Positions 1-64,000 of a stretch of DNA of 64,000 nucleotides are shown one piece after another (position 1 is the stretch's first letter; the number at the start of each line of letters is the position of its first letter). A program made the translations under genes and the position numbers. The notes under the pieces are model-generated. The model had not been told where the DNA came from and did not search any database. It worked only from the letters and a program-made list of their open reading frames with translations. Source of the stretch: Kribbella sp. NBC_01245 (lineage in GTDB: Bacteria; Actinomycetota; Actinomycetes; Propionibacteriales; Kribbellaceae); the NCBI RefSeq assembly GCF_036226525.1, contig NZ_CP108487.1, positions 1,488,001 through 1,552,000 of the forward strand, in the 5' to 3' direction.

Positions 1-149
1 GCCGTACTGAACACGAGGAAGAAGATCAGTAGCCGGCGATGTGGTCTGGCGAACGCCAGAATGCGTTTCAGCGTCTCGCGCGAGAACGGTCGCTTGTCGT
101 CCTGCGCGTGCATCGCGTGGTACAGCGAAGTCCACGCGGTCATCTCCAT
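1..149 (-). CDS. ABC exporter, N-terminus only (partial)
   Basis: Leftward reading frame cut by the window edge; about 49 codons are visible. The product starts MEMTAWTSLYHAM and continues through RPFSRETLKRI, then LAFARPHRRLLIFFLVF, which is the pre-membrane helix and first membrane segment typical of actinobacterial ABC exporters with fused permease and ATPase. No nucleotide-binding domain is visible. The start is uncertain: ATG at 149 or 143, or GTG at 155, none with a strong ribosome site. It is divergent from the TetR gene at 367 and lies behind a MerR-type promoter (232-262). Confidence 0.7.
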   Translation of the reverse strand, partial: MEMTAWTSLYHAMHAQDDKRPFSRETLKRILAFARPHRRLLIFFLVFST

Positions 150-231
150 GCTCACACCGAATCACCGGTTCCAAGGTCACGAAAAACAGGGATGTTCTGA
201 TGGTGACAGCCGCCACCGACAATTTCGTGTG

Positions 232-262
232 AGCCTAGAACCTCAATAAAGCTTGAGGTCAA
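232..262 (-). promoter_or_regulatory. MerR/SoxR-type promoter with 19-base spacer
   Basis: On the minus strand TTGACC (262-257) and TAGGCT (237-232) are separated by exactly 19 bases. The spacer holds CCTCAATAAAGCTTGAGG (241-258); its arms extend to ACCTCAA/TTGAGGT (240-259). An overlong 19-base spacer with a dyad between -35 and -10 is the known hallmark of promoters untwisted by MerR-family activators, and CCTCAA-N6-TTGAGG matches the SoxR box pattern. It points toward the ABC exporter whose start is near 149. Which regulator binds is not known. Confidence 0.55.
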
Positions 263-366
263 GTTCCGCCCTTCGCCGACAACTTCACGAACTATCTGGG
301 TACAGTGTACGAGGTAGCGCAAGGACATTACCCGAAGATCACCCAGTTGACGACCGAAGGTGGCAC

Positions 367-1119
367 GTGACGACTGAGTACAGCGGCAGCGGCGACCCTG
401 TCCGCACACTAGAACTGCTCTGGGGTCTTCAGGCGGTCCCGACCCGCGGTCCGAAGCCGGCGCACACGGTGGCCGACGTCGTCCGCGCGGCGATCGAGGT
501 CGCGGATGCCGAAGGCCTGACTGCGATGTCCATCCGCCGCGTCGCGGACCACCTCGGCGTCGGCGCGATGACGCTCTACCGCTACGTCCCGGGCAAGGCC
601 GAGTTGCTCGATCTGATGGTCGACACGGTCCTCGGCGAGCTCACCCAGGCGGCGCCAACGAAAAACTGGCGCGCGGATCTGGAGGCGATGGCGCGCGACA
701 CCCGCGCGTTGTACCTGCGGCATCGCTGGCTGATCCAGGTCGCGACCAGCCGTCCGCCGATGGGCCCGAACGTGATGGCGAAGTACGAGCGCGAGCTGAG
801 CATCGTCGAGGGCATCGGCCTGTCCGATATCGATATGGACGCCGCGATCGCTTTGATGAACGAGTACGTGCACGGCGCCGTCCGTGGTGCGATCGAGTCC
901 GACCAGATTCAGAAGGAGAGCGGGCTGACCCACGAGGAATGGTGGGTCAAGCTGGCGCCCGTTCTCGCGCGAGTGCCGCAGCTGGTCGACTATCCGCTGG
1001 CGAATCGGGTCGGTACGGCGGTCGGCGTCGAGTTCAATGCGCCGTACGACCCGGACTACTCCTTCGAGTTCGGCCTCGGCCGGGTCCTGGACGGAATCGA
1101 GAGTCTGCTCAAGGCATAA
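367..1119 (+). CDS. TetR/AcrR family transcriptional regulator
   Basis: A 250-residue repressor-type protein. After a short variable N-terminus, the helix-turn-helix lies at about residues 35-80 (TVADVVRAAIEVADAEG, then MSIRRVADHLGVGAMTLYRY). The C-terminal half is alpha-helical and resembles the tetracycline-repressor-like ligand domain. GTG at 367 is chosen because GAAGGTGG lies just upstream; the frame is open further upstream but without a good ribosome site. It is divergent from the ABC exporter at 149, so it may regulate that gene. The ligand is not predictable. Confidence 0.85.
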   Translation: MTTEYSGSGDPVRTLELLWGLQAVPTRGPKPAHTVADVVRAAIEVADAEGLTAMSIRRVADHLGVGAMTLYRYVPGKAELLDLMVDTVLGELTQAAPTKNWRADLEAMARDTRALYLRHRWLIQVATSRPPMGPNVMAKYERELSIVEGIGLSDIDMDAAIALMNEYVHGAVRGAIESDQIQKESGLTHEEWWVKLAPVLARVPQLVDYPLANRVGTAVGVEFNAPYDPDYSFEFGLGRVLDGIESLLKA

Positions 1120-1143
1120 CGCGCAGCGCGGTAAATCGTTTTG

Positions 1144-1159
1144 GAGTGAGCACTCACTC
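1144..1159. promoter_or_regulatory. TetR operator palindrome
   Basis: GAGTGAG-CA-CTCACTC is a perfect 7-base inverted repeat with a 2-base centre, 17 bases before the ATG of the TetR gene at 1177. Position and symmetry fit an autoregulatory TetR operator that would also control the two ABC genes of the operon. Binding is inferred. Confidence 0.7.
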
Positions 1160-1176
1160 AGCTATCGTCGAATGCC

Positions 1177-1770
1177 ATGAGCCCTCGCGCGCCGGCGATG
1201 ACACCGGACGAGCGTCGTGCCGCCATCGTGGCCGCCGCGACGCCCTTGCTGTGCCAGTTCGGCAAAGACGTCAGCACCCGCCAGATCGCGGAAAGCGCGG
1301 GAGTCGCCGAGGGCACGCTGTTCCGCGCCTTCGGTAGCAAGGAGGCGTTGATCGAGGCCGTGCTGGCGGACGCGTTCGACCCGCTGCCGATCCACAGCGA
1401 GCTGCTCGCCATCGACCGGGACCTACCGCTGCGCGAGCGGATGACGGCCGCGATCGACGTACTGCAGGCCCGTCTGCGTGGTGTCTTCGGCCTGATCTTC
1501 GCGCTCCGGATGCACCGGCCGCCCGACCACGAGAAGCCGCGGCACGGGAATCTCGACGCGAACGAGATGATCCTGTCCGCGATGGCCTGGCTGCTCGAGC
1601 CGGATGCCGCCTCGTTGCGATACGAGCCGGAGGAGGTCGCCCGCCGGATCCGGCTGGTCACCTTCTCGGCCACCCACCCGCTGATTTCCGACGGTCGACC
1701 ACTGGCCGCCGGGGAGATCGCCGACCTGTTGCTCGACGGTGTCCGCACTAACGAACCCGGGGACCACTGA
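1177..1770 (+). CDS. TetR family regulator of the ABC exporter operon
   Basis: 197 residues. The N-terminal helix-turn-helix is clear: RRAAIVAAATPLL, then VSTRQIAESAGVAEGTLFRAFGS at about residues 30-55. The C-terminal part is a ligand and dimer domain of no recognisable subtype. The stop codon overlaps the ATG of the next gene by one base (TGATG), so it is probably co-transcribed with the exporter pair at 1770-5506. A palindrome precedes it, suggesting self-repression relieved by an exported compound; that is the usual logic of such operons, not shown here. Confidence 0.88.
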   Translation: MSPRAPAMTPDERRAAIVAAATPLLCQFGKDVSTRQIAESAGVAEGTLFRAFGSKEALIEAVLADAFDPLPIHSELLAIDRDLPLRERMTAAIDVLQARLRGVFGLIFALRMHRPPDHEKPRHGNLDANEMILSAMAWLLEPDAASLRYEPEEVARRIRLVTFSATHPLISDGRPLAAGEIADLLLDGVRTNEPGDH

Positions 1771-3503
1771 TGCTACTTCGCCTGTTACGCACGTACTTGC
1801 GTCCGTACGCCGGCAACCTGTCCATGGTCGTCGTCCTGCAACTCGTCGGGACGATCGCCTCTCTCTACCTACCCAGCCTGAACGCGAGCATCATCGACAA
1901 CGGTGTGGCCAAAGGCGATACCGGCTACATCATGAGCCTCGGCGGTTGGATGCTGGCCGTCAGCCTGATCCAGGTCGTCTGCTCGATCGGCGCGGTCTAC
2001 TACGGCGCCAAGACCGCGGCCGGCTTCGGCCGGGATGTGCGCGCTGCCGTCTTCCACCGGGTCGGCGAGTTCTCCGCCCGCGAGGTCGGGAAGTTCGGCG
2101 CCCCCACGCTGATCTCCCGTTCCACCAACGACGTCACCCAGGTCCAGGTGCTCGTGGTGATGACGTGCACGATGCTGGTCGCGGCTCCGATCACGATGAT
2201 CGGTGGCGTCTTCATGGCCATCCGCGAGGACGTCGGCCTGTCCTGGCTGGTCGCGGTCGCCGTACCGCTGCTGGTGCTGTCGATCGGCCTGATCGCGCGC
2301 CGGATGGTGCCGCAGTTCCGCAAGATGCAGGTGAACGTCGACAACGTGAACCGGGTGCTGCGCGAGCAGATCACGGGCATCCGCGTGGTGCGCGCGTTCG
2401 TCCGCGAGCCGCACGAGGTGAAGCGCTTCGGCGAGGCCAACGAGTCGCTGACCGAGACCGCGCGTAATGCCGGTCGCCTGATGGCACTGGTCTTCCCGGT
2501 GGTCATGCTGATCCTGAACATCTCGACCATCGGCGTGCTGTGGTTCGGCGCTTCTCGCGTACAAGACGGGCAGATGCAGGTCGGTGCGCTCACCGCGTTC
2601 ATGAGCTATCTGATCCAGATCCTGTTCTCGGTGATGATGGGGACGTTCGTGATGATCATGGTGCCGCGCGCCGCAGTCTGTGCCGAGCGGATCAGCGACG
2701 TGCTCGAGACCGAGTCGTCGGTCCGTCCGCCGGAAAGGCCGATGGGGGCGACGACTGGACGCGGCGAACTGGTCTTCGACCACGCCACCTTCCAGTACCC
2801 GGGTGCCGCCGAGCCCGTGTTGCGCGACATCAGCTTCGCCGCGCGGCCGGGACAGACGACTGCCGTCATCGGCAGTACGGGCGCGGGCAAGACGACCCTG
2901 CTGTCGTTGGTGCCGCGCCTGTTCGACGCGACCGGTGGTTCGGTCCGGGTCGACGGCGTGGACGTTCGCGACTTCGAGCCCGACGCGTTGTGGCGCCGGA
3001 TCGGCCTCGTGCCCCAGCGTCCGTACCTCTTCTCAGGGACCGTCGCGAGCAACCTGCGGTACGGCAATCCCGACGCGACCGACGGGGAGCTGTGGGAGGC
3101 GTTGCGCATTGCCCAGGGCAAGGACTTCGTCGAGGCGATGGCGGAAGGGCTGAACGCACCGATCTCTCAAGGCGGTACGAACGTGTCCGGCGGTCAGCGC
3201 CAGCGGCTTGCGATCGCCCGGGCACTGGTCCGTAAGCCCGAGATCTACCTGTTCGACGACTCGTTCTCGGCGCTCGACCTGTCCACGGATGCCCGGTTGC
3301 GGTCCGCCCTCGCCCCGGTCACGGCCGACGCGTGCGTCGTAATCGTGGCGCAGCGGGTGTCCACCATCGTCGACGCCGACCAGATCGTGGTGGTCGAGGA
3401 CGGCGCGGTGGTCGGCAAGGGCACCCATGACGAACTACTCCAGACCTGCCCGACGTACGTCGAGATCGTTGAGTCCCAGCGGTCCGCGGAGGAAGCAGCA
3501 TGA
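1770..3503 (+). CDS. ABC exporter subunit, permease-ATPase fusion (degenerate ATP site)
   Basis: 577 residues with an N-terminal six-helix exporter domain (about 1-300) and a C-terminal ATPase. Walker [10 protein letters not shown] is at 368-376 and the signature VSGGQRQRL at about 472. Walker B reads [12 protein letters not shown]: the catalytic Glu after the Walker B Asp is replaced by Asp. This is typical of one half of a heterodimeric exporter such as TM287/288. The partner at 3500 has a normal Walker B but an altered signature, so the pair should form one active and one degenerate ATP site. Start and stop overlap both neighbours, indicating translational coupling. Confidence 0.9.
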
Positions 3504-5506
3504 GCGAAGAGACTGAGAAGCCGGCCGCGGGCGAGACCGTAGCCGCGACCCGGCGGCCGACGACTGGCTCCGGATTCGGCCCGCCACAGGGCATCCCGGG
3601 GGACAAGTCGATGACCTTCGGGCCCTCGGCCAAGCGACTGCTCAGGCGGTTGCGGCCGCATCGCGTCCAGGTCTTCGGCGTCATCCTGCTCGCGATCGGC
3701 AGCGTCGTACTGGCTGTGCTTGGTCCGAAGGTGCTCGGCTGGGCGACGGACATCATCTTCGCCGGGGCGATCGGCAAGGACCTGCCGGCTGGTACGACGC
3801 CGCAGCAGGTGGCCGACGCCGCCCGTGCCGAGGGCAACAATCGGTTCGCCGACCTGATCGAGGGGATGCGCGACCTGGTGCCGGGTTCGGGTGTCGACTT
3901 CGATGCCTTGCGCAACGTTCTGATGATCGCGCTGGCCCTTTACCTCGGCGCCTTCCTGTTGTCCTGGGCGCAGGGCTACATCCTGAACGGCGTCGTGCAG
4001 CGCACGGTCTACACGCTCCGCGAGGAGGTCGAGGCCAAGCTCAACCGGCTGCCGCTGAGCTACTTCGACGGCGCTCCGCGGGGTGAGCTGCTGAGCCGGG
4101 TCACCAACGACATCGACAACATCTCGACCAGTTTGCAGCAGACGCTGAGCCAGTTGCTCACCTCGCTGCTGACGGTGATCGGCGTCGTCACGATGATGTT
4201 CGTGGTGTCTCCGCTGCTGGCCCTGATCGCGCTGGTGACGATTCCGATCTCGATGGTGCTGACCGCCGCGATCGCCAAGCGGTCGCAGAAGAAGTTCGTC
4301 GCGCAGTGGATGCACACCGGCGCGCTGAACGGCCAGATCGAGGAAGCCTTCACCGGACACGAGCTGGTCAAGGTCTTCGGCCGCCAGAAGGAGGTGGAGG
4401 CCATGTTCGAGAAGAAGAACGAGGAGCTCTACCAGGCCGCCTTCGGCGCACAGCTGATCTCCGGCATCATCATGCCCGCGATGATGTTCATCGGGAACCT
4501 GAACTACGTCGTGATCGCCGTCGTCGGTGGCCTCCGGGTTGCCTCGGGCAACATGACCCTCGGCGACGTGCAGGCCTTCATCCAGTACAGCCGTCAATTC
4601 ACCCAGCCGCTCACCCAGGTCGCCTCGATGGCGAACCTGTTGCAGTCCGGCGTGGCCTCGGCCGAGCGCGTCTTCGAGGTGCTGGACGCGAAGGAGCAGA
4701 TCCCGGACGTCGCCGAGCCGGCCGTGGTTCGCGAGTCGCGTGGCCGGGTCGAGTTCGAGCACGTGGCCTTCTCGTACAGCCCGGACAAGCCGCTCATCGC
4801 CGACCTGAGCCTCGTCGCCGAGCCGGGACAGACCGTCGCGATCGTCGGCCCGACCGGCGCCGGCAAGACCACGCTGGTCAACCTGGTGATGCGGTTCTAC
4901 GAGCTGAACGCGGGCCGCATCACGCTGGACGGCGTCGACATCACCGAGCTCACCCGGCATGACCTGCGGTCGCGGATCGGCATGGTGCTGCAGGACACGT
5001 GGTTGTTCGGCGGCACGATTCGGGACAACATCGCGTACGGCAATCTCGACGCGACCGAGGAAGACATCATCGCCGCGGCCAAGGCGACGTACGTCGACCG
5101 CTTCGTGCACAGCCTGCCCGACGGCTACGACACGATCATCGACGAGGAGGGCAACAACGTCAGCGCCGGCGAGAAGCAGTTGCTCACGATCGCCCGGGCC
5201 TTCCTGGCCGATCCGCAACTGCTGATCCTCGACGAGGCTACGAGTTCGGTGGACACGCGGACCGAGGTGCTGGTCCAGCGCGCGATGGCCGCGTTGCGAT
5301 CCGACCGTACGTCGTTCGTCATCGCGCACCGGTTGTCCACCATCCGCGATGCCGACCTGATCCTCGTCATGGAGGACGGCCGCATCGTTGAACAAGGCAA
5401 CCACAACGAGTTGCTCGCGGTGGACGGCGCCTACGCCCGCCTCTACGCCGCCCAATTCAGCGGCGCCGCCATAGACGTAGACGAGCCAGAAACCGCCCCC
5501 GTCTAA
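3500..5506 (+). CDS. ABC exporter subunit, permease-ATPase fusion (catalytic Walker B)
   Basis: 668 residues; the ATG overlaps the preceding stop (ATGA). An N-terminal extension of about 45 residues rich in Pro, Gly and charged residues precedes the membrane domain. Between the first two helices there is a long loop (about residues 90-145). The ATPase has Walker [10 protein letters not shown] near 450, an altered signature VSAGEKQLL near 553, and a complete Walker [11 protein letters not shown] near 575. It is the natural partner of the 1770-3503 subunit: its Walker motifs would pair with that subunit's intact SGGQ signature. The substrate is unknown; lipids or drugs are usual for this family. 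Confidence 0.9.
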
Positions 5507-5512
5507 GGAGAT

Positions 5513-5577
5513 CCCCTCGCACGAGTGGTCGCATCCGCCCCACCGCCGTTGGGTCAGACGTGACCACTCGTGAGGGG
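5513..5577. repeat. Inverted repeat between convergent genes
   Basis: Left arm CCCCTC(GC)ACGAGTGGTC (5513-5530) pairs with GACCACTCGTGAGGGG (5562-5577); only the GC at 5519-5520 is unpaired. The loop is about 31 bases. It starts seven bases after the exporter stop and sits before the 3' end of the leftward esterase, so it could terminate both. There is no T-run. The right half GGGTCAGACGTGACCACTCG (5551-5570) recurs with one change at 19247-19266. Confidence 0.65.
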
Positions 5578-5633
5578 ACAGGACGGACTCGGGTGTTTGC
5601 CATGGCCAGGGCCGTCCGCAGCCATGTCGGGCT

Positions 5634-6347
5634 TCAGCGTCCGAACGCCCAGGCCACCATCAGCGGGAACTCGGCTTGCCAGAAGGGGTCGCCGTGGTTT
5701 CCGGTCCGTTCGGTCATCACGAGGTCCGCATCGGCATCTCGCAGCGCGTCCGCCCACCGGGCTGCGTTCTCGAGGAACCACGGCTCCAGCGTTCCGGCGA
5801 CAAGATAGGTGCGCGGAAGAGGGCTCGGCATCACAGCAGGCGGGCGGTAGCCGCCGCCGGGCGAGGCGCAGAAGACCGCTCCGTAGACGTCCGGATGCCG
5901 AAGCCCCATGGCGAGCGCGAGCTCTCCACTCGCCGACACACCGCACACCGCAGTGCGTTCGGCCGGCAACGTGACGTTGAAGCGCGACCGCACCCAGCTG
6001 CGGACGTCGTCAACGAAGAAGCTCTCGTGAGCCGCGAACCGTTCCTCGTCGAACGACGGCGAATACTCGCGGATGCGCGCCATCTCATCCTCATCGTCCG
6101 TCCGGTAGGCACCGACGATCATCGTGGGCGGTACATCGGCCGCCTCGAGGTGCCCACCCCACTGCGAGATCAGCTGACCGTCACCGGCGAACACGACCGC
6201 CTCAGGCGGTTCCGGCGGCACGTACACCGTGACCTGCCGGCCGCCGTCGTACTCGAACGTCTCGGTGACGAGCTCTCCCGCAATCGGATCAGCACGAGCT
6301 GGTTCCGGCGCCGATTCGGCACCACCGGCGCCCGCCTGGTCATCCAT
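5634..6347 (-). CDS. Esterase of the enterochelin-esterase-like alpha/beta family
   Basis: 237 residues from ATG 6347, chosen because GAGGTG lies 9 bases upstream; a GTG at 6359 is in frame but overlaps that site. The nucleophile elbow GVSASGELA lies mid-protein. An acidic residue in the LVAGTLEPWF segment and the histidine in RTGNHGDPFW fit a Ser-Asp/Glu-His triad. The fold matches the putative esterase family (PF00756) that includes ferric-enterobactin esterases and carbohydrate esterases. No signal peptide is seen, so it is probably cytoplasmic. It faces the ABC operon tail to tail. The substrate is unknown. Confidence 0.75.
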   Translation of the reverse strand: MDDQAGAGGAESAPEPARADPIAGELVTETFEYDGGRQVTVYVPPEPPEAVVFAGDGQLISQWGGHLEAADVPPTMIVGAYRTDDEDEMARIREYSPSFDEERFAAHESFFVDDVRSWVRSRFNVTLPAERTAVCGVSASGELALAMGLRHPDVYGAVFCASPGGGYRPPAVMPSPLPRTYLVAGTLEPWFLENAARWADALRDADADLVMTERTGNHGDPFWQAEFPLMVAWAFGR

Positions 6348-6536
6348 TGGTGGCCGCACCTCGATCTATCACGGTCGTAACCCTAGCGACGCGGGCCGCC
6401 CCACAACGAGAGCCGACTGGCTGTGCGCAGATGCGACCACTCGTGGAGGCTGGGATGTGAGCTCCTTCACGTCGGGGAACGTTTGGGGTAGTGGGGTCCT
6501 CTTCATGGCGTATCGGGCGTTTGGAGGAGGAGTGGG

Positions 6537-6971
6537 ATGAAGGTTCGTGGGGCTGTGGCTGGGGTGCATGGGGTGTTGGCGCTGGTGCATGTGTATTGGG
6601 CGACGGGGGTTACTTGGCCGGCGGGGGATCAGCGGGTGTTGTCGGAAGCCGTGTTGGGGCGAGTGGTGTCGTTTGCGCCGGGGGTGGTGTTGCCGTTGGC
6701 TGCGTTGCATTTGGTGTTGGGGGCGGCTGTGTTGGCGAGTGGGCGTTATCGGGTCGCCAGGTTGGTGATGGGTGGGTTGGTGGCGGGGTTGGGCGCGCGG
6801 GCTGCGGCCGGGGTGGTTTGGGCGCTGGGGATCGGCGCTGATTTGGGGTCGGCGTTCTATTGGTTGAACTTGGTGGTCTATACGCCGGCGTGTTTGGTGT
6901 TGCTGGTGGCTGATCTGCGGTTGCTGTCGGCTGGGCGGGTCAAGGCCTTGGTGGGAGACTCTCGCGGGTGA
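6537..6971 (+). CDS. DUF3995-type small membrane protein
   Basis: 144 residues with four hydrophobic segments; VHVYWATGVTWP near the N-terminus resembles the HxxWA(L)GxxWP region of DUF3995 proteins. The function is unknown. Codon use is unusual: GTG, TTG and GGG dominate, so the coding strand is very G-rich and C-poor over about 6490-6960. The stop overlaps the GTG start of the sigma factor at 6968, and a sigma factor next to a small membrane protein suggests co-expression. A ribosome site GGAGGAG lies at 6524-6530. Confidence 0.7.
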   Translation: MKVRGAVAGVHGVLALVHVYWATGVTWPAGDQRVLSEAVLGRVVSFAPGVVLPLAALHLVLGAAVLASGRYRVARLVMGGLVAGLGARAAAGVVWALGIGADLGSAFYWLNLVVYTPACLVLLVADLRLLSAGRVKALVGDSRG

Positions 6972-7465
6972 CGATGGAGTTGGGGGAGCTGGTGAGGGCG
7001 GCGCAGGGTGGGGACACGCTGGCGCTTAACGAGCTGCTCGATCAGTTGGCGCCGTACGTCGGGCGGATTTGCGGGCCGATCGCGTTGGGGAACGGCGCGG
7101 ATGCGACGCAGGAGGCGTTGGTGGTGATCGTGCGGTCGCTGCGTACGCTTCGGGATCCGGCCGCGGTCTTCGGGTGGGCGCGGACCATCGCGGCGCGGGA
7201 GGCGGTTCGGGTCGCGCGGCGGGATGAGCGGCAGGTCCCCGGCGAGCTGGGCGAGCTGCCGGATCGCGGCGACCCGCAGTTGTCGGTTGACGTGCGGGAT
7301 GTGTTGGCAAGGCTGTCGCCCGAGCATCGCGCCGTACTGGTGTTGCGCGATCTCGAAGGGCTGGACGAGCAGACGGCGGCGGCGCTGCTCGACGTACCGG
7401 CAGGAACGGTCAAATCCCGGCTGCATCGAGCGCGGGCGAGTTTCCGGAAGGCGTGGTCGTCATGA
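6968..7465 (+). CDS. ECF-type RNA polymerase sigma factor
   Basis: 165 residues with sigma region 2 (about 10-80, including DATQEALVVIVRSLRTL) and region 4 (about 105-160, LSPEHRAVLVLRDLEGLDEQ then PAGTVKSRLHRARASFRKAW). There is no C-terminal extension. The GTG overlaps the preceding stop (GTGA) and the stop overlaps the next ATG (ATGA), so three genes form a coupled operon: membrane protein, sigma factor, SRPBCC protein. No classical anti-sigma factor is present; whether the membrane protein serves as one is speculation. Confidence 0.85.
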   Translation: MTMELGELVRAAQGGDTLALNELLDQLAPYVGRICGPIALGNGADATQEALVVIVRSLRTLRDPAAVFGWARTIAAREAVRVARRDERQVPGELGELPDRGDPQLSVDVRDVLARLSPEHRAVLVLRDLEGLDEQTAAALLDVPAGTVKSRLHRARASFRKAWSS

Positions 7466-7917
7466 CGCAGAACTGGCCAGCGGTCGAGTTGGACAACGTC
7501 CGCCGACTGCATGTGCTCGCGGCGGGTATCGCGGGAGCTGCTGTCACCGAGAGGGTGATCGACGCGCCGTTCGAGCGGGTCTGGGTGTTGTTGTCGGATC
7601 TACAGGGGGCGTTCGGGGAGATTCAGCCGGACATGCGTTCGCTGCGGGTCGAGCGACGCGAGGGGGAGCGAGTCACCGCTGTTGCGCAGAGCCGGTTCGG
7701 GATGCGGGCTCGACTGGATGGTGTGGTCAGGCCCGGGTGGTGTTGGTTGCAGAGCCGGTTTCTGCTTATCGGTATGGCCGCGACGCCCGAGCCTGGGGGA
7801 GGGACGCGCGTCGCGATGACCGGTGGCGTGAGGGTGCCGGGCCGGGCCGCGCTCGTGCCTATCGGCGTACGCCGCGAGGCTGAACGTGCGCTGGCCCGGC
7901 TGGCCGACAAGGTCTGA
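7462..7917 (+). CDS. SRPBCC (START-like) family protein
   Basis: 151 residues from ATG 7462, which overlaps the sigma-factor stop. The pattern VTERVIDAPFERVWVLLSDL followed by antiparallel strands (RVTAVAQSRFGMRARLDGVV) and a terminal helix (RREAERALARLADKV) fits the polyketide-cyclase/START fold that binds hydrophobic ligands. No catalytic residues can be assigned. Its place at the end of the sigma-factor operon suggests it serves the same response. Confidence 0.75.
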   Translation: MTQNWPAVELDNVRRLHVLAAGIAGAAVTERVIDAPFERVWVLLSDLQGAFGEIQPDMRSLRVERREGERVTAVAQSRFGMRARLDGVVRPGWCWLQSRFLLIGMAATPEPGGGTRVAMTGGVRVPGRAALVPIGVRREAERALARLADKV

Positions 7918-7958
7918 CGCCGCGCAACGTCAGCCCCAGAAACGTCAACCCGAGAACG

Positions 7959-9182
7959 TCAACCCCGCTTGAGGCGGCGGATGGCGAGTTCGGCTAGGAG
8001 GGCGGAGGCGTCGGGGAGGATCGAGTCGTCGAAGTCGGCCTTGGCGGAGTGGTTCGCGGGGGCGTTCTCGTAGTCGGGTACGCGGCAGGCGCTGATGTTG
8101 ACGTACGCGCCGGGGACCTCGTTCAGGACGAACGACATGTCTTCGGCGCCCACTCGCGGGTGGGGCCGCAGGCGGAACCGCTCCGGGCCGAACACGTCCA
8201 CGATCGTGTCCCGCGCGAACTCGAACTCCGTCGGGTCGTTCACCGTGACGGGATATCCCAGCTGGTACTCGGCCTCGACGGTCAGACCGTGTGCCGTGGC
8301 GATGCCCTCCACCAGCCGTACGGCGGCCTCGGCCACGTTGTTCCGGGACTTCTCGGAGAACGTCCGGACCGTCGCGTCGAAGAAGGCGTCATCCGGGATG
8401 ATGTTCTCCTTGGTGCCACCGGCGATCTTGCCCACCGTCAGTACGACGGGGTCGAACACGTTGAACTGCCGCGTCACCATCGTCTGCAACCCGGTCACCA
8501 TCTCGCACAGCACCGGGATCGGGTCCTTCGCGCGATAGGGCTCGGCGCCATGCCCGCCCGCGCCGACGACCCGCACGTGCAGCTGGTCCGCGGCGGCCAT
8601 GAACGGCCCGGGCCGGCTGCTCCACATGCCGCGTGGATTGCCCGCGGACTGGACGTGCAGGCAGTACGCCGCGTCGACCCGGCGTCCGGCTGCTTCCAGC
8701 ACGCCTTCGCGGATCATGATCGGGGCGCCGCCGGAGGTCTCCTCGCCCGGCTGGAACATGAAGACGACGTCGCCAGCCAGGTTGTGCCGGAGCTCGTGCA
8801 GGATCCGCACGGCACCGACCAGACCGGCGGTGTGGAGATCGTGGCCGCAGGCATGCATATAGCCCGGGTGCTTCGAGGCCCAAGGCACGTCGACGTTCTC
8901 CGTGACAGGCAGGGCGTCCATGTCACCTCGGAGCAGTACGACAGGACCGGGGCCTTTGCCGCCGCGCAGGACCACTGTCACCGCGGACAACGTCTTGCCG
9001 AGGGTGATCTCGAGGCCGTCGAGATGTTCGAGGGCGTCGAGGACGAGTCGCTGGGTCTTCGGCAGATCCAGGTCGTACTCGGGGACCTCGTGCAGGGCCC
9101 GGCGCAGCGCGATCGTGTCCGGGCCGAACAGGTGCCCTAATTCGAGAGCAGTGCTCTCGTTTCTGACCGAGCGACTCGTCAC
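7959..9182 (-). CDS. M20 family amidohydrolase (N-acyl-amino-acid hydrolase type)
   Basis: 407 residues, normal for the M20D amidohydrolase group. Metal ligands are visible in RGDMDALP and MHACGHDLHTA; PGEETSGG follows, with the catalytic Glu, and GAGGHGAEP marks the dimerisation domain. VGAEDMSFVLNEVPGAY near the C-terminus supplies further ligands. The family removes acyl groups from amino acids or small amides in the cytoplasm. Its GTG start overlaps the stop of the exonuclease gene (GTGA), so the two are translated together, though no functional link is obvious. Confidence 0.88.
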   Translation of the reverse strand: MTSRSVRNESTALELGHLFGPDTIALRRALHEVPEYDLDLPKTQRLVLDALEHLDGLEITLGKTLSAVTVVLRGGKGPGPVVLLRGDMDALPVTENVDVPWASKHPGYMHACGHDLHTAGLVGAVRILHELRHNLAGDVVFMFQPGEETSGGAPIMIREGVLEAAGRRVDAAYCLHVQSAGNPRGMWSSRPGPFMAAADQLHVRVVGAGGHGAEPYRAKDPIPVLCEMVTGLQTMVTRQFNVFDPVVLTVGKIAGGTKENIIPDDAFFDATVRTFSEKSRNNVAEAAVRLVEGIATAHGLTVEAEYQLGYPVTVNDPTEFEFARDTIVDVFGPERFRLRPHPRVGAEDMSFVLNEVPGAYVNISACRVPDYENAPANHSAKADFDDSILPDASALLAELAIRRLKRG

Positions 9183-10141
9183 TGCGGCTGGCCCATCGCG
9201 GGCAGGGGCTGGCCATTGAGCGCCATCATCACCCGCTGGGCGCTACCACCGAGGTCGAGGCGATCCACCAGCTCGAGCCACGCCTCGGGATGCTTGACCT
9301 CACCCGGCAGATGCGCGTCGAATGGTCCGACCGGCGCGTCCGTCGCCACGGCCACGACCTTCGGCGCGACGTCCAGGTAGTCGGCGGAGTCGAGGATCTT
9401 CCGTTTCACCGACGGCGACATCGGTGTGGCGGGATCGGCGGCCGCGGCCCGGATCGCGTCGAGATCGCCGTACGTCGTGATGAGCGAGGCGGCCGTTTTC
9501 TCGCCCACACCCTTCACACCCGGCAGACCGTCCGAGGCGTCGCCGCGGAGCGTGGCGAAGTCGGCATAGCGGTTGGCGGGGATCGTGTACTTCGCGAGCA
9601 GCGCCGCCTCGTTCAGCACGTCCGCCCGGCCGACGCCCTTGGCCGCGGTGTAGATGACCCGGATATCGCGCGAGTCGTCGATCAGCTGGAAGAGGTCCCG
9701 GTCGCCCGTCACCACGTCGACCGGCATCTGCGCGCGGTGGGCCAACGTGCCGATCACGTCGTCGGCCTCGTGGTCCGCTGCACCCACGATCGGGATGCCG
9801 AGGGCGTCGAGGCACTCGCGGATCAGCGGCACCTGCAGCTCGAGGCGGTCGGGCACGTCCTCGACCTGCTCGCCACCCTTGGCGACGTACTCGACCCGCT
9901 GCGCCTTGTACGACGGGATCAGCGCGACTCGCCAGGACGGGCGCCAGTTGTCGTCCCAGCAGGCGACCAAGTGGGTCGGGTGGTGGTTGTCGATCAGTCG
10001 CGCGATGAAGTCGAGCAGCCCGCGCACGGCGTTGGTCGGCGTACCGTCCAGGGCCTTCATGGTGTCGGGGACACCGAAGAACGCCCGGAAGTACAGCGAG
10101 GCGGTGTCGAGCAGCATCAACCGGTCGGGAGAGTCAGACAT
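9179..10141 (-). CDS. 5'-3' exonuclease (PolA N-terminal-type, flap endonuclease)
   Basis: 320 residues, the size of stand-alone actinobacterial 5'-3' exonucleases related to the N-terminal domain of DNA polymerase I. Acidic metal-binding motifs are visible: LLDTASLYFRAFF, ACWDDNWRPSWR, DHEADDVIGTLA, VVTGDRDLFQL, and the helix-hairpin-helix region LRGDASDGLPGVKGVGEKTA. It would remove RNA primers and flaps during repair and replication. ATG 10141 is preferred over an in-frame TTG at 10147; GAAAG is upstream. Confidence 0.9.
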   Translation of the reverse strand: MSDSPDRLMLLDTASLYFRAFFGVPDTMKALDGTPTNAVRGLLDFIARLIDNHHPTHLVACWDDNWRPSWRVALIPSYKAQRVEYVAKGGEQVEDVPDRLELQVPLIRECLDALGIPIVGAADHEADDVIGTLAHRAQMPVDVVTGDRDLFQLIDDSRDIRVIYTAAKGVGRADVLNEAALLAKYTIPANRYADFATLRGDASDGLPGVKGVGEKTAASLITTYGDLDAIRAAAADPATPMSPSVKRKILDSADYLDVAPKVVAVATDAPVGPFDAHLPGEVKHPEAWLELVDRLDLGGSAQRVMMALNGQPLPAMGQPQ

Positions 10142-10188
10142 GGGCAAATGCTTTCATGCCCGGTACCGGCGGCAGTAGGGTCTCCAGG

Positions 10189-10629
10189 ATGGAGGACCTG
10201 GATCGCAAGATCGTCGCCCTGCTCGCCACCGACGGCAGGATGAGTTTCACCGACCTCGGTAAGGCGACGGGCCTGTCGACCTCAGCCGTGCACCAGCGGG
10301 TGAAGCGGCTCGAGCAGCGCGGCGTAATTCAGGGGTACGTGGCAACGATCAACCACGACGCCCTGGAGCTGCCGCTGACCGCGCTGATCTCGATCCGGCC
10401 GATAGACCCGTCCCAGCCGGACGACTCGCCCGAGCGGTTGCGAGAGGTCCGCGAGATCGAGTCCTGCTACTCGGTCGCCGGCGACTCGAGCTACATCCTC
10501 ATCGTCCGCGTCGCCACACCCGGCAAACTCGAAGAACTCCTCGCCGTCATCCGCGCCAAGGCCAACGTCTCCACCACCACGACGATCGTCCTCTCGACCC
10601 CGTACGAACGCCGCCCACCCGCCGTGTGA
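10189..10629 (+). CDS. Lrp/AsnC family transcriptional regulator
   Basis: 146 residues: an AsnC-type winged helix-turn-helix (MEDLDRKIVALLATDGR, LGKATGLSTSAVHQRVKRLE) and an RAM ligand domain (LTALISIRPID to TTTIVLSTPYERR). ATG 10189 follows a weak CCAGG. Lrp proteins sense amino acids, and this gene converges on kamA, the first gene of the lysine locus. It is a good candidate regulator of that locus, by proximity only. Confidence 0.88.
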   Translation: MEDLDRKIVALLATDGRMSFTDLGKATGLSTSAVHQRVKRLEQRGVIQGYVATINHDALELPLTALISIRPIDPSQPDDSPERLREVREIESCYSVAGDSSYILIVRVATPGKLEELLAVIRAKANVSTTTTIVLSTPYERRPPAV

Positions 10630-10681
10630 CCCGGACCGCGCGCCCGCGAGCGCTTTCTTTGCGACGGCGAGCCCACCAGCA

Positions 10682-10784
10682 CTTTTCTTTGCGACGAGTG
10701 GACGCGTTTTGCCGCTCGTCCGCTGCCTGTCAGGTGCAGGCTGCCTCGCTGCGGCAAAACGCGTCCACTCGTCGCAAAGAAAAG
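10682..10784. repeat. Perfect 34-base inverted repeat between convergent genes
   Basis: Arms 10682-10715 and 10751-10784 are exact reverse complements over 34 bases, with a 35-base spacer. The left arm begins CTTTTCTTTGCGACGAGTGG and contains GCGTTTTGCCGC. An extra partial copy, GCTTTCTTTGCGACG, lies at 10652-10666. The element fills the gap between the Lrp gene (rightward) and kamA (leftward). The hairpin would end in an A- or T-rich tract on either strand, so it may act as a bidirectional terminator. Confidence 0.85.
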
Positions 10785-10805
10785 GCGGCTTGGCCGGCTG
10801 CGACG

Positions 10806-12281
10806 TCAGGTGATCTGGATCAGCTTCTGCGACTCCGAGGCGCCTCGGGACGCGGCGGCGCGGCGTTCGGCTTCGGCCAGGGAGTCGCCCGCGTGTTGCG
10901 TCCACCAGGCCTGGCCCTCGGCGGGAAGCGTGTCGATGGGGTCGTAGTACTCGTACTGCCGGTTCAACGCCTCCGGGTCCTGGTGCTCGATCCCAGTGCG
11001 GTAGTTCTTCCGCCAGTACGAAATCCCGCGCACCTCGTCGTACTCGTCCAGCTGGTGCACCCAGCGCTTACCGACATACGGCACGTCGCACACGATCCGC
11101 GGCGTAGCGAAGCCCGGGAGGTACCCGAGCATCCCGTGCTGCAAGTGCTGCGCGTCCCGGACCGATACCCGCCAGTGCTCGGAGAACGGGATCATGTCGC
11201 ACATGTAGAAGTAGTACGGCGTGATGGTCGCGCCGTCGAGCAACGCGAAGCACAGATCCAGCAACTGCGGCACAGAGTCGTTAACCCCGCGCATCAGCAC
11301 GCCCTGGTTCCGTACGTCGCGCAGCCCCGCCTCGAACATCGCCTTGGTCGCCTCGGCCACTAGAGGCGTCACCGACTGAGCAGCGTTGACGTGGGTATGC
11401 ATGGCGATCATCACGCCACGCTCCCGGCCAAGACGCGCCACTCGCTCCACACCGGCCCGTACGTCGTCCGAGAGCCAGTGCTGCGGCATACCCATCAGAG
11501 CCTTCGTGGCGAGCCGGATGTCGCGGATGTTCTCAATCTCCAGCAGGCTAGTCAGGAACGACTCCAGCCGCGGCCAGGGCATATTCGCCACATCGCCACC
11601 TGACACGACGACGTCCCGGACGCCGGGGGAGCGACGCAGGTAGTCGAGCATGTCGTCCAGGCGCTGCTGCGGCTTGATCGTGAACTTCAGCTTCTCGATC
11701 ACCGGCGTGGAGTTGCCGACGAGGTCCATCCGGGTGCAGTGACCGCAGTACTGCGGGCAGGTCGGCAGGATCTCCGCCAGCACCTTGGTCGGATAGCGGT
11801 GGGTCAACCCCTCCGTGGCCCACATCTCGTGCTCGTGCAGTGAGTCGCGCGCCGCGTGCGGGTGTGACGGCCAGTCGATCCTCCGATCGGTGAACACCGG
11901 CAGCATGTAGCGGCGGACCGGGTCCGCGTAGAACTCTTCGGTGTACGCCGATCCGGCCGCGGCACCAGCAGGAACGATCGTGTTGAGCATCTGCGGCGGC
12001 AGCAGCATCGACATGGTCGCGCGCTCGGCCTGGTCCCGCTCGAGGTCGGCGTACACCCGGTCCTCGAGCAGGTCGCCCATCACGTCACGCAGCTGCTTCA
12101 CGTTCTTCACGCAATGCGAGCGCTGCCACTGGACGGATCGCCACTCCTCGTCCGTGACGTCCTTGTAGCCCGGCATCCGGGTCCAGTCCGGCTCCGTCAG
12201 TTCGACCCGGCTGTACGCATACGGCTGCTCAGCCAGTGAGTCGACGGCGGCGGTGACGGCCGGGTTGATCAGATCGGTCAC
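10806..12281 (-). CDS. kamA: Lysine 2,3-aminomutase (radical SAM)
   Basis: 491 residues. The radical-SAM cluster motif CPQYCGHC (CX3CX2C) is in the first half, preceded by HRYPTKVLAEILPT. VVVSGGDVANMPW is the SAM-binding glycine stretch. The family converts L-lysine to L-beta-lysine using PLP, SAM and a 4Fe-4S cluster. GTG 12281 is chosen because GGGAGG sits just upstream; the open frame continues further. It is divergent from kdd, which starts the rest of the lysine-degradation operon, so this is very likely the first step. Substrate specificity was not proven from sequence. Confidence 0.85.
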   Translation of the reverse strand: MTDLINPAVTAAVDSLAEQPYAYSRVELTEPDWTRMPGYKDVTDEEWRSVQWQRSHCVKNVKQLRDVMGDLLEDRVYADLERDQAERATMSMLLPPQMLNTIVPAGAAAGSAYTEEFYADPVRRYMLPVFTDRRIDWPSHPHAARDSLHEHEMWATEGLTHRYPTKVLAEILPTCPQYCGHCTRMDLVGNSTPVIEKLKFTIKPQQRLDDMLDYLRRSPGVRDVVVSGGDVANMPWPRLESFLTSLLEIENIRDIRLATKALMGMPQHWLSDDVRAGVERVARLGRERGVMIAMHTHVNAAQSVTPLVAEATKAMFEAGLRDVRNQGVLMRGVNDSVPQLLDLCFALLDGATITPYYFYMCDMIPFSEHWRVSVRDAQHLQHGMLGYLPGFATPRIVCDVPYVGKRWVHQLDEYDEVRGISYWRKNYRTGIEHQDPEALNRQYEYYDPIDTLPAEGQAWWTQHAGDSLAEAERRAAASRGASESQKLIQIT

Positions 12282-12468
12282 GCGAGTCCTCCCAGGGGCT
12301 CCACGACGTGGTGGTTTCATGTGAGGATAGCGATAGAACGTCCTCTAGATGCAACAGTACGCCGCAAGATTTCCTCTCAACAACCGCAGAAGTAGTATTT
12401 TGCGCGGCCGTGAGGCGTAATGACGCAGACACCACGAACAGCCGAAAGACCTAGATACAGGAGGCGAA

Positions 12469-13542
12469 GTGCCGACCAGAGCCGGTTCACCCGTAGGCCT
12501 GCACCGGGTGCTCGAGCCCGCGGGCGTGCTGCCCCAGGCGGCGCAGCGCCTCGACCCGACGCCCGAGTTGTGGCCGGACGAGGTCCGCATCAGCGTCGAA
12601 CGGCTCAACCTGGACGCCGCGTCGTACCGGCAGTTGGCCGAGGCGCACGGCGGTGATGGCGAGCGAGTGAAGAAGGCCGTGCTCGACATCATCGAGGCGC
12701 GCGGCAAGATGCAGAACCCGGTCACCGGATCGGGCGGCATGCTCGTCGGCGTGGTCGACGAGGCCGGCCCGGAATCGCCTCTCGGCGTACGCAAGGGAGA
12801 CCGGGTCGCGACCCTCGTCTCGCTGACGCTGACGCCGCTCCAGATCACCGACGGTCTGGCGCGTTGGGACGGCGGGAGCGAGCAGGTTCCGGCCGAGGGG
12901 CACGCCATTCTGTTCGCCCGGTCGATTGTCGCGAAGCTGCCCGATGACCTCGCGCCGGAGCTGTCGTTGGCCGTGATGGACGTCTGCGGCGCACCTGCGC
13001 TGACCGCTCGGATAGTGCAACAGTATGTCGACAAAGGCATAAAGCCTGTCGTGTCAGTAATTGGCGCCGCAGGTAAGAGTGGCTCGCTTTCGCTGGCCGC
13101 GGCCGGCCGGGCCGGAGCCGTCCGGACGATCGGCGTCGTGCCGTTCGAGCGTGAGGCGCAGAGCATGCAAGCCGCCGGCCTGGCCGACGTGGTGACCATC
13201 GCGGATGCGCGCGATCCGGTCGCGTTGGCCAAGGCGGTCGAGGAGGCTGGCGGACCGGCCGACATCACCGTGGTCTGCGTGGACGTGCCCGGTTGCGAGC
13301 ATGGCGCCGTACTCGCCACAGCCGCTGGTGGCACGGTCATCTTCTTCTCGATGGCGACGTCGTTCTCGGCGGCGGCCCTTGGTGCCGAGGGGCTCGCGGC
13401 GGACGTGACGATGCTCGTCGGGAACGGCTATGTGCCGGGACATGCCGACTATGCGATGGAGCTGCTGCGGACCGAATCCGGCGTACGGCAGCTGTTCGAG
13501 GCGAGGCTGGCGGCCGAGGCGGAGCGCGAGAGGCAGGATTAG
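12469..13542 (+). CDS. kdd: L-erythro-3,5-diaminohexanoate dehydrogenase
   Basis: 357 residues; GTG 12469 has AGGAGG upstream. The Rossmann core starts at VVSVIGAAGKSGSLS, and GKMQNPVTGSGGMLVG is characteristic of the 3,5-diaminohexanoate dehydrogenase family. The enzyme oxidatively deaminates L-erythro-3,5-diaminohexanoate to 5-amino-3-oxohexanoate with NAD(P), the step after lysine 5,6-aminomutase in lysine fermentation. It is the first gene of a tightly packed operon ending with kal. Upstream (12282-12468) is an AT-richer region that could hold the control sites shared with kamA. Confidence 0.85.
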   Translation: MPTRAGSPVGLHRVLEPAGVLPQAAQRLDPTPELWPDEVRISVERLNLDAASYRQLAEAHGGDGERVKKAVLDIIEARGKMQNPVTGSGGMLVGVVDEAGPESPLGVRKGDRVATLVSLTLTPLQITDGLARWDGGSEQVPAEGHAILFARSIVAKLPDDLAPELSLAVMDVCGAPALTARIVQQYVDKGIKPVVSVIGAAGKSGSLSLAAAGRAGAVRTIGVVPFEREAQSMQAAGLADVVTIADARDPVALAKAVEEAGGPADITVVCVDVPGCEHGAVLATAAGGTVIFFSMATSFSAAALGAEGLAADVTMLVGNGYVPGHADYAMELLRTESGVRQLFEARLAAEAERERQD

Positions 13543-13546
13543 CTCT

Positions 13547-15142
13547 GTGCGCACACTCCTGACCAATGGTTCCGTCTATTCGCCCGCCGACCCCCACGCG
13601 ACCGCCATCGCCTTCGACGACGGGGTGGTGACGTGGATCGGTGACGACACCGGCGCCGCGTCGTACGCCAACGGCGCCGATGAGGTCATCGACCTGCAAG
13701 GCCGCCTGGTCACGCCCGCCTTCGTGGACTCCCACGTGCATTCAGGGATGACCGGCTTCAAGCTGCTAGGCATCGACCTCGGAGCTCCGGCGACGCTGGC
13801 CGATGCCCTGGACGCCGTGCGGGATCACGCGGCGAAGCACGACGGCCTCGTGCTCGGGTTCGGCTGGGACGAGACGCGCTGGCCCGAGCATCGCGTGCCG
13901 ACCGGCGCCGAGCTCGAGAACGCCGCGCCCGGTCGCCTGATCTACCTGTCCCGGGTCGACGGCCACTCCGCGGTCATCTCGCCCGCGCTCGCCGCCAAGG
14001 TGCCGGACCTCGCGGCACAGCCCGGCTGGACCGAGGACGGCCGCGCCGAGCGCACCGCCCACCACGTCGTACGGGATGCCATCGCCAAGATGATCCCGGA
14101 CCACCAGCGCCGTGCCGCGTTGCAGGCCTCGCTGGAGGCGGCCGCACGGCTCGGCATCGGGTCGATCCACGAGCTCGGTGCCCCGCACATCTGTCCGGCC
14201 GACGACATGCTCGTGATCAAGGAGCTCGCGGCCTCGATGGGTCTGCACGTCGTCACGTATTGGGGTGAGCTCGGCGCCTTCGCAAAGGCTCGCGAACTCG
14301 GTGTCGCCGGCCTCGCGGGCGACCTGGTCGCCGATGGCGCGGTCGGTTCGCGGACGGCTGCCATGAGCACGCCGTACGCCGACGCCGGTCATACCTGCGG
14401 GCACGCCTACCTGACGGCTGACGAGGTCGCCGAGCACGTCATCGGCTGTACGACGAACGGGCTGCAGGCGGGTTTCCACTGCATCGGTGATGCCGGGGTC
14501 GGCGCCGTCGTCGAGGGTTTCGCGAAGGCCTCGGACAAACTCGGCGCGGTCGAACTCGTCGCGGCGCGCCATCGCCTCGAGCACGTCGAGATGATCGACG
14601 CGGCCGGGATCGACATTCTGAGCAAGAACGGCGTCGTGGCGAGCGTGCAGCCGATGTTCGACGCGCTCTGGGGCGGCGCCGAGGGCATGTACGCCGAACG
14701 GCTGGGCGATCGCTGGCAAGGGATGAACCCGTACGCCTCGATGGCCCGTGCGGGTGTCGCCCTGGCCTTCGGCTCGGACAGCCCGGTCACCGCGCTCGAC
14801 CCGTGGGGAGGCGTTCGCGCCGCCGCGTGGCACCAGACGCCGTCGGAGCGCATCACCGTGCGCGCGGCCTTCGCGGCCCACACTCGCGGCGGCTGGCGAG
14901 CGGCCGGGATCGATGACGCGGGAGTGCTCGCGCCCGGGACGGCAGCGACGTACGCCGTCTGGGATCTGAGCACCGATTTGGTCGTGCAGACGCCGGACGA
15001 GCGGGTGGCCGCCTGGTCGACCGACGTCCGTGCGGGAGTGCCCGTGCTGCCGGATTTGCAGCCTGATTCCGACCTGCCGACGTGTCTGCGGACCGTCGTC
15101 GGTGGGCGGGTTGTCTACGAGAGCGAAGGATGGCGCACGTGA
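13547..15142 (+). CDS. YtcJ-like amidohydrolase in the lysine operon
   Basis: 531 residues. The amidohydrolase signature FVDSHVHSGMTG is near residue 60, HRLEHVEM is mid-protein, and FGSDSPVTALDPW gives the C-terminal metal Asp, as in YtcJ/NfdA-type members. GTG 13547 begins five bases after the kdd stop; its own stop overlaps the kamD start. This family cleaves amides or formamides and is not a classical part of lysine fermentation. Its tight packing between kdd and kamD suggests a role in the pathway, for example releasing an acylated intermediate; that is inference. Confidence 0.8.
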   Translation: MRTLLTNGSVYSPADPHATAIAFDDGVVTWIGDDTGAASYANGADEVIDLQGRLVTPAFVDSHVHSGMTGFKLLGIDLGAPATLADALDAVRDHAAKHDGLVLGFGWDETRWPEHRVPTGAELENAAPGRLIYLSRVDGHSAVISPALAAKVPDLAAQPGWTEDGRAERTAHHVVRDAIAKMIPDHQRRAALQASLEAAARLGIGSIHELGAPHICPADDMLVIKELAASMGLHVVTYWGELGAFAKARELGVAGLAGDLVADGAVGSRTAAMSTPYADAGHTCGHAYLTADEVAEHVIGCTTNGLQAGFHCIGDAGVGAVVEGFAKASDKLGAVELVAARHRLEHVEMIDAAGIDILSKNGVVASVQPMFDALWGGAEGMYAERLGDRWQGMNPYASMARAGVALAFGSDSPVTALDPWGGVRAAAWHQTPSERITVRAAFAAHTRGGWRAAGIDDAGVLAPGTAATYAVWDLSTDLVVQTPDERVAAWSTDVRAGVPVLPDLQPDSDLPTCLRTVVGGRVVYESEGWRT

Positions 15143-16707
15143 GCCGTGCCGTGAAAAAGCTGGACCTGGATCCGGTCACCGTCCGGAAGGCCCGGTCGCT
15201 GGCGCGCAAGGCCGGCCGGCCGATCGTGAACCTGGCCAAGCAGCACACCACCGTGTCGGTGGAGCGTGCCGTGCTGCGCCTGGCCGGGCTGACCGGTGCC
15301 GACAGCGACGGCATCCCCTGGGTGAACCGGCTCGCGGACACCGTCCGGGCCGACGTCGGGCTGGAGCACGGGCTCGCGCTGCCGGTGTGGGACGCGTTGG
15401 TGCGTGGTGAGGCCGAGGACTTGTCCGTGCTGGCGCAGAAGGCCGCATCGGGTTCGGTCACGTTCCGCCTGCCGGAGGGGCGCGACGCCGTACGGGCCCG
15501 GTCTGCCGCGCGGAAGGCCGCGTCGGTCGGGATGAAGCAGATCGACGGACGGCGTCGCGAGCGCGATCGCCTGATCAAGCGGCACGGCGATCCGAAGCAG
15601 CGGCCGTGGATCTACCTGATCGTGGCGACCGGGGACATCTACGAGGACATCCCGCAGGCCCAGGCAGCGGCGCGCGCGGGTGCGGACATCATCGCGGTGA
15701 TCCGGTCGACCGGGCAGTCGCTGCTCGACTACGTGCCCGAGGGCGCGACGCGGGAGGGCTTCGCCGGGACGTACGCCACGCAGGAGAACTTCCGGCTGAT
15801 GCGGGCCGCGCTGGATGAATCGTCGCGGGAGCTCGGGCGGTACATCCGGCTGACGAACTACGCGTCGGGTCTGTGCATGCCGGAGATCGCGACGCTGGCC
15901 GGGCTGCAGCGGCTCGACATGATGCTGAACGACTCGATGTACGGCATTCTCTTCCGCGATATCAACCCGATCCGGACGTTTGTGGACCAGCGGTTCAGCC
16001 GCCAGATCCACGCCCGTGCCGGGATCATCATCAACACCGGCGAGGACAACTACCTCACCACGGCGGACGCGGTCGACGCCGCGCACACGGTGACGGTCTC
16101 GCAGCTGCTGAACGAGTACTTCGCGAAGGAGGCCGGGCTCGAGGATTGGCAGCTCGGTCTGGGGCACGCGTTCGAGATCACGCCGGAAATTCCGGATTCG
16201 TTCCGTCTCGAATTGGCGCACGCAATGCTGGCCCGGCAGTTGTTCCCGGACGCGCCGTTGAAGTGGATGCCGCCGACGCGGCATATGACGGGTGACGTTT
16301 TCCGTGGGTATTTGCTGGACGGCTTCTTCAATCTCGTCGGCGCGCTGACCGGCCAGGGGATTCTGCTCGTCGGCATGATGACCGAGGCCGTGGTGACGCC
16401 GTGGATCTCCGACCGGGATCTCGCGCTGCAGAACGTGCGGTACGTGATGGGGGCCGCGGGCAACCTTCACGAGGACTTCCACCCGGCGCCGGACGGCTTC
16501 ATCGCTCAGCGCGCCCGCCAGGTTCTCGGTGAGTCGGTCGAGCTGCTCGAACGCATCGTGGACGACGGTCTGCTGAACGCGATCGGTGACGGCACCTTCG
16601 GCCTGATGAAGCGCCCTGCTGATGCGGGCCGCGGTCTCGAAGGTGTGGCGCGTCGTTCCTCGGAGTACTACAACCCGGCGATCGAGTTGCTGGAGGCAAC
16701 TTCATGA
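15139..16707 (+). CDS. kamD: Lysine 5,6-aminomutase alpha subunit
   Basis: 522 residues, the normal size of KamD. GTG 15139 overlaps the previous stop (GTGA) and has GAAGGA upstream. Recognisable parts include PWIYLIVATGDIYEDIPQAQ, ADIIAVIRSTGQSLLDYVPEGA and MYGILFRDINPIRTFVDQRF, conserved across the large subunit. With KamE it forms the adenosylcobalamin- and PLP-dependent enzyme that moves the terminal amino group of beta-lysine or D-lysine. The stop overlaps the kamE ATG. Confidence 0.93.
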   Translation: MSRAVKKLDLDPVTVRKARSLARKAGRPIVNLAKQHTTVSVERAVLRLAGLTGADSDGIPWVNRLADTVRADVGLEHGLALPVWDALVRGEAEDLSVLAQKAASGSVTFRLPEGRDAVRARSAARKAASVGMKQIDGRRRERDRLIKRHGDPKQRPWIYLIVATGDIYEDIPQAQAAARAGADIIAVIRSTGQSLLDYVPEGATREGFAGTYATQENFRLMRAALDESSRELGRYIRLTNYASGLCMPEIATLAGLQRLDMMLNDSMYGILFRDINPIRTFVDQRFSRQIHARAGIIINTGEDNYLTTADAVDAAHTVTVSQLLNEYFAKEAGLEDWQLGLGHAFEITPEIPDSFRLELAHAMLARQLFPDAPLKWMPPTRHMTGDVFRGYLLDGFFNLVGALTGQGILLVGMMTEAVVTPWISDRDLALQNVRYVMGAAGNLHEDFHPAPDGFIAQRARQVLGESVELLERIVDDGLLNAIGDGTFGLMKRPADAGRGLEGVARRSSEYYNPAIELLEATS

Positions 16708-17453
16708 GCATCATCAGGCCCTACGGGGACACCACTGGTGACGGCATGGTGCAGATGTCGTTCACGCTGCCCATCGCGCATGACAAGCGGGCCGAGGGTG
16801 CCGCCGTACAGCTCGCCAACAAGATGGGCATGGATCCGGCGCTGGTCGTGCACGCCAAGCCGATGGGGCCGGACTTCACCTTCTTCGTGGTCTACGGGCC
16901 GGTGAACCACCTGGTCGATACTTCGAAGGTCGAGGTGATGGAGCGGGACTACCCGCTGCTGTCGCCGAAGGACGCGAACCTTGCCATCCGCAAGGGTCTG
17001 CGTCGGCGGCTGACCGTGGTGGGCGCCTGCATCGGTACGGACGCGCACACCGTCGGGATCGACGCGATCATGAACATCAAGGGCTTCGCGGGAGAGAAGG
17101 GCCTGGAGTACTACCGCGAGATCAAGGTGGTGAACCTCGGCGCCCAGGTCGCCGTACCCGAGCTGGTACGACGTGCCAAGGCCGAGAAGGCGGACGCCAT
17201 CCTGGTCTCCCAGGTGGTGACCCAGCGGGAGGCGCACGTGCTCAACACCAAGGAGATGTCGGCCGCCTTCCGCGAGGCGTATGCCGAGCACGCGCGACCG
17301 GTATTGGTTGCCGGAGGCCCCCGTTTCACCGAGCAGATGGCGCCGGAGCTGGGCGTGGACCGGGTGTTCGGCCGTGGTACGACGCCCGGTGAAGTGGCGA
17401 GCTATCTCGTCGATGCCCTTGTCACCCGTCGTTCCTTGAGGAGTGCTTCATGA
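16704..17453 (+). CDS. kamE: Lysine 5,6-aminomutase beta subunit (B12 and PLP binding)
   Basis: 249 residues. The cobalamin motif DxHxxG is DAHTVG at 113-118, so His115 is the predicted lower cobalt ligand. Lys126 in NIKG stands 11 residues later, the same spacing as His133 and the PLP Lys144 of the clostridial enzyme. LVSQVVTQ and AGGPRF belong to the Rossmann B12 domain. The ATG overlaps the kamD stop and its own stop overlaps kal. Both cofactor residues appear intact, so the subunit should be functional. A cobT gene for B12 assembly lies 3 kb downstream. Confidence 0.93.
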   Translation: MSIIRPYGDTTGDGMVQMSFTLPIAHDKRAEGAAVQLANKMGMDPALVVHAKPMGPDFTFFVVYGPVNHLVDTSKVEVMERDYPLLSPKDANLAIRKGLRRRLTVVGACIGTDAHTVGIDAIMNIKGFAGEKGLEYYREIKVVNLGAQVAVPELVRRAKAEKADAILVSQVVTQREAHVLNTKEMSAAFREAYAEHARPVLVAGGPRFTEQMAPELGVDRVFGRGTTPGEVASYLVDALVTRRSLRSAS

Positions 17454-17863
17454 CCAACGCCTCGGTCGGTCTGACCGTCACGCATCGCCGGTACATCCCG
17501 TACAGCCACGCGCATTACGCCGGCAACCTGGTGGACGGTGCGTACGTGCTCGGTCTCTTCGGCGACGTCGCCACCGAGGTCTGCATTGTTGCCGACGGCG
17601 ACGAAGGCCTGTTCGCGTCGTACTCGGATGTTCAGTTCTTGCAGCCCTTGCGGGCCGGCGACATTGTGGAGGTGAAGGCAACCATCTCCCGGGTCGGCAA
17701 TCGCAGTAGGGAGATCACCTTCGAGGCATCGGTGGTGTGCCGCGGCCGGGCCGATCTGTCGGAGTCCGCGGCGGAGGTCCTGGCCGAGCCGTTGCTGATC
17801 ACCAAGGCCGTCGGAACGGTCGTCGTTCCTGTTTCAGATTCTGTTGCAGATAAGACACAGTAA
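17450..17863 (+). CDS. kal: 3-aminobutyryl-CoA ammonia lyase (hotdog fold)
   Basis: 137 residues, a single hotdog domain. HRRYIPYSHAHYAGNLVDGA is the family's N-terminal signature, and the rest (FLQPLRAGDIVEVKATI) is a typical hotdog strand set. The enzyme removes ammonia from L-3-aminobutyryl-CoA to give crotonyl-CoA, the last dedicated step of lysine fermentation. The ATG overlaps the kamE stop (ATGA). The preceding step, kce, which makes 3-aminobutyryl-CoA, is not adjacent as it is in most such clusters. Confidence 0.82.
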   Translation: MTNASVGLTVTHRRYIPYSHAHYAGNLVDGAYVLGLFGDVATEVCIVADGDEGLFASYSDVQFLQPLRAGDIVEVKATISRVGNRSREITFEASVVCRGRADLSESAAEVLAEPLLITKAVGTVVVPVSDSVADKTQ

Positions 17864-18191
17864 GCGCGCGATCTTCGCGGGGTGATCACGATCCGCGTCT
17901 TCATGACTCTGTAACGTGACGGGCCTTTCTTTGGCTCGTTGGGGGAGCGTGACGCTATACAGAGCGTGGCCGGTTTCGGCAAATGTGTAACAACGATCTG
18001 TCTGACCATCGCAGAGGTTGACACCAGCCTTTTGGGCGAGCAATGTTTTGCGAGTCGTCAGAACGAAATCTCCAACGGTTCAACAGAAGTTCGGCCACCG
18101 GATGATCCCGCGACGCTGACCAGGCCAGTGCCAGGCCTGAGTCGACGGGGGCTGAGATCCCTGGTGGTTAGCCCCCCGCGGGGCAGAGGTA

Positions 18192-18279
18192 AAAGAGGCT
18201 CGGCGCCCAGTAGACAACGGCCGAGCGGACCGCACCCAGCGGCCCGCCGTCCGGTCCGAAGGGTACGCCGAGCCTCTTT
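18192..18279. repeat. Hairpin with 14-base arms
   Basis: AAAGAGGCTCGGCG (18192-18205) pairs exactly with CGCCGAGCCTCTTT (18266-18279). Inside, CCC pairs with GGG and GGACCG with CGGTCC, so the whole segment can fold as one long stem. A T-rich stretch CTTTTTC follows on the plus strand, which would suit a terminator for the kal operon, though 330 bases downstream. Confidence 0.7.
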
Positions 18280-18448
18280 CCTTTTTCCCCCACCCGCGTC
18301 CCTTCCGCCGCACGCACTTCCGCGCCGCCGCGACCCTTTCCGCCCGCCGCCGCGGACTTCCTCGCGGGCCGCCGCGCACCGTCCGCCGGCTGGCCGCCGC
18401 CAACCCGCGCGGGCCCCATCCACCTCGCGACGTCCACCTCCTCCACCT

Positions 18449-18536
18449 GCGTTGATTCGTCTGCATCCGCTCGCCCCTACCCGCGGCGGGTCAGATGTAC
18501 GGCAACGTGGGCGGGCGGATTCGGACGCATCAACGC
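18449..18536. repeat. 28-base imperfect inverted repeat
   Basis: Arms 18449-18476 and 18509-18536 match at 24 of 28 positions: GCGTTGATTCGTCTGC at the outer left end against GCGTTGATGCGTCCGA in the complement of the right arm. The spacer is 32 bases. The right arm's GGCGGATTCGGAC is also found in the inner palindrome at 49127-49153, so the two loci share a repeat family. Confidence 0.75.
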
Positions 18537-18581
18537 TAAAGGCCCACCCGGTACCAGCCTTTGTGCGGGTGGTGTTGGTTG

Positions 18582-18720
18582 CACCCGTCCCCCTGAGTCT
18601 TCCGAATTGTCAGGCCGGTCCGGGCCGCGTCAAGGGTCCAGATCGGCTAGCGCCGACGCTGACGCGCCCTTGACCCGACCCGAACCGGCCAAAGGCAGCG
18701 GGCTATCAGGGGGACTGGTG
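18582..18720 (+). repeat. Palindromic MITE-like element, copy A
   Basis: 139 bases bounded by 15-base terminal inverted repeats, CACCCGTCCCCCTGA (18582-18596) and TCAGGGGGACTGGTG (18706-18720, one mismatch). A second internal dyad (GGCCGGTCCGGGCC to GACCCGAACCGGCC) extends the fold. Copy B at 19549-19686 is the same element in the opposite orientation at roughly 87 percent by-eye identity, and the similarity continues a few bases beyond the ends. No reading frame and no clear target duplication is seen. Confidence 0.75.
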
Positions 18721-18825
18721 AGGTCTGCCCGGGTTCCAGGTCATCCCGTTCACTGAGGTCTCCGCGTGCATAGGTCCTCGGGTGCCGCATAGGTCGTCGC
18801 TTGCGAGGAGGGAGCCATTGCGGGC

Positions 18826-18862
18826 GTGGGTTCCCACCTCGGATTGCGAGGTGGTAACCCAC
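18826..18862. repeat. Hairpin with 15-base arms
   Basis: GTGGGTTCCCACCTC (18826-18840) and GAGGTGGTAACCCAC (18848-18862) pair with one mismatch around a 7-base loop. It is one of several independent stem-loops in this gene-free region. Confidence 0.7.
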
Positions 18863-18920
18863 CTCCGGCATGGCCAGCCACTGCCCGGGCGGCCCGCTTG
18901 GCCTGAATTCGTGCGCTTCC

Positions 18921-19102
18921 TGAGCGGACTGGACGTTTTCCGGGCCGAAAAACGTCCAGTCTGCTCGGGAAGCTGCGCGCGCGGCCGTCGAGGTGGGTCG
19001 AGTCGTCGGGATTTGGGGCTGGTGGTCGTCGTTGTGAGTCGACTGGACGTTTCTCGGCCCGAAAACGTCCGGTTCGCTCACAAAGCTGGGCGCGCGGACC
19101 GC
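18921..19102 (+). repeat. Two homologous hairpins in direct repeat
   Basis: GACTGGACGTTTT (18927-18939) pairs with AAAACGTCCAGTC (18949-18961). A related sequence follows at 19034-19081: GACTGGACGTTT and AAACGTCC, less perfectly paired, flanked by GTGAG and CTCAC. After each comes GAAGCTG or AAAGCTG and then GCGCGCGG, so a unit of about 60 bases is duplicated about 113 bases apart. Confidence 0.65.
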
Positions 19103-19103
19103 C

Positions 19104-19165
19104 ACGCAGCCACAACCTGCGAGTGAAGCGCTTCAACCCGGCGGAAACCCGACTTGTGGCTGCGT
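19104..19165. repeat. Hairpin with 12-base arms
   Basis: ACGCAGCCACAA (19104-19115) is the exact reverse complement of TTGTGGCTGCGT (19154-19165), separated by 38 bases. Confidence 0.7.
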
Positions 19166-19319
19166 GCCGGTACGCACGGGACCTAGGAAGGCCGAATCGC
19201 CCCTAAGTGTGACCACCGCGTGGACTTGGGCGCCGGCATACCCGACGGGTCAGACGCGACCACTCGCGGCAAAGCTTCGCGCGCGCCAGCACGCGCGCCA
19301 ACTCGGCGCGGCAGCGTTC

Positions 19320-19545
19320 ACATCACCCGGTAGCGTGCAGACCACCCGGCGGCTCGGACGCCAGGTGGGCCTGCGGCACGCACAGCACTCGGTGCCGCAG
19401 TGTGCACAGCACCCGGCAGTACGCACGGCACCCGGCGCGTCAGCGTGCGGCGCAACCACACCACCCGGCAGTGCTCACAGCACTTGGTGCGGCAGCATGC
19501 GACAACCCGGCGCGGTAGCGTGCGGCACAGCCACACCCGGTCAGA
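19320..19545 (+). repeat. Degenerate tandem repeat, CACCCGGC units
   Basis: At least seven irregular units begin CACCCGG or a close variant and continue with GCAGTGTGCACAG- or GCGGTAGCGTGCGGCA-like sequence (for example at 19324, 19345, 19410, 19428, 19461, 19505). Unit length varies from about 20 to 60 bases. It ends directly at palindromic element B. Confidence 0.55.
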
Positions 19546-19548
19546 CTT

Positions 19549-19686
19549 CACCCGTCCCCCTGATAGCCCGCTGCCTTTGGCCGGTTCGGGGTGGGTCAAG
19601 GGCGCGTTAGCGTCACCGTTAGGTGATGGAGCCCTTGACGCGGCCCGGACCGGCCTGACAATTGCGACCACTCAGGGGGACGGGTG
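19549..19686 (-). repeat. Palindromic MITE-like element, copy B (inverted)
   Basis: 138 bases bounded by CACCCGTCCCCCTGA (19549-19563) and its exact reverse complement TCAGGGGGACGGGTG (19672-19686). It is the inverted partner of copy A at 18582-18720; long shared blocks include GGCCGGTCCGGGCCGCGTC and CCGAACCGGCCAAAGGCAG (read in copy A's orientation). Its termini are more perfect than those of copy A. Confidence 0.75.
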
Positions 19687-19750
19687 CCAACGAATGTCCC
19701 GGGCGCGGCAGGCGGTCCGGCAAACTCAAGGCCCGCAGAGGGTGGAGGAC

Positions 19751-20278
19751 CTACGACTGTTGGTAGGTGGGGGTGAGGATGGCGCGGGCGAGGGTGTGGA
19801 AGGCCAGGTTGAAGCTGACGACGGCGGGGGTGGCGTCGGCGTCTACGTCTAGGGCTTCGGTGTCGATGGCGTGGACTACGAAGTAGTAGCGGTGTACCTG
19901 GTCGCCGGCGGGTGGGGCTGCACCGGCGTACGCGAGTTGGCCCATGTCGTTGCGGACGTGGAAGGCGCCGTTGTCGAGGCGCGGGGTTGAACCAGCGCCG
20001 CTAGGCAAGGACGTGACCGAGGCCGGCAGGTTGACCAGGACCCAGTGCCAGAAGCCCGACGGCGTGGGGGCGTCCGGGTCGAAGCAGGTCACCACGAAGC
20101 CCTTGGTCTCGGCGGGGAAGCCTTCCCAGGTCAGCTGCGGCGAGGTGTTGCCGGCCGCGAAGACCTGGTCTTCGGGCATCGGCTTGCCGTCCGTGACGTC
20201 TTCGCTGGTCACGGTGAAGGTGCCGGCCGCGGGGAGCAGCTCGTAGGGGTCCGGGGCGACTGGTCGGTCGAGCGACAT
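19751..20278 (-). CDS. YbhB/YbcL family PEBP-like protein
   Basis: 175 residues from ATG 20278, preceded by GGAGGAG. The phosphatidylethanolamine-binding-protein motifs are clear: [21 protein letters not shown] and the [15 protein letters not shown] strand near the C-terminus. Bacterial members are cytoplasmic and mostly of unknown role. It is divergent from cobT. No signal peptide is seen. Confidence 0.9.
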
Positions 20279-20444
20279 CGATCTCCTCCAGGGTGATCGC
20301 CAAATGGCGTGAGCGCAAAAGTGTGTTGAAGCCGACATTACTGTCCGTCCCGGGCGGCAGCGGTCGGGGGTTTCGGCCGCGGGTGCGAAGATGCGGGTGG
20401 ACAGTCGATGGGTTCACCGTGGTGTGCCCTGTGAAGGGAGTGCG

Positions 20445-21539
20445 GTGGAGAAGTATCTGGCCCGGATCGTGCCGGCCGACGAGGTGGCGATGCGCGCGGC
20501 GACGGAGCGTCAGCTGGCGCTCACGAAACCGACCGGCTCACTCGGGGTGCTGGAGGAGCTGTCGATTCGCGTGGCCGGGATGACCGGCACCTGCCCGCCC
20601 GCCGTACCGAATGCCGCGGTGGTTTCGGTGTTCGCCGCGGATCACGGGGTGCACGCGCAGGGGGTTTCGCCCTGGCCGCAGGAGGTCACGGCCGCCATGC
20701 TGGCCAACTTCGCCGCTGGTGGTGCCGCGGTCAACGCCTTCGCGGCCAACAACCGGGTCGACGTACGGGTCGTGGACGTGGGGGTCGCGGCGGACGTCAG
20801 CGGGCTCGACATCGTGCACGCCAAGGTCCGGGCCGGCACGCGCGACATGTCGCAGGAGCCGGCGTTGACCGGGCAGGAGGTGATGACCGCGATCCAGGTC
20901 GGCTTCGACCTCGCGGACCAGCTCGTGCGTGACGGCTACACCTGTCTGCTCACCGGCGATATGGGTATCGCGAACACGACGGCGAGTGCCGCGTTGATAG
21001 CCACCTTCACCGGCACGACCGCCGATGACGTGACCGGTCGGGGGACCGGGATCGACGATCAGACGCTCGCGCACAAGACCGAGGTGGTTCGGGCGGCGTT
21101 GATGCTGCACGACGTACCGGCGTCGGACCCGATCGGCGTGCTGGCGGCGTACGGCGGACTGGAGCACGCCGCTCTCGCCGGGTACATCCTCGGTGGTGCG
21201 GCGAACCGCGTGCCGGTCATCCTCGACGGCGTCATCGCGGGTGCCGCCGCATTGGCCGCGCAGGCGATCCACCCGTCGGCGATCGACTACTGCGTCGCGG
21301 GCCACCGTTCGGCGGAGGCGGGTCATGCCGTCGCGTTGAAGGCCCTCGCGCTGCAGCCGTTGGTGGACCTCGACCTTCGGCTCGGCGAAGGCACCGGCGC
21401 TGTGCTGGCGTACCCGATTCTGACCTGCGCGGTGCGTGCATTGGCCGAGATGGCGACCTTCGAGTCAGCCGGCATCGATGACGCCGCGGCCGACTCGGCT
21501 GAAGCTGAAGAAGGAACCGCGGAAGGAGTGCAGGCATGA
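20445..21539 (+). CDS. cobT: Nicotinate-nucleotide-dimethylbenzimidazole phosphoribosyltransferase
   Basis: 364 residues from GTG 20445 with GAAGGGAG upstream. The family pattern is complete: TKPTGSLGVLEELSIRVAG, VFAADHGVHAQGVSPWP, GDMGIANTTASAAL and RLGEGTGAVLAYPI, whose Glu is the catalytic base of the family. It makes alpha-ribazole phosphate, the lower ligand of cobalamin. The short C-terminal tail is Glu/Ala-rich. The stop overlaps the next ATG. Its product is relevant to kamDE, which need adenosylcobalamin. No B12 riboswitch was recognised upstream. Confidence 0.93.
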   Translation: MEKYLARIVPADEVAMRAATERQLALTKPTGSLGVLEELSIRVAGMTGTCPPAVPNAAVVSVFAADHGVHAQGVSPWPQEVTAAMLANFAAGGAAVNAFAANNRVDVRVVDVGVAADVSGLDIVHAKVRAGTRDMSQEPALTGQEVMTAIQVGFDLADQLVRDGYTCLLTGDMGIANTTASAALIATFTGTTADDVTGRGTGIDDQTLAHKTEVVRAALMLHDVPASDPIGVLAAYGGLEHAALAGYILGGAANRVPVILDGVIAGAAALAAQAIHPSAIDYCVAGHRSAEAGHAVALKALALQPLVDLDLRLGEGTGAVLAYPILTCAVRALAEMATFESAGIDDAAADSAEAEEGTAEGVQA

Positions 21540-22768
21540 GTGAGCATGCGCCGTACCTGTCCGGTCTGGTCCTGACCGATCGCCGCGTCGTGGTCGTCGG
21601 CGGCGGCGGGGTCGCCCAGCGGCGGCTGCCGCGCTTGCTCGAGACCGGCGCGAAGATCGACCTGATCTCGCCCGCGATCACCCCGACCATCGAAGGTCTG
21701 CTCGGCAATCCCGCACTCAACTGGATCCAGCGCGGCTACGTCGCCGGCGATCTCGAGGGCGCGTGGTACGTCGTCGTGGCGACAGATGTTGCCGAGGTCA
21801 ACGATCAGGTCTCGGCCGAGGCGGAAGAGCGCCGCATCTTCTGCGTACGCTCCGACGACCGCTCCCGCGCGACCGCCTGGACGCCGGCCTCGGGCCAGCA
21901 TGACCACGTCACCATCGGCGTACTCGGCGGAGGCGACCACCGCCGCTCGGCCGCCGTCCGGGACGCCATCCTGGAAGAGCTTCGTACGGGCGCACTGGGC
22001 GCGCGCGATTCCGTCGACAAGACCGCCGGCGTCTACCTCGTAGGCGGCGGCCCGGGCGATCCCGACCTCATCACCGTGCGCGGGCGGCGGTTGCTCGCCG
22101 AGGCCGACGTCGTCGTGGCGGACCGGCTCGCGCCGCAGCAGCTGCTGGAGGAGCTCCACCCGGACGTCGAGCTGATCGATGCGGCCAAGCTGCCGCGTGG
22201 ACGGGCCGCCCAGCAGGAGGAGATCAACCGGATCCTGGTCGATCGCGCGCAGCAGGGCAAACTCGTGGTGCGGCTCAAAGGCGGCGATTCGTACGTCTTC
22301 GGCCGCGGTTTCGAGGAGGCCATCGCGTGCGCGGACGCGGGCGTGCCGTGGACGGTCGTGCCGGGTATCACCAGCTCGATCTCGGTCCCGGCCGCCGCTG
22401 GTATCCCGGTCACGCATCGCGGTGTGGCGCACGAGTTCACCGTGGTGTCCGGTCATATCCCGCCCGGTCATGCCGATTCGCTGGTCAACTGGGAGGCGCT
22501 GGCCCGGTTGCGCGGCACGCTCGTACTCCTCATGGCCGTAGAGAATCTGCCGGAGATCGCGAAGACGCTGATCGGGTTCGGCCGCGACGCGAGTACGCCG
22601 GCGGCCGCGATCGCCGATGGCACGTTGCCCGGGCAGCACTCGGTCACGTCCGACCTCGCAGGGATCGCTCAAGCGATGTCGGCCGCGGGAGTGGGCGCAC
22701 CGGCGATTGTTGTCGTCGGCAACGTTGTCGCCGTGGCGGAGGAGATCAGCGGGGTGCGCAGCGAGTGA
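21536..22768 (+). CDS. cobA: Bifunctional precorrin-2 dehydrogenase / uroporphyrinogen-III C-methyltransferase
   Basis: 410 residues. The N-terminal half (about 1-160) is a CysG-type NAD domain (RRVVVVGGGGVAQRRLPRLL) that would oxidise precorrin-2 and may add iron. The C-terminal half is a SAM methyltransferase: YLVGGGPGDPDLITVRG, VRLKGGDSYVFGRGFEE and PGITSSISVPAAAGIPVTHRG. It supplies precorrin-2 or sirohydrochlorin for cobalamin and siroheme. The ATG overlaps the cobT stop, and its stop overlaps the RNA methyltransferase start. It could equally be named cysG. Confidence 0.9.
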   Translation: MSEHAPYLSGLVLTDRRVVVVGGGGVAQRRLPRLLETGAKIDLISPAITPTIEGLLGNPALNWIQRGYVAGDLEGAWYVVVATDVAEVNDQVSAEAEERRIFCVRSDDRSRATAWTPASGQHDHVTIGVLGGGDHRRSAAVRDAILEELRTGALGARDSVDKTAGVYLVGGGPGDPDLITVRGRRLLAEADVVVADRLAPQQLLEELHPDVELIDAAKLPRGRAAQQEEINRILVDRAQQGKLVVRLKGGDSYVFGRGFEEAIACADAGVPWTVVPGITSSISVPAAAGIPVTHRGVAHEFTVVSGHIPPGHADSLVNWEALARLRGTLVLLMAVENLPEIAKTLIGFGRDASTPAAAIADGTLPGQHSVTSDLAGIAQAMSAAGVGAPAIVVVGNVVAVAEEISGVRSE

Positions 22769-23568
22769 GCAGGCTGATCTCGATCACCGATGCGGCGGAT
22801 GAGCGCCTGGGTGATTACGTGAAGCTGCGCGAGGTGAGCCTGCGCAAGTTGCTCGAGGCGGAGCACGGGTTGTTCATCGCCGAGGGGGACAAGGTGATCC
22901 GGCGGGCGGCCGACGGTGGCTACGAGCCGCGGTCGTTCCTGCTGGCCGAGCGCTGGTTGCCGTCGCTGGAGGACGTGCTGGCGCGTTGGCCGGATGTGCC
23001 GGTGTACGTCGTATCGCCCGAGCTGGCCGAAGAGGTGACCGGGTTCCACGTCCACCGCGGCGCCCTCGCGTCGTACCACCGCCGCCCAGGGCCGGACCTC
23101 GACGTATTGCTGGAGAGCGCCCGCCGGATCGTCGTACTCGACGACATCGTCGACCACCAGAACGTCGGCGCCATCTTCCGGAACGCCGCCGGCCTCGGGG
23201 TCGACGCGGTGCTGGTCACGCCGGGGTGTGCCGATCCGCTGTACCGGCGTTCGGTGAAGGTCTCGATGGGCACGGTCTTCCAGGTGCCGTGGACGCGCTT
23301 GACCGCTTGGCCGGGCGACCTCCAGCGCATCCGGGACCACGGGTTCGTGACCGCCGCCCTCGCGCTGGACGACGACTCGATCACGCTCGACGAGCTGGCC
23401 GAGCGCCGACTGCCGAAGTTGGCGCTGCTGTTCGGTACGGAAGGCCACGGGCTCAAGTCGCACGTGCTCGAGGCGACCGACCTGACCGTACGGATCCCCA
23501 TGTCGGGCGACGTGGACAGCCTCAACGTCGGAGCCGCGGCCGCCGTCACTTTCTACGCCACCCGCTAA
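22765..23568 (+). CDS. TrmH/SpoU-type RNA 2'-O-methyltransferase
   Basis: 267 residues with the three SPOUT knot motifs: NVGAIFRNAAGLGVDAVLV, LLFGTEGHGL and IPMSGDVDSLNVGAAAAV. The N-terminal part (KLREVSLRKLLEAEHGLFIAEG) is the L30e-like substrate-binding domain. It methylates a ribose in tRNA or rRNA; the target is not predictable. GTG 22765 overlaps the cobA stop (GTGA), so it appears translationally coupled to the corrin genes although its role is unrelated. Confidence 0.88.
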   Translation: MSRLISITDAADERLGDYVKLREVSLRKLLEAEHGLFIAEGDKVIRRAADGGYEPRSFLLAERWLPSLEDVLARWPDVPVYVVSPELAEEVTGFHVHRGALASYHRRPGPDLDVLLESARRIVVLDDIVDHQNVGAIFRNAAGLGVDAVLVTPGCADPLYRRSVKVSMGTVFQVPWTRLTAWPGDLQRIRDHGFVTAALALDDDSITLDELAERRLPKLALLFGTEGHGLKSHVLEATDLTVRIPMSGDVDSLNVGAAAAVTFYATR

Positions 23569-24137
23569 AGGTCGAGACGGTCCGCGTCGTTTTGGAGTCG
23601 CGCGAGCATAGTGAGGTTGGCGCCGGGCGGGAGCTCACCCTCGCCCAGCCCCGGCAGGCCGTGGACCTCGAGGAATCGCAGCATGTTCGATTCCACGTTG
23701 TCGCCGAGCCGGGCGAGACGCTCAGCGAGTTGTACGTCGCGAGCAGGGCCGTGTTCGGGATAGTCGACCTCGTCCAGGCTCGCCAGCAGATCGACGTACG
23801 TCGGTGAGTCGCCAAGCGCACCTCGGCCCGCCCGGAGATTGCGGATCAGGGCCAGTCCGAACGCGGTGGGCAGCACGACCCGGCCCCACTGCAGGCGATC
23901 CACGTTCACCCCACCGGTGTGGTCGGCCAGCCGGCGGCCGAGATCGCGCATTCGCTCGACGGTCGGCCCGTTCGACCAGGTGATCTGCCAGTCCTTGGCG
24001 AACCGATGCGGCGTGGTGCCCGCACGCCAGCGAACCCCGACGTCGATACCGGTGAGAACGCCAAGCCGGTAGGCGAATCGGGTCACCTGGCGGCCGTCTC
24101 GACTGAGACGACCGGGACGTGCGGGGAGCAGGGTCAT
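23565..24137 (-). CDS. Hypothetical protein
   Basis: 190 residues from ATG 24137, with GAAGG about 9 bases upstream. The frame extends to 24317 but the upstream part lacks a ribosome site. No recognised domain. Features: a basic start (LLPARPGRLSRDGRQVTRF), a central aromatic stretch (RFAKDWQITWSNGP), and a charged C-terminus (ANLTMLARLQNDADRLDL). No signal peptide or membrane helix. Its stop overlaps that of the RNA methyltransferase tail to tail. Confidence 0.6.
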   Translation of the reverse strand: MTLLPARPGRLSRDGRQVTRFAYRLGVLTGIDVGVRWRAGTTPHRFAKDWQITWSNGPTVERMRDLGRRLADHTGGVNVDRLQWGRVVLPTAFGLALIRNLRAGRGALGDSPTYVDLLASLDEVDYPEHGPARDVQLAERLARLGDNVESNMLRFLEVHGLPGLGEGELPPGANLTMLARLQNDADRLDL

Positions 24138-24377
24138 CGGAACAGACCTTCGCGACCTGTCGCGTGCGACTGGTGGATCGGTTGGACCCGTCGACGCGAG
24201 TTGCGCGGACGCTAACCCAGCGCCGACCCGAAATCCACGCCCGGTCTCGACAACGTAGGACAACGCCTGCCAATTGCAATGTCGGCGCAGTCGGCTCGTG
24301 ATGTTAACGAACCACATCCGCGGTCGGAGCGGAAATAGTACTGGCGGCGACTGTCGAGTATCTGTCTCGCCGATTAA

Positions 24378-24409
24378 CGAAAATCTGACGTGATGATCCT
24401 AGATTTTCG
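24378..24409. promoter_or_regulatory. AT-rich inverted repeat
   Basis: CGAAAATCT (24378-24386) is the exact reverse complement of AGATTTTCG (24401-24409), with a 14-base centre. It lies upstream of genes on both sides (24137 leftward, 24725 rightward), so an operator is more likely than a terminator. No T-run follows. Confidence 0.35.
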
Positions 24410-24724
24410 CCAGGCAGCGAGGTAGCGTTTTTGGTAGTTGCCAGAGTTGAACAAGACGAAGAGGCGTTGACAGCAACGGCTGTCCGAGACGTACCAGTGG
24501 TTGTTGTAGTGGGACCGGCCCGCCGGAGCCTCGCAGTCAGAGACTCCGGCGGGTGCCGGAATCCAGTGAGCCGACCGCACGGAAAGAGGTGAGGATTCCA
24601 TCCACGAGATGCCGGCCGACCGGCCGGTAGATGTCAATCCAACCCGTGGGCCCCGGCGCGATGGCGTCGGGGCCCCTCGACATGGAGGTGCGTTTGACCG
24701 TAATCCCGGCAGATGGAGGTACCG
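24410..24724 (+). other. Structured leader region of the MerR gene
   Basis: About 315 bases upstream of the MerR start. TTGACA occurs at 24466-24471. CGCCGGAG and CTCCGGCG form a stem around 24514-24544. GGGCCCCG and CGGGGCCC flank a short loop at about 24648-24676. A 39-codon frame spans 24609-24728. I recognise no named RNA family here; a cis-acting leader is possible. Confidence 0.4.
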
Positions 24725-24728
24725 ATGA
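24609..24728 (+). CDS. Possible 39-residue leader peptide
   Basis: ATG 24609 opens a 39-codon frame ending in TGA that overlaps the MerR ATG (ATGA). The predicted peptide is basic, starting MPADRPVDVNPTRGPRRDG and ending AFDRNPGRWRYR. Coupling by overlap is the main evidence; the nearest purine-rich sequence, GAGGTGAGG, is too far upstream for a normal ribosome site. It may be a translated upstream frame controlling the MerR gene, or chance. Confidence 0.3.
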   Translation: MPADRPVDVNPTRGPRRDGVGAPRHGGAFDRNPGRWRYR

Positions 24729-25054
24729 CCCAAGACTCAGTGGCCGACGTGCCGCACTTCGATGACGACGACTACCCCGCTTACACGATGGGCCGGGCCG
24801 CCGAGATGCTCGGCACCACGCCCGGTTTTCTGCGCAGTCTGGACGAGGCGAAGCTGATCGAGCCGCAGCGTTCCGATGGCGGGCACCGGCGCTATTCTCG
24901 GCACCAACTGCGTTTGGCCGCCCGCGCCCGTGAACTGGTGGATCAGGGCACCGCGCTGGAGGCGGCGTGCCGGATCATCGCCCTCGAAGACCAGTTGGCC
25001 GAGGCGCTGCGCGTCAACACCGAGCTCCGCGAGCGCCACGAGCCGACCGGCTGA
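24725..25054 (+). CDS. MerR family transcriptional regulator
   Basis: 109 residues. After an acidic N-terminus (VPHFDDDDYP) comes a MerR helix-turn-helix: YTMGRAAEMLGTTPGFLRSLDEAKLIEPQRSDGGHRRYSRHQLRL, with a short coiled coil (ALEDQLAEALRVNTELRERHE) and no ligand domain. ATG 24725 has GGAGG at 24715-24719. It lacks effector cysteines, so the signal is unknown. A long leader precedes it. Confidence 0.85.
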   Translation: MTQDSVADVPHFDDDDYPAYTMGRAAEMLGTTPGFLRSLDEAKLIEPQRSDGGHRRYSRHQLRLAARARELVDQGTALEAACRIIALEDQLAEALRVNTELRERHEPTG

Positions 25055-25127
25055 GAGGTCATATATCGGGTGACCGATGGCGCGCCATTCGGCAAACTAC
25101 GCGAGGCGACTCGAGGAGGACCGACGA

Positions 25128-25439
25128 ATGGCGCGCGTGGTGATGGTGACCGGACTTCAGGCCGCCGGCAAGAGCACGGTGGCGCCGCTGCTCGCGAGCC
25201 GCCTCGGCCCACCGGCGGCGGCGTTCGACGGCGACGTCTTCTACCGGATGGTCGCCGCCGGCAAGGCCGACATGACCCCGAATCCCACGCCCGAGGCGGT
25301 CCGCCAACTCGAACTGCGGTACGACCGGGATGACCGCGGCGGAAACGGCCGAGGCGATCCTTGCGGACGGCCTCGGCTCGTCGACGTACTGAACGCGCCG
25401 AATTGGGCGGTTTTACGCGGTTTTACTCGGCGTCGGTGA
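25128..25439 (+). pseudogene. Phosphotransferase-like (P-loop) gene with internal deletion
   Basis: ATG 25128 with GAGGAGG upstream starts a normal P-loop kinase: VVMVTGLQAAGKSTVAPLLA, FDGDVFYRMVAAGKADMTPNP and EAVRQLELRYD. It then breaks off. In the +1 frame the following bases read TGMTAAETAEAILADGLGSS and stop at 25390-25392, which resembles the C-terminus of the same family (about 180 residues). Around 90 central codons seem to be missing and the frame is lost, so this is a deletion remnant. The open frame itself runs on to 25439 into the 3' end of the deformylase gene. Confidence 0.65.
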
Positions 25440-26022
25440 GTTCGTTGTCAGGGTCGTAGATCGGGCTGACGGGCCAGTCGGCCGGGTAGTGGGGGGACAG
25501 CTCCTCGGCTTCCGCGTACAGGCGCTTGCGGTATTTGCGCGAGATGCGATCGCCGAAGACCGTGCCCTGAGTGTGGTCGGTCTCGTGCTGGAGGCAACGC
25601 GCCAGCAGTCCGAAACCCTCGAAGGTGACGGGCTCGCCGTTCTCGTCGACACCGGTGACGCGGGCCCAGTCCGGCCGGGCGCACTTGGTGAACGCGCCGG
25701 GCAGCGACAGGCAGCCCTCGTCGCCCTCGTCGAGTTTGCGGTCCTTGCCCTCGACGACCTCGACCGTCGGATTGCAGACGACACCCTGGTGCCGGACGCC
25801 GTCCTTGTCCGGGCAGTCGAACACGAACAACTGCAGGTCCACGCCGACCTGGTTGGCCGCGAGACCGACACCCTCGGCGGCGTTCATCGTGGCGACCATG
25901 TCGGCGACGAGCTTCTTCAGCTGGTCGTCGAACTCCGTGACCGGCCGGCAGAGCTGATGCATGACGGGCTCACCCCAGCGGGTGATGGGCAGAACCGTAC
26001 CGTCGGTAGGAAGCGTGGGCAT
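25423..26022 (-). CDS. def: Peptide deformylase
   Basis: 199 residues with all three deformylase motifs: GVGLAANQVG, EGCLSLPG (metal Cys) and QHETDHTQG (HExxH-type metal site). It removes the formyl group from nascent proteins. The C-terminal extension (AEELSPHYPADWPVSPIYD) is longer than in the Escherichia coli enzyme but common in actinobacteria. It converges on the phosphotransferase remnant. Confidence 0.95.
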   Translation of the reverse strand: MPTLPTDGTVLPITRWGEPVMHQLCRPVTEFDDQLKKLVADMVATMNAAEGVGLAANQVGVDLQLFVFDCPDKDGVRHQGVVCNPTVEVVEGKDRKLDEGDEGCLSLPGAFTKCARPDWARVTGVDENGEPVTFEGFGLLARCLQHETDHTQGTVFGDRISRKYRKRLYAEAEELSPHYPADWPVSPIYDPDNELTDAE

Positions 26023-26082
26023 GAGCAGAATCCTAGCGTTGCGCCGGGGAACCTCGCGCCGAGGTTCCCCGGCACCAGTGAG

Positions 26083-26895
26083 CTACGCCTGGTTCTGCTC
26101 GTCGCGCCAGCTGATCCACTCGCGCAACAGACCGAGGTCGTGCGACGGGCCGCTCGAGCTGACCGTGAACAGCCGGGTGCCGACATCGAGCAGACCCTTG
26201 CCGACCTTCTCCGGCGACTCGCTCACGGCGACCGACCGCTCGATCTCGCCCGGGTCGCGGCCGACGTCGGCGCAATGCCGGTCGAGGACGGCGTGCTTGT
26301 GCGCGACCGTCTCGGCGTTACCGAAGCCGTGCCAGATCGTGGCGTGCTTCGCGACGAGCTTCAGCGTCTTCCGCTCGCCACCGCCGCCGATCAGCACGGG
26401 GATGTCGCGCGTCGGCTTCGGGTTGAGCTTGCTCCAGCGCTGCTCGATCCGCGGCAGCGCCTCGGCCAGGTTGTCCAGGCGGCCGCCGGCGGTGCCGAAG
26501 TCGTAGCCGTACTCCTGATAGTCCTTCTCGAACCAGCCCGAGCCGATGCCGAGGATCAGCCGGCCGTCGCTGATGTGGTCGACGGTCCGGGCCATATCGG
26601 CCAGCAGCTCGGGATTGCGGTACGAGTTACAGCTGACGAGAGCGCCGATCTCGACCCGCGAGGTCGCCTCGGCCCACGCGCCGAGCATGGTCCAGCACTC
26701 GAAATGCTTGCCCTCGGGCTCACCGTTCAACGGGAAGAAGTGGTCCCAGTTGAAGACGATGTCGACGCCGGCCTCCTCGGCGTCGGCGACGGTCTGCCGG
26801 ATCTGGCCGTAGTCGGCATGCTGCGGCTGGACCTGGTACCCGATCCGCACCGGGAAGGCGTCGTACGGACGGCTGGGGGATTCGGTTGATGTCAT
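26083..26895 (-). CDS. LLM-class F420-dependent oxidoreductase
   Basis: 270 residues, luciferase-like TIM barrel. IGYQVQPQHADYGQIRQTV at the start, NWDHFFPLNG, SCNSYRNPELLADMARTVD and DGRLILGIGSGWFEKDYQEYG are typical of actinobacterial F420-dependent members (TIGR03560-like). The substrate is unknown. The gene lies 60 bases upstream of def in the same direction, perhaps co-transcribed. Confidence 0.85.
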   Translation of the reverse strand: MTSTESPSRPYDAFPVRIGYQVQPQHADYGQIRQTVADAEEAGVDIVFNWDHFFPLNGEPEGKHFECWTMLGAWAEATSRVEIGALVSCNSYRNPELLADMARTVDHISDGRLILGIGSGWFEKDYQEYGYDFGTAGGRLDNLAEALPRIEQRWSKLNPKPTRDIPVLIGGGGERKTLKLVAKHATIWHGFGNAETVAHKHAVLDRHCADVGRDPGEIERSVAVSESPEKVGKGLLDVGTRLFTVSSSGPSHDLGLLREWISWRDEQNQA

Positions 26896-26961
26896 GTCAT
26901 CGAGCCTATCGCCGCGATCCAGGCCGTTTCACGGGCCTTTCGGCGTCACAGCCTTTTCGGG

Positions 26962-27315
26962 TTATGGCCAGCCACCGCCGGTCGGTTTGGGTTTCGCGAC
27001 GATGCGCTTGCAGGCGGCCATCGACTGATCGTGCACCCAGGTTGGGCTGAGCTGGTTCTTGGCCTTCAGCGCCTTGGCCTGCTTGACGATGGTCCGGAGT
27101 TCCAGGTACTTGTCCATGCTCAGACCCATGTGCTGGTAGTCGTACCCCTTGTCAGGCTTGCCGCTCAGCATCTCCGCGGCCCAATAGTCGAGCTGCTCGG
27201 CACAACTCGCGACGGGGTCTTTACTCGGCGTCGGGCTGGGCGTTGAAGCAGGCTCCCCACCACAACCCACCAACAGGCCGACGAAGGCCAACGCGAGAGC
27301 GGCGCGTTTGAGCAT
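26962..27315 (-). CDS. Small lipoprotein, function unknown
   Basis: 117 residues. A lipoprotein signal peptide is clear: basic start, hydrophobic ALALAFVGLLVGC with the acylated Cys at position 18, followed by a Ser/Thr/Pro-rich linker. The mature part (SCAEQLDYWAAEMLSGKP to CKRIVAKPKP) has two cysteines that could pair. No family recognised. Confidence 0.75.
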   Translation of the reverse strand: MLKRAALALAFVGLLVGCGGEPASTPSPTPSKDPVASCAEQLDYWAAEMLSGKPDKGYDYQHMGLSMDKYLELRTIVKQAKALKAKNQLSPTWVHDQSMAACKRIVAKPKPTGGGWP

Positions 27316-27359
27316 GCGCCCAAGTAAACCAGGGCTCCTGGTGCACCGACGGCCAAAAT

Positions 27360-27911
27360 TCAGCGAACGCGATAACGGATATGAGTAGCGGCAGGCGTAT
27401 TGATCACCTCAACGATTTCCAGTTCGATCTCCGCCGGCAACACATCGAACAAGCGGCGGCCTCGGCCCAACAACACTGGAATCAGATGAATCTGCACTTC
27501 GTCGAGCACCCCGGCCGCCAGCGCCTCCCGCACGGTATAAGCGCCACCACGTAGCTGCACATTCTTGTCTCCGGCAGCGGCTTTTGCCTGCGCCATCGCG
27601 CTTTCGATCCCGTCTTGCACATAGGTCACCAGCGGATAGCCCCAGCGGGCAGCCGGTGCGGGCGGCCGGTGACTGGGAACAAAGATCGGGTTGCCGTTGT
27701 GGTCGCCACCCCAGTGATCCATCAGCTCAGCAGTCCGCCGGCCCGATAGAACCGCACCCGCGGCGTCCCATTCTTCTTGGAACTGCCCCGCCGTTCCGGG
27801 GTCATCGGCCCACTTGTGTAACCGCTCACCGTCGACGCCACCGAGGTAGTCGTCGGAATCAGCGACATACCCATCGAGTGACATCGACATATCCAGCACT
27901 GATACAGCCAT
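27360..27911 (-). CDS. Dihydrofolate reductase-like (RibD C-terminal domain) protein
   Basis: 183 residues. VLDMSMSLDGYVADSDD at the start, LSGRRTAELMDHWGG, and the late ARWGYPLVTYV and LIPVLLGRGRRLFD segments match the RibD-C/DHFR-like family common in actinobacteria. Members bind NADPH but their substrates are mostly unknown. A second relative lies immediately upstream at 27967-28521, in the same direction. Confidence 0.85.
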   Translation of the reverse strand: MAVSVLDMSMSLDGYVADSDDYLGGVDGERLHKWADDPGTAGQFQEEWDAAGAVLSGRRTAELMDHWGGDHNGNPIFVPSHRPPAPAARWGYPLVTYVQDGIESAMAQAKAAAGDKNVQLRGGAYTVREALAAGVLDEVQIHLIPVLLGRGRRLFDVLPAEIELEIVEVINTPAATHIRYRVR

Positions 27912-27966
27912 GATTGATTCCTTCTTGGTCGGTTCCGGGCCAGCGGTTCATGGTGCAGGCCTCGGC

Positions 27967-28521
27967 TTAGTTCTCGGCGCGGATGCGGTAGTCCAGGATC
28001 ACGATTCCTGAGCTCAGTGCGGTGGTGTTGACGAGGTTGAACCGGGTCACGCCGGTGTCGCGGTACAGGAGGTCTTGGGTGCCGCCGTGGCCGACGAAGA
28101 AGGGGTGGACCCAGAGGCGGAGGCGGTCCAGGAGGCCCGCGGCGATGAGCGTGCGGGTGACCGGGCCGAATCCGTATTGGACGATGTCGTCGCCTGGTTC
28201 CTCCTTCAGCTGTTCGACCGCGGCTACGAGGTCGCCCTGGATGACGTGCGCGTTGTTCCAGGCGGGATCGGTGAGGGTCGTGGAGGCGACGTACTTGGGC
28301 ATCGAGTTCATCTTGTCGGCGGTGTCGCCGGACAGGATCGGCCAGACCCCGGCGAAGCTCTCATAGGTGTGGCGGCCCATGAGGACGGCCGAACAGGATT
28401 GGATCAGCTCCGCTTGAACCTTGTTTCCCTCGTCGGAGAAGCCACCCAGGCCGGGCCACGTCTCGGGGTGTTCGACGATGCCGTCCAGGCTGATGTAGGT
28501 GGAGTTGACGATCTCGCGCAT
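27967..28521 (-). CDS. Dihydrofolate reductase-like protein
   Basis: 184 residues from ATG 28521, with GGAAGGACC upstream. STYISLDGIVEHPETWPG, LMGRHTYESFAGVWP and GFGPVTRTLIAAGLLDRLRLW are the RibD-C/DHFR-like signature. It is divergent from the MocR regulator at 28625 with an inverted repeat between them, so MocR probably controls it and perhaps its neighbour. Confidence 0.87.
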   Translation of the reverse strand: MREIVNSTYISLDGIVEHPETWPGLGGFSDEGNKVQAELIQSCSAVLMGRHTYESFAGVWPILSGDTADKMNSMPKYVASTTLTDPAWNNAHVIQGDLVAAVEQLKEEPGDDIVQYGFGPVTRTLIAAGLLDRLRLWVHPFFVGHGGTQDLLYRDTGVTRFNLVNTTALSSGIVILDYRIRAEN

Positions 28522-28580
28522 CTTGGTCCTTCCATCGGGTGGATGGCCTCCAGCCTGTGGTCGAATCTGCTCTGGCTGAA

Positions 28581-28609
28581 GGTCCAATCCGACGAGCCGG
28601 CAGTGGACC
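28581..28609. promoter_or_regulatory. Inverted repeat between MocR and dihydrofolate reductase-like genes
   Basis: GGTCCA (28581-28586) and TGGACC (28604-28609) are exact reverse complements 17 bases apart, in the 103-base divergent gap. GTGGTCGAAT slightly to the left gives a third similar half site. MocR proteins commonly bind such spaced half sites next to their own start. Confidence 0.45.
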
Positions 28610-28624
28610 ACTTATGGAGGCGTC

Positions 28625-30052
28625 ATGGCCGTGCAGTGGAAAGGTGACGGGCCCGGCCTGCTGGTGCAGCTGGACCGGGACGTACCCCGGCAGCTCGGAC
28701 ACCAGTTGCAGGAGCAGTTGCGCTCGGCGATCCGTGCAGGGGCAATCCGCGCCGGCGAGCGACTGCCCTCGTCGCGGAGCCTCGCCGATCAGCTGGGGAT
28801 CTCGCGTGGACTCGTGGTCGACAGCTACGCGCAGTTGTACGCAGAGGGCTACCTCGTCACTGAGGTGGGTTCCGGTACGCGCGTGGCCGAGCGGGCAGGG
28901 ACAACATCCCCTGCCGAGACGCCATTGCCGAGGGTGGATCCAGCCAGGACGAAGAGCGAGGTCGACTTTGAGTACGGCGTACCGGATCTGGCCTCGGCGC
29001 CGATACGGGACTGGCTCTGGGCGCTCGGCGACGCGGCCCGGCTCGCTCCCGCTGCCTTGATGGGTGACGAGCCTGATGGGGGTGACCAGCGGCTGCGAGA
29101 AGTGCTGGCGGCGTACCATCGCCGGGTCCGAGCAGGAGCTGCGTTCGCGGAGCACACCGTGGTGACGGCCGGTTTCCGGCATGCACTCACGCTCGTCTTC
29201 GCAACGCTGGCAAGCAATGGTGTGAAACGCGTCGGGCTGGAGAGCCCCGGCCCACGAGCGCACGATCGGATCGCCGAGCGGTTCGGCCTGCAGGCGGTGC
29301 CGGTGCCTGTAGACGAAGACGGCGTCGACGTAGGCCGGCTGGCGGCCAGCGGAGCACGCGCCGTCGTGGTCACTCCTGCGCATCAGTGCCCTACTGGCGT
29401 GGCACTCAGCCCGGAGCGCCGGCACAAGCTGCTGGCCTGGGCGGAGGCGGTCGACGGCTTCGTGATCGAAGACGACTACGACTCGGAGTTCCGCTACGAC
29501 CGCCAGCCGGTCGGCTCCCTGCAGGGTCTGTCGCCCGAGCGGGTGATCGCGCTGGGGTCGGTGAGCAAGACGCTCGCGCCGGGAATCCGGATCGGCTGGA
29601 TGTTCGCGCCGCCGGGCCTTGTCGACCCGCTCGTCGAGACGAAGGCTCTGACCAGTCGCGGAGCTCCCGCCCTCGACCAGCTCGCGCTGGCCCGCCTGAT
29701 GGAGTCCGGTCGATACGACGGGCACCTCCGCCGAATGCGGACGACCTACCAGCGTCGACGCAGCACACTCATCACAGCGGTGGACGAGTTCCTGCCGACC
29801 CTTCGGCTGGACGGGCTCGCGGCAGGCTGCCACGCCGTACTCCGCCTGCCGGACGGTGTACGGGAAGCAGACGTCGTGACCGGGGCCAGGCAGCGATCGG
29901 TGGAAGTTCGCGGCCTAAGCGAGTACTGCTTCGGAGCCGGCGAGCTCGCCGCACATCCGGCGCCGGGCCTCGTCCTCGGCTTCGGCAACGTCAACGAGTC
30001 ACGCATCCGGCGTGGAGTAGGCGTCCTGGCCGAGGTGATCGGAGCAGGTTAG
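28625..30052 (+). CDS. MocR family (GntR-HTH plus aminotransferase-like) regulator
   Basis: 475 residues. The N-terminal GntR winged helix (about 20-90: LRSAIRAGAIRAGERLPSSR, LADQLGISRGLVVDSYAQL) is fused to a fold-type I aminotransferase domain. The PLP lysine lies in GSVSKTLAPGIRIGW, and VTPAHQCPTGVALSPERR and IEDDYDSEFRYDR are present. Such proteins act as PLP-responsive activators, often of vitamin B6 or amino-acid genes. Here the divergent target is a dihydrofolate-reductase-like gene. Confidence 0.9.
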   Translation: MAVQWKGDGPGLLVQLDRDVPRQLGHQLQEQLRSAIRAGAIRAGERLPSSRSLADQLGISRGLVVDSYAQLYAEGYLVTEVGSGTRVAERAGTTSPAETPLPRVDPARTKSEVDFEYGVPDLASAPIRDWLWALGDAARLAPAALMGDEPDGGDQRLREVLAAYHRRVRAGAAFAEHTVVTAGFRHALTLVFATLASNGVKRVGLESPGPRAHDRIAERFGLQAVPVPVDEDGVDVGRLAASGARAVVVTPAHQCPTGVALSPERRHKLLAWAEAVDGFVIEDDYDSEFRYDRQPVGSLQGLSPERVIALGSVSKTLAPGIRIGWMFAPPGLVDPLVETKALTSRGAPALDQLALARLMESGRYDGHLRRMRTTYQRRRSTLITAVDEFLPTLRLDGLAAGCHAVLRLPDGVREADVVTGARQRSVEVRGLSEYCFGAGELAAHPAPGLVLGFGNVNESRIRRGVGVLAEVIGAG

Positions 30053-30100
30053 GCGTTCTGCCGGCAAAGAACTGTCGGTGCGTCGTACTAGGTTGCGGCC

Positions 30101-30601
30101 ATGGAGAACACCACGCGCCCCGAGCCGCCGCTGTACGCCGACGAGAAGGCGACGGTCGTCGGTTTTCTCGAGTTCCTGCGCGCAACTCTGCGCTGGAAAT
30201 GCGAGGGCCTGACGCCGGAGCAACTCGGGCTGCGGGCGGTCGAGCCGTCGGAGATGTCGCTACACGGGTTGATCCGCCATCTGACCGAGGTGGAGCTCAG
30301 TTGGTTCGTGGAGTGCTTCACCGACGAGGAGATGGTGTATCCGTACACGGCCGACAGACCCAACGGCGACTGGGCTGATCTCGATCCCGCGTCCTATGCC
30401 GCAGACCTCGAGCGGTACGACGCTGCCGTGGCGCGGGTCCGCTCGATCGTCGACGGGCTCGAGCCGGATGCCGTGGGGAAGTGGCGAGGTGAGCCGATCA
30501 CCTTGCGCTGGGTGCTTACGCACATGGTCGAGGAGTACGGGCGCCACTGCGGGCACGCCGACCTCCTGCGCGAGCGCATCGACGGCCGAACGGGGGAGTG
30601 A
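30101..30601 (+). CDS. DinB family protein (DUF664)
   Basis: 166 residues, four-helix DinB fold. Metal histidines are likely those in SLHGLIRHLTEVEL and EEYGRHCGHADLLRE. Some actinobacterial relatives are mycothiol-dependent transferases, others unknown. It converges on the DUF899 gene. Confidence 0.85.
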   Translation: MENTTRPEPPLYADEKATVVGFLEFLRATLRWKCEGLTPEQLGLRAVEPSEMSLHGLIRHLTEVELSWFVECFTDEEMVYPYTADRPNGDWADLDPASYAADLERYDAAVARVRSIVDGLEPDAVGKWRGEPITLRWVLTHMVEEYGRHCGHADLLRERIDGRTGE

Positions 30602-31238
30602 CGTCAGATGTCGTACTCGTCGGGAACGCGCATGTTGGGGCCGCCCGGAGGAACGCGCTGATGCCCGGCTGTTCCTCGCCGTTCATGTCGTCCGTCCACG
30701 GTCCGTCGGTCCATGGTGTGCCGGCCTCGGTGAGTTCGGCTTCGGTGCGGAAGTGGAGCAGCACCGGCGCGACCCGGTTGTCGAGGGTGGCGTGGAAGTC
30801 GTAGTTGAAGTCGCTGCCGTACGACGAGTACCAGGGGAACGTCCAGCCCATCCGCTCGCGGTAGGCGGCGAGCTTCTCGTAGGGCGCCCGCGATACGGCG
30901 ACGAGGGTGGTGTTGCGCACGTGCAACTGCCGCAGCCTGCCGATCCCGTCAGCGGCAGAGGAGCAGCTCGAGCAGCCCTCGTCCCAGTCCGGGCCGTACA
31001 TGAAGTGGTGCATGACCAGCTGCGGCCTGCCCTCGAACAGGTCGAGCAGACTGACCGTGCCATCCGGTCCGTCGAACGTGTACGGCTTGTCGATGCGGAC
31101 CATCGGCAACCGGCGGCGCTCGGCGTTGAGCCGGTCACGCGCCCGCGTCAGCTCCTTCTCCTTCGCCAGCAGTTCCTTGCGCGCGGCGAGCCACTCGTCG
31201 CGTGACACGACCTGGGGTAGATCTCCCGCTGATGTCAT
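30516..31238 (-). CDS. DUF899 family thioredoxin-like protein, probable frameshift at C-terminus
   Basis: As read, 240 residues. DEWLAARKELLAKEKELTRAR, FEGRPQLVMHHFMYGPDWDEGC and FPWYSSYGSDFNYDFHA are typical of the DUF899 thioredoxin-like family. After GISAFLR the frame becomes Ala/Arg/Thr-rich and runs 86 bases antisense into dinB. One base out of frame the sequence reads GGPNMRVPDEYDI and stops at 30604-30606, just beyond the dinB stop. A one-base deletion near 30645 would explain this, so the native end is probably 30604. Confidence 0.7.
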   Translation of the reverse strand: MTSAGDLPQVVSRDEWLAARKELLAKEKELTRARDRLNAERRRLPMVRIDKPYTFDGPDGTVSLLDLFEGRPQLVMHHFMYGPDWDEGCSSCSSAADGIGRLRQLHVRNTTLVAVSRAPYEKLAAYRERMGWTFPWYSSYGSDFNYDFHATLDNRVAPVLLHFRTEAELTEAGTPWTDGPWTDDMNGEEQPGISAFLRAAPTCAFPTSTTSDVTPPFGRRCARAGGRRARSGARTPRPCA

Positions 31239-31331
31239 CTCGATTCTCCTAACGATTCTCGTGACACCCTCGCCTCGGGGGAGTGGCGTTATTCGCGAGC
31301 GGTGTCAGTGGTGGCGGGCTAGCGTGGGCGC

Positions 31332-31886
31332 ATGGTGGCGCGGATGCTCGTACTCAATGGCGGTTCCAGCTCGGGCAAGTCCGGCATTATTCGCTGTTTA
31401 CAAGCGATTCTGCCCGATCCGTGGCTGACGTTCGGCGCCGACGGTTTTGTCGAGTCGATGCCGGCCGCGCTGCAGGCCTCGGACGCGGGCATCGAGTTCG
31501 GTCCGGCCGGTGAGGTGATCGTCGGGCCGGTCTTCCGGCAGTTGGAGGCCGCCTGGATGACCGGCATCATCGCGATGAACCGGGCCGGCGCCAACGTCAT
31601 CATCGACGAGATCTTCCTCGGCGGAGCGGAGTCTCAACGCCGCTGGCTCGACGCCCTCGACGACTTCGGCGACCTCGAGGTCCTTTGGGTCGGCGTGCGC
31701 TGTGCCCCTGACGTGGCCGCCGGCCGCGAGCTCGCCCGAGGCGACCGGACCGTCGGCATGGCCGCTTCCCAGGCCGACCTCGTGCACGAAGGCGTCAAGT
31801 ACGACCTAGAGGTCGACACCACCCACACCGAGTCCCTCACCTGCGCCCAAACCATCGCCCGCCACCTCGCTTCGACAGGTGGGTGA
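31332..31886 (+). CDS. Chloramphenicol phosphotransferase-like P-loop kinase
   Basis: 184 residues. Walker [11 protein letters not shown] begins the protein; [22 protein letters not shown] and [20 protein letters not shown] follow the chloramphenicol 3'-O-phosphotransferase family of Streptomyces venezuelae. Members phosphorylate hydroxylated small molecules; resistance is not implied. A family relative at 25128 is a deletion remnant. Confidence 0.82.
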
Positions 31887-31899
31887 TTGACGGCGCAGT

Positions 31900-33402
31900 A
31901 TGGCTGGCATGCAGCCGACGGTCGTACTGAGTGCAGGCAAGGTCCGGGGGAGCACGGTCGACGGAGTCTCCTCGTTTCTCGGCATCCCGTACGCCGCGGC
32001 GCCGACCGGGGCCGCGGCCTTCGCGGCGCCGCGTCCGCCCGCGCCCTGGGACGGCGTGCGGGATGCCACCGCGTACGGTCCGACAGCGCCTCAGCCCGGC
32101 TACGACCCGCCGTACGACCGGCTGCTGGCCAACCCGCTCATCGACGGCGCGGACTACCTCAACCTCAACGTGTGGACGCCGGCCGAGGGCGGTGAAGGCC
32201 TGCCGGTGATGGTGTGGCTGCACGGCGGCGCCTTCCGGAACGGCTCGAACGCTGTGCCGACGTACGACGGGCAGGCCTTCGCGCGCGACGGCGTTGTCCT
32301 GGTCAGTGCGAACTACCGGCTCGGCCTCCTCGGTTTTGGCGTGGTCGAAGGCGCGCCGGCCAATCGCGGATTGCTCGACCAGATCGCGGCGTTGAGCTGG
32401 GTACGGGAGAACGTCGCCGCGTTCGGAGGCGATCCCGACCAGGTCACGGTTTTCGGCGAATCGGCGGGCGGAATGAGCGTCGCCACGTTGATCTCGATCC
32501 CGGCGGCGCGCGGGTTGTTCCAGCGGGCGATCGTGCAGAGCGGTTCGGCCGAGGCCGTCGCCGAGCAGGCTGACGCCGCGCTGGTCACGCGCGAGGTGGC
32601 CAAGCGGCTGGGCGTCGAGCCCACGGCGGAGGGCCTTGGCGGGGTCGAGCTCGCCAAGTTGGTCGCGGCCCAGGGAGCGGTCGCGAGCGAGTTGCGGGCG
32701 CAGCCGGATCCACTGCGCTGGGGGCGTACGACGATCGCGGCCGGCGGCGGGATCATGCCGTTCTTGCCGGTGATCGATGGCGAGCTGATCACGAGGCTGC
32801 CGCTGCACGCGATCATCGACGGCGCCGGCCGGGACATCGACCTGCTGACCGGGACCACCAGCGAGGAGTTCCGGCTGTTCATGGTGCCGAGCGGTATCAC
32901 CGCGGCGATGACGGCCGAGGCGCTACCGCCGACCTTGGTGCGGCTTGGGCTGAGTCCGGAACTCGCGGCGGTCTACGCGGCCGGGCGGCCCGGGTATTCG
33001 CCGGGTGATCTGCTGGCGGCGATCGTGACGGACAATTTCTTCACGATGCCGACGGTCCGGCTGGCGGATGCGCACGCGTCGACGGGCGGGAAGTCCTTTG
33101 TGTACGAGTTCGCCTGGCGGAGCGCAGTCGGTGGGCTCGGTGCGTGCCATGCGCTGGAGCTCGGTTTTGTCTTCGACAGCCTGGGCGAGGCGGCGGCGTT
33201 GCTGACCGGGCCGGACGCGCCGCAGGAACTGGCCGACGAGGTGCACGCGGCGTGGGTCGCCTTCGCGAAGACCGGCGATCCCGGCTGGGGCCGGTACGGC
33301 AACGGCGCCCGGCCGGTGCTGCGATTCGACCACCCCGAGTCGCGCCAACTCGAGAACCCGCGACCCGACGAACTCGCCCGCTGGACGGTGGAAACCCACT
33401 AG
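31900..33402 (+). CDS. Type B carboxylesterase
   Basis: 500 residues, normal for the family. The N-terminal GIPYAAAPTGAAAFAAPRPP, the oxyanion hole WLHGGAFRNG, the nucleophile FGESAGGMS (Ser about residue 187) and a C-terminal ACHALELGFVFD segment with the catalytic His are present. No signal peptide, so cytoplasmic. ATG 31900 and 31909 are both possible; neither has a good ribosome site. The SMP-30-like gene begins 10 bases later. Confidence 0.88.
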   Translation: MAGMQPTVVLSAGKVRGSTVDGVSSFLGIPYAAAPTGAAAFAAPRPPAPWDGVRDATAYGPTAPQPGYDPPYDRLLANPLIDGADYLNLNVWTPAEGGEGLPVMVWLHGGAFRNGSNAVPTYDGQAFARDGVVLVSANYRLGLLGFGVVEGAPANRGLLDQIAALSWVRENVAAFGGDPDQVTVFGESAGGMSVATLISIPAARGLFQRAIVQSGSAEAVAEQADAALVTREVAKRLGVEPTAEGLGGVELAKLVAAQGAVASELRAQPDPLRWGRTTIAAGGGIMPFLPVIDGELITRLPLHAIIDGAGRDIDLLTGTTSEEFRLFMVPSGITAAMTAEALPPTLVRLGLSPELAAVYAAGRPGYSPGDLLAAIVTDNFFTMPTVRLADAHASTGGKSFVYEFAWRSAVGGLGACHALELGFVFDSLGEAAALLTGPDAPQELADEVHAAWVAFAKTGDPGWGRYGNGARPVLRFDHPESRQLENPRPDELARWTVETH

Positions 33403-33412
33403 GGTTCGCGGT

Positions 33413-34402
33413 ATGAGCCCGAAGTCGAGCATCGCCCCCGTTCGCTGGACCCCGCCGCCCGCCGTACCGCCGCACGCCAAGCGGGCGATCTCGGTCACGG
33501 TCGTGCCGATGCCCGGTGAGGGACCCGAGGACACCCTGCTCGATGCCGAGGGCAACATCCTGACCGGCTTACTGGACGGCCGGATTCTCCGGATCAGCGC
33601 GGATACGAAGACCATCACGGAGCTCGCGAACACCGGCGGCCGTCCGCTCGGCCTGGAGTGGTTGCCCGACGGCAAAGTGCTCGTCTGCGATGCCGGCCGC
33701 GGTCTGCTCCGGCTCGACCTCGGCACCGGTGAGCTGGAGACGCTCGCGGCTGAGATCGACGGCGTGCCGATGAAGTTCTGCAACAACGCTGCGGTCGCCG
33801 CCGACGGCACGATCTACTTCACCGACTCGTCGACCCGGTTCAGCGTGGACGAGTGGATGGCGGATCTGCTCGAGCACTCCGCGACGGGCCGGCTCTTCCG
33901 GCGTACGACGGATGGGAAGGTAACCAAGCTCGCGGACGGCCTGGCCTTCCCGAACGGCGTGGCGTTGAGCGCGGACGGCAACACGCTGTTCTTCGTCGAG
34001 ACGGCCGGCTATCGGCTGCTGAAGCTCGACCTCACGACCGAAGGCGCGAAGCCCGAGCTCGTGGTGATGCTGCCGGGGCTGCCCGACAACATCTCGACCG
34101 GGTCCGACGGCCTGATCTGGATCGCGATCGGCTCGCCGCGCAACGCCCTGCTGGACTTCCTGCTCGACAAACCGCCCGTGCTGCGCAAGATCGTCTGGGC
34201 GTTGCCGGATGCGTTGAAGCCGAAGGCCGCGTCGGTGATCGACGTCCAGGCGTACGACGAGACCGGGCGGCTGGTGCATGACTTGCGCGGCCGGCATGCG
34301 GGGTTCCACGGGCCGACCGCGGCGCGCGAGGCGGACGGCAAGGTCTGGCTGGCCAGCATCATGGGCACCAGCCTCGCCGTCTTCGACGTACCCGAAAACT
34401 AA
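33413..34402 (+). CDS. SMP-30/strictosidine synthase-like beta-propeller protein
   Basis: 329 residues. Repeated strand units (GNILTGLLDGRILRIS, GLEWLPDGKVLVCDAGRGLL, DGTIYFTDSSTRF, LAFPNGVALSADGNTLFFVE) mark a six-bladed propeller related to gluconolactonases and strictosidine synthase. These act as lactonases or esterases; the substrate is unknown. It follows the carboxylesterase by 10 bases, so the two are probably one operon acting on the same ester or lactone class. Confidence 0.82.
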   Translation: MSPKSSIAPVRWTPPPAVPPHAKRAISVTVVPMPGEGPEDTLLDAEGNILTGLLDGRILRISADTKTITELANTGGRPLGLEWLPDGKVLVCDAGRGLLRLDLGTGELETLAAEIDGVPMKFCNNAAVAADGTIYFTDSSTRFSVDEWMADLLEHSATGRLFRRTTDGKVTKLADGLAFPNGVALSADGNTLFFVETAGYRLLKLDLTTEGAKPELVVMLPGLPDNISTGSDGLIWIAIGSPRNALLDFLLDKPPVLRKIVWALPDALKPKAASVIDVQAYDETGRLVHDLRGRHAGFHGPTAAREADGKVWLASIMGTSLAVFDVPEN

Positions 34403-34405
34403 GAA

Positions 34406-35197
34406 TCAGCCGATCTGCCACGAGCGCTTGGACAGGCCGTACCAGAAGCCCTCGATCACGCTGTCGGCCTTATCCAGCTCGCGATCGGCCGCGCCAAGCG
34501 TCACGAACAACGGCGCGAAGTGCTCGGTCCGAGGATGGGCGATGCGAGCCGCGGGCGCCTTGTGCAGGAAGTCGATGAGTGCGTCGACGTCCTGCGCGGC
34601 CAGGGCCCGTTCCGCCCAGTCGTCGAACTCCTTCGACCACGCCGGCGGGGTCTGCGCGGCCTCGCGGCTCATGTCCATCTCGCGCAAGTTGTGCGTGGTG
34701 AAACCGCTGCCGATGATCAGCACACCCTGGTCCCGCAACGGCGCCAGCTTGCGGCCCACCTCGTACAACGCGAGCGGATCCAGCGTCGGCATCGACACCT
34801 GGAGGACCGGCACCTCCGCGTCCGGGTACATCTCCTTCAGCGGCACATACGCCCCGTGGTCGAGCCCGCGGTTCGGGTCGTCGTACACCGGAGTGGCGGG
34901 GGAGTGCAGTAGCTTGCGGACCTGGTCGGCGAGTTCGGGGGCTCCCGGAGCGGCGTACTCCACCTGGTAGTAGCGCTCCGGGAAGCCCCAGAAGTCGTAC
35001 AGCAACGGCACGGTCTGGGTGGCGGCGAGCGTCAGCGGCGCCGCCTCCCAGTGTGCGGACACGATCAGGACGGCCGTCGGCTTGCCCAGCCGCGAACCGA
35101 TCCCGGCCAGCTCACTGGTCCAGGTCCGGTCGTCGGCCAACGGCGGCGCACCGTGGCTGAGGTACAGCACGGGTGTCCTGCTGACGGTGTCGCTCAT
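34406..35197 (-). CDS. Class III extradiol ring-cleavage dioxygenase (DODA-like)
   Basis: 263 residues from ATG 35197, with GAAAGG upstream. LYLSHGAPPL, LIVSAHWEA and GLDHGAYVPLKEMYP carry the metal-binding His and Glu of YgiD/4,5-DOPA-dioxygenase proteins; GSGFTTHNLRE follows. The usual reaction is ring opening of catechols. It converges on the SMP-30-like gene. Confidence 0.88.
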   Translation of the reverse strand: MSDTVSRTPVLYLSHGAPPLADDRTWTSELAGIGSRLGKPTAVLIVSAHWEAAPLTLAATQTVPLLYDFWGFPERYYQVEYAAPGAPELADQVRKLLHSPATPVYDDPNRGLDHGAYVPLKEMYPDAEVPVLQVSMPTLDPLALYEVGRKLAPLRDQGVLIIGSGFTTHNLREMDMSREAAQTPPAWSKEFDDWAERALAAQDVDALIDFLHKAPAARIAHPRTEHFAPLFVTLGAADRELDKADSVIEGFWYGLSKRSWQIG

Positions 35198-35241
35198 GAT
35201 CGTGCCTTTCGCGTCGTTCCTGCTCTCACCCATCTCCAACA

Positions 35242-35254
35242 TAGTTGAACACTA
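35242..35254. promoter_or_regulatory. Possible operator, TAGTTGAACACTA
   Basis: TAGT and ACTA flank TTGAACAC-type core sequence about 45 bases upstream of the dioxygenase start, in an AT-rich patch. MarR- and HxlR-type regulators often bind similar sites. Weak evidence, and no such regulator is adjacent. Confidence 0.25.
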
Positions 35255-35275
35255 AACATATTCCCAGTGAGCGAC

Positions 35276-37075
35276 TTACGGCTTCGGTGCCGGCACCTCG
35301 CCGCGCGGCTGTTCAGACTCCGGTACGACGGGCCGCGGGTGCTCGTCGCCATTACCGCCATTGCTGCCATTGCTGCAGACGACTAGAGCGAAGTCGTCGC
35401 CATGGGCGGTGACGCCATCGATGACGGCCTGTTCGACCGCCTCGGTGCCGAGCTCCTTGCGCAACATCAGGGGATCGGTGCGCAGGTCCTTCGCCAGCGC
35501 CACGGCCAACCCGACCATCACGATCGCGAATGGCAAGGCCGCGACGATGGTGATGTCCCGCAACCCGGTCAACGCCTCCTCGCCGCCGGCCTTCAGCATC
35601 ACGGCCGCGACTGCACCGGTGAGGCAACCCCAGAAGATGACGAGCCCCTTCCGCGGCTCGATCGCACCACGCGACGACAGCGTGCCCATCACGATCGACG
35701 CGGCGTCGGCACCGGAGACGAAGAAGATCGCCACCAGGGCCACGACCAGCACCACCGTGATCGAGCTCAACGGGAACGTCTCGAGCAGTCCGAACAGCTG
35801 AGCCTCCGGCTTCGCCTGGCCGGCCAGGTCAACGCCATTGCGCTGACTGTTGATCGCCGCACCGCCGAAGACGCAGAACCACACCAGGCTGACCAAACTC
35901 GGGACCAGCAGTACGCCGGTGACGAACTGTCGAATGGTCCGGCCGCGGCTGATCCGGGCGATGAACATACCGACGAACGGCGTCCACGAGATCCACCACG
36001 CCCAGTAGAAGACCGTCCAGCCGGACAGCCACTCGGCCATCGCGTCACCACCGCTGGCCTCCGTCCGCGCAGCCATCGACGCCAGATCGCGGAAGTAGTC
36101 GCCAACCGCGGTCGGCACCAGGTTGAGGATCAGCACCGTCGGGCCGACCACGAACACGAAGGCCGCCAGCGCGATCGCCAGCACCATGTTCACGTTCGAC
36201 AACCACTGGATGCCCTTCGCGACACCCGACACGGCGGACGCGACGAAGGCGGCGGTCAGTACGGCGATGATCCCGATCAGGACGGCATTGCCCGTCTGGT
36301 CGAGCCAGCCGAGGATCCGCACCCCCGAGCCGATCTGCAACGCGCCAAGCCCGAGCGACGCGGCCGAACCGAACAGCGTCGCGAAAATGGCGAGACTGTC
36401 GATGGCCTTGCCGATCGGCCCTTCGGTACGGCGTCCGAGCAGCGGGGCGAAGGCCGAACTGATCAACTGCGAACGCCCACGGCGGAACGTTCCGTAGGCG
36501 ATCGCGATCCCGACCACGGCGTAGATCGCCCACGGGTGCAGGGTCCAGTGGAACAAGGTCGTGGCCATCGCGGTCTGCAACGCCTCGGGCGAACCGCCCT
36601 CGACCGTACGCGGCGGTGGGCTGGCGAAGTGTGCCAGTGGTTCGCTCACGCCGTAGAACATCAGGCCGATCCCCATGCCCGCGCTGAACATCATCGCGAC
36701 CCACGAGACGGTCTTGAACTCAGGTTGCTCGTCGTCATGCCCGAGCGGGATACGCCCGTACTTACCGGCTGCGAGCCAGATCACAAAGACGACGAAACCG
36801 GAGGCCAGTAGGACGAACAGCCAGCCGGTGTTGTGCTCGACCCACTCGAGGGCCGAACCGGACGCCGTACCAAGACTGCCGGCGTCGGTGAAACCCCAGA
36901 CCACGAAGGCCAGGGCGATGATGGCGGTGACACCGAAAACGACGGTATCGAGACCGGAACCGCGACTTCGGCTGCCGGGTGGTGGGGCGGTGACAAGTGC
37001 CGGGTGCTCGTTGTGCTCATTGCCTGGTTGCTGGCTCGGTTCGATCCGGGTGCCGATGGCCACAGCTGAAATCAC
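35276..37075 (-). CDS. BCCT family transporter (betaine/carnitine/choline type)
   Basis: About 599 residues with 12 hydrophobic segments. The BCCT signature WWISWTPFVGMFIARISRG is at about residue 350, and the family's Trp-rich substrate segment is there too. Members import quaternary ammonium compounds with sodium or protons, often for osmoprotection. The C-terminus is Gly/Asn-rich and charged. The start is uncertain: AGGAGG precedes GTG 37075 by 16 bases; GTG 37063 is an alternative. It is divergent from an LLM oxidoreductase. Confidence 0.88.
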   Translation of the reverse strand: MISAVAIGTRIEPSQQPGNEHNEHPALVTAPPPGSRSRGSGLDTVVFGVTAIIALAFVVWGFTDAGSLGTASGSALEWVEHNTGWLFVLLASGFVVFVIWLAAGKYGRIPLGHDDEQPEFKTVSWVAMMFSAGMGIGLMFYGVSEPLAHFASPPPRTVEGGSPEALQTAMATTLFHWTLHPWAIYAVVGIAIAYGTFRRGRSQLISSAFAPLLGRRTEGPIGKAIDSLAIFATLFGSAASLGLGALQIGSGVRILGWLDQTGNAVLIGIIAVLTAAFVASAVSGVAKGIQWLSNVNMVLAIALAAFVFVVGPTVLILNLVPTAVGDYFRDLASMAARTEASGGDAMAEWLSGWTVFYWAWWISWTPFVGMFIARISRGRTIRQFVTGVLLVPSLVSLVWFCVFGGAAINSQRNGVDLAGQAKPEAQLFGLLETFPLSSITVVLVVALVAIFFVSGADAASIVMGTLSSRGAIEPRKGLVIFWGCLTGAVAAVMLKAGGEEALTGLRDITIVAALPFAIVMVGLAVALAKDLRTDPLMLRKELGTEAVEQAVIDGVTAHGDDFALVVCSNGSNGGNGDEHPRPVVPESEQPRGEVPAPKP

Positions 37076-37187
37076 GCCTCGCTTCGGCGCGCCTCCTGAT
37101 TCTTGACTAGCGGGTAACAGCCTTCGACCGTGCCGGAGATCGATGCAAAATGCAACTTTCCTGCCTAACGGCTCTAGGGTGAAGGTC

Positions 37188-38066
37188 ATGCGTTTCGGAA
37201 TGACAGTGCTGCCCGAGTACACCTGGGCCGAGGCCGCGCCGAAGTGGCGCCGGGCCGAGGAGCTCGGCTTCGATCACGCCTGGACCTACGACCACCTGAC
37301 CTGGCGTGGCCTGCAGGATCACCCCTGGTACGGCACGACGCCGACGCTGACGGCGGCCGCGCTCACCACCTCGACGATCCGCCTCGGCACCTTTGTCACC
37401 TCGCCGAACTTCCGCCACCCGCTGACGCTCACCCGCGACATCCTCGCGCTGGACGACATCTCCGGCGGCCGGTTCATCTGCGGTATCGGCTCGGGCGGAG
37501 GCATCGACTCGACCATCCTCGGTGGCGAGCCGCTCACGCCGCGTCAGACCGTCGACCGGCTGGCCGAGTTCGTCGCGCTCCTCGACCGTCTGTTGCTGGA
37601 GGACGGGGTGACGGTCGAAGGCGAGTACTTCAGCACCAACAACGCCCGCACCCGGCCGGGATGCGTCCAGCAGCCGCGAGTGCCGTTCATCATGGCGGCG
37701 AACGGGCCGCGGTCGCTGCGCCTCGCCGTCCAGTACGGCGCGGGCTGGGTCACCACCGGGCGCAAGTCCGACGACTTCGAGACCTGGTTCGCCTCGGTGG
37801 CCGAGCTCAGCGCGAAGCTAGACGAAACCCTCGCCAAAGCCGGTGGTCGCGATGGCTTCCAGCGCCACCTCTCCCTCGACACCTCTCGCTACTCCCTATC
37901 CAGCCCCGAGGCGTTCGAGGACGTCGTACGACGTGCTGCCGCCCTCGGCTTCACCGACGTGATCTCGCACTACCCGCGCCCCTCGGGCGTTCATTCCGGT
38001 TCAGAGCAGGTGCTGACCGAGGTGGCGACGGAGGTCATCCCGAGGCTGCGCAGGGAGCTGGCCTAG
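37188..38066 (+). CDS. LLM-class F420-dependent oxidoreductase
   Basis: 292 residues from ATG 37188, with GAAGG upstream. MRFGMTVLPEYTWAEAAPKW, HAWTYDHLTW, GTFVTSPNFRHPLTLTRDI and GRFICGIGSGGG are typical of luciferase-like flavin/F420 enzymes. The substrate is unknown. Its stop overlaps that of the next gene tail to tail. Confidence 0.85.
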   Translation: MRFGMTVLPEYTWAEAAPKWRRAEELGFDHAWTYDHLTWRGLQDHPWYGTTPTLTAAALTTSTIRLGTFVTSPNFRHPLTLTRDILALDDISGGRFICGIGSGGGIDSTILGGEPLTPRQTVDRLAEFVALLDRLLLEDGVTVEGEYFSTNNARTRPGCVQQPRVPFIMAANGPRSLRLAVQYGAGWVTTGRKSDDFETWFASVAELSAKLDETLAKAGGRDGFQRHLSLDTSRYSLSSPEAFEDVVRRAAALGFTDVISHYPRPSGVHSGSEQVLTEVATEVIPRLRRELA

Positions 38067-38536
38067 TCGTTGTTGCGTTTGACCCAGGCGGGGAGGACGT
38101 ACCAGAGGAGTAGGAAGCAGATGAGGACGACGCCGTCGACGATCAGGGCGACCGTGCGGGAGAGCACGACGTCGATCGCCAGCAGCAGGCCGCCGGCGAT
38201 GGCGGCGACCAGGAAGACGAGGCCGGCCGCGGCGAGTTTGTCCGCGATCGGGATCATCCGGTCCCGGACCTTCTGCTGGAAGACGATCCGGTGGAACGAC
38301 ACCGGTGCCAGGAACAGCCCCATCGCCAGCGCGGTCGTGACGAGCGTGACGGCGAAGACCGTGTGGGTGAACGCGTCCGCGTCCTGGAATCGCTGCTGGA
38401 AGGCGATGCTGAGCAGGAACGCGAAGAGGATCTGCGTGCCGGTCTGAGCCAGCCGCAGCTCCTGCAGCAGCTCGTTCCACTGGCGGTCGAGGCGCTCGCC
38501 TTCGTCCTCTCTGGGACGTGTGTACCGTTCGCTCAC
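38063..38536 (-). CDS. DUF6328-type membrane protein
   Basis: 157 residues from GTG 38536, preceded by GAGGATGG. A charged N-terminus (RYTRPREDEGERLDRQWNELLQ is the acidic amphipathic start) is followed by four membrane segments: ILFAFLLSIAFQQRF, FAVTLVTTALAMGLFLAPV, LAAAGLVFLVAAIAGGLLLA and ALIVDGVVLICFLLLWYV. Family known, function unknown. Confidence 0.72.
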   Translation of the reverse strand: MSERYTRPREDEGERLDRQWNELLQELRLAQTGTQILFAFLLSIAFQQRFQDADAFTHTVFAVTLVTTALAMGLFLAPVSFHRIVFQQKVRDRMIPIADKLAAAGLVFLVAAIAGGLLLAIDVVLSRTVALIVDGVVLICFLLLWYVLPAWVKRNND

Positions 38537-38563
38537 CTGACCATCCTCGCGAGTAACAAGCGA

Positions 38564-38593
38564 AAGGGCCACACACCGGAGTGTGTGGCCCTT
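38564..38593 (-). terminator. Intrinsic terminator of the cold-shock gene
   Basis: AAGGGCCACACAC, loop CGGA, GTGTGTGGCCCTT: a perfect 13-base stem with a tetraloop. On the minus strand it is followed by TCGCTTGTTACT, and it lies 32 bases after the csp stop. Confidence 0.8.
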
Positions 38594-38625
38594 CGTTTAC
38601 CGCTTTGTCTCGCTCAGACCGGAGG

Positions 38626-38829
38626 TCACAGCGGGCGGATGTTCTCCGCCTGCAGGCCCTTCTGGCCCTGGGTGATCTCGAACTCGACCCGCTGGTTCTC
38701 GTCCAGCGAGCGGAAGCCCGAGGTCTGGATGGCCGAGTAGTGCGCGAACACGTCCGCGCCGCCGTCATCCGGGGTGATGAAGCCGAAGCCCTTGTCAGCG
38801 TTGAACCACTTGACAGTACCGACAGCCAT
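38626..38829 (-). CDS. Cold-shock protein (CspA family)
   Basis: 67 residues. RNP1 [10 protein letters not shown] and RNP2 VFAHYSAI are intact; [11 protein letters not shown] opens the protein. AAGGAGATAGACAACA precedes the ATG. It binds single-stranded nucleic acid as an RNA chaperone. An intrinsic terminator follows. Confidence 0.95.
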
Positions 38830-39305
38830 TGTTGTCTATCTCCTTGATGGCTTGTAACAAACCGCGACCCACACCTCATGAGCCGCGTGTCGCCGAAAGG
38901 CCCCAGACGACAAAACCGGCCATGCAGCACAGCGAAAGTCAATGGGAGTCCAAAACTGCAACGCGATAACTGTAACCGATGGAGCGGCTCGTGTGGGGGG
39001 TGATGTCAGAGTCGTGTCGCGGAAAGTTGTGAGCTGTCGCGCTGTGTCGCAGACCGGAAATGCGGGTAGGGGCCGGTCGCCTCGGTCCTGCGTAGACAAC
39101 GAAACCCCTTGCCGACCTGCTGATATATCACCGGGCGCGTTTTCCGCCGCTCAGGCCGCCGAGACAAGGGTGGACAGCGCCGAACCCCGCGTTCCGGCGT
39201 GTCGCGGCCGGATCGAATGTGCGTCGGTTGCCCGGGTACTGGACAGTTGCTTCAACGGGCCGCATCGTTGGCCCCAATCGACGCTGCGACGGGAGCTGGT
39301 GAGCG
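38830..39305. other. Gene-free stretch between csp and emfourin-like gene
   Basis: 476 bases. The part next to csp is its leader; TTGACT lies on the minus strand about 110 bases upstream but no good -10 follows. Frames here on both strands overlap one another and look random. No hairpin or repeat stands out. Confidence 0.5.
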
Positions 39306-39578
39306 GTGATAGTGACGGTGGTCCGCAGTGGCGGATTCGCCGGGCTAGTGGCCCGGGGCGAGATCGATACGAACACGGCCGAGGACGGCGGCAGGCTGGA
39401 AGAGGCCGTACGGCGGCTGGACCCGGCTCAACTCGGCACAGGGCGTCCCCAGCCCGACAGGTACATCTACCGCCTGCAGGTCCGCCCGGAGGCAGAGGCG
39501 GACCCCACCGAGATCACGGTCGCCGAGCAGGACCTGAACCCGGACCTGGCCTGGTTGGTCGAGCGCGTCCTCGGGTGA
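39306..39578 (+). CDS. Emfourin-like protease inhibitor family protein
   Basis: 90 residues from GTG 39306. Starts IVTVVRSGGFAGLVARGEID, and continues with YIYRLQVRPEAEADPTEITV and AWLVERVLG. This pattern matches the emfourin (protealysin inhibitor) family, small cytoplasmic inhibitors of M4 metalloproteases, often encoded beside their target. No M4 protease is seen here. Assignment rests on by-eye similarity. Confidence 0.6.
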   Translation: MIVTVVRSGGFAGLVARGEIDTNTAEDGGRLEEAVRRLDPAQLGTGRPQPDRYIYRLQVRPEAEADPTEITVAEQDLNPDLAWLVERVLG

Positions 39579-39632
39579 AAACAGAACGTCCGGAGAACCC
39601 AGACGGGCTCTCCGGACGGTAGAGGTCTGTGC

Positions 39633-41255
39633 TTAGCGCCAGGGGATCTCAGGCGCGCGGTAGAAGTTCACGCTCAAGGCGTCCCAGCGTGAGCCCTGGG
39701 AAGCCAGCCGGTCCTTGTAACCGTCCCAACCGAGGTCAGCCTCCTTGGACCAGCCCAGCTCGGCGATACCCGGCAGGCGCGGGAAGGCCATGAACTCCAC
39801 CTTGTCGAGATCGTCCAGCGTCTCGCTCCACAGCGGCGCCTCGACCCCGGCGACGGAGTTGGCCGGCAGGTTCGGGATCAGCGTGGACGGGTTCCACGAG
39901 TACGACCGCTGGACCGAGACGAGGCCCGCCCAGTCGAGACCCCACGGCGTACTCGCGTTGTATTTCATGTCCAGGTAGGCGCGGTTCGCGGGGGAGAGCA
40001 CGACCTTCGCGTTCTGCGCGGCGGCCTTGCGGGCGAGCTCCTGCGACCGGGCGTCGTCGGTACCCCAGTACTGCGCGATGCTGCCGGCCGGCAACGGGGT
40101 CTCGGCGATCTCCTGCCAGCCCATCACCTTCTTGCCCTGGCCGCTGACCAGCGCGGACGCCTTCGGCAGGAAGTCGAGGTACTCCTGGTGTGGCGTCGAG
40201 TGCGCCTCGTCGCCGCCGAGGTGCAGCACCGGGCCCGGGTTCTGCTGGGCCACCTCGCGGAAGACGTCACCCAGGAAGTCGTACGTGATCGGCTTCGTCG
40301 TACACAGTGAGCTGAAGCCGACGGCCGTGCCGGTGTAGAGCGGCGGCGCGACGCCGTTGCAGTTGAGCTGCGCGTACGACGCGAGCGCCGCGTTGGTGTG
40401 GCCCGGCGTGTCGATCTCGGGGATGACCGTCAGGTAGTGATCCGACGCGTAGCGCACGATCTCGGCGTAGTCGGCCTTCGTGTACGAGCCGCCGGGCGTG
40501 CCGCCGACCTCCAGACTGCCGCCGTACGTCGTGAGGCGCGGCCAGGAGTCGACCTGGATCCGCCAGCCCTGGTCATCCGACAGGTGCAGGTGGAACTTGT
40601 TGATCTTGTAGAGCGAGATGAGGTCGATGTAGCGCTTGACCTCGGCCACGGAGAAGAAGTGGCGCGACACGTCGAGCATGGCACCGCGGTACTCGTACCG
40701 GGGTTCGTCCGCGATCGCCACGCCGGGCACCTGCCACGGGCCGGCCTGCCGGGTGGCGGCCTCGGCCTTCGCGGGCAGCAGTTGGCGCAACGTGGTGACA
40801 CCTCGGTAGAGGCCTTCGGGCGTCGCCGCGACGACGTCGATCCCCGAGCGGTCCGAGCGCAAGTTGTAGCCCTCGGCGCCGAGAGACGCTGGGCCGTTGG
40901 TGGAGAGCGTGATCGCGGCGTCCGTCGCGGGCCCGACCGGCAGGCTGTAGCCGGTCGAGCGGCGGAGCTGCCCGGCGAACTGGTGCGCGATCTTGAGGGC
41001 GGCCTGGCCCTCCTTGAGCGAGGTCTCGATGCCGACGCGGCTCCAGCGGTTCAGGCTGAAGGTCTGCCCGGCGAGCGCGCGCTGGGAGGACGGCTTGGGA
41101 ATGAGGCCAGGTGCTGCGGCAGTGGTCACAGCTTCGGTGGGGGTGACGGCCACGGCGGTTCCACTGGCGGCGAGCATCGCCGGGGCGGCGAGGGCGACGG
41201 CCGTGACGAGGTTGACGAGGGATGGATGGCGACGAGGGCGGGGTTGTCGACTCAT
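39633..41255 (-). CDS. Secreted GH20 beta-N-acetylhexosaminidase
   Basis: 540 residues from ATG 41255. A basic, Arg-rich start plus LVNLVTAVALAAPAMLA is a signal peptide. The GH20 N-terminal domain is followed by the TIM barrel: HLHLSDDQGWRIQ, IPEIDTPGHTNAAL, and the catalytic Asp-Glu pair in LHLGGDEAHS near residue 347. It removes terminal N-acetylglucosamine from chitin fragments or glycans outside the cell. Confidence 0.92.
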   Translation of the reverse strand: MSRQPRPRRHPSLVNLVTAVALAAPAMLAASGTAVAVTPTEAVTTAAAPGLIPKPSSQRALAGQTFSLNRWSRVGIETSLKEGQAALKIAHQFAGQLRRSTGYSLPVGPATDAAITLSTNGPASLGAEGYNLRSDRSGIDVVAATPEGLYRGVTTLRQLLPAKAEAATRQAGPWQVPGVAIADEPRYEYRGAMLDVSRHFFSVAEVKRYIDLISLYKINKFHLHLSDDQGWRIQVDSWPRLTTYGGSLEVGGTPGGSYTKADYAEIVRYASDHYLTVIPEIDTPGHTNAALASYAQLNCNGVAPPLYTGTAVGFSSLCTTKPITYDFLGDVFREVAQQNPGPVLHLGGDEAHSTPHQEYLDFLPKASALVSGQGKKVMGWQEIAETPLPAGSIAQYWGTDDARSQELARKAAAQNAKVVLSPANRAYLDMKYNASTPWGLDWAGLVSVQRSYSWNPSTLIPNLPANSVAGVEAPLWSETLDDLDKVEFMAFPRLPGIAELGWSKEADLGWDGYKDRLASQGSRWDALSVNFYRAPEIPWR

Positions 41256-41338
41256 GCCCGAAAGTGTTCGACCGATCACTGTGCGAGTCAAGAGTGATCA
41301 GCCATATTTCGGACAGTTCCTTGCTTTAGTCGTCGTTC

Positions 41339-42112
41339 CTAGTCGAACTTGCGAGCCATCGCGAGCGCCCTCGGCACGTAGGCGGCGCCGAAGATGACCA
41401 CATGGGTCATCAGCGGGTGGAGCTGGTGGAGCCCGATCCGGGACCACCAGCCGTCCGCCAGCGGATGGACCTCGTTGTAACCACGCAGCACACGCTCGAG
41501 CAGTGGGAAGCCGAAAAGGTCGAGCATCGCCAGGTCCGTCTCGCGATGCCCGCCGTGCGATGCCGGGTCGATCATCGTCACGCCATCGGCACACCAGACC
41601 GCATTCCCTGACCAGAGATCGCCGTGCAGCCGCGCCGGGTGGTCGGACGGATCGTCGTACACGCCGCTGGTGAGTTTGGCGCAGAGCTGATCGAAGACGG
41701 CGAGGTGGCTGGTGTCGATCACGCCCTTGTCGTACGCCGCTCGCAGGTACGGCCGGAGGCGGAATTCGGCGTAGAACTCGCCCCACGACGCGACCGGGGT
41801 GTGCGCGTGCGGCAGCGGGATTGGACCGATGAAGCCGTCGGCCTGCCAATCGTCGGGAGGTACGCCGAACCAGCGGGCGCCGGCGTCGTGCGTGACCGCG
41901 AGACGCCGGCCGAACTCCTCCGCGAGCAGGCCCGTCGGCGGCACGGCCGAGAGCCGCGGCGTGGCGAGCCGGCCGGGAGCGACCTCCAGCGGCGGCACCA
42001 CCGGCACGCCGCCGGGCACGGCCAGCCAGCGCAACCCGGCCGCCTCGACCTCGAAGAAACCCGCGGGCGCGCCGGGTTGCTCCTTCACGAAGACACCCTC
42101 CGGGACGGCCAT
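41339..42112 (-). CDS. Fructosamine kinase family protein
   Basis: 257 residues with the aminoglycoside-phosphotransferase-like fold. The catalytic loop is RLHGDLWSGNAVWC and the metal motif IDPASHGGHRETDLAM, as in fructosamine-3-kinase relatives. It may repair glycated amines or proteins. The N-terminal glycine loop is short. Confidence 0.85.
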   Translation of the reverse strand: MAVPEGVFVKEQPGAPAGFFEVEAAGLRWLAVPGGVPVVPPLEVAPGRLATPRLSAVPPTGLLAEEFGRRLAVTHDAGARWFGVPPDDWQADGFIGPIPLPHAHTPVASWGEFYAEFRLRPYLRAAYDKGVIDTSHLAVFDQLCAKLTSGVYDDPSDHPARLHGDLWSGNAVWCADGVTMIDPASHGGHRETDLAMLDLFGFPLLERVLRGYNEVHPLADGWWSRIGLHQLHPLMTHVVIFGAAYVPRALAMARKFD

Positions 42113-42145
42113 GGGCGAACTCTGCCAGGTCGCGCCGACAGGGTG

Positions 42146-42430
42146 TTACTTCTGGTTGAACGGATCATGTTCGGCGAGCAGTTTGTCCACCCGGGCCTGG
42201 TCCAGCCGGTGCACGAGCACGCTGCTCTCCTGGGCGTCGCGGATCACCTTGGCGAGCATGAACGACGAGGTCACCAGGTACATCGTGCCGAGCCCGAGGA
42301 AGGCCCGAATCCAGGTATCGACCGGCAGGTAGAGCACACCGATCAGGACGGAGACCAGGGCGATACCGAACGAGATCGCGGCCTGGGCGTAAAAGGCGGT
42401 GGTGTTCTTGGCGTTCGAGGGAGTGTCCAT
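42146..42430 (-). CDS. YiaA/YiaB-type two-helix membrane protein
   Basis: 94 residues from ATG 42430. Two membrane segments, YAQAAISFGIALVSVLIGVLY and FLGLGTMYLVTSSFMLA, followed by a charged tail (KVIRDAQESSVLVHRLDQ). This fits the YiaAB two-helix domain. Function unknown. It lies just upstream of the fructosamine kinase gene, same direction. Confidence 0.7.
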   Translation of the reverse strand: MDTPSNAKNTTAFYAQAAISFGIALVSVLIGVLYLPVDTWIRAFLGLGTMYLVTSSFMLAKVIRDAQESSVLVHRLDQARVDKLLAEHDPFNQK

Positions 42431-42576
42431 GTGGGTAAGCCTGTCCGGGCCGCCGCACATCGGCATGAGTGTGACTACTCAACAATCCGTGTTGGTGGAT
42501 GCGAAGTGTCGGTGCGACCTGTCATTGTTCTCGTCGGCAACACAACGCTGTCTGTAGAGAGGGACGTGTAAAGCAG

Positions 42577-42966
42577 ATGTCACAGGTAACACAGGCGTCG
42601 AGCCCCTTCATCGGGATCGACCCAGTGGTACTGGACTGTCAGGACCCGCGCGAGCTGGCCGGGTTTTACTCGGCGCTGCTCGGCCAGGAGGTCGACCCGA
42701 ACGGGGACGACGACTGGCAGAGCCTTGCGGAGCCGGGGCTCTCCCTGTGCTTCCGGCGGGTGGAGGGAGCCGTGCCACCACCGTGGCCGGTCAGCCGTCC
42801 GCACCTGGATCTGATCGTGGAGGATTTCGCCAGCGGCCATGCCACGGTGGCCAGGCTGGGGGCCGTCCCGCTGGACCCGGTCGAACCCCCACCGGCGGAG
42901 GGCGACCGCCGGCAACGGGTGTACGCCGATCCGGCCGGCCATGTCTTCAGCCTCTGGCTGGACTAA
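42577..42966 (+). CDS. VOC family (glyoxalase-like) protein
   Basis: 129 residues from ATG 42577. PVVLDCQDPRELAGFYSALLG and LDLIVEDFASGHATVARLGA, then YADPAGHVFSLWL, define a single VOC domain, which would dimerise. Metal ligands and substrate are not assignable. Confidence 0.85.
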   Translation: MSQVTQASSPFIGIDPVVLDCQDPRELAGFYSALLGQEVDPNGDDDWQSLAEPGLSLCFRRVEGAVPPPWPVSRPHLDLIVEDFASGHATVARLGAVPLDPVEPPPAEGDRRQRVYADPAGHVFSLWLD

Positions 42967-43079
42967 GGGGGCTTTCTTTGGTTGTGACCAACTGACGTAG
43001 GAGATCGGCCGCCAGTCGTCCGGTTCGAGCCGTTACCGAGCGACTCGAACGACGCCTGGCGGTCCGATGACCTTTCCGA

Positions 43080-43106
43080 TGTCGAGAATGCGCTCCTGGC
43101 TGCGTC
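43080..43106 (+). promoter_or_regulatory. ECF42-type promoter for the DGPF/sigma operon
   Basis: TGTCGA (43080-43085) is followed after 17 bases by CGTC (43103-43106), 52 bases before the DGPF start. ECF42 sigma factors are known to recognise TGTCGA at -35 with a CGTC- or CGAC-like -10. This suggests the operon is driven by its own sigma factor. Confidence 0.6.
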
Positions 43107-43157
43107 CCCGCCGTGATCACGGCCAGAATGGGCCGTACCGCACCAAGGAGAACCAAG

Positions 43158-43565
43158 ATGGCCAAGTACCTGCTGCTCAAGCACTACCGGGGCGCGCCGG
43201 CGGCGGTCAACGACGTGCCGATGGACCAGTGGACGCCGGAGGAGGTCTCGGCCCACATCCAGTACATGCGGGATTTCGCCACCCGGCTCGAGGCCACCGG
43301 CGAGTTCGTCAGCGAGCAGGCGCTCTCGCCGGAGGGCACGTTCGTCCGGTACGACGGTGAGGGGCGGCCGCCGGTCACCGACGGCCCGTTCGCCGAGACC
43401 AAGGACGTGATCGCCGGCTGGATGCTGATCGACGTCGAAACCTACGAGCGGGCGCTCGAGCTGGCCGCCGAGTTGTCCGCGGCTCCGGGTGCGGGTGGCA
43501 AGCCCATCCACGAATGGCTCGAGCTGCGCCCGTGCTACGGCGTGACCCCGACCATCACGGAGTGA
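43158..43565 (+). CDS. DGPF/YciI-related protein, ECF42 partner
   Basis: 135 residues from ATG 43158, with AAGGAG upstream. YLLLKHYRGAPA opens the YCII-related fold and the name-giving DGPF motif is present in PVTDGPFAETKDVIAGW. Such proteins are the conserved neighbours of ECF42 sigma factors, three bases downstream here. Their biochemical role is not settled. Confidence 0.9.
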   Translation: MAKYLLLKHYRGAPAAVNDVPMDQWTPEEVSAHIQYMRDFATRLEATGEFVSEQALSPEGTFVRYDGEGRPPVTDGPFAETKDVIAGWMLIDVETYERALELAAELSAAPGAGGKPIHEWLELRPCYGVTPTITE

Positions 43566-43568
43566 CAC

Positions 43569-44720
43569 ATGGTGGATGAGGCCCTGCTGCGGACCCTCAC
43601 GCCCACGGTGATCGGGATCCTCGGCCGCCGCGGAGCCGACTTCGCGGCGGCCGAGGACGCCGTCCAGGACGCCTTGGTGGAAGCCGTGCGGGTGTGGCCG
43701 GACGATCCGCCGCGGGACCCCAAGGGCTGGTTGATCACGGTGGCCTGGCGCAAGTTCCTCGACGCCAACCGGGCCGAGGTCTCCCGGCGGAACCGCGAGG
43801 CGCGCGTCGAGGCGGAGCCCTTGCCCGGCCCGGGCGAGGTGGCCGACGACACGCTCCAGCTGTACTTCCTGTGCGCTCACCCGTCGCTGACGCCGGCGTC
43901 GGCCGTCGCGCTCACGCTGCGCGCGGTCGGCGGTCTGACCACGCGGCAGATCGCGCAGGCCTACCTCGTGCCGGAGGCGACGATGGCCCAGCGGATCAGC
44001 AGGGCCAAGCGGACCGTCTCCGAGGTCCGCTTCGACCAGGCCGGCGACGTCGCCACGGTGTTGCGCGTGCTCTACCTGGTCTTCAACGAGGGCTACTCCG
44101 GCGACGTCGACCTTGCCGCCGAGGCGATCCGCCTCACTCGCCAGCTGGCGGCGGCGATCGACCATGAGGAGGTCGCGGGCCTGCTCGCGCTCATGCTGCT
44201 CCACCACGCCCGGCGCCCGGCGCGGACACGTACAGACGGCAGTCTCGTGCCGCTTGCCGAGCAGGACCGCAGCCTGTGGGACACCCGGATGATCGCCGAG
44301 GGCGTCGACATCCTCCAGGCGGCCCTCGCCCGCGACCGGCTGGGCCAGTTCCAGGCCCAGGCCGCCATCGCCGCGCTGCACGCCGATGCCCAGACGGCCG
44401 AGGAGACCGACTGGGTGCAGATCGTCGAGTGGTACGACGAACTGGTCCGCCTCACGGACAGCCCGGTCGCCCGTCTCAATCGGGCCGTCGCGGTCTGCGA
44501 GGCCGACGGCGCGCGGTCCGGCCTGGCCGCCCTGGCGGAGCTCGACCCCGCCCTGCCGCGCTACACCGCCGTCGCGGCGTACCTCCACGAACGCGACGGC
44601 GACCTGGCGACCGCGGCACGCCTCTACAACGAAGCCACCCGATTGGCCTCCAGCCTCCCTGAAAGCAACCACCTCACCATCCAGGCGGCCCGCCTCAATG
44701 CGCAGCTAAGCGCTGGTTAG
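43569..44720 (+). CDS. ECF42-type RNA polymerase sigma factor with C-terminal TPR-like domain
   Basis: 383 residues. Sigma regions 2 and 4 occupy about 1-165 (EDAVQDALVEAVRVWP, GLTTRQIAQAYLVPEATMAQRI). The remainder is helical: VLRVLYLVFNEGYSG, LNRAVAVCEADGARSGL and YLHERDGDLATAARLYNEATR, the TPR-like extension (DUF6596) of the ECF42 group. That extension replaces an anti-sigma factor. The upstream promoter matches ECF42 targets. Its stop overlaps hrpA tail to tail. Confidence 0.9.
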   Translation: MVDEALLRTLTPTVIGILGRRGADFAAAEDAVQDALVEAVRVWPDDPPRDPKGWLITVAWRKFLDANRAEVSRRNREARVEAEPLPGPGEVADDTLQLYFLCAHPSLTPASAVALTLRAVGGLTTRQIAQAYLVPEATMAQRISRAKRTVSEVRFDQAGDVATVLRVLYLVFNEGYSGDVDLAAEAIRLTRQLAAAIDHEEVAGLLALMLLHHARRPARTRTDGSLVPLAEQDRSLWDTRMIAEGVDILQAALARDRLGQFQAQAAIAALHADAQTAEETDWVQIVEWYDELVRLTDSPVARLNRAVAVCEADGARSGLAALAELDPALPRYTAVAAYLHERDGDLATAARLYNEATRLASSLPESNHLTIQAARLNAQLSAG

Positions 44721-47700
44721 GGCCTTGCGGATGCGCTTTTCCGACACGGGGTAAGGCGTACCGAGGGTTTGGGCGAAGAGGCTGATGCGGAGTTCCTCCA
44801 GCATCCAGCGGATGTCGAGGAGCTCCGGGCTCGGGTATTTGCCGGCCGGTACAGCGTTGAGCCGGCGCTGGTATTCCTCGGTCAACGTGTGGACGAGGAA
44901 CATCCCCGTACGGTCACGCGTCGCGTTGGCGCCGACCTTGTCGAGGCGTTGCTCGATGCCCTTCAGATAGCGGACCAGGTCGGGCAGCCGGTTGGCGCCC
45001 GCCTCGGTGACGAACCCGCGATGGACCAACCCGTTGAGTTGGCCGCGTACGTCGGTCAAGGCCTGCAGCAGCGCCGGACTTGCCGCACGCGAGATCTGCC
45101 GGTCGACCGCACGCGCGGATGCGAGCACGGTCTCGACCTGGCCGAGGATCGCCAGCACGGTGTCGGCCAGATCCGAACGTACGGCGTCACGCAGCCGGCC
45201 GAAGTCCTCGCGGTTCCACACGGGTGCGCCGTTGTCCCGCATCAGCTTGTCGACGGCGGCCGCGACGCAATCGTCGAGCAGGTCGCCGACGTTCTTGTGC
45301 GGGTTGTTCGTCAGCGTCATCTTCTGCTGATTGGTCAGGTTGCGCTGGACGACCTCGATCACCGACGGCATCGTGAGCAGCAGTAACTTGCGCAGCCCGA
45401 GCCACATCGACGCGGCCTGATCCCGCTCGGACTCCTGCAACCGGACGGCGACACTGTTGCCCTCGTCAACGAGCGCCGGAAACCCTGCCACCGTAAGGCC
45501 GCCGCGTTGCTCGGAGAAGCTCTGGGGGAGAGCGTCGATCGTCCAGTCGGTTAGGCCGCTGCGCTCCAGACCACTGATGGCCTTGGCGGCGACCTGGGAG
45601 ATCGCGGCCTTGGTCTTCGGTTTGAGCCGCTCCTTCGACGCGCCCAGGTCTTTGCCCTCGGCAACCTTCTGGCGTTTCTCGTCGATCACCCGGAACGTCA
45701 TCCGCAGGTGCTCGGGCACCCGCGCCCAGTCCCAGTCGTCGTCCTCGATCACCACGCCACGGAGGGCCCGCAGCTCGCGCGCGAGGACCTCGGTCAACGG
45801 GCCGGCGTGCGGGTCGAGGTTCGGCAGGACCTGGCGGGCGTGGTCCGGCGCGGGCACGATATTGCGCCGGATCTGCTTCGGCAACGACTTGATCAGCGCG
45901 GTGACGAGCTCTTCGCGCAGACCCGGGATCGACCACTCGAAACCGTCCGCGCTGACCTGGTTCAGCACCAGCAGCGGGATGTGCACGGTCACGCCGTCCG
46001 CATCCGTACCGGGCTCGAAGGCGTACGTGAGGTCGAAGACCATCCCGTTCTGCGTCCAGGTCGTCGGGAAGTCCTCCTCCTTGACCTCGGCGCCTTCGCG
46101 AACGACCAGGGACCGCTCGAAGTCCAGCAGATCGGCGTCCGCCTGCCGGGCCTCCTTCCACCAGGTGTCGAAGTGCCGCCCGGTGACGACGTCTGCCCCG
46201 ATTCGCTCGTCGTAGAAGGCGAAAAGCGTCTCGTCGTCGACGAGCAGATCCCGGCGCCGGGTCCGCTCCTCGAGCTCCTCGACTTCTTCGATCAGCTTGC
46301 GGTTCTCGTGGAAGAACTTGTGCCTGGTGTCCCAGTCGCCCTCGACCAGTGCATGCCGGATGAACAGCTCGCGCGCGACGACCGGGTCGATCCGCCCGTA
46401 GTTGACCTTGCGCTGGGCAACGATCGGTACGCCGTACAGCGTGACCTTCTCGTACGCCATCACCGCGCCGGCCTTCCGCTCCCAGTGGGGCTCGGAGTAC
46501 TGCCGTTTGACCAGGTGTACGGCGAGGTCCTCGGCCCACTCCGGCTCGATCCGCGCGTTCACCCGGGCCCACAGGCGCGAGGTCTCGACCAGCTCGGCGG
46601 CCATCACGAATTGCGGGGGTTTCTTGAACAGTGTCGACCCGGGGAAGACGGCGAACCGGGCGTTGCGGGCGCCGATGTACTGGTGCTGGTTGGCGGGGTC
46701 CTTCATCCCGATGTGCGAGAGCAGACCCGCCAGCAGCGAGACGTGCACGCGTTGGGGATCGGCCGGTGCGCCGGTGTTGAGGGTGACGCCGATCTGGGCC
46801 GCGACCTGGCGGAGCTGCGCGAAGATGTCCTGCCATTCGCGCACGCGCAGGTAGTTGAGGTACTCGCTCTTGCACAGCCGGCGGAACTGGTTGCCGGACA
46901 GCTCCTTCTGCTGTTCCTTCAGGTAGTTCCACAGGTTGAGGTACCCGAGGAAGTCCGAGTTCGGGTCGCGGAAGCGCGCGTGCTGCTGGGTGGCCTGCGC
47001 CTCAGCGTCGGTCGGGCGCTCGCGTGGATCCTGGATCGAGAGGCCGGCCGCGATCACCATCACCTCGCGCACGCAGCCGTTGCGGTGGGCCTCGATGACC
47101 ATCCGGGCCAGGCGCGGGTCGAGCGGGATCTGCGCGAGCTGCTTGCCGACGGGGGTGAGGCGTTTGCGCGGGTCCTTCTGCGCCGGGTCGATCGCGCCGA
47201 GCTCGGTGAGCAACTGCAGGCCGTCGGTGATGCTGCGCTTGTCCGGCTCGTCGATGAACGGGAACTTCGCGATATCCCCGAGTCCGATCGACGTCATCTG
47301 CAGAATGACCGAGGCCAGGTTGGTGCGCAGGATCTCCGGATCGGTGAACTCGGGGCGTCCCTCGAAGTGCTCCTCGGAGTACAGCCGGATGCAGATGCCG
47401 TCGCTGGTCCGGCCGCAACGGCCCTTGCGCTGATTCGCACTGGCCTGCGAGACGGCCTCAATCGGGAGGTGCTGGACCTTGGTTCGATGGGAGTACCGGC
47501 TGATGCGCGCCGTACCGGGGTCGATCACGTACTTGATGCCCGGCACGGTGAGCGAGGTCTCGGCAACGTTCGTGGCGAGCACGATCCGGCGGCCGGGATG
47601 CGACTGGAAGACCCGGTTCTGCTCGGCGTTCGACAGGCGGGCGTAGAGCGGCAGCACCTCGGTATTGCGCGGGTTGTGATCGCGCAACGCGTCGGCCGTA

Positions 47701-48869
47701 TCGCGGATCTCGCGCTCGCCGCTGAGGAAGACGAGGACGTCGCCGTCCGGTTCGAGGGCGAGCTCGTCGACCGCGTCGATGATCGCCTGGGTCTGGTCGC
47801 GGTCGATCGTGGACGGGTCGTCGGGGTCGTTGATCGGGCGATAGCGGACCTCAACCGGGTACGTCCGGCCGGACACCTCGACGATCGGTGCGGGTTTACC
47901 GTTCGTGTCGGCGAAGTGCTCGGCGAACCGCTCGGGGTCGATCGTCGCCGAGGTGATGATCACCTTGAGGTCGGGACGGCGGGGGAGCAGTTGCTTGAGG
48001 TAGCCGAGGATGAAGTCGATGTTGAGACTGCGCTCGTGCGCCTCGTCGATAATGAGGGTGTCGTAGCGGCTCAGCTCGCGGTCGCGCTGGAGCTCCGCGA
48101 GCAGGATGCCGTCGGTCATCAGCTTGATCAGGGATCGCTCGGACACCTTGTCGGTGAACCTGATCGCGAAGCCGACGGTATCGCCGAGTTCGGTGCCGAG
48201 CTCGGACGCGATTCGGTCCGCGACGGTCCGGGCGGCGAGGCGGCGCGGCTGGGTGTGGCCGATGTAGCCCTCGACGCCGCGACCGAGCTCGAGGCAGATC
48301 TTCGGGATCTGGGTGGTCTTGCCCGAACCGGTCTCGCCGGCGACCACCACGACCTGGTGGTCCCGAATGGCTTTGGCGATCTCGTCCTTGAGCTGGCTGA
48401 CCGGGAGCTGCTCCGGATAGGTGATTTCCGGTACGGCGCTCCGCCGGTTCTCGACGCGCTGCTCAGCTTGCGCAAACGCCGTCTCCAGCTCCGCCAGCGC
48501 CTTCCCCCGCTTACCCGCCTCCCGAATCCCCCGCACCCGCTCAAGCCGCCGCCCCAACTGCTCCGCGTCGTACCGCGTCAAGGTGCCAAGCCGCTTGGCC
48601 AACTCCCCCAAACCCACACCCTCCCCGCTACCCTCACCGCCGCCGGCCTTGCTCGCGGTGTCGGCGCCTTCGCCCGCGGCGGCCGCGGTCGTCGGTGCGG
48701 TGTCGGCGGGCTGTGTGCCGGGCTTTTTGGTGGGCCTCCGGCGGCGCTGGTTCCGCCGGCGCGACGGCTGCTCCCCGGCCGGTGCGGAAGCGCGACCGCC
48801 ATCGGTCGACGCGGAAGCGGCTACGGAGGGCTGGTGGTCGTTCGGCGATTCGATCCGGGCATCAGGCAT
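44706..48869 (-). CDS. hrpA: ATP-dependent RNA helicase HrpA (DEAH-box)
   Basis: 1387 residues from ATG 48869. An Ala/Pro/Arg-rich, low-complexity N-terminus of about 75 residues is followed by the helicase: GETGSGKTTQ near 175, DEAH near 274, SAT near 305 and QRKGRCGR near 478. The long C-terminal region (DUF3418 type) begins near 760. HrpA acts on RNA or stalled ribosomes. The open frame continues upstream into a palindrome, so ATG 48869 is preferred despite only a weak CTTGGGG upstream. Confidence 0.92.
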   Translation of the reverse strand: MPDARIESPNDHQPSVAASASTDGGRASAPAGEQPSRRRNQRRRRPTKKPGTQPADTAPTTAAAAGEGADTASKAGGGEGSGEGVGLGELAKRLGTLTRYDAEQLGRRLERVRGIREAGKRGKALAELETAFAQAEQRVENRRSAVPEITYPEQLPVSQLKDEIAKAIRDHQVVVVAGETGSGKTTQIPKICLELGRGVEGYIGHTQPRRLAARTVADRIASELGTELGDTVGFAIRFTDKVSERSLIKLMTDGILLAELQRDRELSRYDTLIIDEAHERSLNIDFILGYLKQLLPRRPDLKVIITSATIDPERFAEHFADTNGKPAPIVEVSGRTYPVEVRYRPINDPDDPSTIDRDQTQAIIDAVDELALEPDGDVLVFLSGEREIRDTADALRDHNPRNTEVLPLYARLSNAEQNRVFQSHPGRRIVLATNVAETSLTVPGIKYVIDPGTARISRYSHRTKVQHLPIEAVSQASANQRKGRCGRTSDGICIRLYSEEHFEGRPEFTDPEILRTNLASVILQMTSIGLGDIAKFPFIDEPDKRSITDGLQLLTELGAIDPAQKDPRKRLTPVGKQLAQIPLDPRLARMVIEAHRNGCVREVMVIAAGLSIQDPRERPTDAEAQATQQHARFRDPNSDFLGYLNLWNYLKEQQKELSGNQFRRLCKSEYLNYLRVREWQDIFAQLRQVAAQIGVTLNTGAPADPQRVHVSLLAGLLSHIGMKDPANQHQYIGARNARFAVFPGSTLFKKPPQFVMAAELVETSRLWARVNARIEPEWAEDLAVHLVKRQYSEPHWERKAGAVMAYEKVTLYGVPIVAQRKVNYGRIDPVVARELFIRHALVEGDWDTRHKFFHENRKLIEEVEELEERTRRRDLLVDDETLFAFYDERIGADVVTGRHFDTWWKEARQADADLLDFERSLVVREGAEVKEEDFPTTWTQNGMVFDLTYAFEPGTDADGVTVHIPLLVLNQVSADGFEWSIPGLREELVTALIKSLPKQIRRNIVPAPDHARQVLPNLDPHAGPLTEVLARELRALRGVVIEDDDWDWARVPEHLRMTFRVIDEKRQKVAEGKDLGASKERLKPKTKAAISQVAAKAISGLERSGLTDWTIDALPQSFSEQRGGLTVAGFPALVDEGNSVAVRLQESERDQAASMWLGLRKLLLLTMPSVIEVVQRNLTNQQKMTLTNNPHKNVGDLLDDCVAAAVDKLMRDNGAPVWNREDFGRLRDAVRSDLADTVLAILGQVETVLASARAVDRQISRAASPALLQALTDVRGQLNGLVHRGFVTEAGANRLPDLVRYLKGIEQRLDKVGANATRDRTGMFLVHTLTEEYQRRLNAVPAGKYPSPELLDIRWMLEELRISLFAQTLGTPYPVSEKRIRKALTSA

Positions 48870-48952
48870 GGCACCCCAAGGATAGGTGCCCCCCGCCGCC
48901 CCCACACCCGAGTTTCCCCCACGCCCACCCACCCCGACACGCCAGGCGAACC

Positions 48953-49236
48953 CTGTATCCCGTTCATCGGGCCCTTGTGACGCGGCGTGTCGGCGTTCAT
49001 CGGACTCTTGTGACCAGCGCGCGCGGACTTTTGCGGCAATCCGCCAGACACCTGCACGTTGGCATTCATCGGTCCGAATCCGCCCTCTCCTGGGTGCAGA
49101 CCTGTACAGGTGCGCGGTGGTCAGAAGGCGGATTCGGACCGATGAATGCAACGTGCGGTAGGCGGTCGCCGTCGGTCAGAAGGGACCGATGAACGCCGAC
49201 ACGCCGCGTCACAAGGGTCCGATGAACGGGATACAG
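48953..49236. repeat. 284-base nested palindrome upstream of hrpA
   Basis: Outer arms 48953-49003 and 49186-49236 match over 51 bases with one mismatch (left arm starts CTGTATCCCGTTCATCGG). Inner arms 49057-49084 and 49127-49153 also pair (left arm CGTTGGCATTCATCGGTCCG onward), differing by one extra G. The centre holds ACCTGTACAGGT (49100-49111). GTTCATCGG or ATTCATCGG recurs three times in the left half. Part of the inner arm is shared with the repeat at 18509-18536. Confidence 0.85.
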
Positions 49237-49245
49237 ACGCGCCGA

Positions 49246-49292
49246 GGCCGGGGCGCGGGGGCGGGGCGGGGCGGGGCGGGGCGGGGGGGAGG
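49246..49292 (+). repeat. GCGGG microsatellite, G-quadruplex candidate
   Basis: Five consecutive GCGGG units from 49261 to 49285 are followed by GGGGA, with further GGGG runs just before. Many G-runs of four with single-base spacers could form a G-quadruplex on the plus strand. It ends directly at the stop of the secreted-protein gene at 49295. Confidence 0.75.
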
Positions 49293-49294
49293 AG

Positions 49295-49708
49295 TTACCC
49301 GGTGCAGGTGGGGCAGGGGATCCAGCCGATTTCTTGTTCGTAGATGTTCGGGTCGCCGACGTACTTGTAGGTGACCTTTACCCAGACGTAGTTGCCCCTG
49401 CGGTCATTGGGCTTCGGCATCCACGGTGCGCTGACCTTGATGCTGTGATTGCCGACCTTGACGCTGCCCTGTGAGTACGCCCACCACTCGGCGTTCACGT
49501 ACATGTCCAGACGCCAGCTCGCCGGGGTCTGGCAGACGCCGGTGACCGTCACGGTTCCGCTGCGGCCTGCGGTGGATGAACTCCATTTGCCGCTGGTGGT
49601 ACCGCAGAAGATCTCCGTCGTGCCGGCGTTTGCGCTCGCCGGGGCAATCGCCAGCAACAATCCGAGTGACATTGCAAGTACGAGCAATTTCCTTGACATT
49701 CCCGCCAT
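49295..49708 (-). CDS. Secreted protein of unknown function
   Basis: About 137 residues from ATG 49708 (GAAAGG 7 bases upstream; ATG 49723, 49714 and 49699 also possible). A clear signal peptide (LLVLAMSLGLLLAIAPASANA) is followed by a beta-rich, Trp/Tyr-rich mature part with four cysteines (EIFCGTT, TGVCQTPAS, IPCPTCTG). No family recognised. The next gene upstream is also a small secreted protein, 31 bases away. Confidence 0.7.
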   Translation of the reverse strand: MAGMSRKLLVLAMSLGLLLAIAPASANAGTTEIFCGTTSGKWSSSTAGRSGTVTVTGVCQTPASWRLDMYVNAEWWAYSQGSVKVGNHSIKVSAPWMPKPNDRRGNYVWVKVTYKYVGDPNIYEQEIGWIPCPTCTG

Positions 49709-49739
49709 GGCCATGCCTTTCATTCCGTCGGGTCGGCTA

Positions 49740-50177
49740 TCAGAAGGGGGAGGCGATGGGCCAGCAAAGCTTCTTGTCCTTCTTGGATCCGTACGGGATC
49801 TTCAACTCGGCGTGCGCGATGATGCAGGCGTATTCTGGCCGGCTCGGGGGCACGGACGGAACGATGACGGTCTTCACGTAGCTGGTCGCCTTGGTGCCGA
49901 GCCACTGGGAAAAATAGCTATGGTTCGTGGTCGTGTTGATCACGTCCAGGTTGTAGATCTTCGACTCGTTGGTGCCGCCACAGCCCATGCTGGTCGTGGT
50001 CACCCACCAGCCGCCCGTCTGGTCGTTGTCGAAGTACTTCGAGATGATTATTTCCTTGCAAGTCGGCACGGCCGCCGTGGCAGTCGGCGCTGTGGCCTGC
50101 GCTGGTGGCGCGACCAGGGCGCTGGCGCCAAAGGCCAGTGCGACAAGCGGGAGAAATTTGTGGAATCGAGCAGACAT
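49740..50177 (-). CDS. Secreted protein of unknown function
   Basis: 145 residues. Signal peptide FLPLVALAFGASALVAPPAQA; mature part has four cysteines (PTCKEIII, TSMGCGGTN, EYACIIAHAE, KLCWPIAS), TGGWWVTTT and SYFSQWLG. No family recognised. It precedes the secreted protein at 49708 in the same direction; both have four cysteines and similar size, so they may act as a pair. Confidence 0.7.
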   Translation of the reverse strand: MSARFHKFLPLVALAFGASALVAPPAQATAPTATAAVPTCKEIIISKYFDNDQTGGWWVTTTSMGCGGTNESKIYNLDVINTTTNHSYFSQWLGTKATSYVKTVIVPSVPPSRPEYACIIAHAELKIPYGSKKDKKLCWPIASPF

Positions 50178-50287
50178 CGCAACATCTCCTAACGAATTCG
50201 TCCGGAGAAACCCTCCGAGAATTCGACGCTAGAAGCATGCCGCGGCTCAGACCACGGACAATCCGTACATTTCACCCATACAAGTCG

Positions 50288-50677
50288 TCAGGCTTTGACG
50301 GCCAGGACCGGAATCGGCGATTCGAGCAGGACGCGTTGGGCCGTGCTGCCGAGAATGAGTTTTCCGACCGGCGTACGGCGGCGCAGGCCGATTACGATGA
50401 GGTCGGCGTTTTCGGCGACGGCCGCGCTGAGTAATTCGGCCGCGATATCGCCACTGCCGACGCCGTGGCGGATGGTGACTTCGACGCCTCGTTCGCGCAG
50501 GCCGGCTTCGGCGGCGTCGAGCTCGGCCTGGTTGGCGTAGCGCTCGTCGACGTACGCGTCGCCGCGGCTGGTGTTGACCAGCACGATCGAGGCGGAGCGC
50601 AAGACCGCCTCGGTCGCCGCGGCCTCGAGAGCGGCTTCGCCCTCGGGCGTAGGTACGTAGCCGACCAGGATCTTCAT
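50288..50677 (-). CDS. Universal stress protein (UspA family)
   Basis: 129 residues from ATG 50677, with GGAGTGGAG upstream. Single Usp domain: KILVGYVPTPEGEAAL at the start and LIVIGLRRRTPVGKLILGSTAQRVLLESPIPVLAV at the end, the latter with the ATP-binding G-2X-G-9X-G(S/T) pattern. Confidence 0.9.
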   Translation of the reverse strand: MKILVGYVPTPEGEAALEAAATEAVLRSASIVLVNTSRGDAYVDERYANQAELDAAEAGLRERGVEVTIRHGVGSGDIAAELLSAAVAENADLIVIGLRRRTPVGKLILGSTAQRVLLESPIPVLAVKA

Positions 50678-50734
50678 CTCCACTCCATCCCATTCACGTC
50701 CCAAAGGAAACCAGCGGGGTGTTTCGGCCGCATG

Positions 50735-52297
50735 TCAGTCGTCCTCCCCGAAGGTGAGGCGATCGCGGGTCGGCTCGGTGCCGCGGAGCTTCGCGATGAT
50801 GCGCGGCAGGTACGGCACGAAGAGCGCCAGCACGGTCAGCACGATGATCACCGCACTGAGTGGACGGGTGAGGAAGACGCTCAGGTCGCCGTTCGAGATG
50901 ACCAGTGAACGGCGGAACTGCTCCTCCATCGTCGGCCCCAGGATCACGCCGAGAATGACCGGCGCGATCGGGAAGTCGAGCTTGCGCATGAAGAACCCGG
51001 CCCCACCGATGAGCAGTGCCATCAGCACCTCGTACCCGCTGCCGGACAGCGAGTAGACGCCAAGGCAGGCGAAGACGAGGATCCCGGCGTACAGCAGCGG
51101 CCTCGGTACTTTGAGCACCTGGACCCAGATCTGGATCAGCGGCAGGTTCATGATCAACAGGATCAGGTTGCCGACGTACAGCGAGGCGATCAGCGTCCAG
51201 ACGAGCGTGCCCTGGTCCTCGAACAGCTGCGGCCCGGGCTGCACGTTGAAGATCTGGAACGCCGCCAGCATCACCGCGGCCGTCGCCGAAGTCGGCAGAC
51301 CGAGCGTCAGCAACGGCACCAGGACGCCGGAGAACGACGCGTTGTTCGCGGCCTCGGGCCCGGCCACACCCTCGATCGCGCCATCGCCGAACTCGTCCGG
51401 GTGCTTCCGTCCGGCTTTGCGAGCCCGGCGCTTCTCGATCGAGTACGACAGGAACGTCGGCACCTCGGCACCACCCGACGGAATCGCGCCGAACGGGAAA
51501 CCCAGCGCGGTGCCGCGCAACCAGGGCGCCCACGAACGCGCCCAGTCGGACCGGCTCAGGTATCCCGACCGCAGCCGGCCCTTCTCCAGCGGCGCGACCC
51601 GGTCCGGCGTACCGCGGAGTTTGGACGCCACGTGCAAGGTCTCACCGATCGCGAACAGGCCGACGATCACGATCACCACGTCGATGCCGTCGAGCAGCCG
51701 CAAGGTGCCGAAGGTGTAGCGCGGCGCGCCGGAGAGCCCGTCGAGACCGACCAACCCGATGAACAGGCCGACCGTCAACGACAACAGACCGCGCACGAGC
51801 GAATGCCCGACCAGCGCGGTGACCGCCACCATCGCCAGCAGCGTGATCGCGAAGTAGTCGGTCGACTGGAACTGCCCGGCCAGATTGCCGATCGGCTTCG
51901 CGACGAAGGTCAGCAAGACCGTCGAGATCGTACCGGCGATGAACGAGCCGATCGCGGCTGTCGCGAGGGCCGCCCGGGCTCGACCTCTGAGGGCCATCTT
52001 GTGCCCCTCGATGGCGGTCGCGACCGAGGACGATTCGCCCGGGGTGTTGATCAGGATCGAGGTGGTCGAGCCGCCGTACATCGCGCCGTAGTAGATGCCG
52101 GCGAACATGATGAACGCGCCGATCGGGTCCGAGAAGTTGAACGTGATCGGCAGCAGCAGCGCGATCGTCAGCGCTGGGCCGATCCCCGGCAGGATGCCGA
52201 CGATCATGCCGAGCGTCACGCCGAGAACAGCCCAGAGCAGGTTCATCGGGGCGAGCACGGTACCGAAGCCGTGCAGGAGATCTCCGAAGACGGTCAC
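50735..52297 (-). CDS. tctA: Tripartite tricarboxylate transporter, large permease subunit
   Basis: 520 residues, about 12 membrane segments. [40 protein letters not shown] and the second-half [18 protein letters not shown] are TctA hallmarks. GTG 52297 overlaps the tctB stop (GTGA), which fixes the start. It works with TctB and the TctC binding protein to import a di- or tricarboxylate. The operon is divergent from an IclR regulator and two carboxylate-metabolism genes. Confidence 0.93.
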
Positions 52298-52782
52298 AGG
52301 CCCAGCACCCCTTCCGGCAAGGAGATGTCCAGGAACTGGGTGAAGGCGATATAGACCAGCACAGACAGTACGACGGCCACGATCGCGTCGCGCCACGTGT
52401 TGCGGCTACCGAGCACTCTGGCCGCTCCGAAGAACAGCAGCAGGGTGGCGATGATGTAGCCGAGTGGTACGACCAGGAAGGCGTAGAGCACGAGCAGTAC
52501 GGCGATCGCGACCGGCTCGAACCACGTCCGGCCGTGATCGGTCCGCGCACCTCGGGGCGATCGCAGGCCTTCGACCAGGTAGCCCAGCGACAGCAAGACC
52601 CACGCGGACGTGACGATCAACGGAAAGAACCGCGGCCCGGCCGGATCGAGACCCTTCGGACTACGGATGTCGAAGACGCCAACCAGAAAGGTCACACTCA
52701 GCACCACCAGCACAATGGCAGCGATGATCCTGACCAGTCTCGACGCTTCGACGTCGGGGGAAGTCTCCTCGGCAGTGGTCAT
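52294..52782 (-). CDS. tctB: Tripartite tricarboxylate transporter, small permease subunit
   Basis: 162 residues with four membrane segments; [20 protein letters not shown] and [21 protein letters not shown] are TctB-like. Its ATG overlaps the tctC stop (ATGA) and its stop overlaps tctA, as expected for one operon. Confidence 0.9.
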
Positions 52783-53777
52783 ACGATGCCCAACTCCCTC
52801 AGCAGCGCCTGCACCCGGGTGGTCTCCTCCGCGATGAACGCCGTCGCTTCGTCACCCGTACGCCAGAAGTCGGTCCAGCCCTGCTTCTTGCGGATCTCGG
52901 CCCAGGCCGGGGTGTCGTGGGCCTTCGAGACGAACTCGATCAACCGCTGGCGGTCGGCGTCCGGGATGTCCGGGGGAGCGACGATGGCTCGCCAGTTGAG
53001 CACCTCCGCGTCGTACCCCTCGGACTTCAGCGTCGGAAGGGTCTTGCCGGCCATGGTCACCGGCTCGGTACCAGTGGTGGCGAGGACGCGCATCTTGCCG
53101 GCGGCGATCTGCTCCTCGAACTCGCTCACGCCGGAGATGCCGACCGTGACGTCACCCGAGAGGATCGCGGCCGTGGCCTCGCCGCCACCGGAATAGCTGA
53201 TGTACTTCACCTTCGACGGGTCGGCGCCCGCGGCCTTGACGAGTGTGCCGGCGACGATGTGGTCGGTGCCGCCGATGGTGCCGCCGCCCCAGCTGACCGA
53301 GGTCGGATCCGCCTGGTACTTCGCGACCAGGTCCTTCAGCGTCTTGATCGGCGAATCGGCCTTCACGACCAGCACCTCCTGCTCGGCGGTGATAGTCGCG
53401 ATCGGAGTCGTATCGGTGAGCGTGATCTGCGATTCGTTCAGCGTCAGCGCGCCGACCATGACCAGACCCGTGATCATCAACGTGTGCGGGTCTTTGCGGT
53501 TCTTCGTGACCAGCTTCGAGATGCCGACCGCACCACCCGCACCGGTCACGTTCACGACCGAAATAGAGCGATCAGGCAACAAATCGTCGTCCTGGATGAC
53601 ATGCTGGAGTTGTCGCGCCGTCAGGTCCCAGCCACCGCCTGGTGCGGCCGGCACCATGATCTCGACATTCCGCGACGGGAAGGGGCCCGCCACACTGCCG
53701 CCCTCGAGCGCCGAGCAGCCGCTCAGCATCAGACTCCCGGCGATCAAGCCGACTACTGCCCTAGGTCGTAAGGGCAT
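52779..53777 (-). CDS. tctC: Tripartite tricarboxylate transporter, substrate-binding lipoprotein
   Basis: 332 residues from ATG 53777, with GGGAGG upstream. A lipoprotein signal (AGSLMLSGC, Cys21) anchors it outside the membrane. VEIMVPAAPGGGWDLTAR, VVNVTGAGGAVGISKL and SWGGGTIGGTDHIVAG match the Bug/TctC family that binds carboxylates. First gene of the transporter operon. Confidence 0.92.
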   Translation of the reverse strand: MPLRPRAVVGLIAGSLMLSGCSALEGGSVAGPFPSRNVEIMVPAAPGGGWDLTARQLQHVIQDDDLLPDRSISVVNVTGAGGAVGISKLVTKNRKDPHTLMITGLVMVGALTLNESQITLTDTTPIATITAEQEVLVVKADSPIKTLKDLVAKYQADPTSVSWGGGTIGGTDHIVAGTLVKAAGADPSKVKYISYSGGGEATAAILSGDVTVGISGVSEFEEQIAAGKMRVLATTGTEPVTMAGKTLPTLKSEGYDAEVLNWRAIVAPPDIPDADRQRLIEFVSKAHDTPAWAEIRKKQGWTDFWRTGDEATAFIAEETTRVQALLRELGIV

Positions 53778-53830
53778 GGTCACCTCCCGATAGGTCTGGC
53801 TGGGACGGTAGCAGCATTCCATCTAGAGGA

Positions 53831-53846
53831 CTAGTGGTACCACTAG
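53831..53846. promoter_or_regulatory. Perfect 16-base palindrome, probable IclR operator
   Basis: CTAGTGGTACCACTAG sits in the 109-base divergent gap, 54 bases from the tctC start and 40 bases before the iclR-type start. A single symmetrical site could control both operons. Confidence 0.65.
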
Positions 53847-53886
53847 GCGGACTGGCGCGTTATCCTCGTCGCCAGGAGGTGGCGGA

Positions 53887-54684
53887 ATGACGGATGGCGA
53901 CTTCACGCCGGATGGCGGCCAGGGTGGCGTGCGCAGTGTGCATCGGGCCCTCGATCTGCTGGAGCGGTTCGACGACGAGCACCCGGTCTGGACCCTGGCG
54001 GAGCTGACCCAGGCAAGCGGGCTGCCGAAGACGACCGTGCTGCGACTGGTGATGACGCTCGAGCAGCGTGGACTCGTGGTGGCGATCGGCCCCGGGCGTT
54101 TCGCGATCGGGCCGGGCTTCCTTCGTTGGTCCCGGTTGAGCAGCGCCAGCATGGAGGTGCCGCCGACGGTCCGCGCGGCGATGGGCCGGTTAGCCGAGGA
54201 GACGGGCGAGACGGTCAACCTCTACATCCGCGTCGGGCGTTCGCGGGTCTGCCTGGCGCAAAGCCCGGGCACGTTGAGCGTGCGCCACACCATCGGCGTC
54301 GGCGTGGCCCTTCCGTTGTGGGGAGGTGCCGCGTCCGCCGTACTGCTGAGTGATCCGCCGCTGCTCGTGCCCGGTCCGACCGTGGTGGACGAGATCGCCG
54401 CCGAGTCTCCGCACGGCGAGGCGTACGCCGATCACCTCCGGGCCGCCGCGGCGCGAGTGGTCGAGCGCGGATACGCCGTCACGCATGGCGAACGCGAGCT
54501 CGGCGCCTCCGGCGTGTCCGCGCCCGTACGGCGTGCCGACGGCCGCGTGGTTGCCGCGGTGGGCGTGGGTGGTCCCACGACGCGGTTCAGCGATGACCGG
54601 CTGCCGGCGTACGTCGATGCCGTCAAACGTTGTGCGCGACTGATTTCGTCGAGTGGCTGGAGTGGATTCAGTGCCGCTGCCTGA
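53887..54684 (+). CDS. IclR family transcriptional regulator
   Basis: 265 residues: winged helix at about 15-75 (SVHRALDLLERF, LAELTQASGLPKTTVLRLVMTL) and IclR effector domain after residue 90 (RLAEETGETVNLYIRVG to VAAVGVGGPTTRFSDDR). AGGAGG precedes the ATG. It probably senses the substrate of the transporter or a derived acid. The CoA-transferase start lies inside its 3' end. Confidence 0.9.
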   Translation: MTDGDFTPDGGQGGVRSVHRALDLLERFDDEHPVWTLAELTQASGLPKTTVLRLVMTLEQRGLVVAIGPGRFAIGPGFLRWSRLSSASMEVPPTVRAAMGRLAEETGETVNLYIRVGRSRVCLAQSPGTLSVRHTIGVGVALPLWGGAASAVLLSDPPLLVPGPTVVDEIAAESPHGEAYADHLRAAAARVVERGYAVTHGERELGASGVSAPVRRADGRVVAAVGVGGPTTRFSDDRLPAYVDAVKRCARLISSSGWSGFSAAA

Positions 54685-55888
54685 CGCGGATCTGCTCAAT
54701 GGCGTGCGGGTGCTCGACCTGACGAATGTGCTGGCCGGGCCCTTTGCGGGGTATCAACTCGCCCTGATGGGTGCCGACGTGGTGAAGGTCGAGGTGCCGT
54801 TGACCGGTGACCTCGCGCGGAACCTCGGCGCCTCGCCTGAGCTGTCTGCTAAAGGCCTGGGTATCTCGTTCCTGGCGCAGAATTCGGCCAAGCGGTCGCT
54901 GACGGTCGACCTCAAAACGCCTGCGGGTAAAGAGGTGTTGACCAGGTTGGTGGCCGGGGCCGACGTACTGCTGGAGAACTTCCGGCCTGGCGTGCTCGAG
55001 CGGTTGGGGTTCGGGCCGGAGCGGCTGCGTGAGATCAACCCGGGGCTGGTCTATTGCGCGGTGTCGGGATTCGGGCAGACCGGGCCGATGCGCGCGCGGC
55101 CGGCGTACGACCAGATCATCCAGGGTTTGTCCGGGATCATGGCCGTGACGGGGATGCCCGACACGTCGCCGACTCGGACCGGCTTCCCGATCTGCGACAC
55201 GCTTGGTGGGTATGCGGCCGCCTTTGCGATCTCGGCGGCGCTGGTGAAGAAGGCGCGTACGGGGGTCGGGTCGTACCTGGATGTCTCGATGCTGGAGACG
55301 GCGGTCGCGGCGATGGGATGGGTGGTGTCGGACTACCTCGTCGGTGGGCGGACGCCGCGGGCGATGGGCAACGAGAACGTGACTTCGGCGCCGTCGGGGA
55401 CGTTCGAGACGGCTGCTGGTCAGCTGAATATCGCGGCGAACAAGCAGGAGCAGTTCGTCACGTTGTGCCGGGTGCTGGATCGGCTTTCGCTGGTGGCGGA
55501 TCCGCGCTTTGCCACTCGCGAGGCGCGGAAGGCCAACCGGGTGGAGTTGAAGGCCGAGTTGGAGACGACGCTGCGGACGCGTACGGCGGTCGAGTGGGAC
55601 GAGTTGCTCGCGACCAGTGGGGTGCCGGTGGCGCCGGTGCTGACGCTGGAGGAATCGCTTGGGCTGCGGCAATTGGCAGAGCGGGAACTGCTGCACGACG
55701 TACCGATGCCTCAGGGTGCTGCCGCGGAGTCGTTGCGGGTATTGGGGAGCAGCGTGCATATCGATGGGCGCGCGATCGGGCCGGCGGGTGGGCCGCCGGG
55801 GTTGGGGGAGCACACCGATGAGGTGCTTGCCGATGCCGGCTACACGCCTGATGAGATCGCCGCGCTGCACGAGGCGGGCGTCGTATGA
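54671..55888 (+). CDS. Class III CoA-transferase (CaiB/BaiF family)
   Basis: 405 residues from GTG 54671 (GGAG 8 bases upstream; GTG 54653 also in frame). VRVLDLTNVLAGPFAGYQLALMGADVVKVE and RPAYDQIIQGLSG carry the family's CoA site and the catalytic Asp at about residue 147. These enzymes move CoA between carboxylic acids, for example from succinyl-CoA. The downstream lyase-like gene suggests the product is a citryl- or citramalyl-type CoA ester. Confidence 0.88.
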   Translation: MPLPDADLLNGVRVLDLTNVLAGPFAGYQLALMGADVVKVEVPLTGDLARNLGASPELSAKGLGISFLAQNSAKRSLTVDLKTPAGKEVLTRLVAGADVLLENFRPGVLERLGFGPERLREINPGLVYCAVSGFGQTGPMRARPAYDQIIQGLSGIMAVTGMPDTSPTRTGFPICDTLGGYAAAFAISAALVKKARTGVGSYLDVSMLETAVAAMGWVVSDYLVGGRTPRAMGNENVTSAPSGTFETAAGQLNIAANKQEQFVTLCRVLDRLSLVADPRFATREARKANRVELKAELETTLRTRTAVEWDELLATSGVPVAPVLTLEESLGLRQLAERELLHDVPMPQGAAAESLRVLGSSVHIDGRAIGPAGGPPGLGEHTDEVLADAGYTPDEIAALHEAGVV

Positions 55889-55906
55889 CGGAGGAGGTGG
55901 TGGGTT

Positions 55907-56692
55907 GTGACCGAGGCTGAGGACTGGTGGTCGACGGGTATCTCCGATATCTCGCCGGGCACGATTCGCTTGCGGGGTTATGCGATCGAGGACCTGATCG
56001 GGTCGGTGTCGTACGCCCAGATGGTCTGGCTGATGACGCGTGGTTCCCTGCCGTCGGCGGCCGAGGCGGCTCTGCTCGAACTGACCTTGGTAGCGGCCGT
56101 GGATCATGGCCCGCAAGCGCCTTCGATTGCTGCCGCCCGGATGGCCGCGTCGTGCGGGCTCGACCTCAACAACGCGATGGCAACGGGCGTGAACCTGCTG
56201 GGCGACGTTCACGGTGGTGCCGGTCAGCAGTGCATGGAAGTGCTTCGCTTGTTGGTCGACTCGGCGCTGTCGCCGGCCGAGGCGGCTGCGGAGTTGGTTG
56301 CCTCGTACAAGGAGCGACGGGCCTACGTACCGGGATTCGGGCACCGCTTCCATCCGCGTGACCCGCGTCGGGATCCGCTCATGAACGCCGTCGCGGAGGC
56401 TGTTGCCGAAGGCACCGTTTCTGGCCGGTACGTCGAGGCGGCCCTTGCGCTCGAGGCAGTACTGGCCGGGGGAGCGAAGCCCGTTCCGATGAACATCGAC
56501 GGCGCCACCGCCACCATCTATTGCGAACTCGGCTTTGCCCCGGAGTTGGGCCGCGGTCTCTTCGTCCTATCCCGCTCAGTCGGCCTTCTGGCGCACGCCT
56601 GGGAACAGCAGAACGAGCCGACCCGCATCAAAGGCCCGCTGCCACGCTCCGCCAACCCCACCTACACCGGGCCTCCACCTCGCACCCTCTAA
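55907..56692 (+). CDS. Citryl-CoA lyase / citrate synthase-like protein
   Basis: 261 residues from GTG 55907, with GGAGGTGG upstream. DISPGTIRLRGYAIEDLIGS, LLGDVHGGAGQQCMEVL and YVPGFGHRFHPRDPRRDPL match the citrate-synthase-type fold; the protein is as short as stand-alone citryl-CoA lyases. It would cleave a CoA ester of a hydroxy-tricarboxylate into acetyl-CoA and a keto acid. With the CoA-transferase and TTT importer this forms a plausible catabolic route; the true substrate is unknown. Confidence 0.8.
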   Translation: MTEAEDWWSTGISDISPGTIRLRGYAIEDLIGSVSYAQMVWLMTRGSLPSAAEAALLELTLVAAVDHGPQAPSIAAARMAASCGLDLNNAMATGVNLLGDVHGGAGQQCMEVLRLLVDSALSPAEAAAELVASYKERRAYVPGFGHRFHPRDPRRDPLMNAVAEAVAEGTVSGRYVEAALALEAVLAGGAKPVPMNIDGATATIYCELGFAPELGRGLFVLSRSVGLLAHAWEQQNEPTRIKGPLPRSANPTYTGPPPRTL

Positions 56693-57126
56693 CGTGATTC
56701 GAGGAGGGATTTGAGGCGGGCTAGGTCCTTGGCGTTGGCCCGACGCATCGCTGCCGCCATGACGGGTGCGGCGATCGAGGCGAAACCGGACGGCTCGCCT
56801 CGGTTGCGAAGGCTCATGTAGGTGCCGCTGCCCTCGGCCATCCACTCGTAACTGGTCTCCATCGGGAACGGGCCCTGGGCGGTCCGCATCACGAGTCGCT
56901 GCGACGCGATCAGCTCGACGATCTCGTAGGTATAGGCCAGCCGCCGGCCGAGGAAGTGCGCGACGAAGGCAATCCGGGAGCCGACCGTCGCCGGTGGCGG
57001 CGTCTCCCACACCACGGACTCGATGTTGGTGTACCAGTTGGGCGCATTCGACGGGTCGCCCGCATACCCGGAGACCACGTCTACGGGCCGGTCGATGACG
57101 ATCTCGGTCAGGACGTCGACGCTCAC
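56689..57126 (-). CDS. SRPBCC (START-like) family protein
   Basis: 145 residues from GTG 57126 (ATG 57144 also possible). VLTEIVIDRPVDVVSGYAGDP, NWYTNIESVVWETPPPATVGSR and a C-terminal helix are typical of the polyketide-cyclase/START fold. The stop overlaps that of the lyase tail to tail. Function unknown. Confidence 0.8.
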   Translation of the reverse strand: MSVDVLTEIVIDRPVDVVSGYAGDPSNAPNWYTNIESVVWETPPPATVGSRIAFVAHFLGRRLAYTYEIVELIASQRLVMRTAQGPFPMETSYEWMAEGSGTYMSLRNRGEPSGFASIAAPVMAAAMRRANAKDLARLKSLLESR

Positions 57127-57251
57127 GGAGCACCACCCCTTCATTGCCAGCATAGGCCGCGAGGGCGCGCTTGGTTGAGGGCTCAGCTATGGCGTTGGGC
57201 GGCGTGGCGGCGTAGAACGGCGGGTATCGGATACTTCTTTGGGAGGGGATC

Positions 57252-57674
57252 ATGTCCAATCGTTCCGCCATCGCCACGGCAAGCGCGGTGCTCGCGATCG
57301 CCACATTCGGGCTACCCGCCGCGACCGCGGCACCCGCAATCCCGCTGAGCGGTGGCCAGGAGACTGCCGCGGCAGATACCGACGGGCACGGGTTCTTCAC
57401 GTACTCCATCGACGGTACGACGTTCTGCTGGACCCTCAGCTGGCAGGACATCCAGGCGCCCACCGCGGCCCACGTGCATGTCGGGGCGCGGCACGTCGCC
57501 GGGCCGGTCGTCATTCCTCTGGATGCCGACGGACTGCCCGGGCCTGACATGGCCGGTTGCGTCACGATCAGCGCCGCACTTGCCAGCGCGATCACGGCGG
57601 ACCCGGGCGACTACTACGCCAACGTGCACAACACCACGTTCCCAGCAGGCGCGATCAGGGGCCAGCTCAAATAA
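57252..57674 (+). CDS. Secreted CHRD domain protein
   Basis: 140 residues. Signal peptide ATASAVLAIATFGLPAATAA; then one CHRD domain: LSGGQETAAADTDGHGFFTY, APTAAHVHVGARHVAGPVV and DYYANVHNTTFPAGAIRGQL. Bacterial CHRD proteins are secreted, of unknown role. Confidence 0.9.
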   Translation: MSNRSAIATASAVLAIATFGLPAATAAPAIPLSGGQETAAADTDGHGFFTYSIDGTTFCWTLSWQDIQAPTAAHVHVGARHVAGPVVIPLDADGLPGPDMAGCVTISAALASAITADPGDYYANVHNTTFPAGAIRGQLK

Positions 57675-59294
57675 CTAGGTCGGCAGTTTGTTGCGGAGGA
57701 CTTTGCCGGTGGCGTTGCGGGGGAGTTCGTCGACCAGCACGACCTGGCGTGGGGTTTTGAAGCGGGCCAGATTGGTGCGGACGTACTCGCGGAGGGCGTC
57801 GGGGTCGGCGGGACGGCCGGGGGTGGGTACGACGTAGGCGATCAGGCGTTGGCCGAACTCCTCGTCGTCCACTCCGACCACGGCGACATCCGCGACGGCG
57901 GGATGGGCGGCGAGGCAGTTCTCGACTTCGACGGGGTAGACGTTCTCGCCGCCGGACACGATCATGTCGTCCTCGCGCCCATCCACGAACAGGCGGCCCT
58001 CGACGTCGAGATGACCCAGGTCGCCGGTGCTCATCCGGCCGTCGACAACGGTTTTGCTGCCGCCGCCGAGGTAACCGCCGAAGACCAGGCCGCCGCCGGC
58101 GAAGATGCGCCCGGTCTCGCCGGCGGGTAGCGGCCGGTCGTACTGGTCGAGGATGACGACCGAGCTGCCGAGGCATGGCCGTCCGACCGTCCCGGGCGCG
58201 GCCTTGAGGTCGGCCGGACCGGCCAGGGTGGCGATGCCGATCTCGCTCGAGCCGTACGCGTCGCAGAGGATCGCGCCGTAGCGGGCCATGAAGCGCTCGG
58301 CGAGGGCCGGGCTCAACGCGGATGCGCCGGAAACGACTGCCCGCAAGGAGGTCAGGTCGTACTTGGCGACCTCGTCGGCGGGTAGCTCGAGCATGCGTTG
58401 CAGCATCACCGGCACGGCGACGATCGACCCGGCCCGGTGTCTCTCGACCGCGGCCAGGGCGACGGCCGGGTCGAACCTGCGCATGAGAACGAGTGGTGAA
58501 CCGAGGAACAGCGCGAGCATCGCGGTGAGCAGCCCGAGCCCATGGAACAACGGCGGGCAGATTAGCGCCGGCTCACCCGCGCGCAGGCCGACGCGTCGCA
58601 GCACTGTGCCGGTCAAACCACTCAGCGACGCGGCGGTCGGCACTCGCGGCGCAGCCTTGGGCGTGCCGGTCGTGCCGGAAGTGAGGATGACGATTCGCCC
58701 GGGATGGTCTGGCGCGGCCGGCTCGGGCCAGTTGCCCGCCGCGAGGCGATCCAGCGAGGCGGCGCCGGTGTCGTCGTCGTGCCACGCGAGCAGTCGGCGG
58801 ACACCGCGGCCGCTCTCCTCGACGAGCGGGACGAACTCCTGGTCGAGGATCAGCAGGTCTGGGTCGTTGCGCTTCAGCAACTCGTCCAGCTGGGGAGCGG
58901 CAAGGCCGGTGTTGAGGAAATAGACGTCCGCGCCGAGGCGGCCGGCCGCGAGCGTCGCCTCGAGAAAACCCTTGTGATTGCGGCAAAGCACGGCCACCTT
59001 GCTGCCCGCGCCGATGCCGAACGACGCGGCCAGTCCCGCGGCCTGGGCGGCACACCGCCGATCGAGCTGCCGGTACGTGATGGTGCCGAGGTCGTCGATC
59101 ACCGCCGGCCGATCCGGGAAGCGGATCGCGGCCACCGCGCCCAGCGTCGCGACGGACTGGCCGAACTGGTGCAACGTACGCCCGATCGGCATCAGCTGAC
59201 CCGGCCCGGCGGCACGCCACACGCCCGAGCGCAGCAGCGAGGCCGGTATCGCGCAGGCCTCGGCCGCCGTACGGAGCCGGTTGGTCAGCTTCAC
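57675..59294 (-). CDS. Fatty-acyl/aryl-CoA ligase (AMP-dependent synthetase)
   Basis: 539 residues. Motifs in order: LTSGTTGTPKAAPR (P-loop), DAYGSSEIGIATLAGP, STGDLGHLD, GREDDMIVSGGENVYPVE, and LPRNATGKVLRNKL with the catalytic Lys. The enzyme adenylates a carboxylic acid and ligates it to CoA. GTG 59294 overlaps the SDR stop. It belongs to the hydrolase-SDR-ligase operon. Confidence 0.9.
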   Translation of the reverse strand: MKLTNRLRTAAEACAIPASLLRSGVWRAAGPGQLMPIGRTLHQFGQSVATLGAVAAIRFPDRPAVIDDLGTITYRQLDRRCAAQAAGLAASFGIGAGSKVAVLCRNHKGFLEATLAAGRLGADVYFLNTGLAAPQLDELLKRNDPDLLILDQEFVPLVEESGRGVRRLLAWHDDDTGAASLDRLAAGNWPEPAAPDHPGRIVILTSGTTGTPKAAPRVPTAASLSGLTGTVLRRVGLRAGEPALICPPLFHGLGLLTAMLALFLGSPLVLMRRFDPAVALAAVERHRAGSIVAVPVMLQRMLELPADEVAKYDLTSLRAVVSGASALSPALAERFMARYGAILCDAYGSSEIGIATLAGPADLKAAPGTVGRPCLGSSVVILDQYDRPLPAGETGRIFAGGGLVFGGYLGGGSKTVVDGRMSTGDLGHLDVEGRLFVDGREDDMIVSGGENVYPVEVENCLAAHPAVADVAVVGVDDEEFGQRLIAYVVPTPGRPADPDALREYVRTNLARFKTPRQVVLVDELPRNATGKVLRNKLPT

Positions 59295-60196
59295 CGAGGC
59301 GACCCCGGTGTGTTGTCCCCGGGCTTGGGTTTTGGCTCGGTCCGGCGGTAGTACTGCCGGAAGAGCCGGTCGGTCGGCGTGCGGAACAGGTCGCCTATCG
59401 CGCCGGCCGGGCGGACCCAGGCCGCCACGAGGTGGTGCGGCCGCTTGGCGACGGCTGCGCAGACCTGGTTCGCCGCCTGCTCGGGGGTGAGCCCGGGCAG
59501 GTTCTTCAACTCGGTGGTCGGCTCGCTCATCCGGGTGTGCACGAGGCCCATGTACACCGTGGAGACGGTGACGCCGTCGTCGCGAATCTCCTGCGCGACG
59601 CTGCGCAGCCAGATGTCGAAGGCGCCCTTCGACGCGAGGTACGCCGACCAGCGGGCCATCGGTGGGGTCCGCACGCCGGCGGTCGAGATGTTCACGATGT
59701 GGCCGGATCCGCGCTCGCGCATGGACGGCAACAACTCCAGCACCAGCTTGGCCGGGCCGAGGTAGTTGATCGCGTTCGTGCGCTCGATGTCGTGGAAGCG
59801 CTGGTACGAGTCGGCGATCGACCGGCGGATCGACTTGCCCGCGTTGCTGACGAGCACGTCGACGTGGCCATGGTCGTGCAGCACGCGTCGTACCAGCTCC
59901 TCGATGGCGTGCGGATCGGTGAGGTCGGCCGGATAGCTGTACGCCGAGCCGCCGGCCTGGTTGATGCCGTCGGCAACGAGTTGCAGTTGGTCCGCCGTCC
60001 GGGCGACGAGCAGCACCGTCGCACCGGCTCCGGCCAATCGCCGCGCGGTCGCCTCGCCGATCCCGAACGACGCGCCCGTGACCAGCACGACCTGGCCGCG
60101 GACGGCGTGAGCGAGGCGGTCGGGGGAGAGCCGGACCCGCCCGTTCGCCAGGGCGACGAGCAAAGGCCAGCCGGGACGGCGTTTCCTGGGCTCCAT
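59291..60196 (-). CDS. Short-chain dehydrogenase/reductase
   Basis: 301 residues: TGASFGIGEATARRLAGAG (cofactor site), VLVSNAGKSIRRS, NISTAGVRTPP and the YLASK catalytic motif. The 30-residue N-terminal and 60-residue C-terminal extensions (LFRQYYRRTEPKPKP) resemble membrane-associated actinobacterial SDRs found with acyl-CoA ligases. Coupled to the ligase downstream. Confidence 0.88.
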   Translation of the reverse strand: MEPRKRRPGWPLLVALANGRVRLSPDRLAHAVRGQVVLVTGASFGIGEATARRLAGAGATVLLVARTADQLQLVADGINQAGGSAYSYPADLTDPHAIEELVRRVLHDHGHVDVLVSNAGKSIRRSIADSYQRFHDIERTNAINYLGPAKLVLELLPSMRERGSGHIVNISTAGVRTPPMARWSAYLASKGAFDIWLRSVAQEIRDDGVTVSTVYMGLVHTRMSEPTTELKNLPGLTPEQAANQVCAAVAKRPHHLVAAWVRPAGAIGDLFRTPTDRLFRQYYRRTEPKPKPGDNTPGSPR

Positions 60197-60255
60197 GATC
60201 GGATATTACCGGCAGGTAGCCATTGGCGGTAGGACCCGTTCAGTCTTTGGTCCAT

Positions 60256-61101
60256 TCACACCATCGCTCCCACCTCGGTCTCGGCTGCCGCGCCGCGCGA
60301 CGAGGCCGCGACAGCTTCCATCACCCGATCGAGCCACTCCGAGATGAGCCAGTCGAACAAGGCCGGCTGCTCGAACTGCAGGTTGTGCCCGGCGCGGTCG
60401 AGCACGACGAACGACGCACGCGGGTAATGCGGAAGCAGATCGTACTGCTCGGCGTAGCCGACGGACGCGTCCTGTCTGCCAGTCAAGACGAGGGTCGGCC
60501 GCGGGTAGACCGGACCGGACTCGGGCTGCACCGCGAGCACCCAGTCGCGCCGGATGACCGCGAGCCGATCCTGGTCGGCGGCGGCCAGACCGGGAACGAC
60601 GTCCGACCTGAATCTGCGCAGGGTTTCGGGCGATTGCACGACCGCGAGCTCGGCGAATTCGGCGGCCTCGGCCGGATCGAGGGAGGCGAGCAACGCCGGA
60701 TCGGCGCGGATCACCTGGTGCTCGGGCACTATTCGGTCGGCATAGTCCAGGTTCTTCCCGACCGGACAGATCAGCGCCAGCCCGAGGATCTGCTCGGGCC
60801 GGCGAGCCACGAGGCTGCGCGCGAGCAATCCGCCGAACGATTCGCCGATCAGGAGGAACGGCTCCGAGCCGATCTGCTCGTCGATGAAGGCCAGCACGGC
60901 GGTGAGGATGTCTTCGGCGCTGTAGGCGTGATAGCCCGGGCTCTGGCCCATGGCCGGGAGGTCGGGGTAATACCGCCGATAGCCGGGACGCTCAGCGAAA
61001 ATCGGCTCCAGACAGCCGGTCATCAGCCGGTGGTCCGGCGTCCAGCCGTGCAGCGCCAGCACCGGGGTGCCCTCGCCGTACGCCACGAAATGCAGGGTCA
61101 T
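60256..61101 (-). CDS. Alpha/beta-fold hydrolase
   Basis: 281 residues from ATG 61101 with GAGGAG upstream; the frame is open further but without a ribosome site. LALHGWTPDHRLM (oxyanion), LIGESFGGLLARS (nucleophile), LTGRQDASVGY (acid) and DRAGHNLQFEQP (His) form the triad. Substrate unknown. It precedes the SDR by 59 bases, probably one operon. Confidence 0.88.
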   Translation of the reverse strand: MTLHFVAYGEGTPVLALHGWTPDHRLMTGCLEPIFAERPGYRRYYPDLPAMGQSPGYHAYSAEDILTAVLAFIDEQIGSEPFLLIGESFGGLLARSLVARRPEQILGLALICPVGKNLDYADRIVPEHQVIRADPALLASLDPAEAAEFAELAVVQSPETLRRFRSDVVPGLAAADQDRLAVIRRDWVLAVQPESGPVYPRPTLVLTGRQDASVGYAEQYDLLPHYPRASFVVLDRAGHNLQFEQPALFDWLISEWLDRVMEAVAASSRGAAAETEVGAMV

Positions 61102-61202
61102 GCGGTCTCTCCTCAACCAGTCTTGCGATGGCCAAAGAACTATCAGGCCCCGCCGACAGTTTCCGTTCCACCCGCTCGACCGTCCGCAGATGAGCCCGCT
61201 TT

Positions 61203-62165
61203 TCAGCCGGCGCGGAAGGTTTTGCGGTAGGCCAGCGGGGAGACGCCGAGCTCGGTGCGGAGGTGGTGTCGCAGCGACGCCGCCGTACCGAGGCCGGCCT
61301 CCTGTGCGACCCGGTCGACCGGCAGCGCGGTCGTCTCCAGCAGATGGCACGCGTGCCGCACGCGCTGTTGCAGAAGCCAGGCGCCAGGGGAGAGGCCCGT
61401 CTCGGCCTTGAAGCGACGGCTGAACGTCCGCACGCTCATCCGCGCATGGTCTGCGAGTGTCGCGAGATCGAGCTCGGTTTGGAGGCGCTCGATCGCCCAG
61501 GCTCGCGTCGGCGCCGTACCGTCGGAACCCTCCTCCGGCACGTTGCGGTCGATGAATTGGGACTGCCCGCCTTCACGCCAGGGCGGTACGACGCAGTGCC
61601 GCGCGGCCCGGTTCGCCACCTCGCTGCCATAGTCGATCCGGGCGAGGTGCAGGCAGAGGTCGACGCCCGCGGATAGCCCGGCCGAGGTGATGAGGTCGCC
61701 GTCGTCGAGGAACAGCTGGTTCTCGTTGAGTAGGACCTTCGGATAGAGCGCGCGGAATTGGTCGACGTAGCGCCAATGTGTGGTGACGGGCCGCCCGTCC
61801 AGCAGGCCGGCCGCCGCTAGCGCGAAGGCGCCCGTACAGATGGAGGCGATGCGCGTGCCCGGCCGGATCCTCGCGAAGGCGGCCGCGAGCTCGTCCGGCA
61901 ACGTTCCCTCATACCGCGGCCCGTGGATGCGCGTGCCGGGCACGATCACGGTGTCGGCCTCGGCGAGGATCTCCGGACCGTAGTCCGGCACGATCGTGAA
62001 CCCGAGGCTCGCGCGGACCGGGCCGTCGTCGAGCCCGCAGACCTTTACGTCGTACAGCGGCGTGCCGTCGGCGAGGGTCGCGGCGCCGAGCACGGTCGGC
62101 GGAATGGTCATGTCGTAGCCGACGACTGGTGCCAGGGCGAGAACGGCAACCTGATGCATGGCCAT
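61203..62165 (-). CDS. GlxA-type AraC family regulator (DJ-1/PfpI plus HTH)
   Basis: 320 residues from ATG 62165 (ATG 62159 alternative). The N-terminal DJ-1/PfpI-like domain contains IASICTGAFALAAAGLLDG; the C-terminal AraC domain holds TLADHARMSVRTFSRRFKAET and RVAQEAGLGTAASLRHHLRTE. It is divergent from the MFS permease and also 101 bases upstream of the hydrolase operon, so it may control either. Confidence 0.9.
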   Translation of the reverse strand: MAMHQVAVLALAPVVGYDMTIPPTVLGAATLADGTPLYDVKVCGLDDGPVRASLGFTIVPDYGPEILAEADTVIVPGTRIHGPRYEGTLPDELAAAFARIRPGTRIASICTGAFALAAAGLLDGRPVTTHWRYVDQFRALYPKVLLNENQLFLDDGDLITSAGLSAGVDLCLHLARIDYGSEVANRAARHCVVPPWREGGQSQFIDRNVPEEGSDGTAPTRAWAIERLQTELDLATLADHARMSVRTFSRRFKAETGLSPGAWLLQQRVRHACHLLETTALPVDRVAQEAGLGTAASLRHHLRTELGVSPLAYRKTFRAG

Positions 62166-62181
62166 ATCTTGACACATGTTG

Positions 62182-62218
62182 GCGGTCTGGCCACTCGTTC
62201 CGTTGATCGCCAGACCGC
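62182..62218. promoter_or_regulatory. Inverted repeat between glxA-type gene and MFS permease
   Basis: GCGGTCTGGC (62182-62191) and GCCAGACCGC (62209-62218) are exact reverse complements with a 17-base centre, in the divergent gap. Likely operator of the GlxA-type regulator. Its position supports GTG 62230 as the permease start. Confidence 0.5.
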
Positions 62219-62229
62219 AGAATCGCCGG

Positions 62230-63507
62230 GTGACGGAGATTTTGGAGCGGAAGAAGACGGCCAGGTTGCATCGCGCCTGGATCGTCGCGGGGATCGGGTT
62301 CGTGACGTTGATCGGTGCGGCGGGCTTCCGCTCGGTGCCGAGTGTGTTGCTGGATCCGTTGCACGACGAGTTCGGCTGGTCGCACGCGACGATCGGCTCG
62401 GCGGTGTCGATCAATCTGATGTTGTACGGCCTGATCTCACCGTTCGCGGCGGCGTTGATGGACAAACTCGGCATCCGGAAGGTCGTCGGCGGCGCACTGG
62501 TGCTGGTAGCGGCCGGTAGTGGGCTGACGGTGTTCATGACGTCCAGCTGGCAGCTGCTGCTCTGCTGGGGTCTGCTGGTCGGTGTCGGCACTGGTGCAAT
62601 GTCGATGACCTTCGTAGCCACTGTGACGACTCGCTGGTTCTTTGCCCGGCGTGGACTGGTTACCGGGATCCTGACGGCCGCTGGCGCCACGGGGCAGCTC
62701 GTGTTCCTTCCGTTGATCGCGAAGCTTGCTGGCGACTACGGGTGGCGTTTGCCGGCGCTTCTTGTCGCTGGGATCGCGTTGTCCGTCGTACCGCTCGTGC
62801 TGATCTTTATGCGGGACTACCCGAGCGATGTGGGTTTGCGGGCGTACGGCGCTCCTGAGGGAAGCACGGTCGGCCTGCGGGTTGCGGCTGTTGGGAACAG
62901 CGCGGTGCGGGCGCTGGTCGCTCTGAAGTCTGCTGCTCGTACTCGGACGTTCTGGTTCCTTGCGGGTGGCTTTGCGATCTGTGGCGCGTCTACCAACGGG
63001 CTAGTGGGTACGCATTTTGTGACGGCTGCGCACGATCATGGGATGCCTCACACGACTGCGGCGTCTCTGCTGGCTCTGGTCGGCATCTTCGACATTGCCG
63101 GGACTGTCGCGTCTGGGTGGCTTACGGATCGCTGGGATCCGCGCTACTTGCTGATCGGGTACTACACGCTGCGAGGCGCGTCGCTGCTCGTGCTGCCGTC
63201 ACTGTTCTCGGAGCACGTTGAGCCGAGTATGTGGGTGTTCATCATCTTCTACGGGCTCGACTGGATCGCTACCGTTCCGCCGACTGTGGCGTTGTGCCGG
63301 CAGTGGTTCGGCGCGGACGGGCCTATCGTCTTCGGCTGGGTCTTCGCGTCACACCAGGTCGGCGCGGCAGTCGCGGCGACTGGTGCGGGTGCGATCCGCG
63401 ACGCCTTCGGGACCTACAACCTGGCGTGGTACCTGGCGGGTGGGCTGTGCGCGTTCGCGGCGTTGATGTCCTGGCGGATCCGGCCGTTGCCTCAGCCCGT
63501 TCCCTGA
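62230..63507 (+). CDS. MFS transporter (monocarboxylate-like)
   Basis: 425 residues from GTG 62230, 12 membrane segments. AWIVAGIGFVTLIGAAGFRS, DEFGWSHATIGSAVSIN and YGLISPFAAALMDKLGIRK are typical of the oxalate/monocarboxylate branch of the major facilitator family. Substrate unknown. Confidence 0.87.
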   Translation: MTEILERKKTARLHRAWIVAGIGFVTLIGAAGFRSVPSVLLDPLHDEFGWSHATIGSAVSINLMLYGLISPFAAALMDKLGIRKVVGGALVLVAAGSGLTVFMTSSWQLLLCWGLLVGVGTGAMSMTFVATVTTRWFFARRGLVTGILTAAGATGQLVFLPLIAKLAGDYGWRLPALLVAGIALSVVPLVLIFMRDYPSDVGLRAYGAPEGSTVGLRVAAVGNSAVRALVALKSAARTRTFWFLAGGFAICGASTNGLVGTHFVTAAHDHGMPHTTAASLLALVGIFDIAGTVASGWLTDRWDPRYLLIGYYTLRGASLLVLPSLFSEHVEPSMWVFIIFYGLDWIATVPPTVALCRQWFGADGPIVFGWVFASHQVGAAVAATGAGAIRDAFGTYNLAWYLAGGLCAFAALMSWRIRPLPQPVP

Positions 63508-63516
63508 GGTCGGTAG

Positions 63517-63534
63517 CCTCAGCATTAGTTGAGG
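63517..63534. promoter_or_regulatory. SoxR-box-like dyad
   Basis: CCTCAGCATTAGTTGAGG, 18 bases, keeps the CCTCA-N8-TGAGG ends of the SoxR operator and lies 20 bases before the soxR start. No convincing -35/-10 flanks it. Autoregulation is possible. Confidence 0.55.
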
Positions 63535-63554
63535 TCCGACCGGAGGGATACAGA

Positions 63555-64000
63555 ATGGACCAGGGTGAGCTGACCGTCGGGCAGGTCGCGGAGCGCAGTG
63601 GTGTGGCGATCTCGGCCCTGCATTTCTACGAACGGCAGAACCTGATCGTCAGTCGTCGTACGTCGGGCAACCAGCGCCGCTACAAGCGCGATACCTTGCG
63701 CCGGGTGGCGATGATCCGGATCGCGCAGCGCGTCGGTATTCCGTTGTCGAACGTCGCCGCGATCCTCGCGCTCTTGCCCGACGGGCGGACGCCTACCCGG
63801 CAGGACTGGGCGCGGATCTCGGAGTGCTGGCAGGCCGAACTCGACGATCGCATCAACCACTTGCTGCAACTGCGCGACGACTTCAAGGACTGCGTCGGCT
63901 GCGGCTGCCTGTCCATCGACCGTTGCGTGCTCGCCAACCCGTACGACGCGCTCGCGGCCCGCGGTGCCGGGCCTCAACGTCTTGTGGACGCTGATGGCCG
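63555..64000 (+). CDS. soxR: Redox-sensitive MerR-type regulator SoxR (3' end cut)
   Basis: ATG 63555, with GGAGGGA upstream, begins a frame that runs off the window with 148 codons and no stop. LTVGQVAERSGVAISALHFYE is the MerR helix-turn-helix. The iron-sulfur site CVGCGCLSIDRC has all four cysteines in the CX2CXCX5C spacing of SoxR. It would sense redox-cycling compounds or superoxide. A SoxR-like box also lies at 241-258, upstream of the exporter at the other end. Confidence 0.92.
   Translation, partial: MDQGELTVGQVAERSGVAISALHFYERQNLIVSRRTSGNQRRYKRDTLRRVAMIRIAQRVGIPLSNVAAILALLPDGRTPTRQDWARISECWQAELDDRINHLLQLRDDFKDCVGCGCLSIDRCVLANPYDALAARGAGPQRLVDADG

Follow-up and report, generated by a model that had tools for sequence, protein, structure and literature searches.

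A hairpin-rich gap in a Kribbella genome joins a conserved RNA-like gene to one copy of a dispersed palindromic mosaic

The gap at 17864-19750, originally predicted to be a single gene-free island of hairpins 1.9 kb long, is two things: on the left an RNA-like gene (about 17988-18285) and on the right a mosaic of palindromes, the hairpin mosaic proper, which occupies only 18448-19687. This mosaic belongs to a dispersed set of about 41 protein-free palindromic islands, an element that has expanded in this lineage and probably spread as a non-autonomous repeat. Positions are those of the window, i.e. the whole 64,000-nucleotide stretch of DNA that was analysed (1,488,001-1,552,000 of a single-contig genome of 8.68 Mb), and "congeners" are other Kribbella genomes. 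Kribbella, the host of the islands, is a soil bacterium.

The gap is bordered by the end of kal (17863; hotdog-fold thioesterase family, PF03061) and the end of a PEBP-family gene (19751; PF01161). No protein-coding gene was found between 17863 and 19751, nor was any tRNA or tmRNA that could serve as an integration site found in the window; since about 17988-18285 is a conserved RNA-like gene, with a terminator-like hairpin of its own, "gene-free" is true of proteins only. The predicted richness in hairpins was borne out: a scan for long inverted repeats gave five strong hairpins in 17864-19750 versus none in each of 30 dinucleotide shuffles, and the same scan gave nine in the whole 64 kb, five of them inside the gap. 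A repeat search of the gap returned 16 inverted pairs; arms of 93 and 56 nt jointly form two inverted copies, of about 153 bp each, of the element that we call E1. The predicted tandem array is also present, in imperfect form. The features are as follows (H2 was surveyed with a probe, 18842-18884, that covers its 3' half):

17988-18285, + strand: small-RNA-like gene, outside the mosaic; conserved, single copy in the genus
18192-18279, + strand: terminator-like hairpin of the RNA-like gene, then a pyrimidine tract (inverted repeat, hairpin scan, congeners)
18291-18447, unstranded: C-rich, G-poor spacer directly outside the mosaic (GC skew about -0.15)
18448-18537, + strand: H0, an 85-90-bp hairpin with a sharp outer terminus (about 32 copies with this outer edge)
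18582-18734, + strand: left copy of E1, a 153-bp palindromic element (repeat search, genome survey, pairing)
18735-18841, + strand: hb segment, from E1 to the centre of H2, common to several islands
18826-18862, unstranded: H2 palindrome; in sister islands the IS30-like element is inserted at its centre
18915-18973, unstranded: H3, a 59-bp near-perfect palindrome, the most widespread inner module
19030-19087, unstranded: H4, a palindrome related to H3 (repeat search, module survey)
19094-19175, unstranded: H5, a long hairpin with a central loop (repeat search, hairpin scan, module survey)
19301-19534, unstranded: imperfect tandem repeat array (repeat search)
19535-19687, - strand: right copy of E1, inverted, with no H0 beyond it (repeat search, genome survey)

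All 20 congener loci compared have a counterpart of the RNA-like region downstream of kal, with 81-87% identity, and a 211-base probe gave a single strong match in every one of 38 Kribbella genomes. Its alignment contains long invariant blocks, and the terminator-like hairpin is also present in congeners. Pair variants involve G-U in 22 columns versus A-C in seven, as expected for an RNA read off the + strand. Rfam gave no match to 17988-18285, and we predict from the sequence comparisons that it is probably a small RNA, as yet unnamed. The suggestion that the gap is a source of structured RNA thus holds for this gene, given its RNA-type pair variation, and was not shown for the mosaic. One may think of Ms1, a non-coding RNA that is conserved in actinobacteria, measures roughly 300 nt and is found in the context of HAD hydrolase and oxidoreductase genes (PMC9130861). 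The RNA-like gene resembles it in being actinobacterial, conserved and of that length, but differs in its gene neighbourhood and in the missing Rfam match; as it lies downstream of kal, a context other than that published for Ms1, identity with Ms1 is unlikely. The gene is an easy experimental target.

When the genome was searched for the hairpins, modules of the mosaic were found again at about 41 places. Because these modules recur in diverged form in a single-contig genome, an assembly artefact, which the original prediction had named as its possible undoing, is unlikely. Genome-wide, E1 occurs about 66 times, grouped in 41 clusters, and pairs of E1 closer than 6 kb are head-to-head (+ then -) in 25 of 25 cases, 0.3-4.1 kb apart. 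The fuller islands read H0-E1-(variable inner part with H2-H5 and a tandem array)-E1'-H0', i.e. terminal inverted repeats surround a non-coding element, and H2, H3, H4, H5 and tandem repeats recur between the E1 copies in partly conserved order. In many islands H0 lies about 47 bp outside E1, and its outer edge is identical in the roughly 32 copies, beyond which the sequences are unrelated; the island of the window carries H0 on its left side only. A few places hold no more than one or two modules, such as H3 alone at locus L023 or a pair of H0 alone at L031; derivatives that arose by deletion, or building blocks of the islands, would look like this. In this survey, which sampled the genome around the islands, gene calls and island boundaries were set by scripts whose gene finder is a simple one based on codon usage. 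Relative to the flanking genes the islands are 12 convergent, 23 tandem and seven divergent, an orientation without clear bias, and we reject an element tied to convergent genes or to termination. As a separate observation, tandem repeats of about 20-28 bp abut the outer side of H0 at six loci (L014, L017, L019, L022, L031 and L046), the unit differing from island to island.

The case for mobility consists of empty sites at a few islands, compared between species by means of a chimeric query of flanking-gene segments in three congeners. The spacing between dapF and hflX is 88 and 81 bp in two congeners versus 1341 bp here, a second pair of flanking genes is separated by 68 and 124 bp in congeners versus 584 bp here, and fba and the DUF3151 gene are 233 bp apart in a congener versus 605 bp here, so that the empty site is clear at two junctions and the gap is shorter at a third. 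At least the islands at those two junctions thus arrived as insertions, the congeners having next to nothing there. Many flanking gene pairs, that of the window among them, are not adjacent in congeners, and therefore insertion is directly shown only at few islands; a blastn empty-site test for the island at L011 gave no match.

In blastn searches of 36 congeners no match comparable to the E1 copies was obtained, a first pattern scan of genome contigs gave nothing outside the species itself, and no paired islands like these were found in congeners. A covariance model, in contrast, revealed relatives of E1 that are diverged but full-length in 18 congeners as well as two genomes from another family, and partial relatives in a genome from yet another family of the order (G050). 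The relatives in congeners are mostly isolated. Diverged and mostly isolated as they are, these relatives mark E1 as an old sequence family; of the lineages sampled, only this one has expanded it into paired islands. G050 has multi-copy hairpin islands of its own (L142-L151), which are independent and whose core is related to E1 positions 34-111.

In the reading that we consider probable, the element would be a non-autonomous repeat that spread by mobility or duplication, similar in behaviour to REP/BIME sequences or MITEs, with its DNA hairpins recognised by a putative enzyme supplied in trans. Islands would have multiplied in intergenic gaps, where they could persist because they lie outside genes, and would have been colonised by other elements. 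We propose that each island came to have a different set of hairpins as elements inserted into one another, inner parts were deleted and the stretch between the inverted E1 copies was flipped.

REP/BIME sequences comprise GTAG- and CGTC-tagged families (PMC3733652) and can be organised as REPINs (PMC3116915). Like them, the islands are palindromic and intergenic, exist as tens of dispersed copies, have head-to-head units in mosaics and are targets of insertion sequences (IS). Their units, however, measure 59-153 bp rather than 20-65 bp (E1 153, H0 85-90, and only H3 and H4 about 59), several unrelated palindromes share an island, and there is a defined outer terminus. H0 does contain CGTC, located inside the stem; the CGTC families have stems of 8-9 bp and are described without mention of actinobacteria (PMC3733652). 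We also found no RAYT (Y1) transposase, as would be expected for the GTAG class: PF01797 yielded one partial frame of 27.7 bits in this genome and none in four others (G050, G004, G010 and G024), and a RAYT-driven REP was rejected. With MITEs the islands share a non-coding nature, long terminal inverted repeats, dispersed insertions and empty sites in relatives, but their interior is itself a set of palindromes, no autonomous parent transposon with H0 ends was found among the island loci sampled, and islands with H0 on both sides have no consistent target-site duplication, which could have decayed. As each class has a defining trait that the islands lack, we treat them as akin to both but place them in neither. 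The mosaic family is previously uncatalogued (no paper combining Kribbella, repetitive and palindromic was found in the literature library searched). It extends the known repeat families by one, from an actinobacterium, that is large, built as a multi-hairpin mosaic and has defined ends.

Across 40 aligned E1 copies, which are related so that the counts do not represent independent events, 98.2% of cells are paired and the covariation score is higher than in any shuffle. The changes are mostly two-sided, with 129 Watson-Crick double changes versus 31 G-U and 20 A-C cells. Such compensatory changes keep E1 pairing and do not by themselves separate RNA from DNA hairpins. The strand lean of E1 is weak and inconsistent, G-U exceeding A-C in cells (31 versus 20) but not in columns (3 versus 12), and in H3 and H0 no preference for G-U over A-C was found. 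The two-sided changes fit hairpins maintained as DNA better than RNA genes; such hairpins might be kept because they are selected to be recognised, or because one arm of the palindrome is copied from the other.

One may nevertheless consider E1 and the modules around it as structured RNAs or terminators, present in many copies and under RNA-level selection, the islands being clusters of RNA genes. The strong covariation is what such RNAs would leave behind, relatives of E1 occur across several families and in congeners have conserved loops (e.g. GATAGCTGCC), and the C-rich, G-poor lead-in resembles a Rho-loading sequence. We regard this as unlikely, however, for Rfam at both curated and relaxed thresholds gives the mosaic only sub-threshold matches to microRNA-type hairpins, the excess of G-U over A-C that is clear in the adjoining RNA-like gene is absent in H3 and H0 and weak in E1, and copies lie on both strands with no preferred orientation to the flanking genes.

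A second alternative, that the islands are maintained sites of chromosome architecture or recombination, i.e. protein-bound palindromes with a role in the nucleoid, replication or segregation, is in our judgement very unlikely. Their regular, symmetric build would suit it, as would their uneven map, with an empty stretch of 1.96 Mb (p about 0.002), and the loss of synteny of several flanking gene pairs in congeners is compatible with recombination, though not proof of it. Yet no paired-island counterpart was found in congeners, content varies greatly, several islands are broken by IS without evident repair, and the map may merely reflect where insertions are tolerated. That the islands are decayed ordinary DDE transposons or an integrative element, with the hairpins merely as ends, is less probable again: the inverted ends are long (H0 and E1, about 285 bp) and the termini defined, but no coding remnant is common to the islands, there is no consistent target-site duplication, and the inner transposases belong to separate nested IS, of which two have exact junctions within a module.

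The islands serve as landing pads for jumping genes. Identical copies of an IS110 element split E1 at one identical position in four of four islands, and identical copies of an IS30-like element interrupt H2 at its centre in nine of nine, with short direct repeats alongside; IS3-like and IS1380-like transposases also occur in sister islands (the names IS30-like, IS3-like and IS1380-like are read from Pfam domains). The predicted "insertion hotspot" is thereby supported twice over, as sister islands carry four transposase types, of which two occupy exact positions in palindromes, and wherever relatives have an empty junction the island itself is an insertion. Insertion of IS110 into palindromic repeats is known, and insertion at the axis of a palindrome has been described for ISRm22, of the IS4 family (Tobes and Pareja 2006, PMC1525189). 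The fixed IS110 site in a palindromic repeat and the insertion at an axis are therefore like those REP-targeting IS; what differs is that here the axis is taken by an IS30-like element and that E1 and H2 are new families in an actinobacterium. Two IS families that choose two different palindromes with base precision should be useful for studying target choice by IS110, which is directed by a guide RNA. The link between IS110 and E1 is seen again in Kribbella turkmenica (L133, 5529-7190), where two E1-like stretches in direct orientation flank an IS110-type gene.

The genes next to the islands have an unusual composition, which we examined in the flanks of about 41 islands (L011-L049, and 19751-20338 of the window). 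On either side of an island, the strand that reads into it is poor in G and rich in C, and also in A where only purines are synonymous, an effect that fades out within about 300-400 bp; outside 34 H0 termini the sequence is C-rich and G-poor. With p-values that treat flanks as independent, the last 100 nt of genes ending at an island have a GC skew of -0.33, compared with -0.14 for convergent ends elsewhere (p about 3e-5); for genes starting at an island the values are +0.20 versus +0.01 (p about 1e-4), and ends bearing H0 have a stronger skew than those without, -0.42 versus -0.18 (p about 2e-5). In inward-reading genes, fourfold sites within 150 nt are 17% G versus 43% far away, and purine-ending twofold codons near the island are 61% A versus 17% far away.

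The 3' ends of dapF and of the right-hand gene at L028 are normal or nearly so in congeners, with a milder shift in one dapF, which suggests that at these two genes the shift postdates insertion; a pure preference for inserting next to skewed flanks is not sufficient. Nor is a composition made purely by the islands, since the ends of PEBP orthologues are already C-rich in congeners, with a mean skew of -0.29, the values for orthologues of the L011 gene spread from -0.58 to +0.08, and convergent gene ends of congeners are skewed in a similar, if weaker, way. The independent islands of G050 show hardly any flank skew (-0.07). The gradient may be due to strand-specific mutation at a fragile palindrome, to selection, or to a preference for C-rich sites. 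In a tentative and rather doubtful version of the first, the islands would be fragile palindromes that impose a strand-specific substitution bias, with loss of G and gain of C and A on the inward strand, for instance when one strand is repeatedly cut, resected and refilled with errors, and would so rewrite the synonymous codons of their neighbours over about 300-400 bp. If islands do cause this one-sided shift, they offer about 40 natural replicates in which to test palindrome-linked mutagenesis.

The original prediction that the density of hairpins in the gap is unlike any other intergenic region of the window is nearly right, but two other places in it come to mind. One, at about 48930-49260, is a second, nested giant palindrome of a GTTCATCGG...CCCTTGTGAC family, unrelated to E1, and words similar to it occur next to the islands L028 and L048. 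The other is a near-perfect hairpin of 103 nt at 10682-10784, between two convergent genes.
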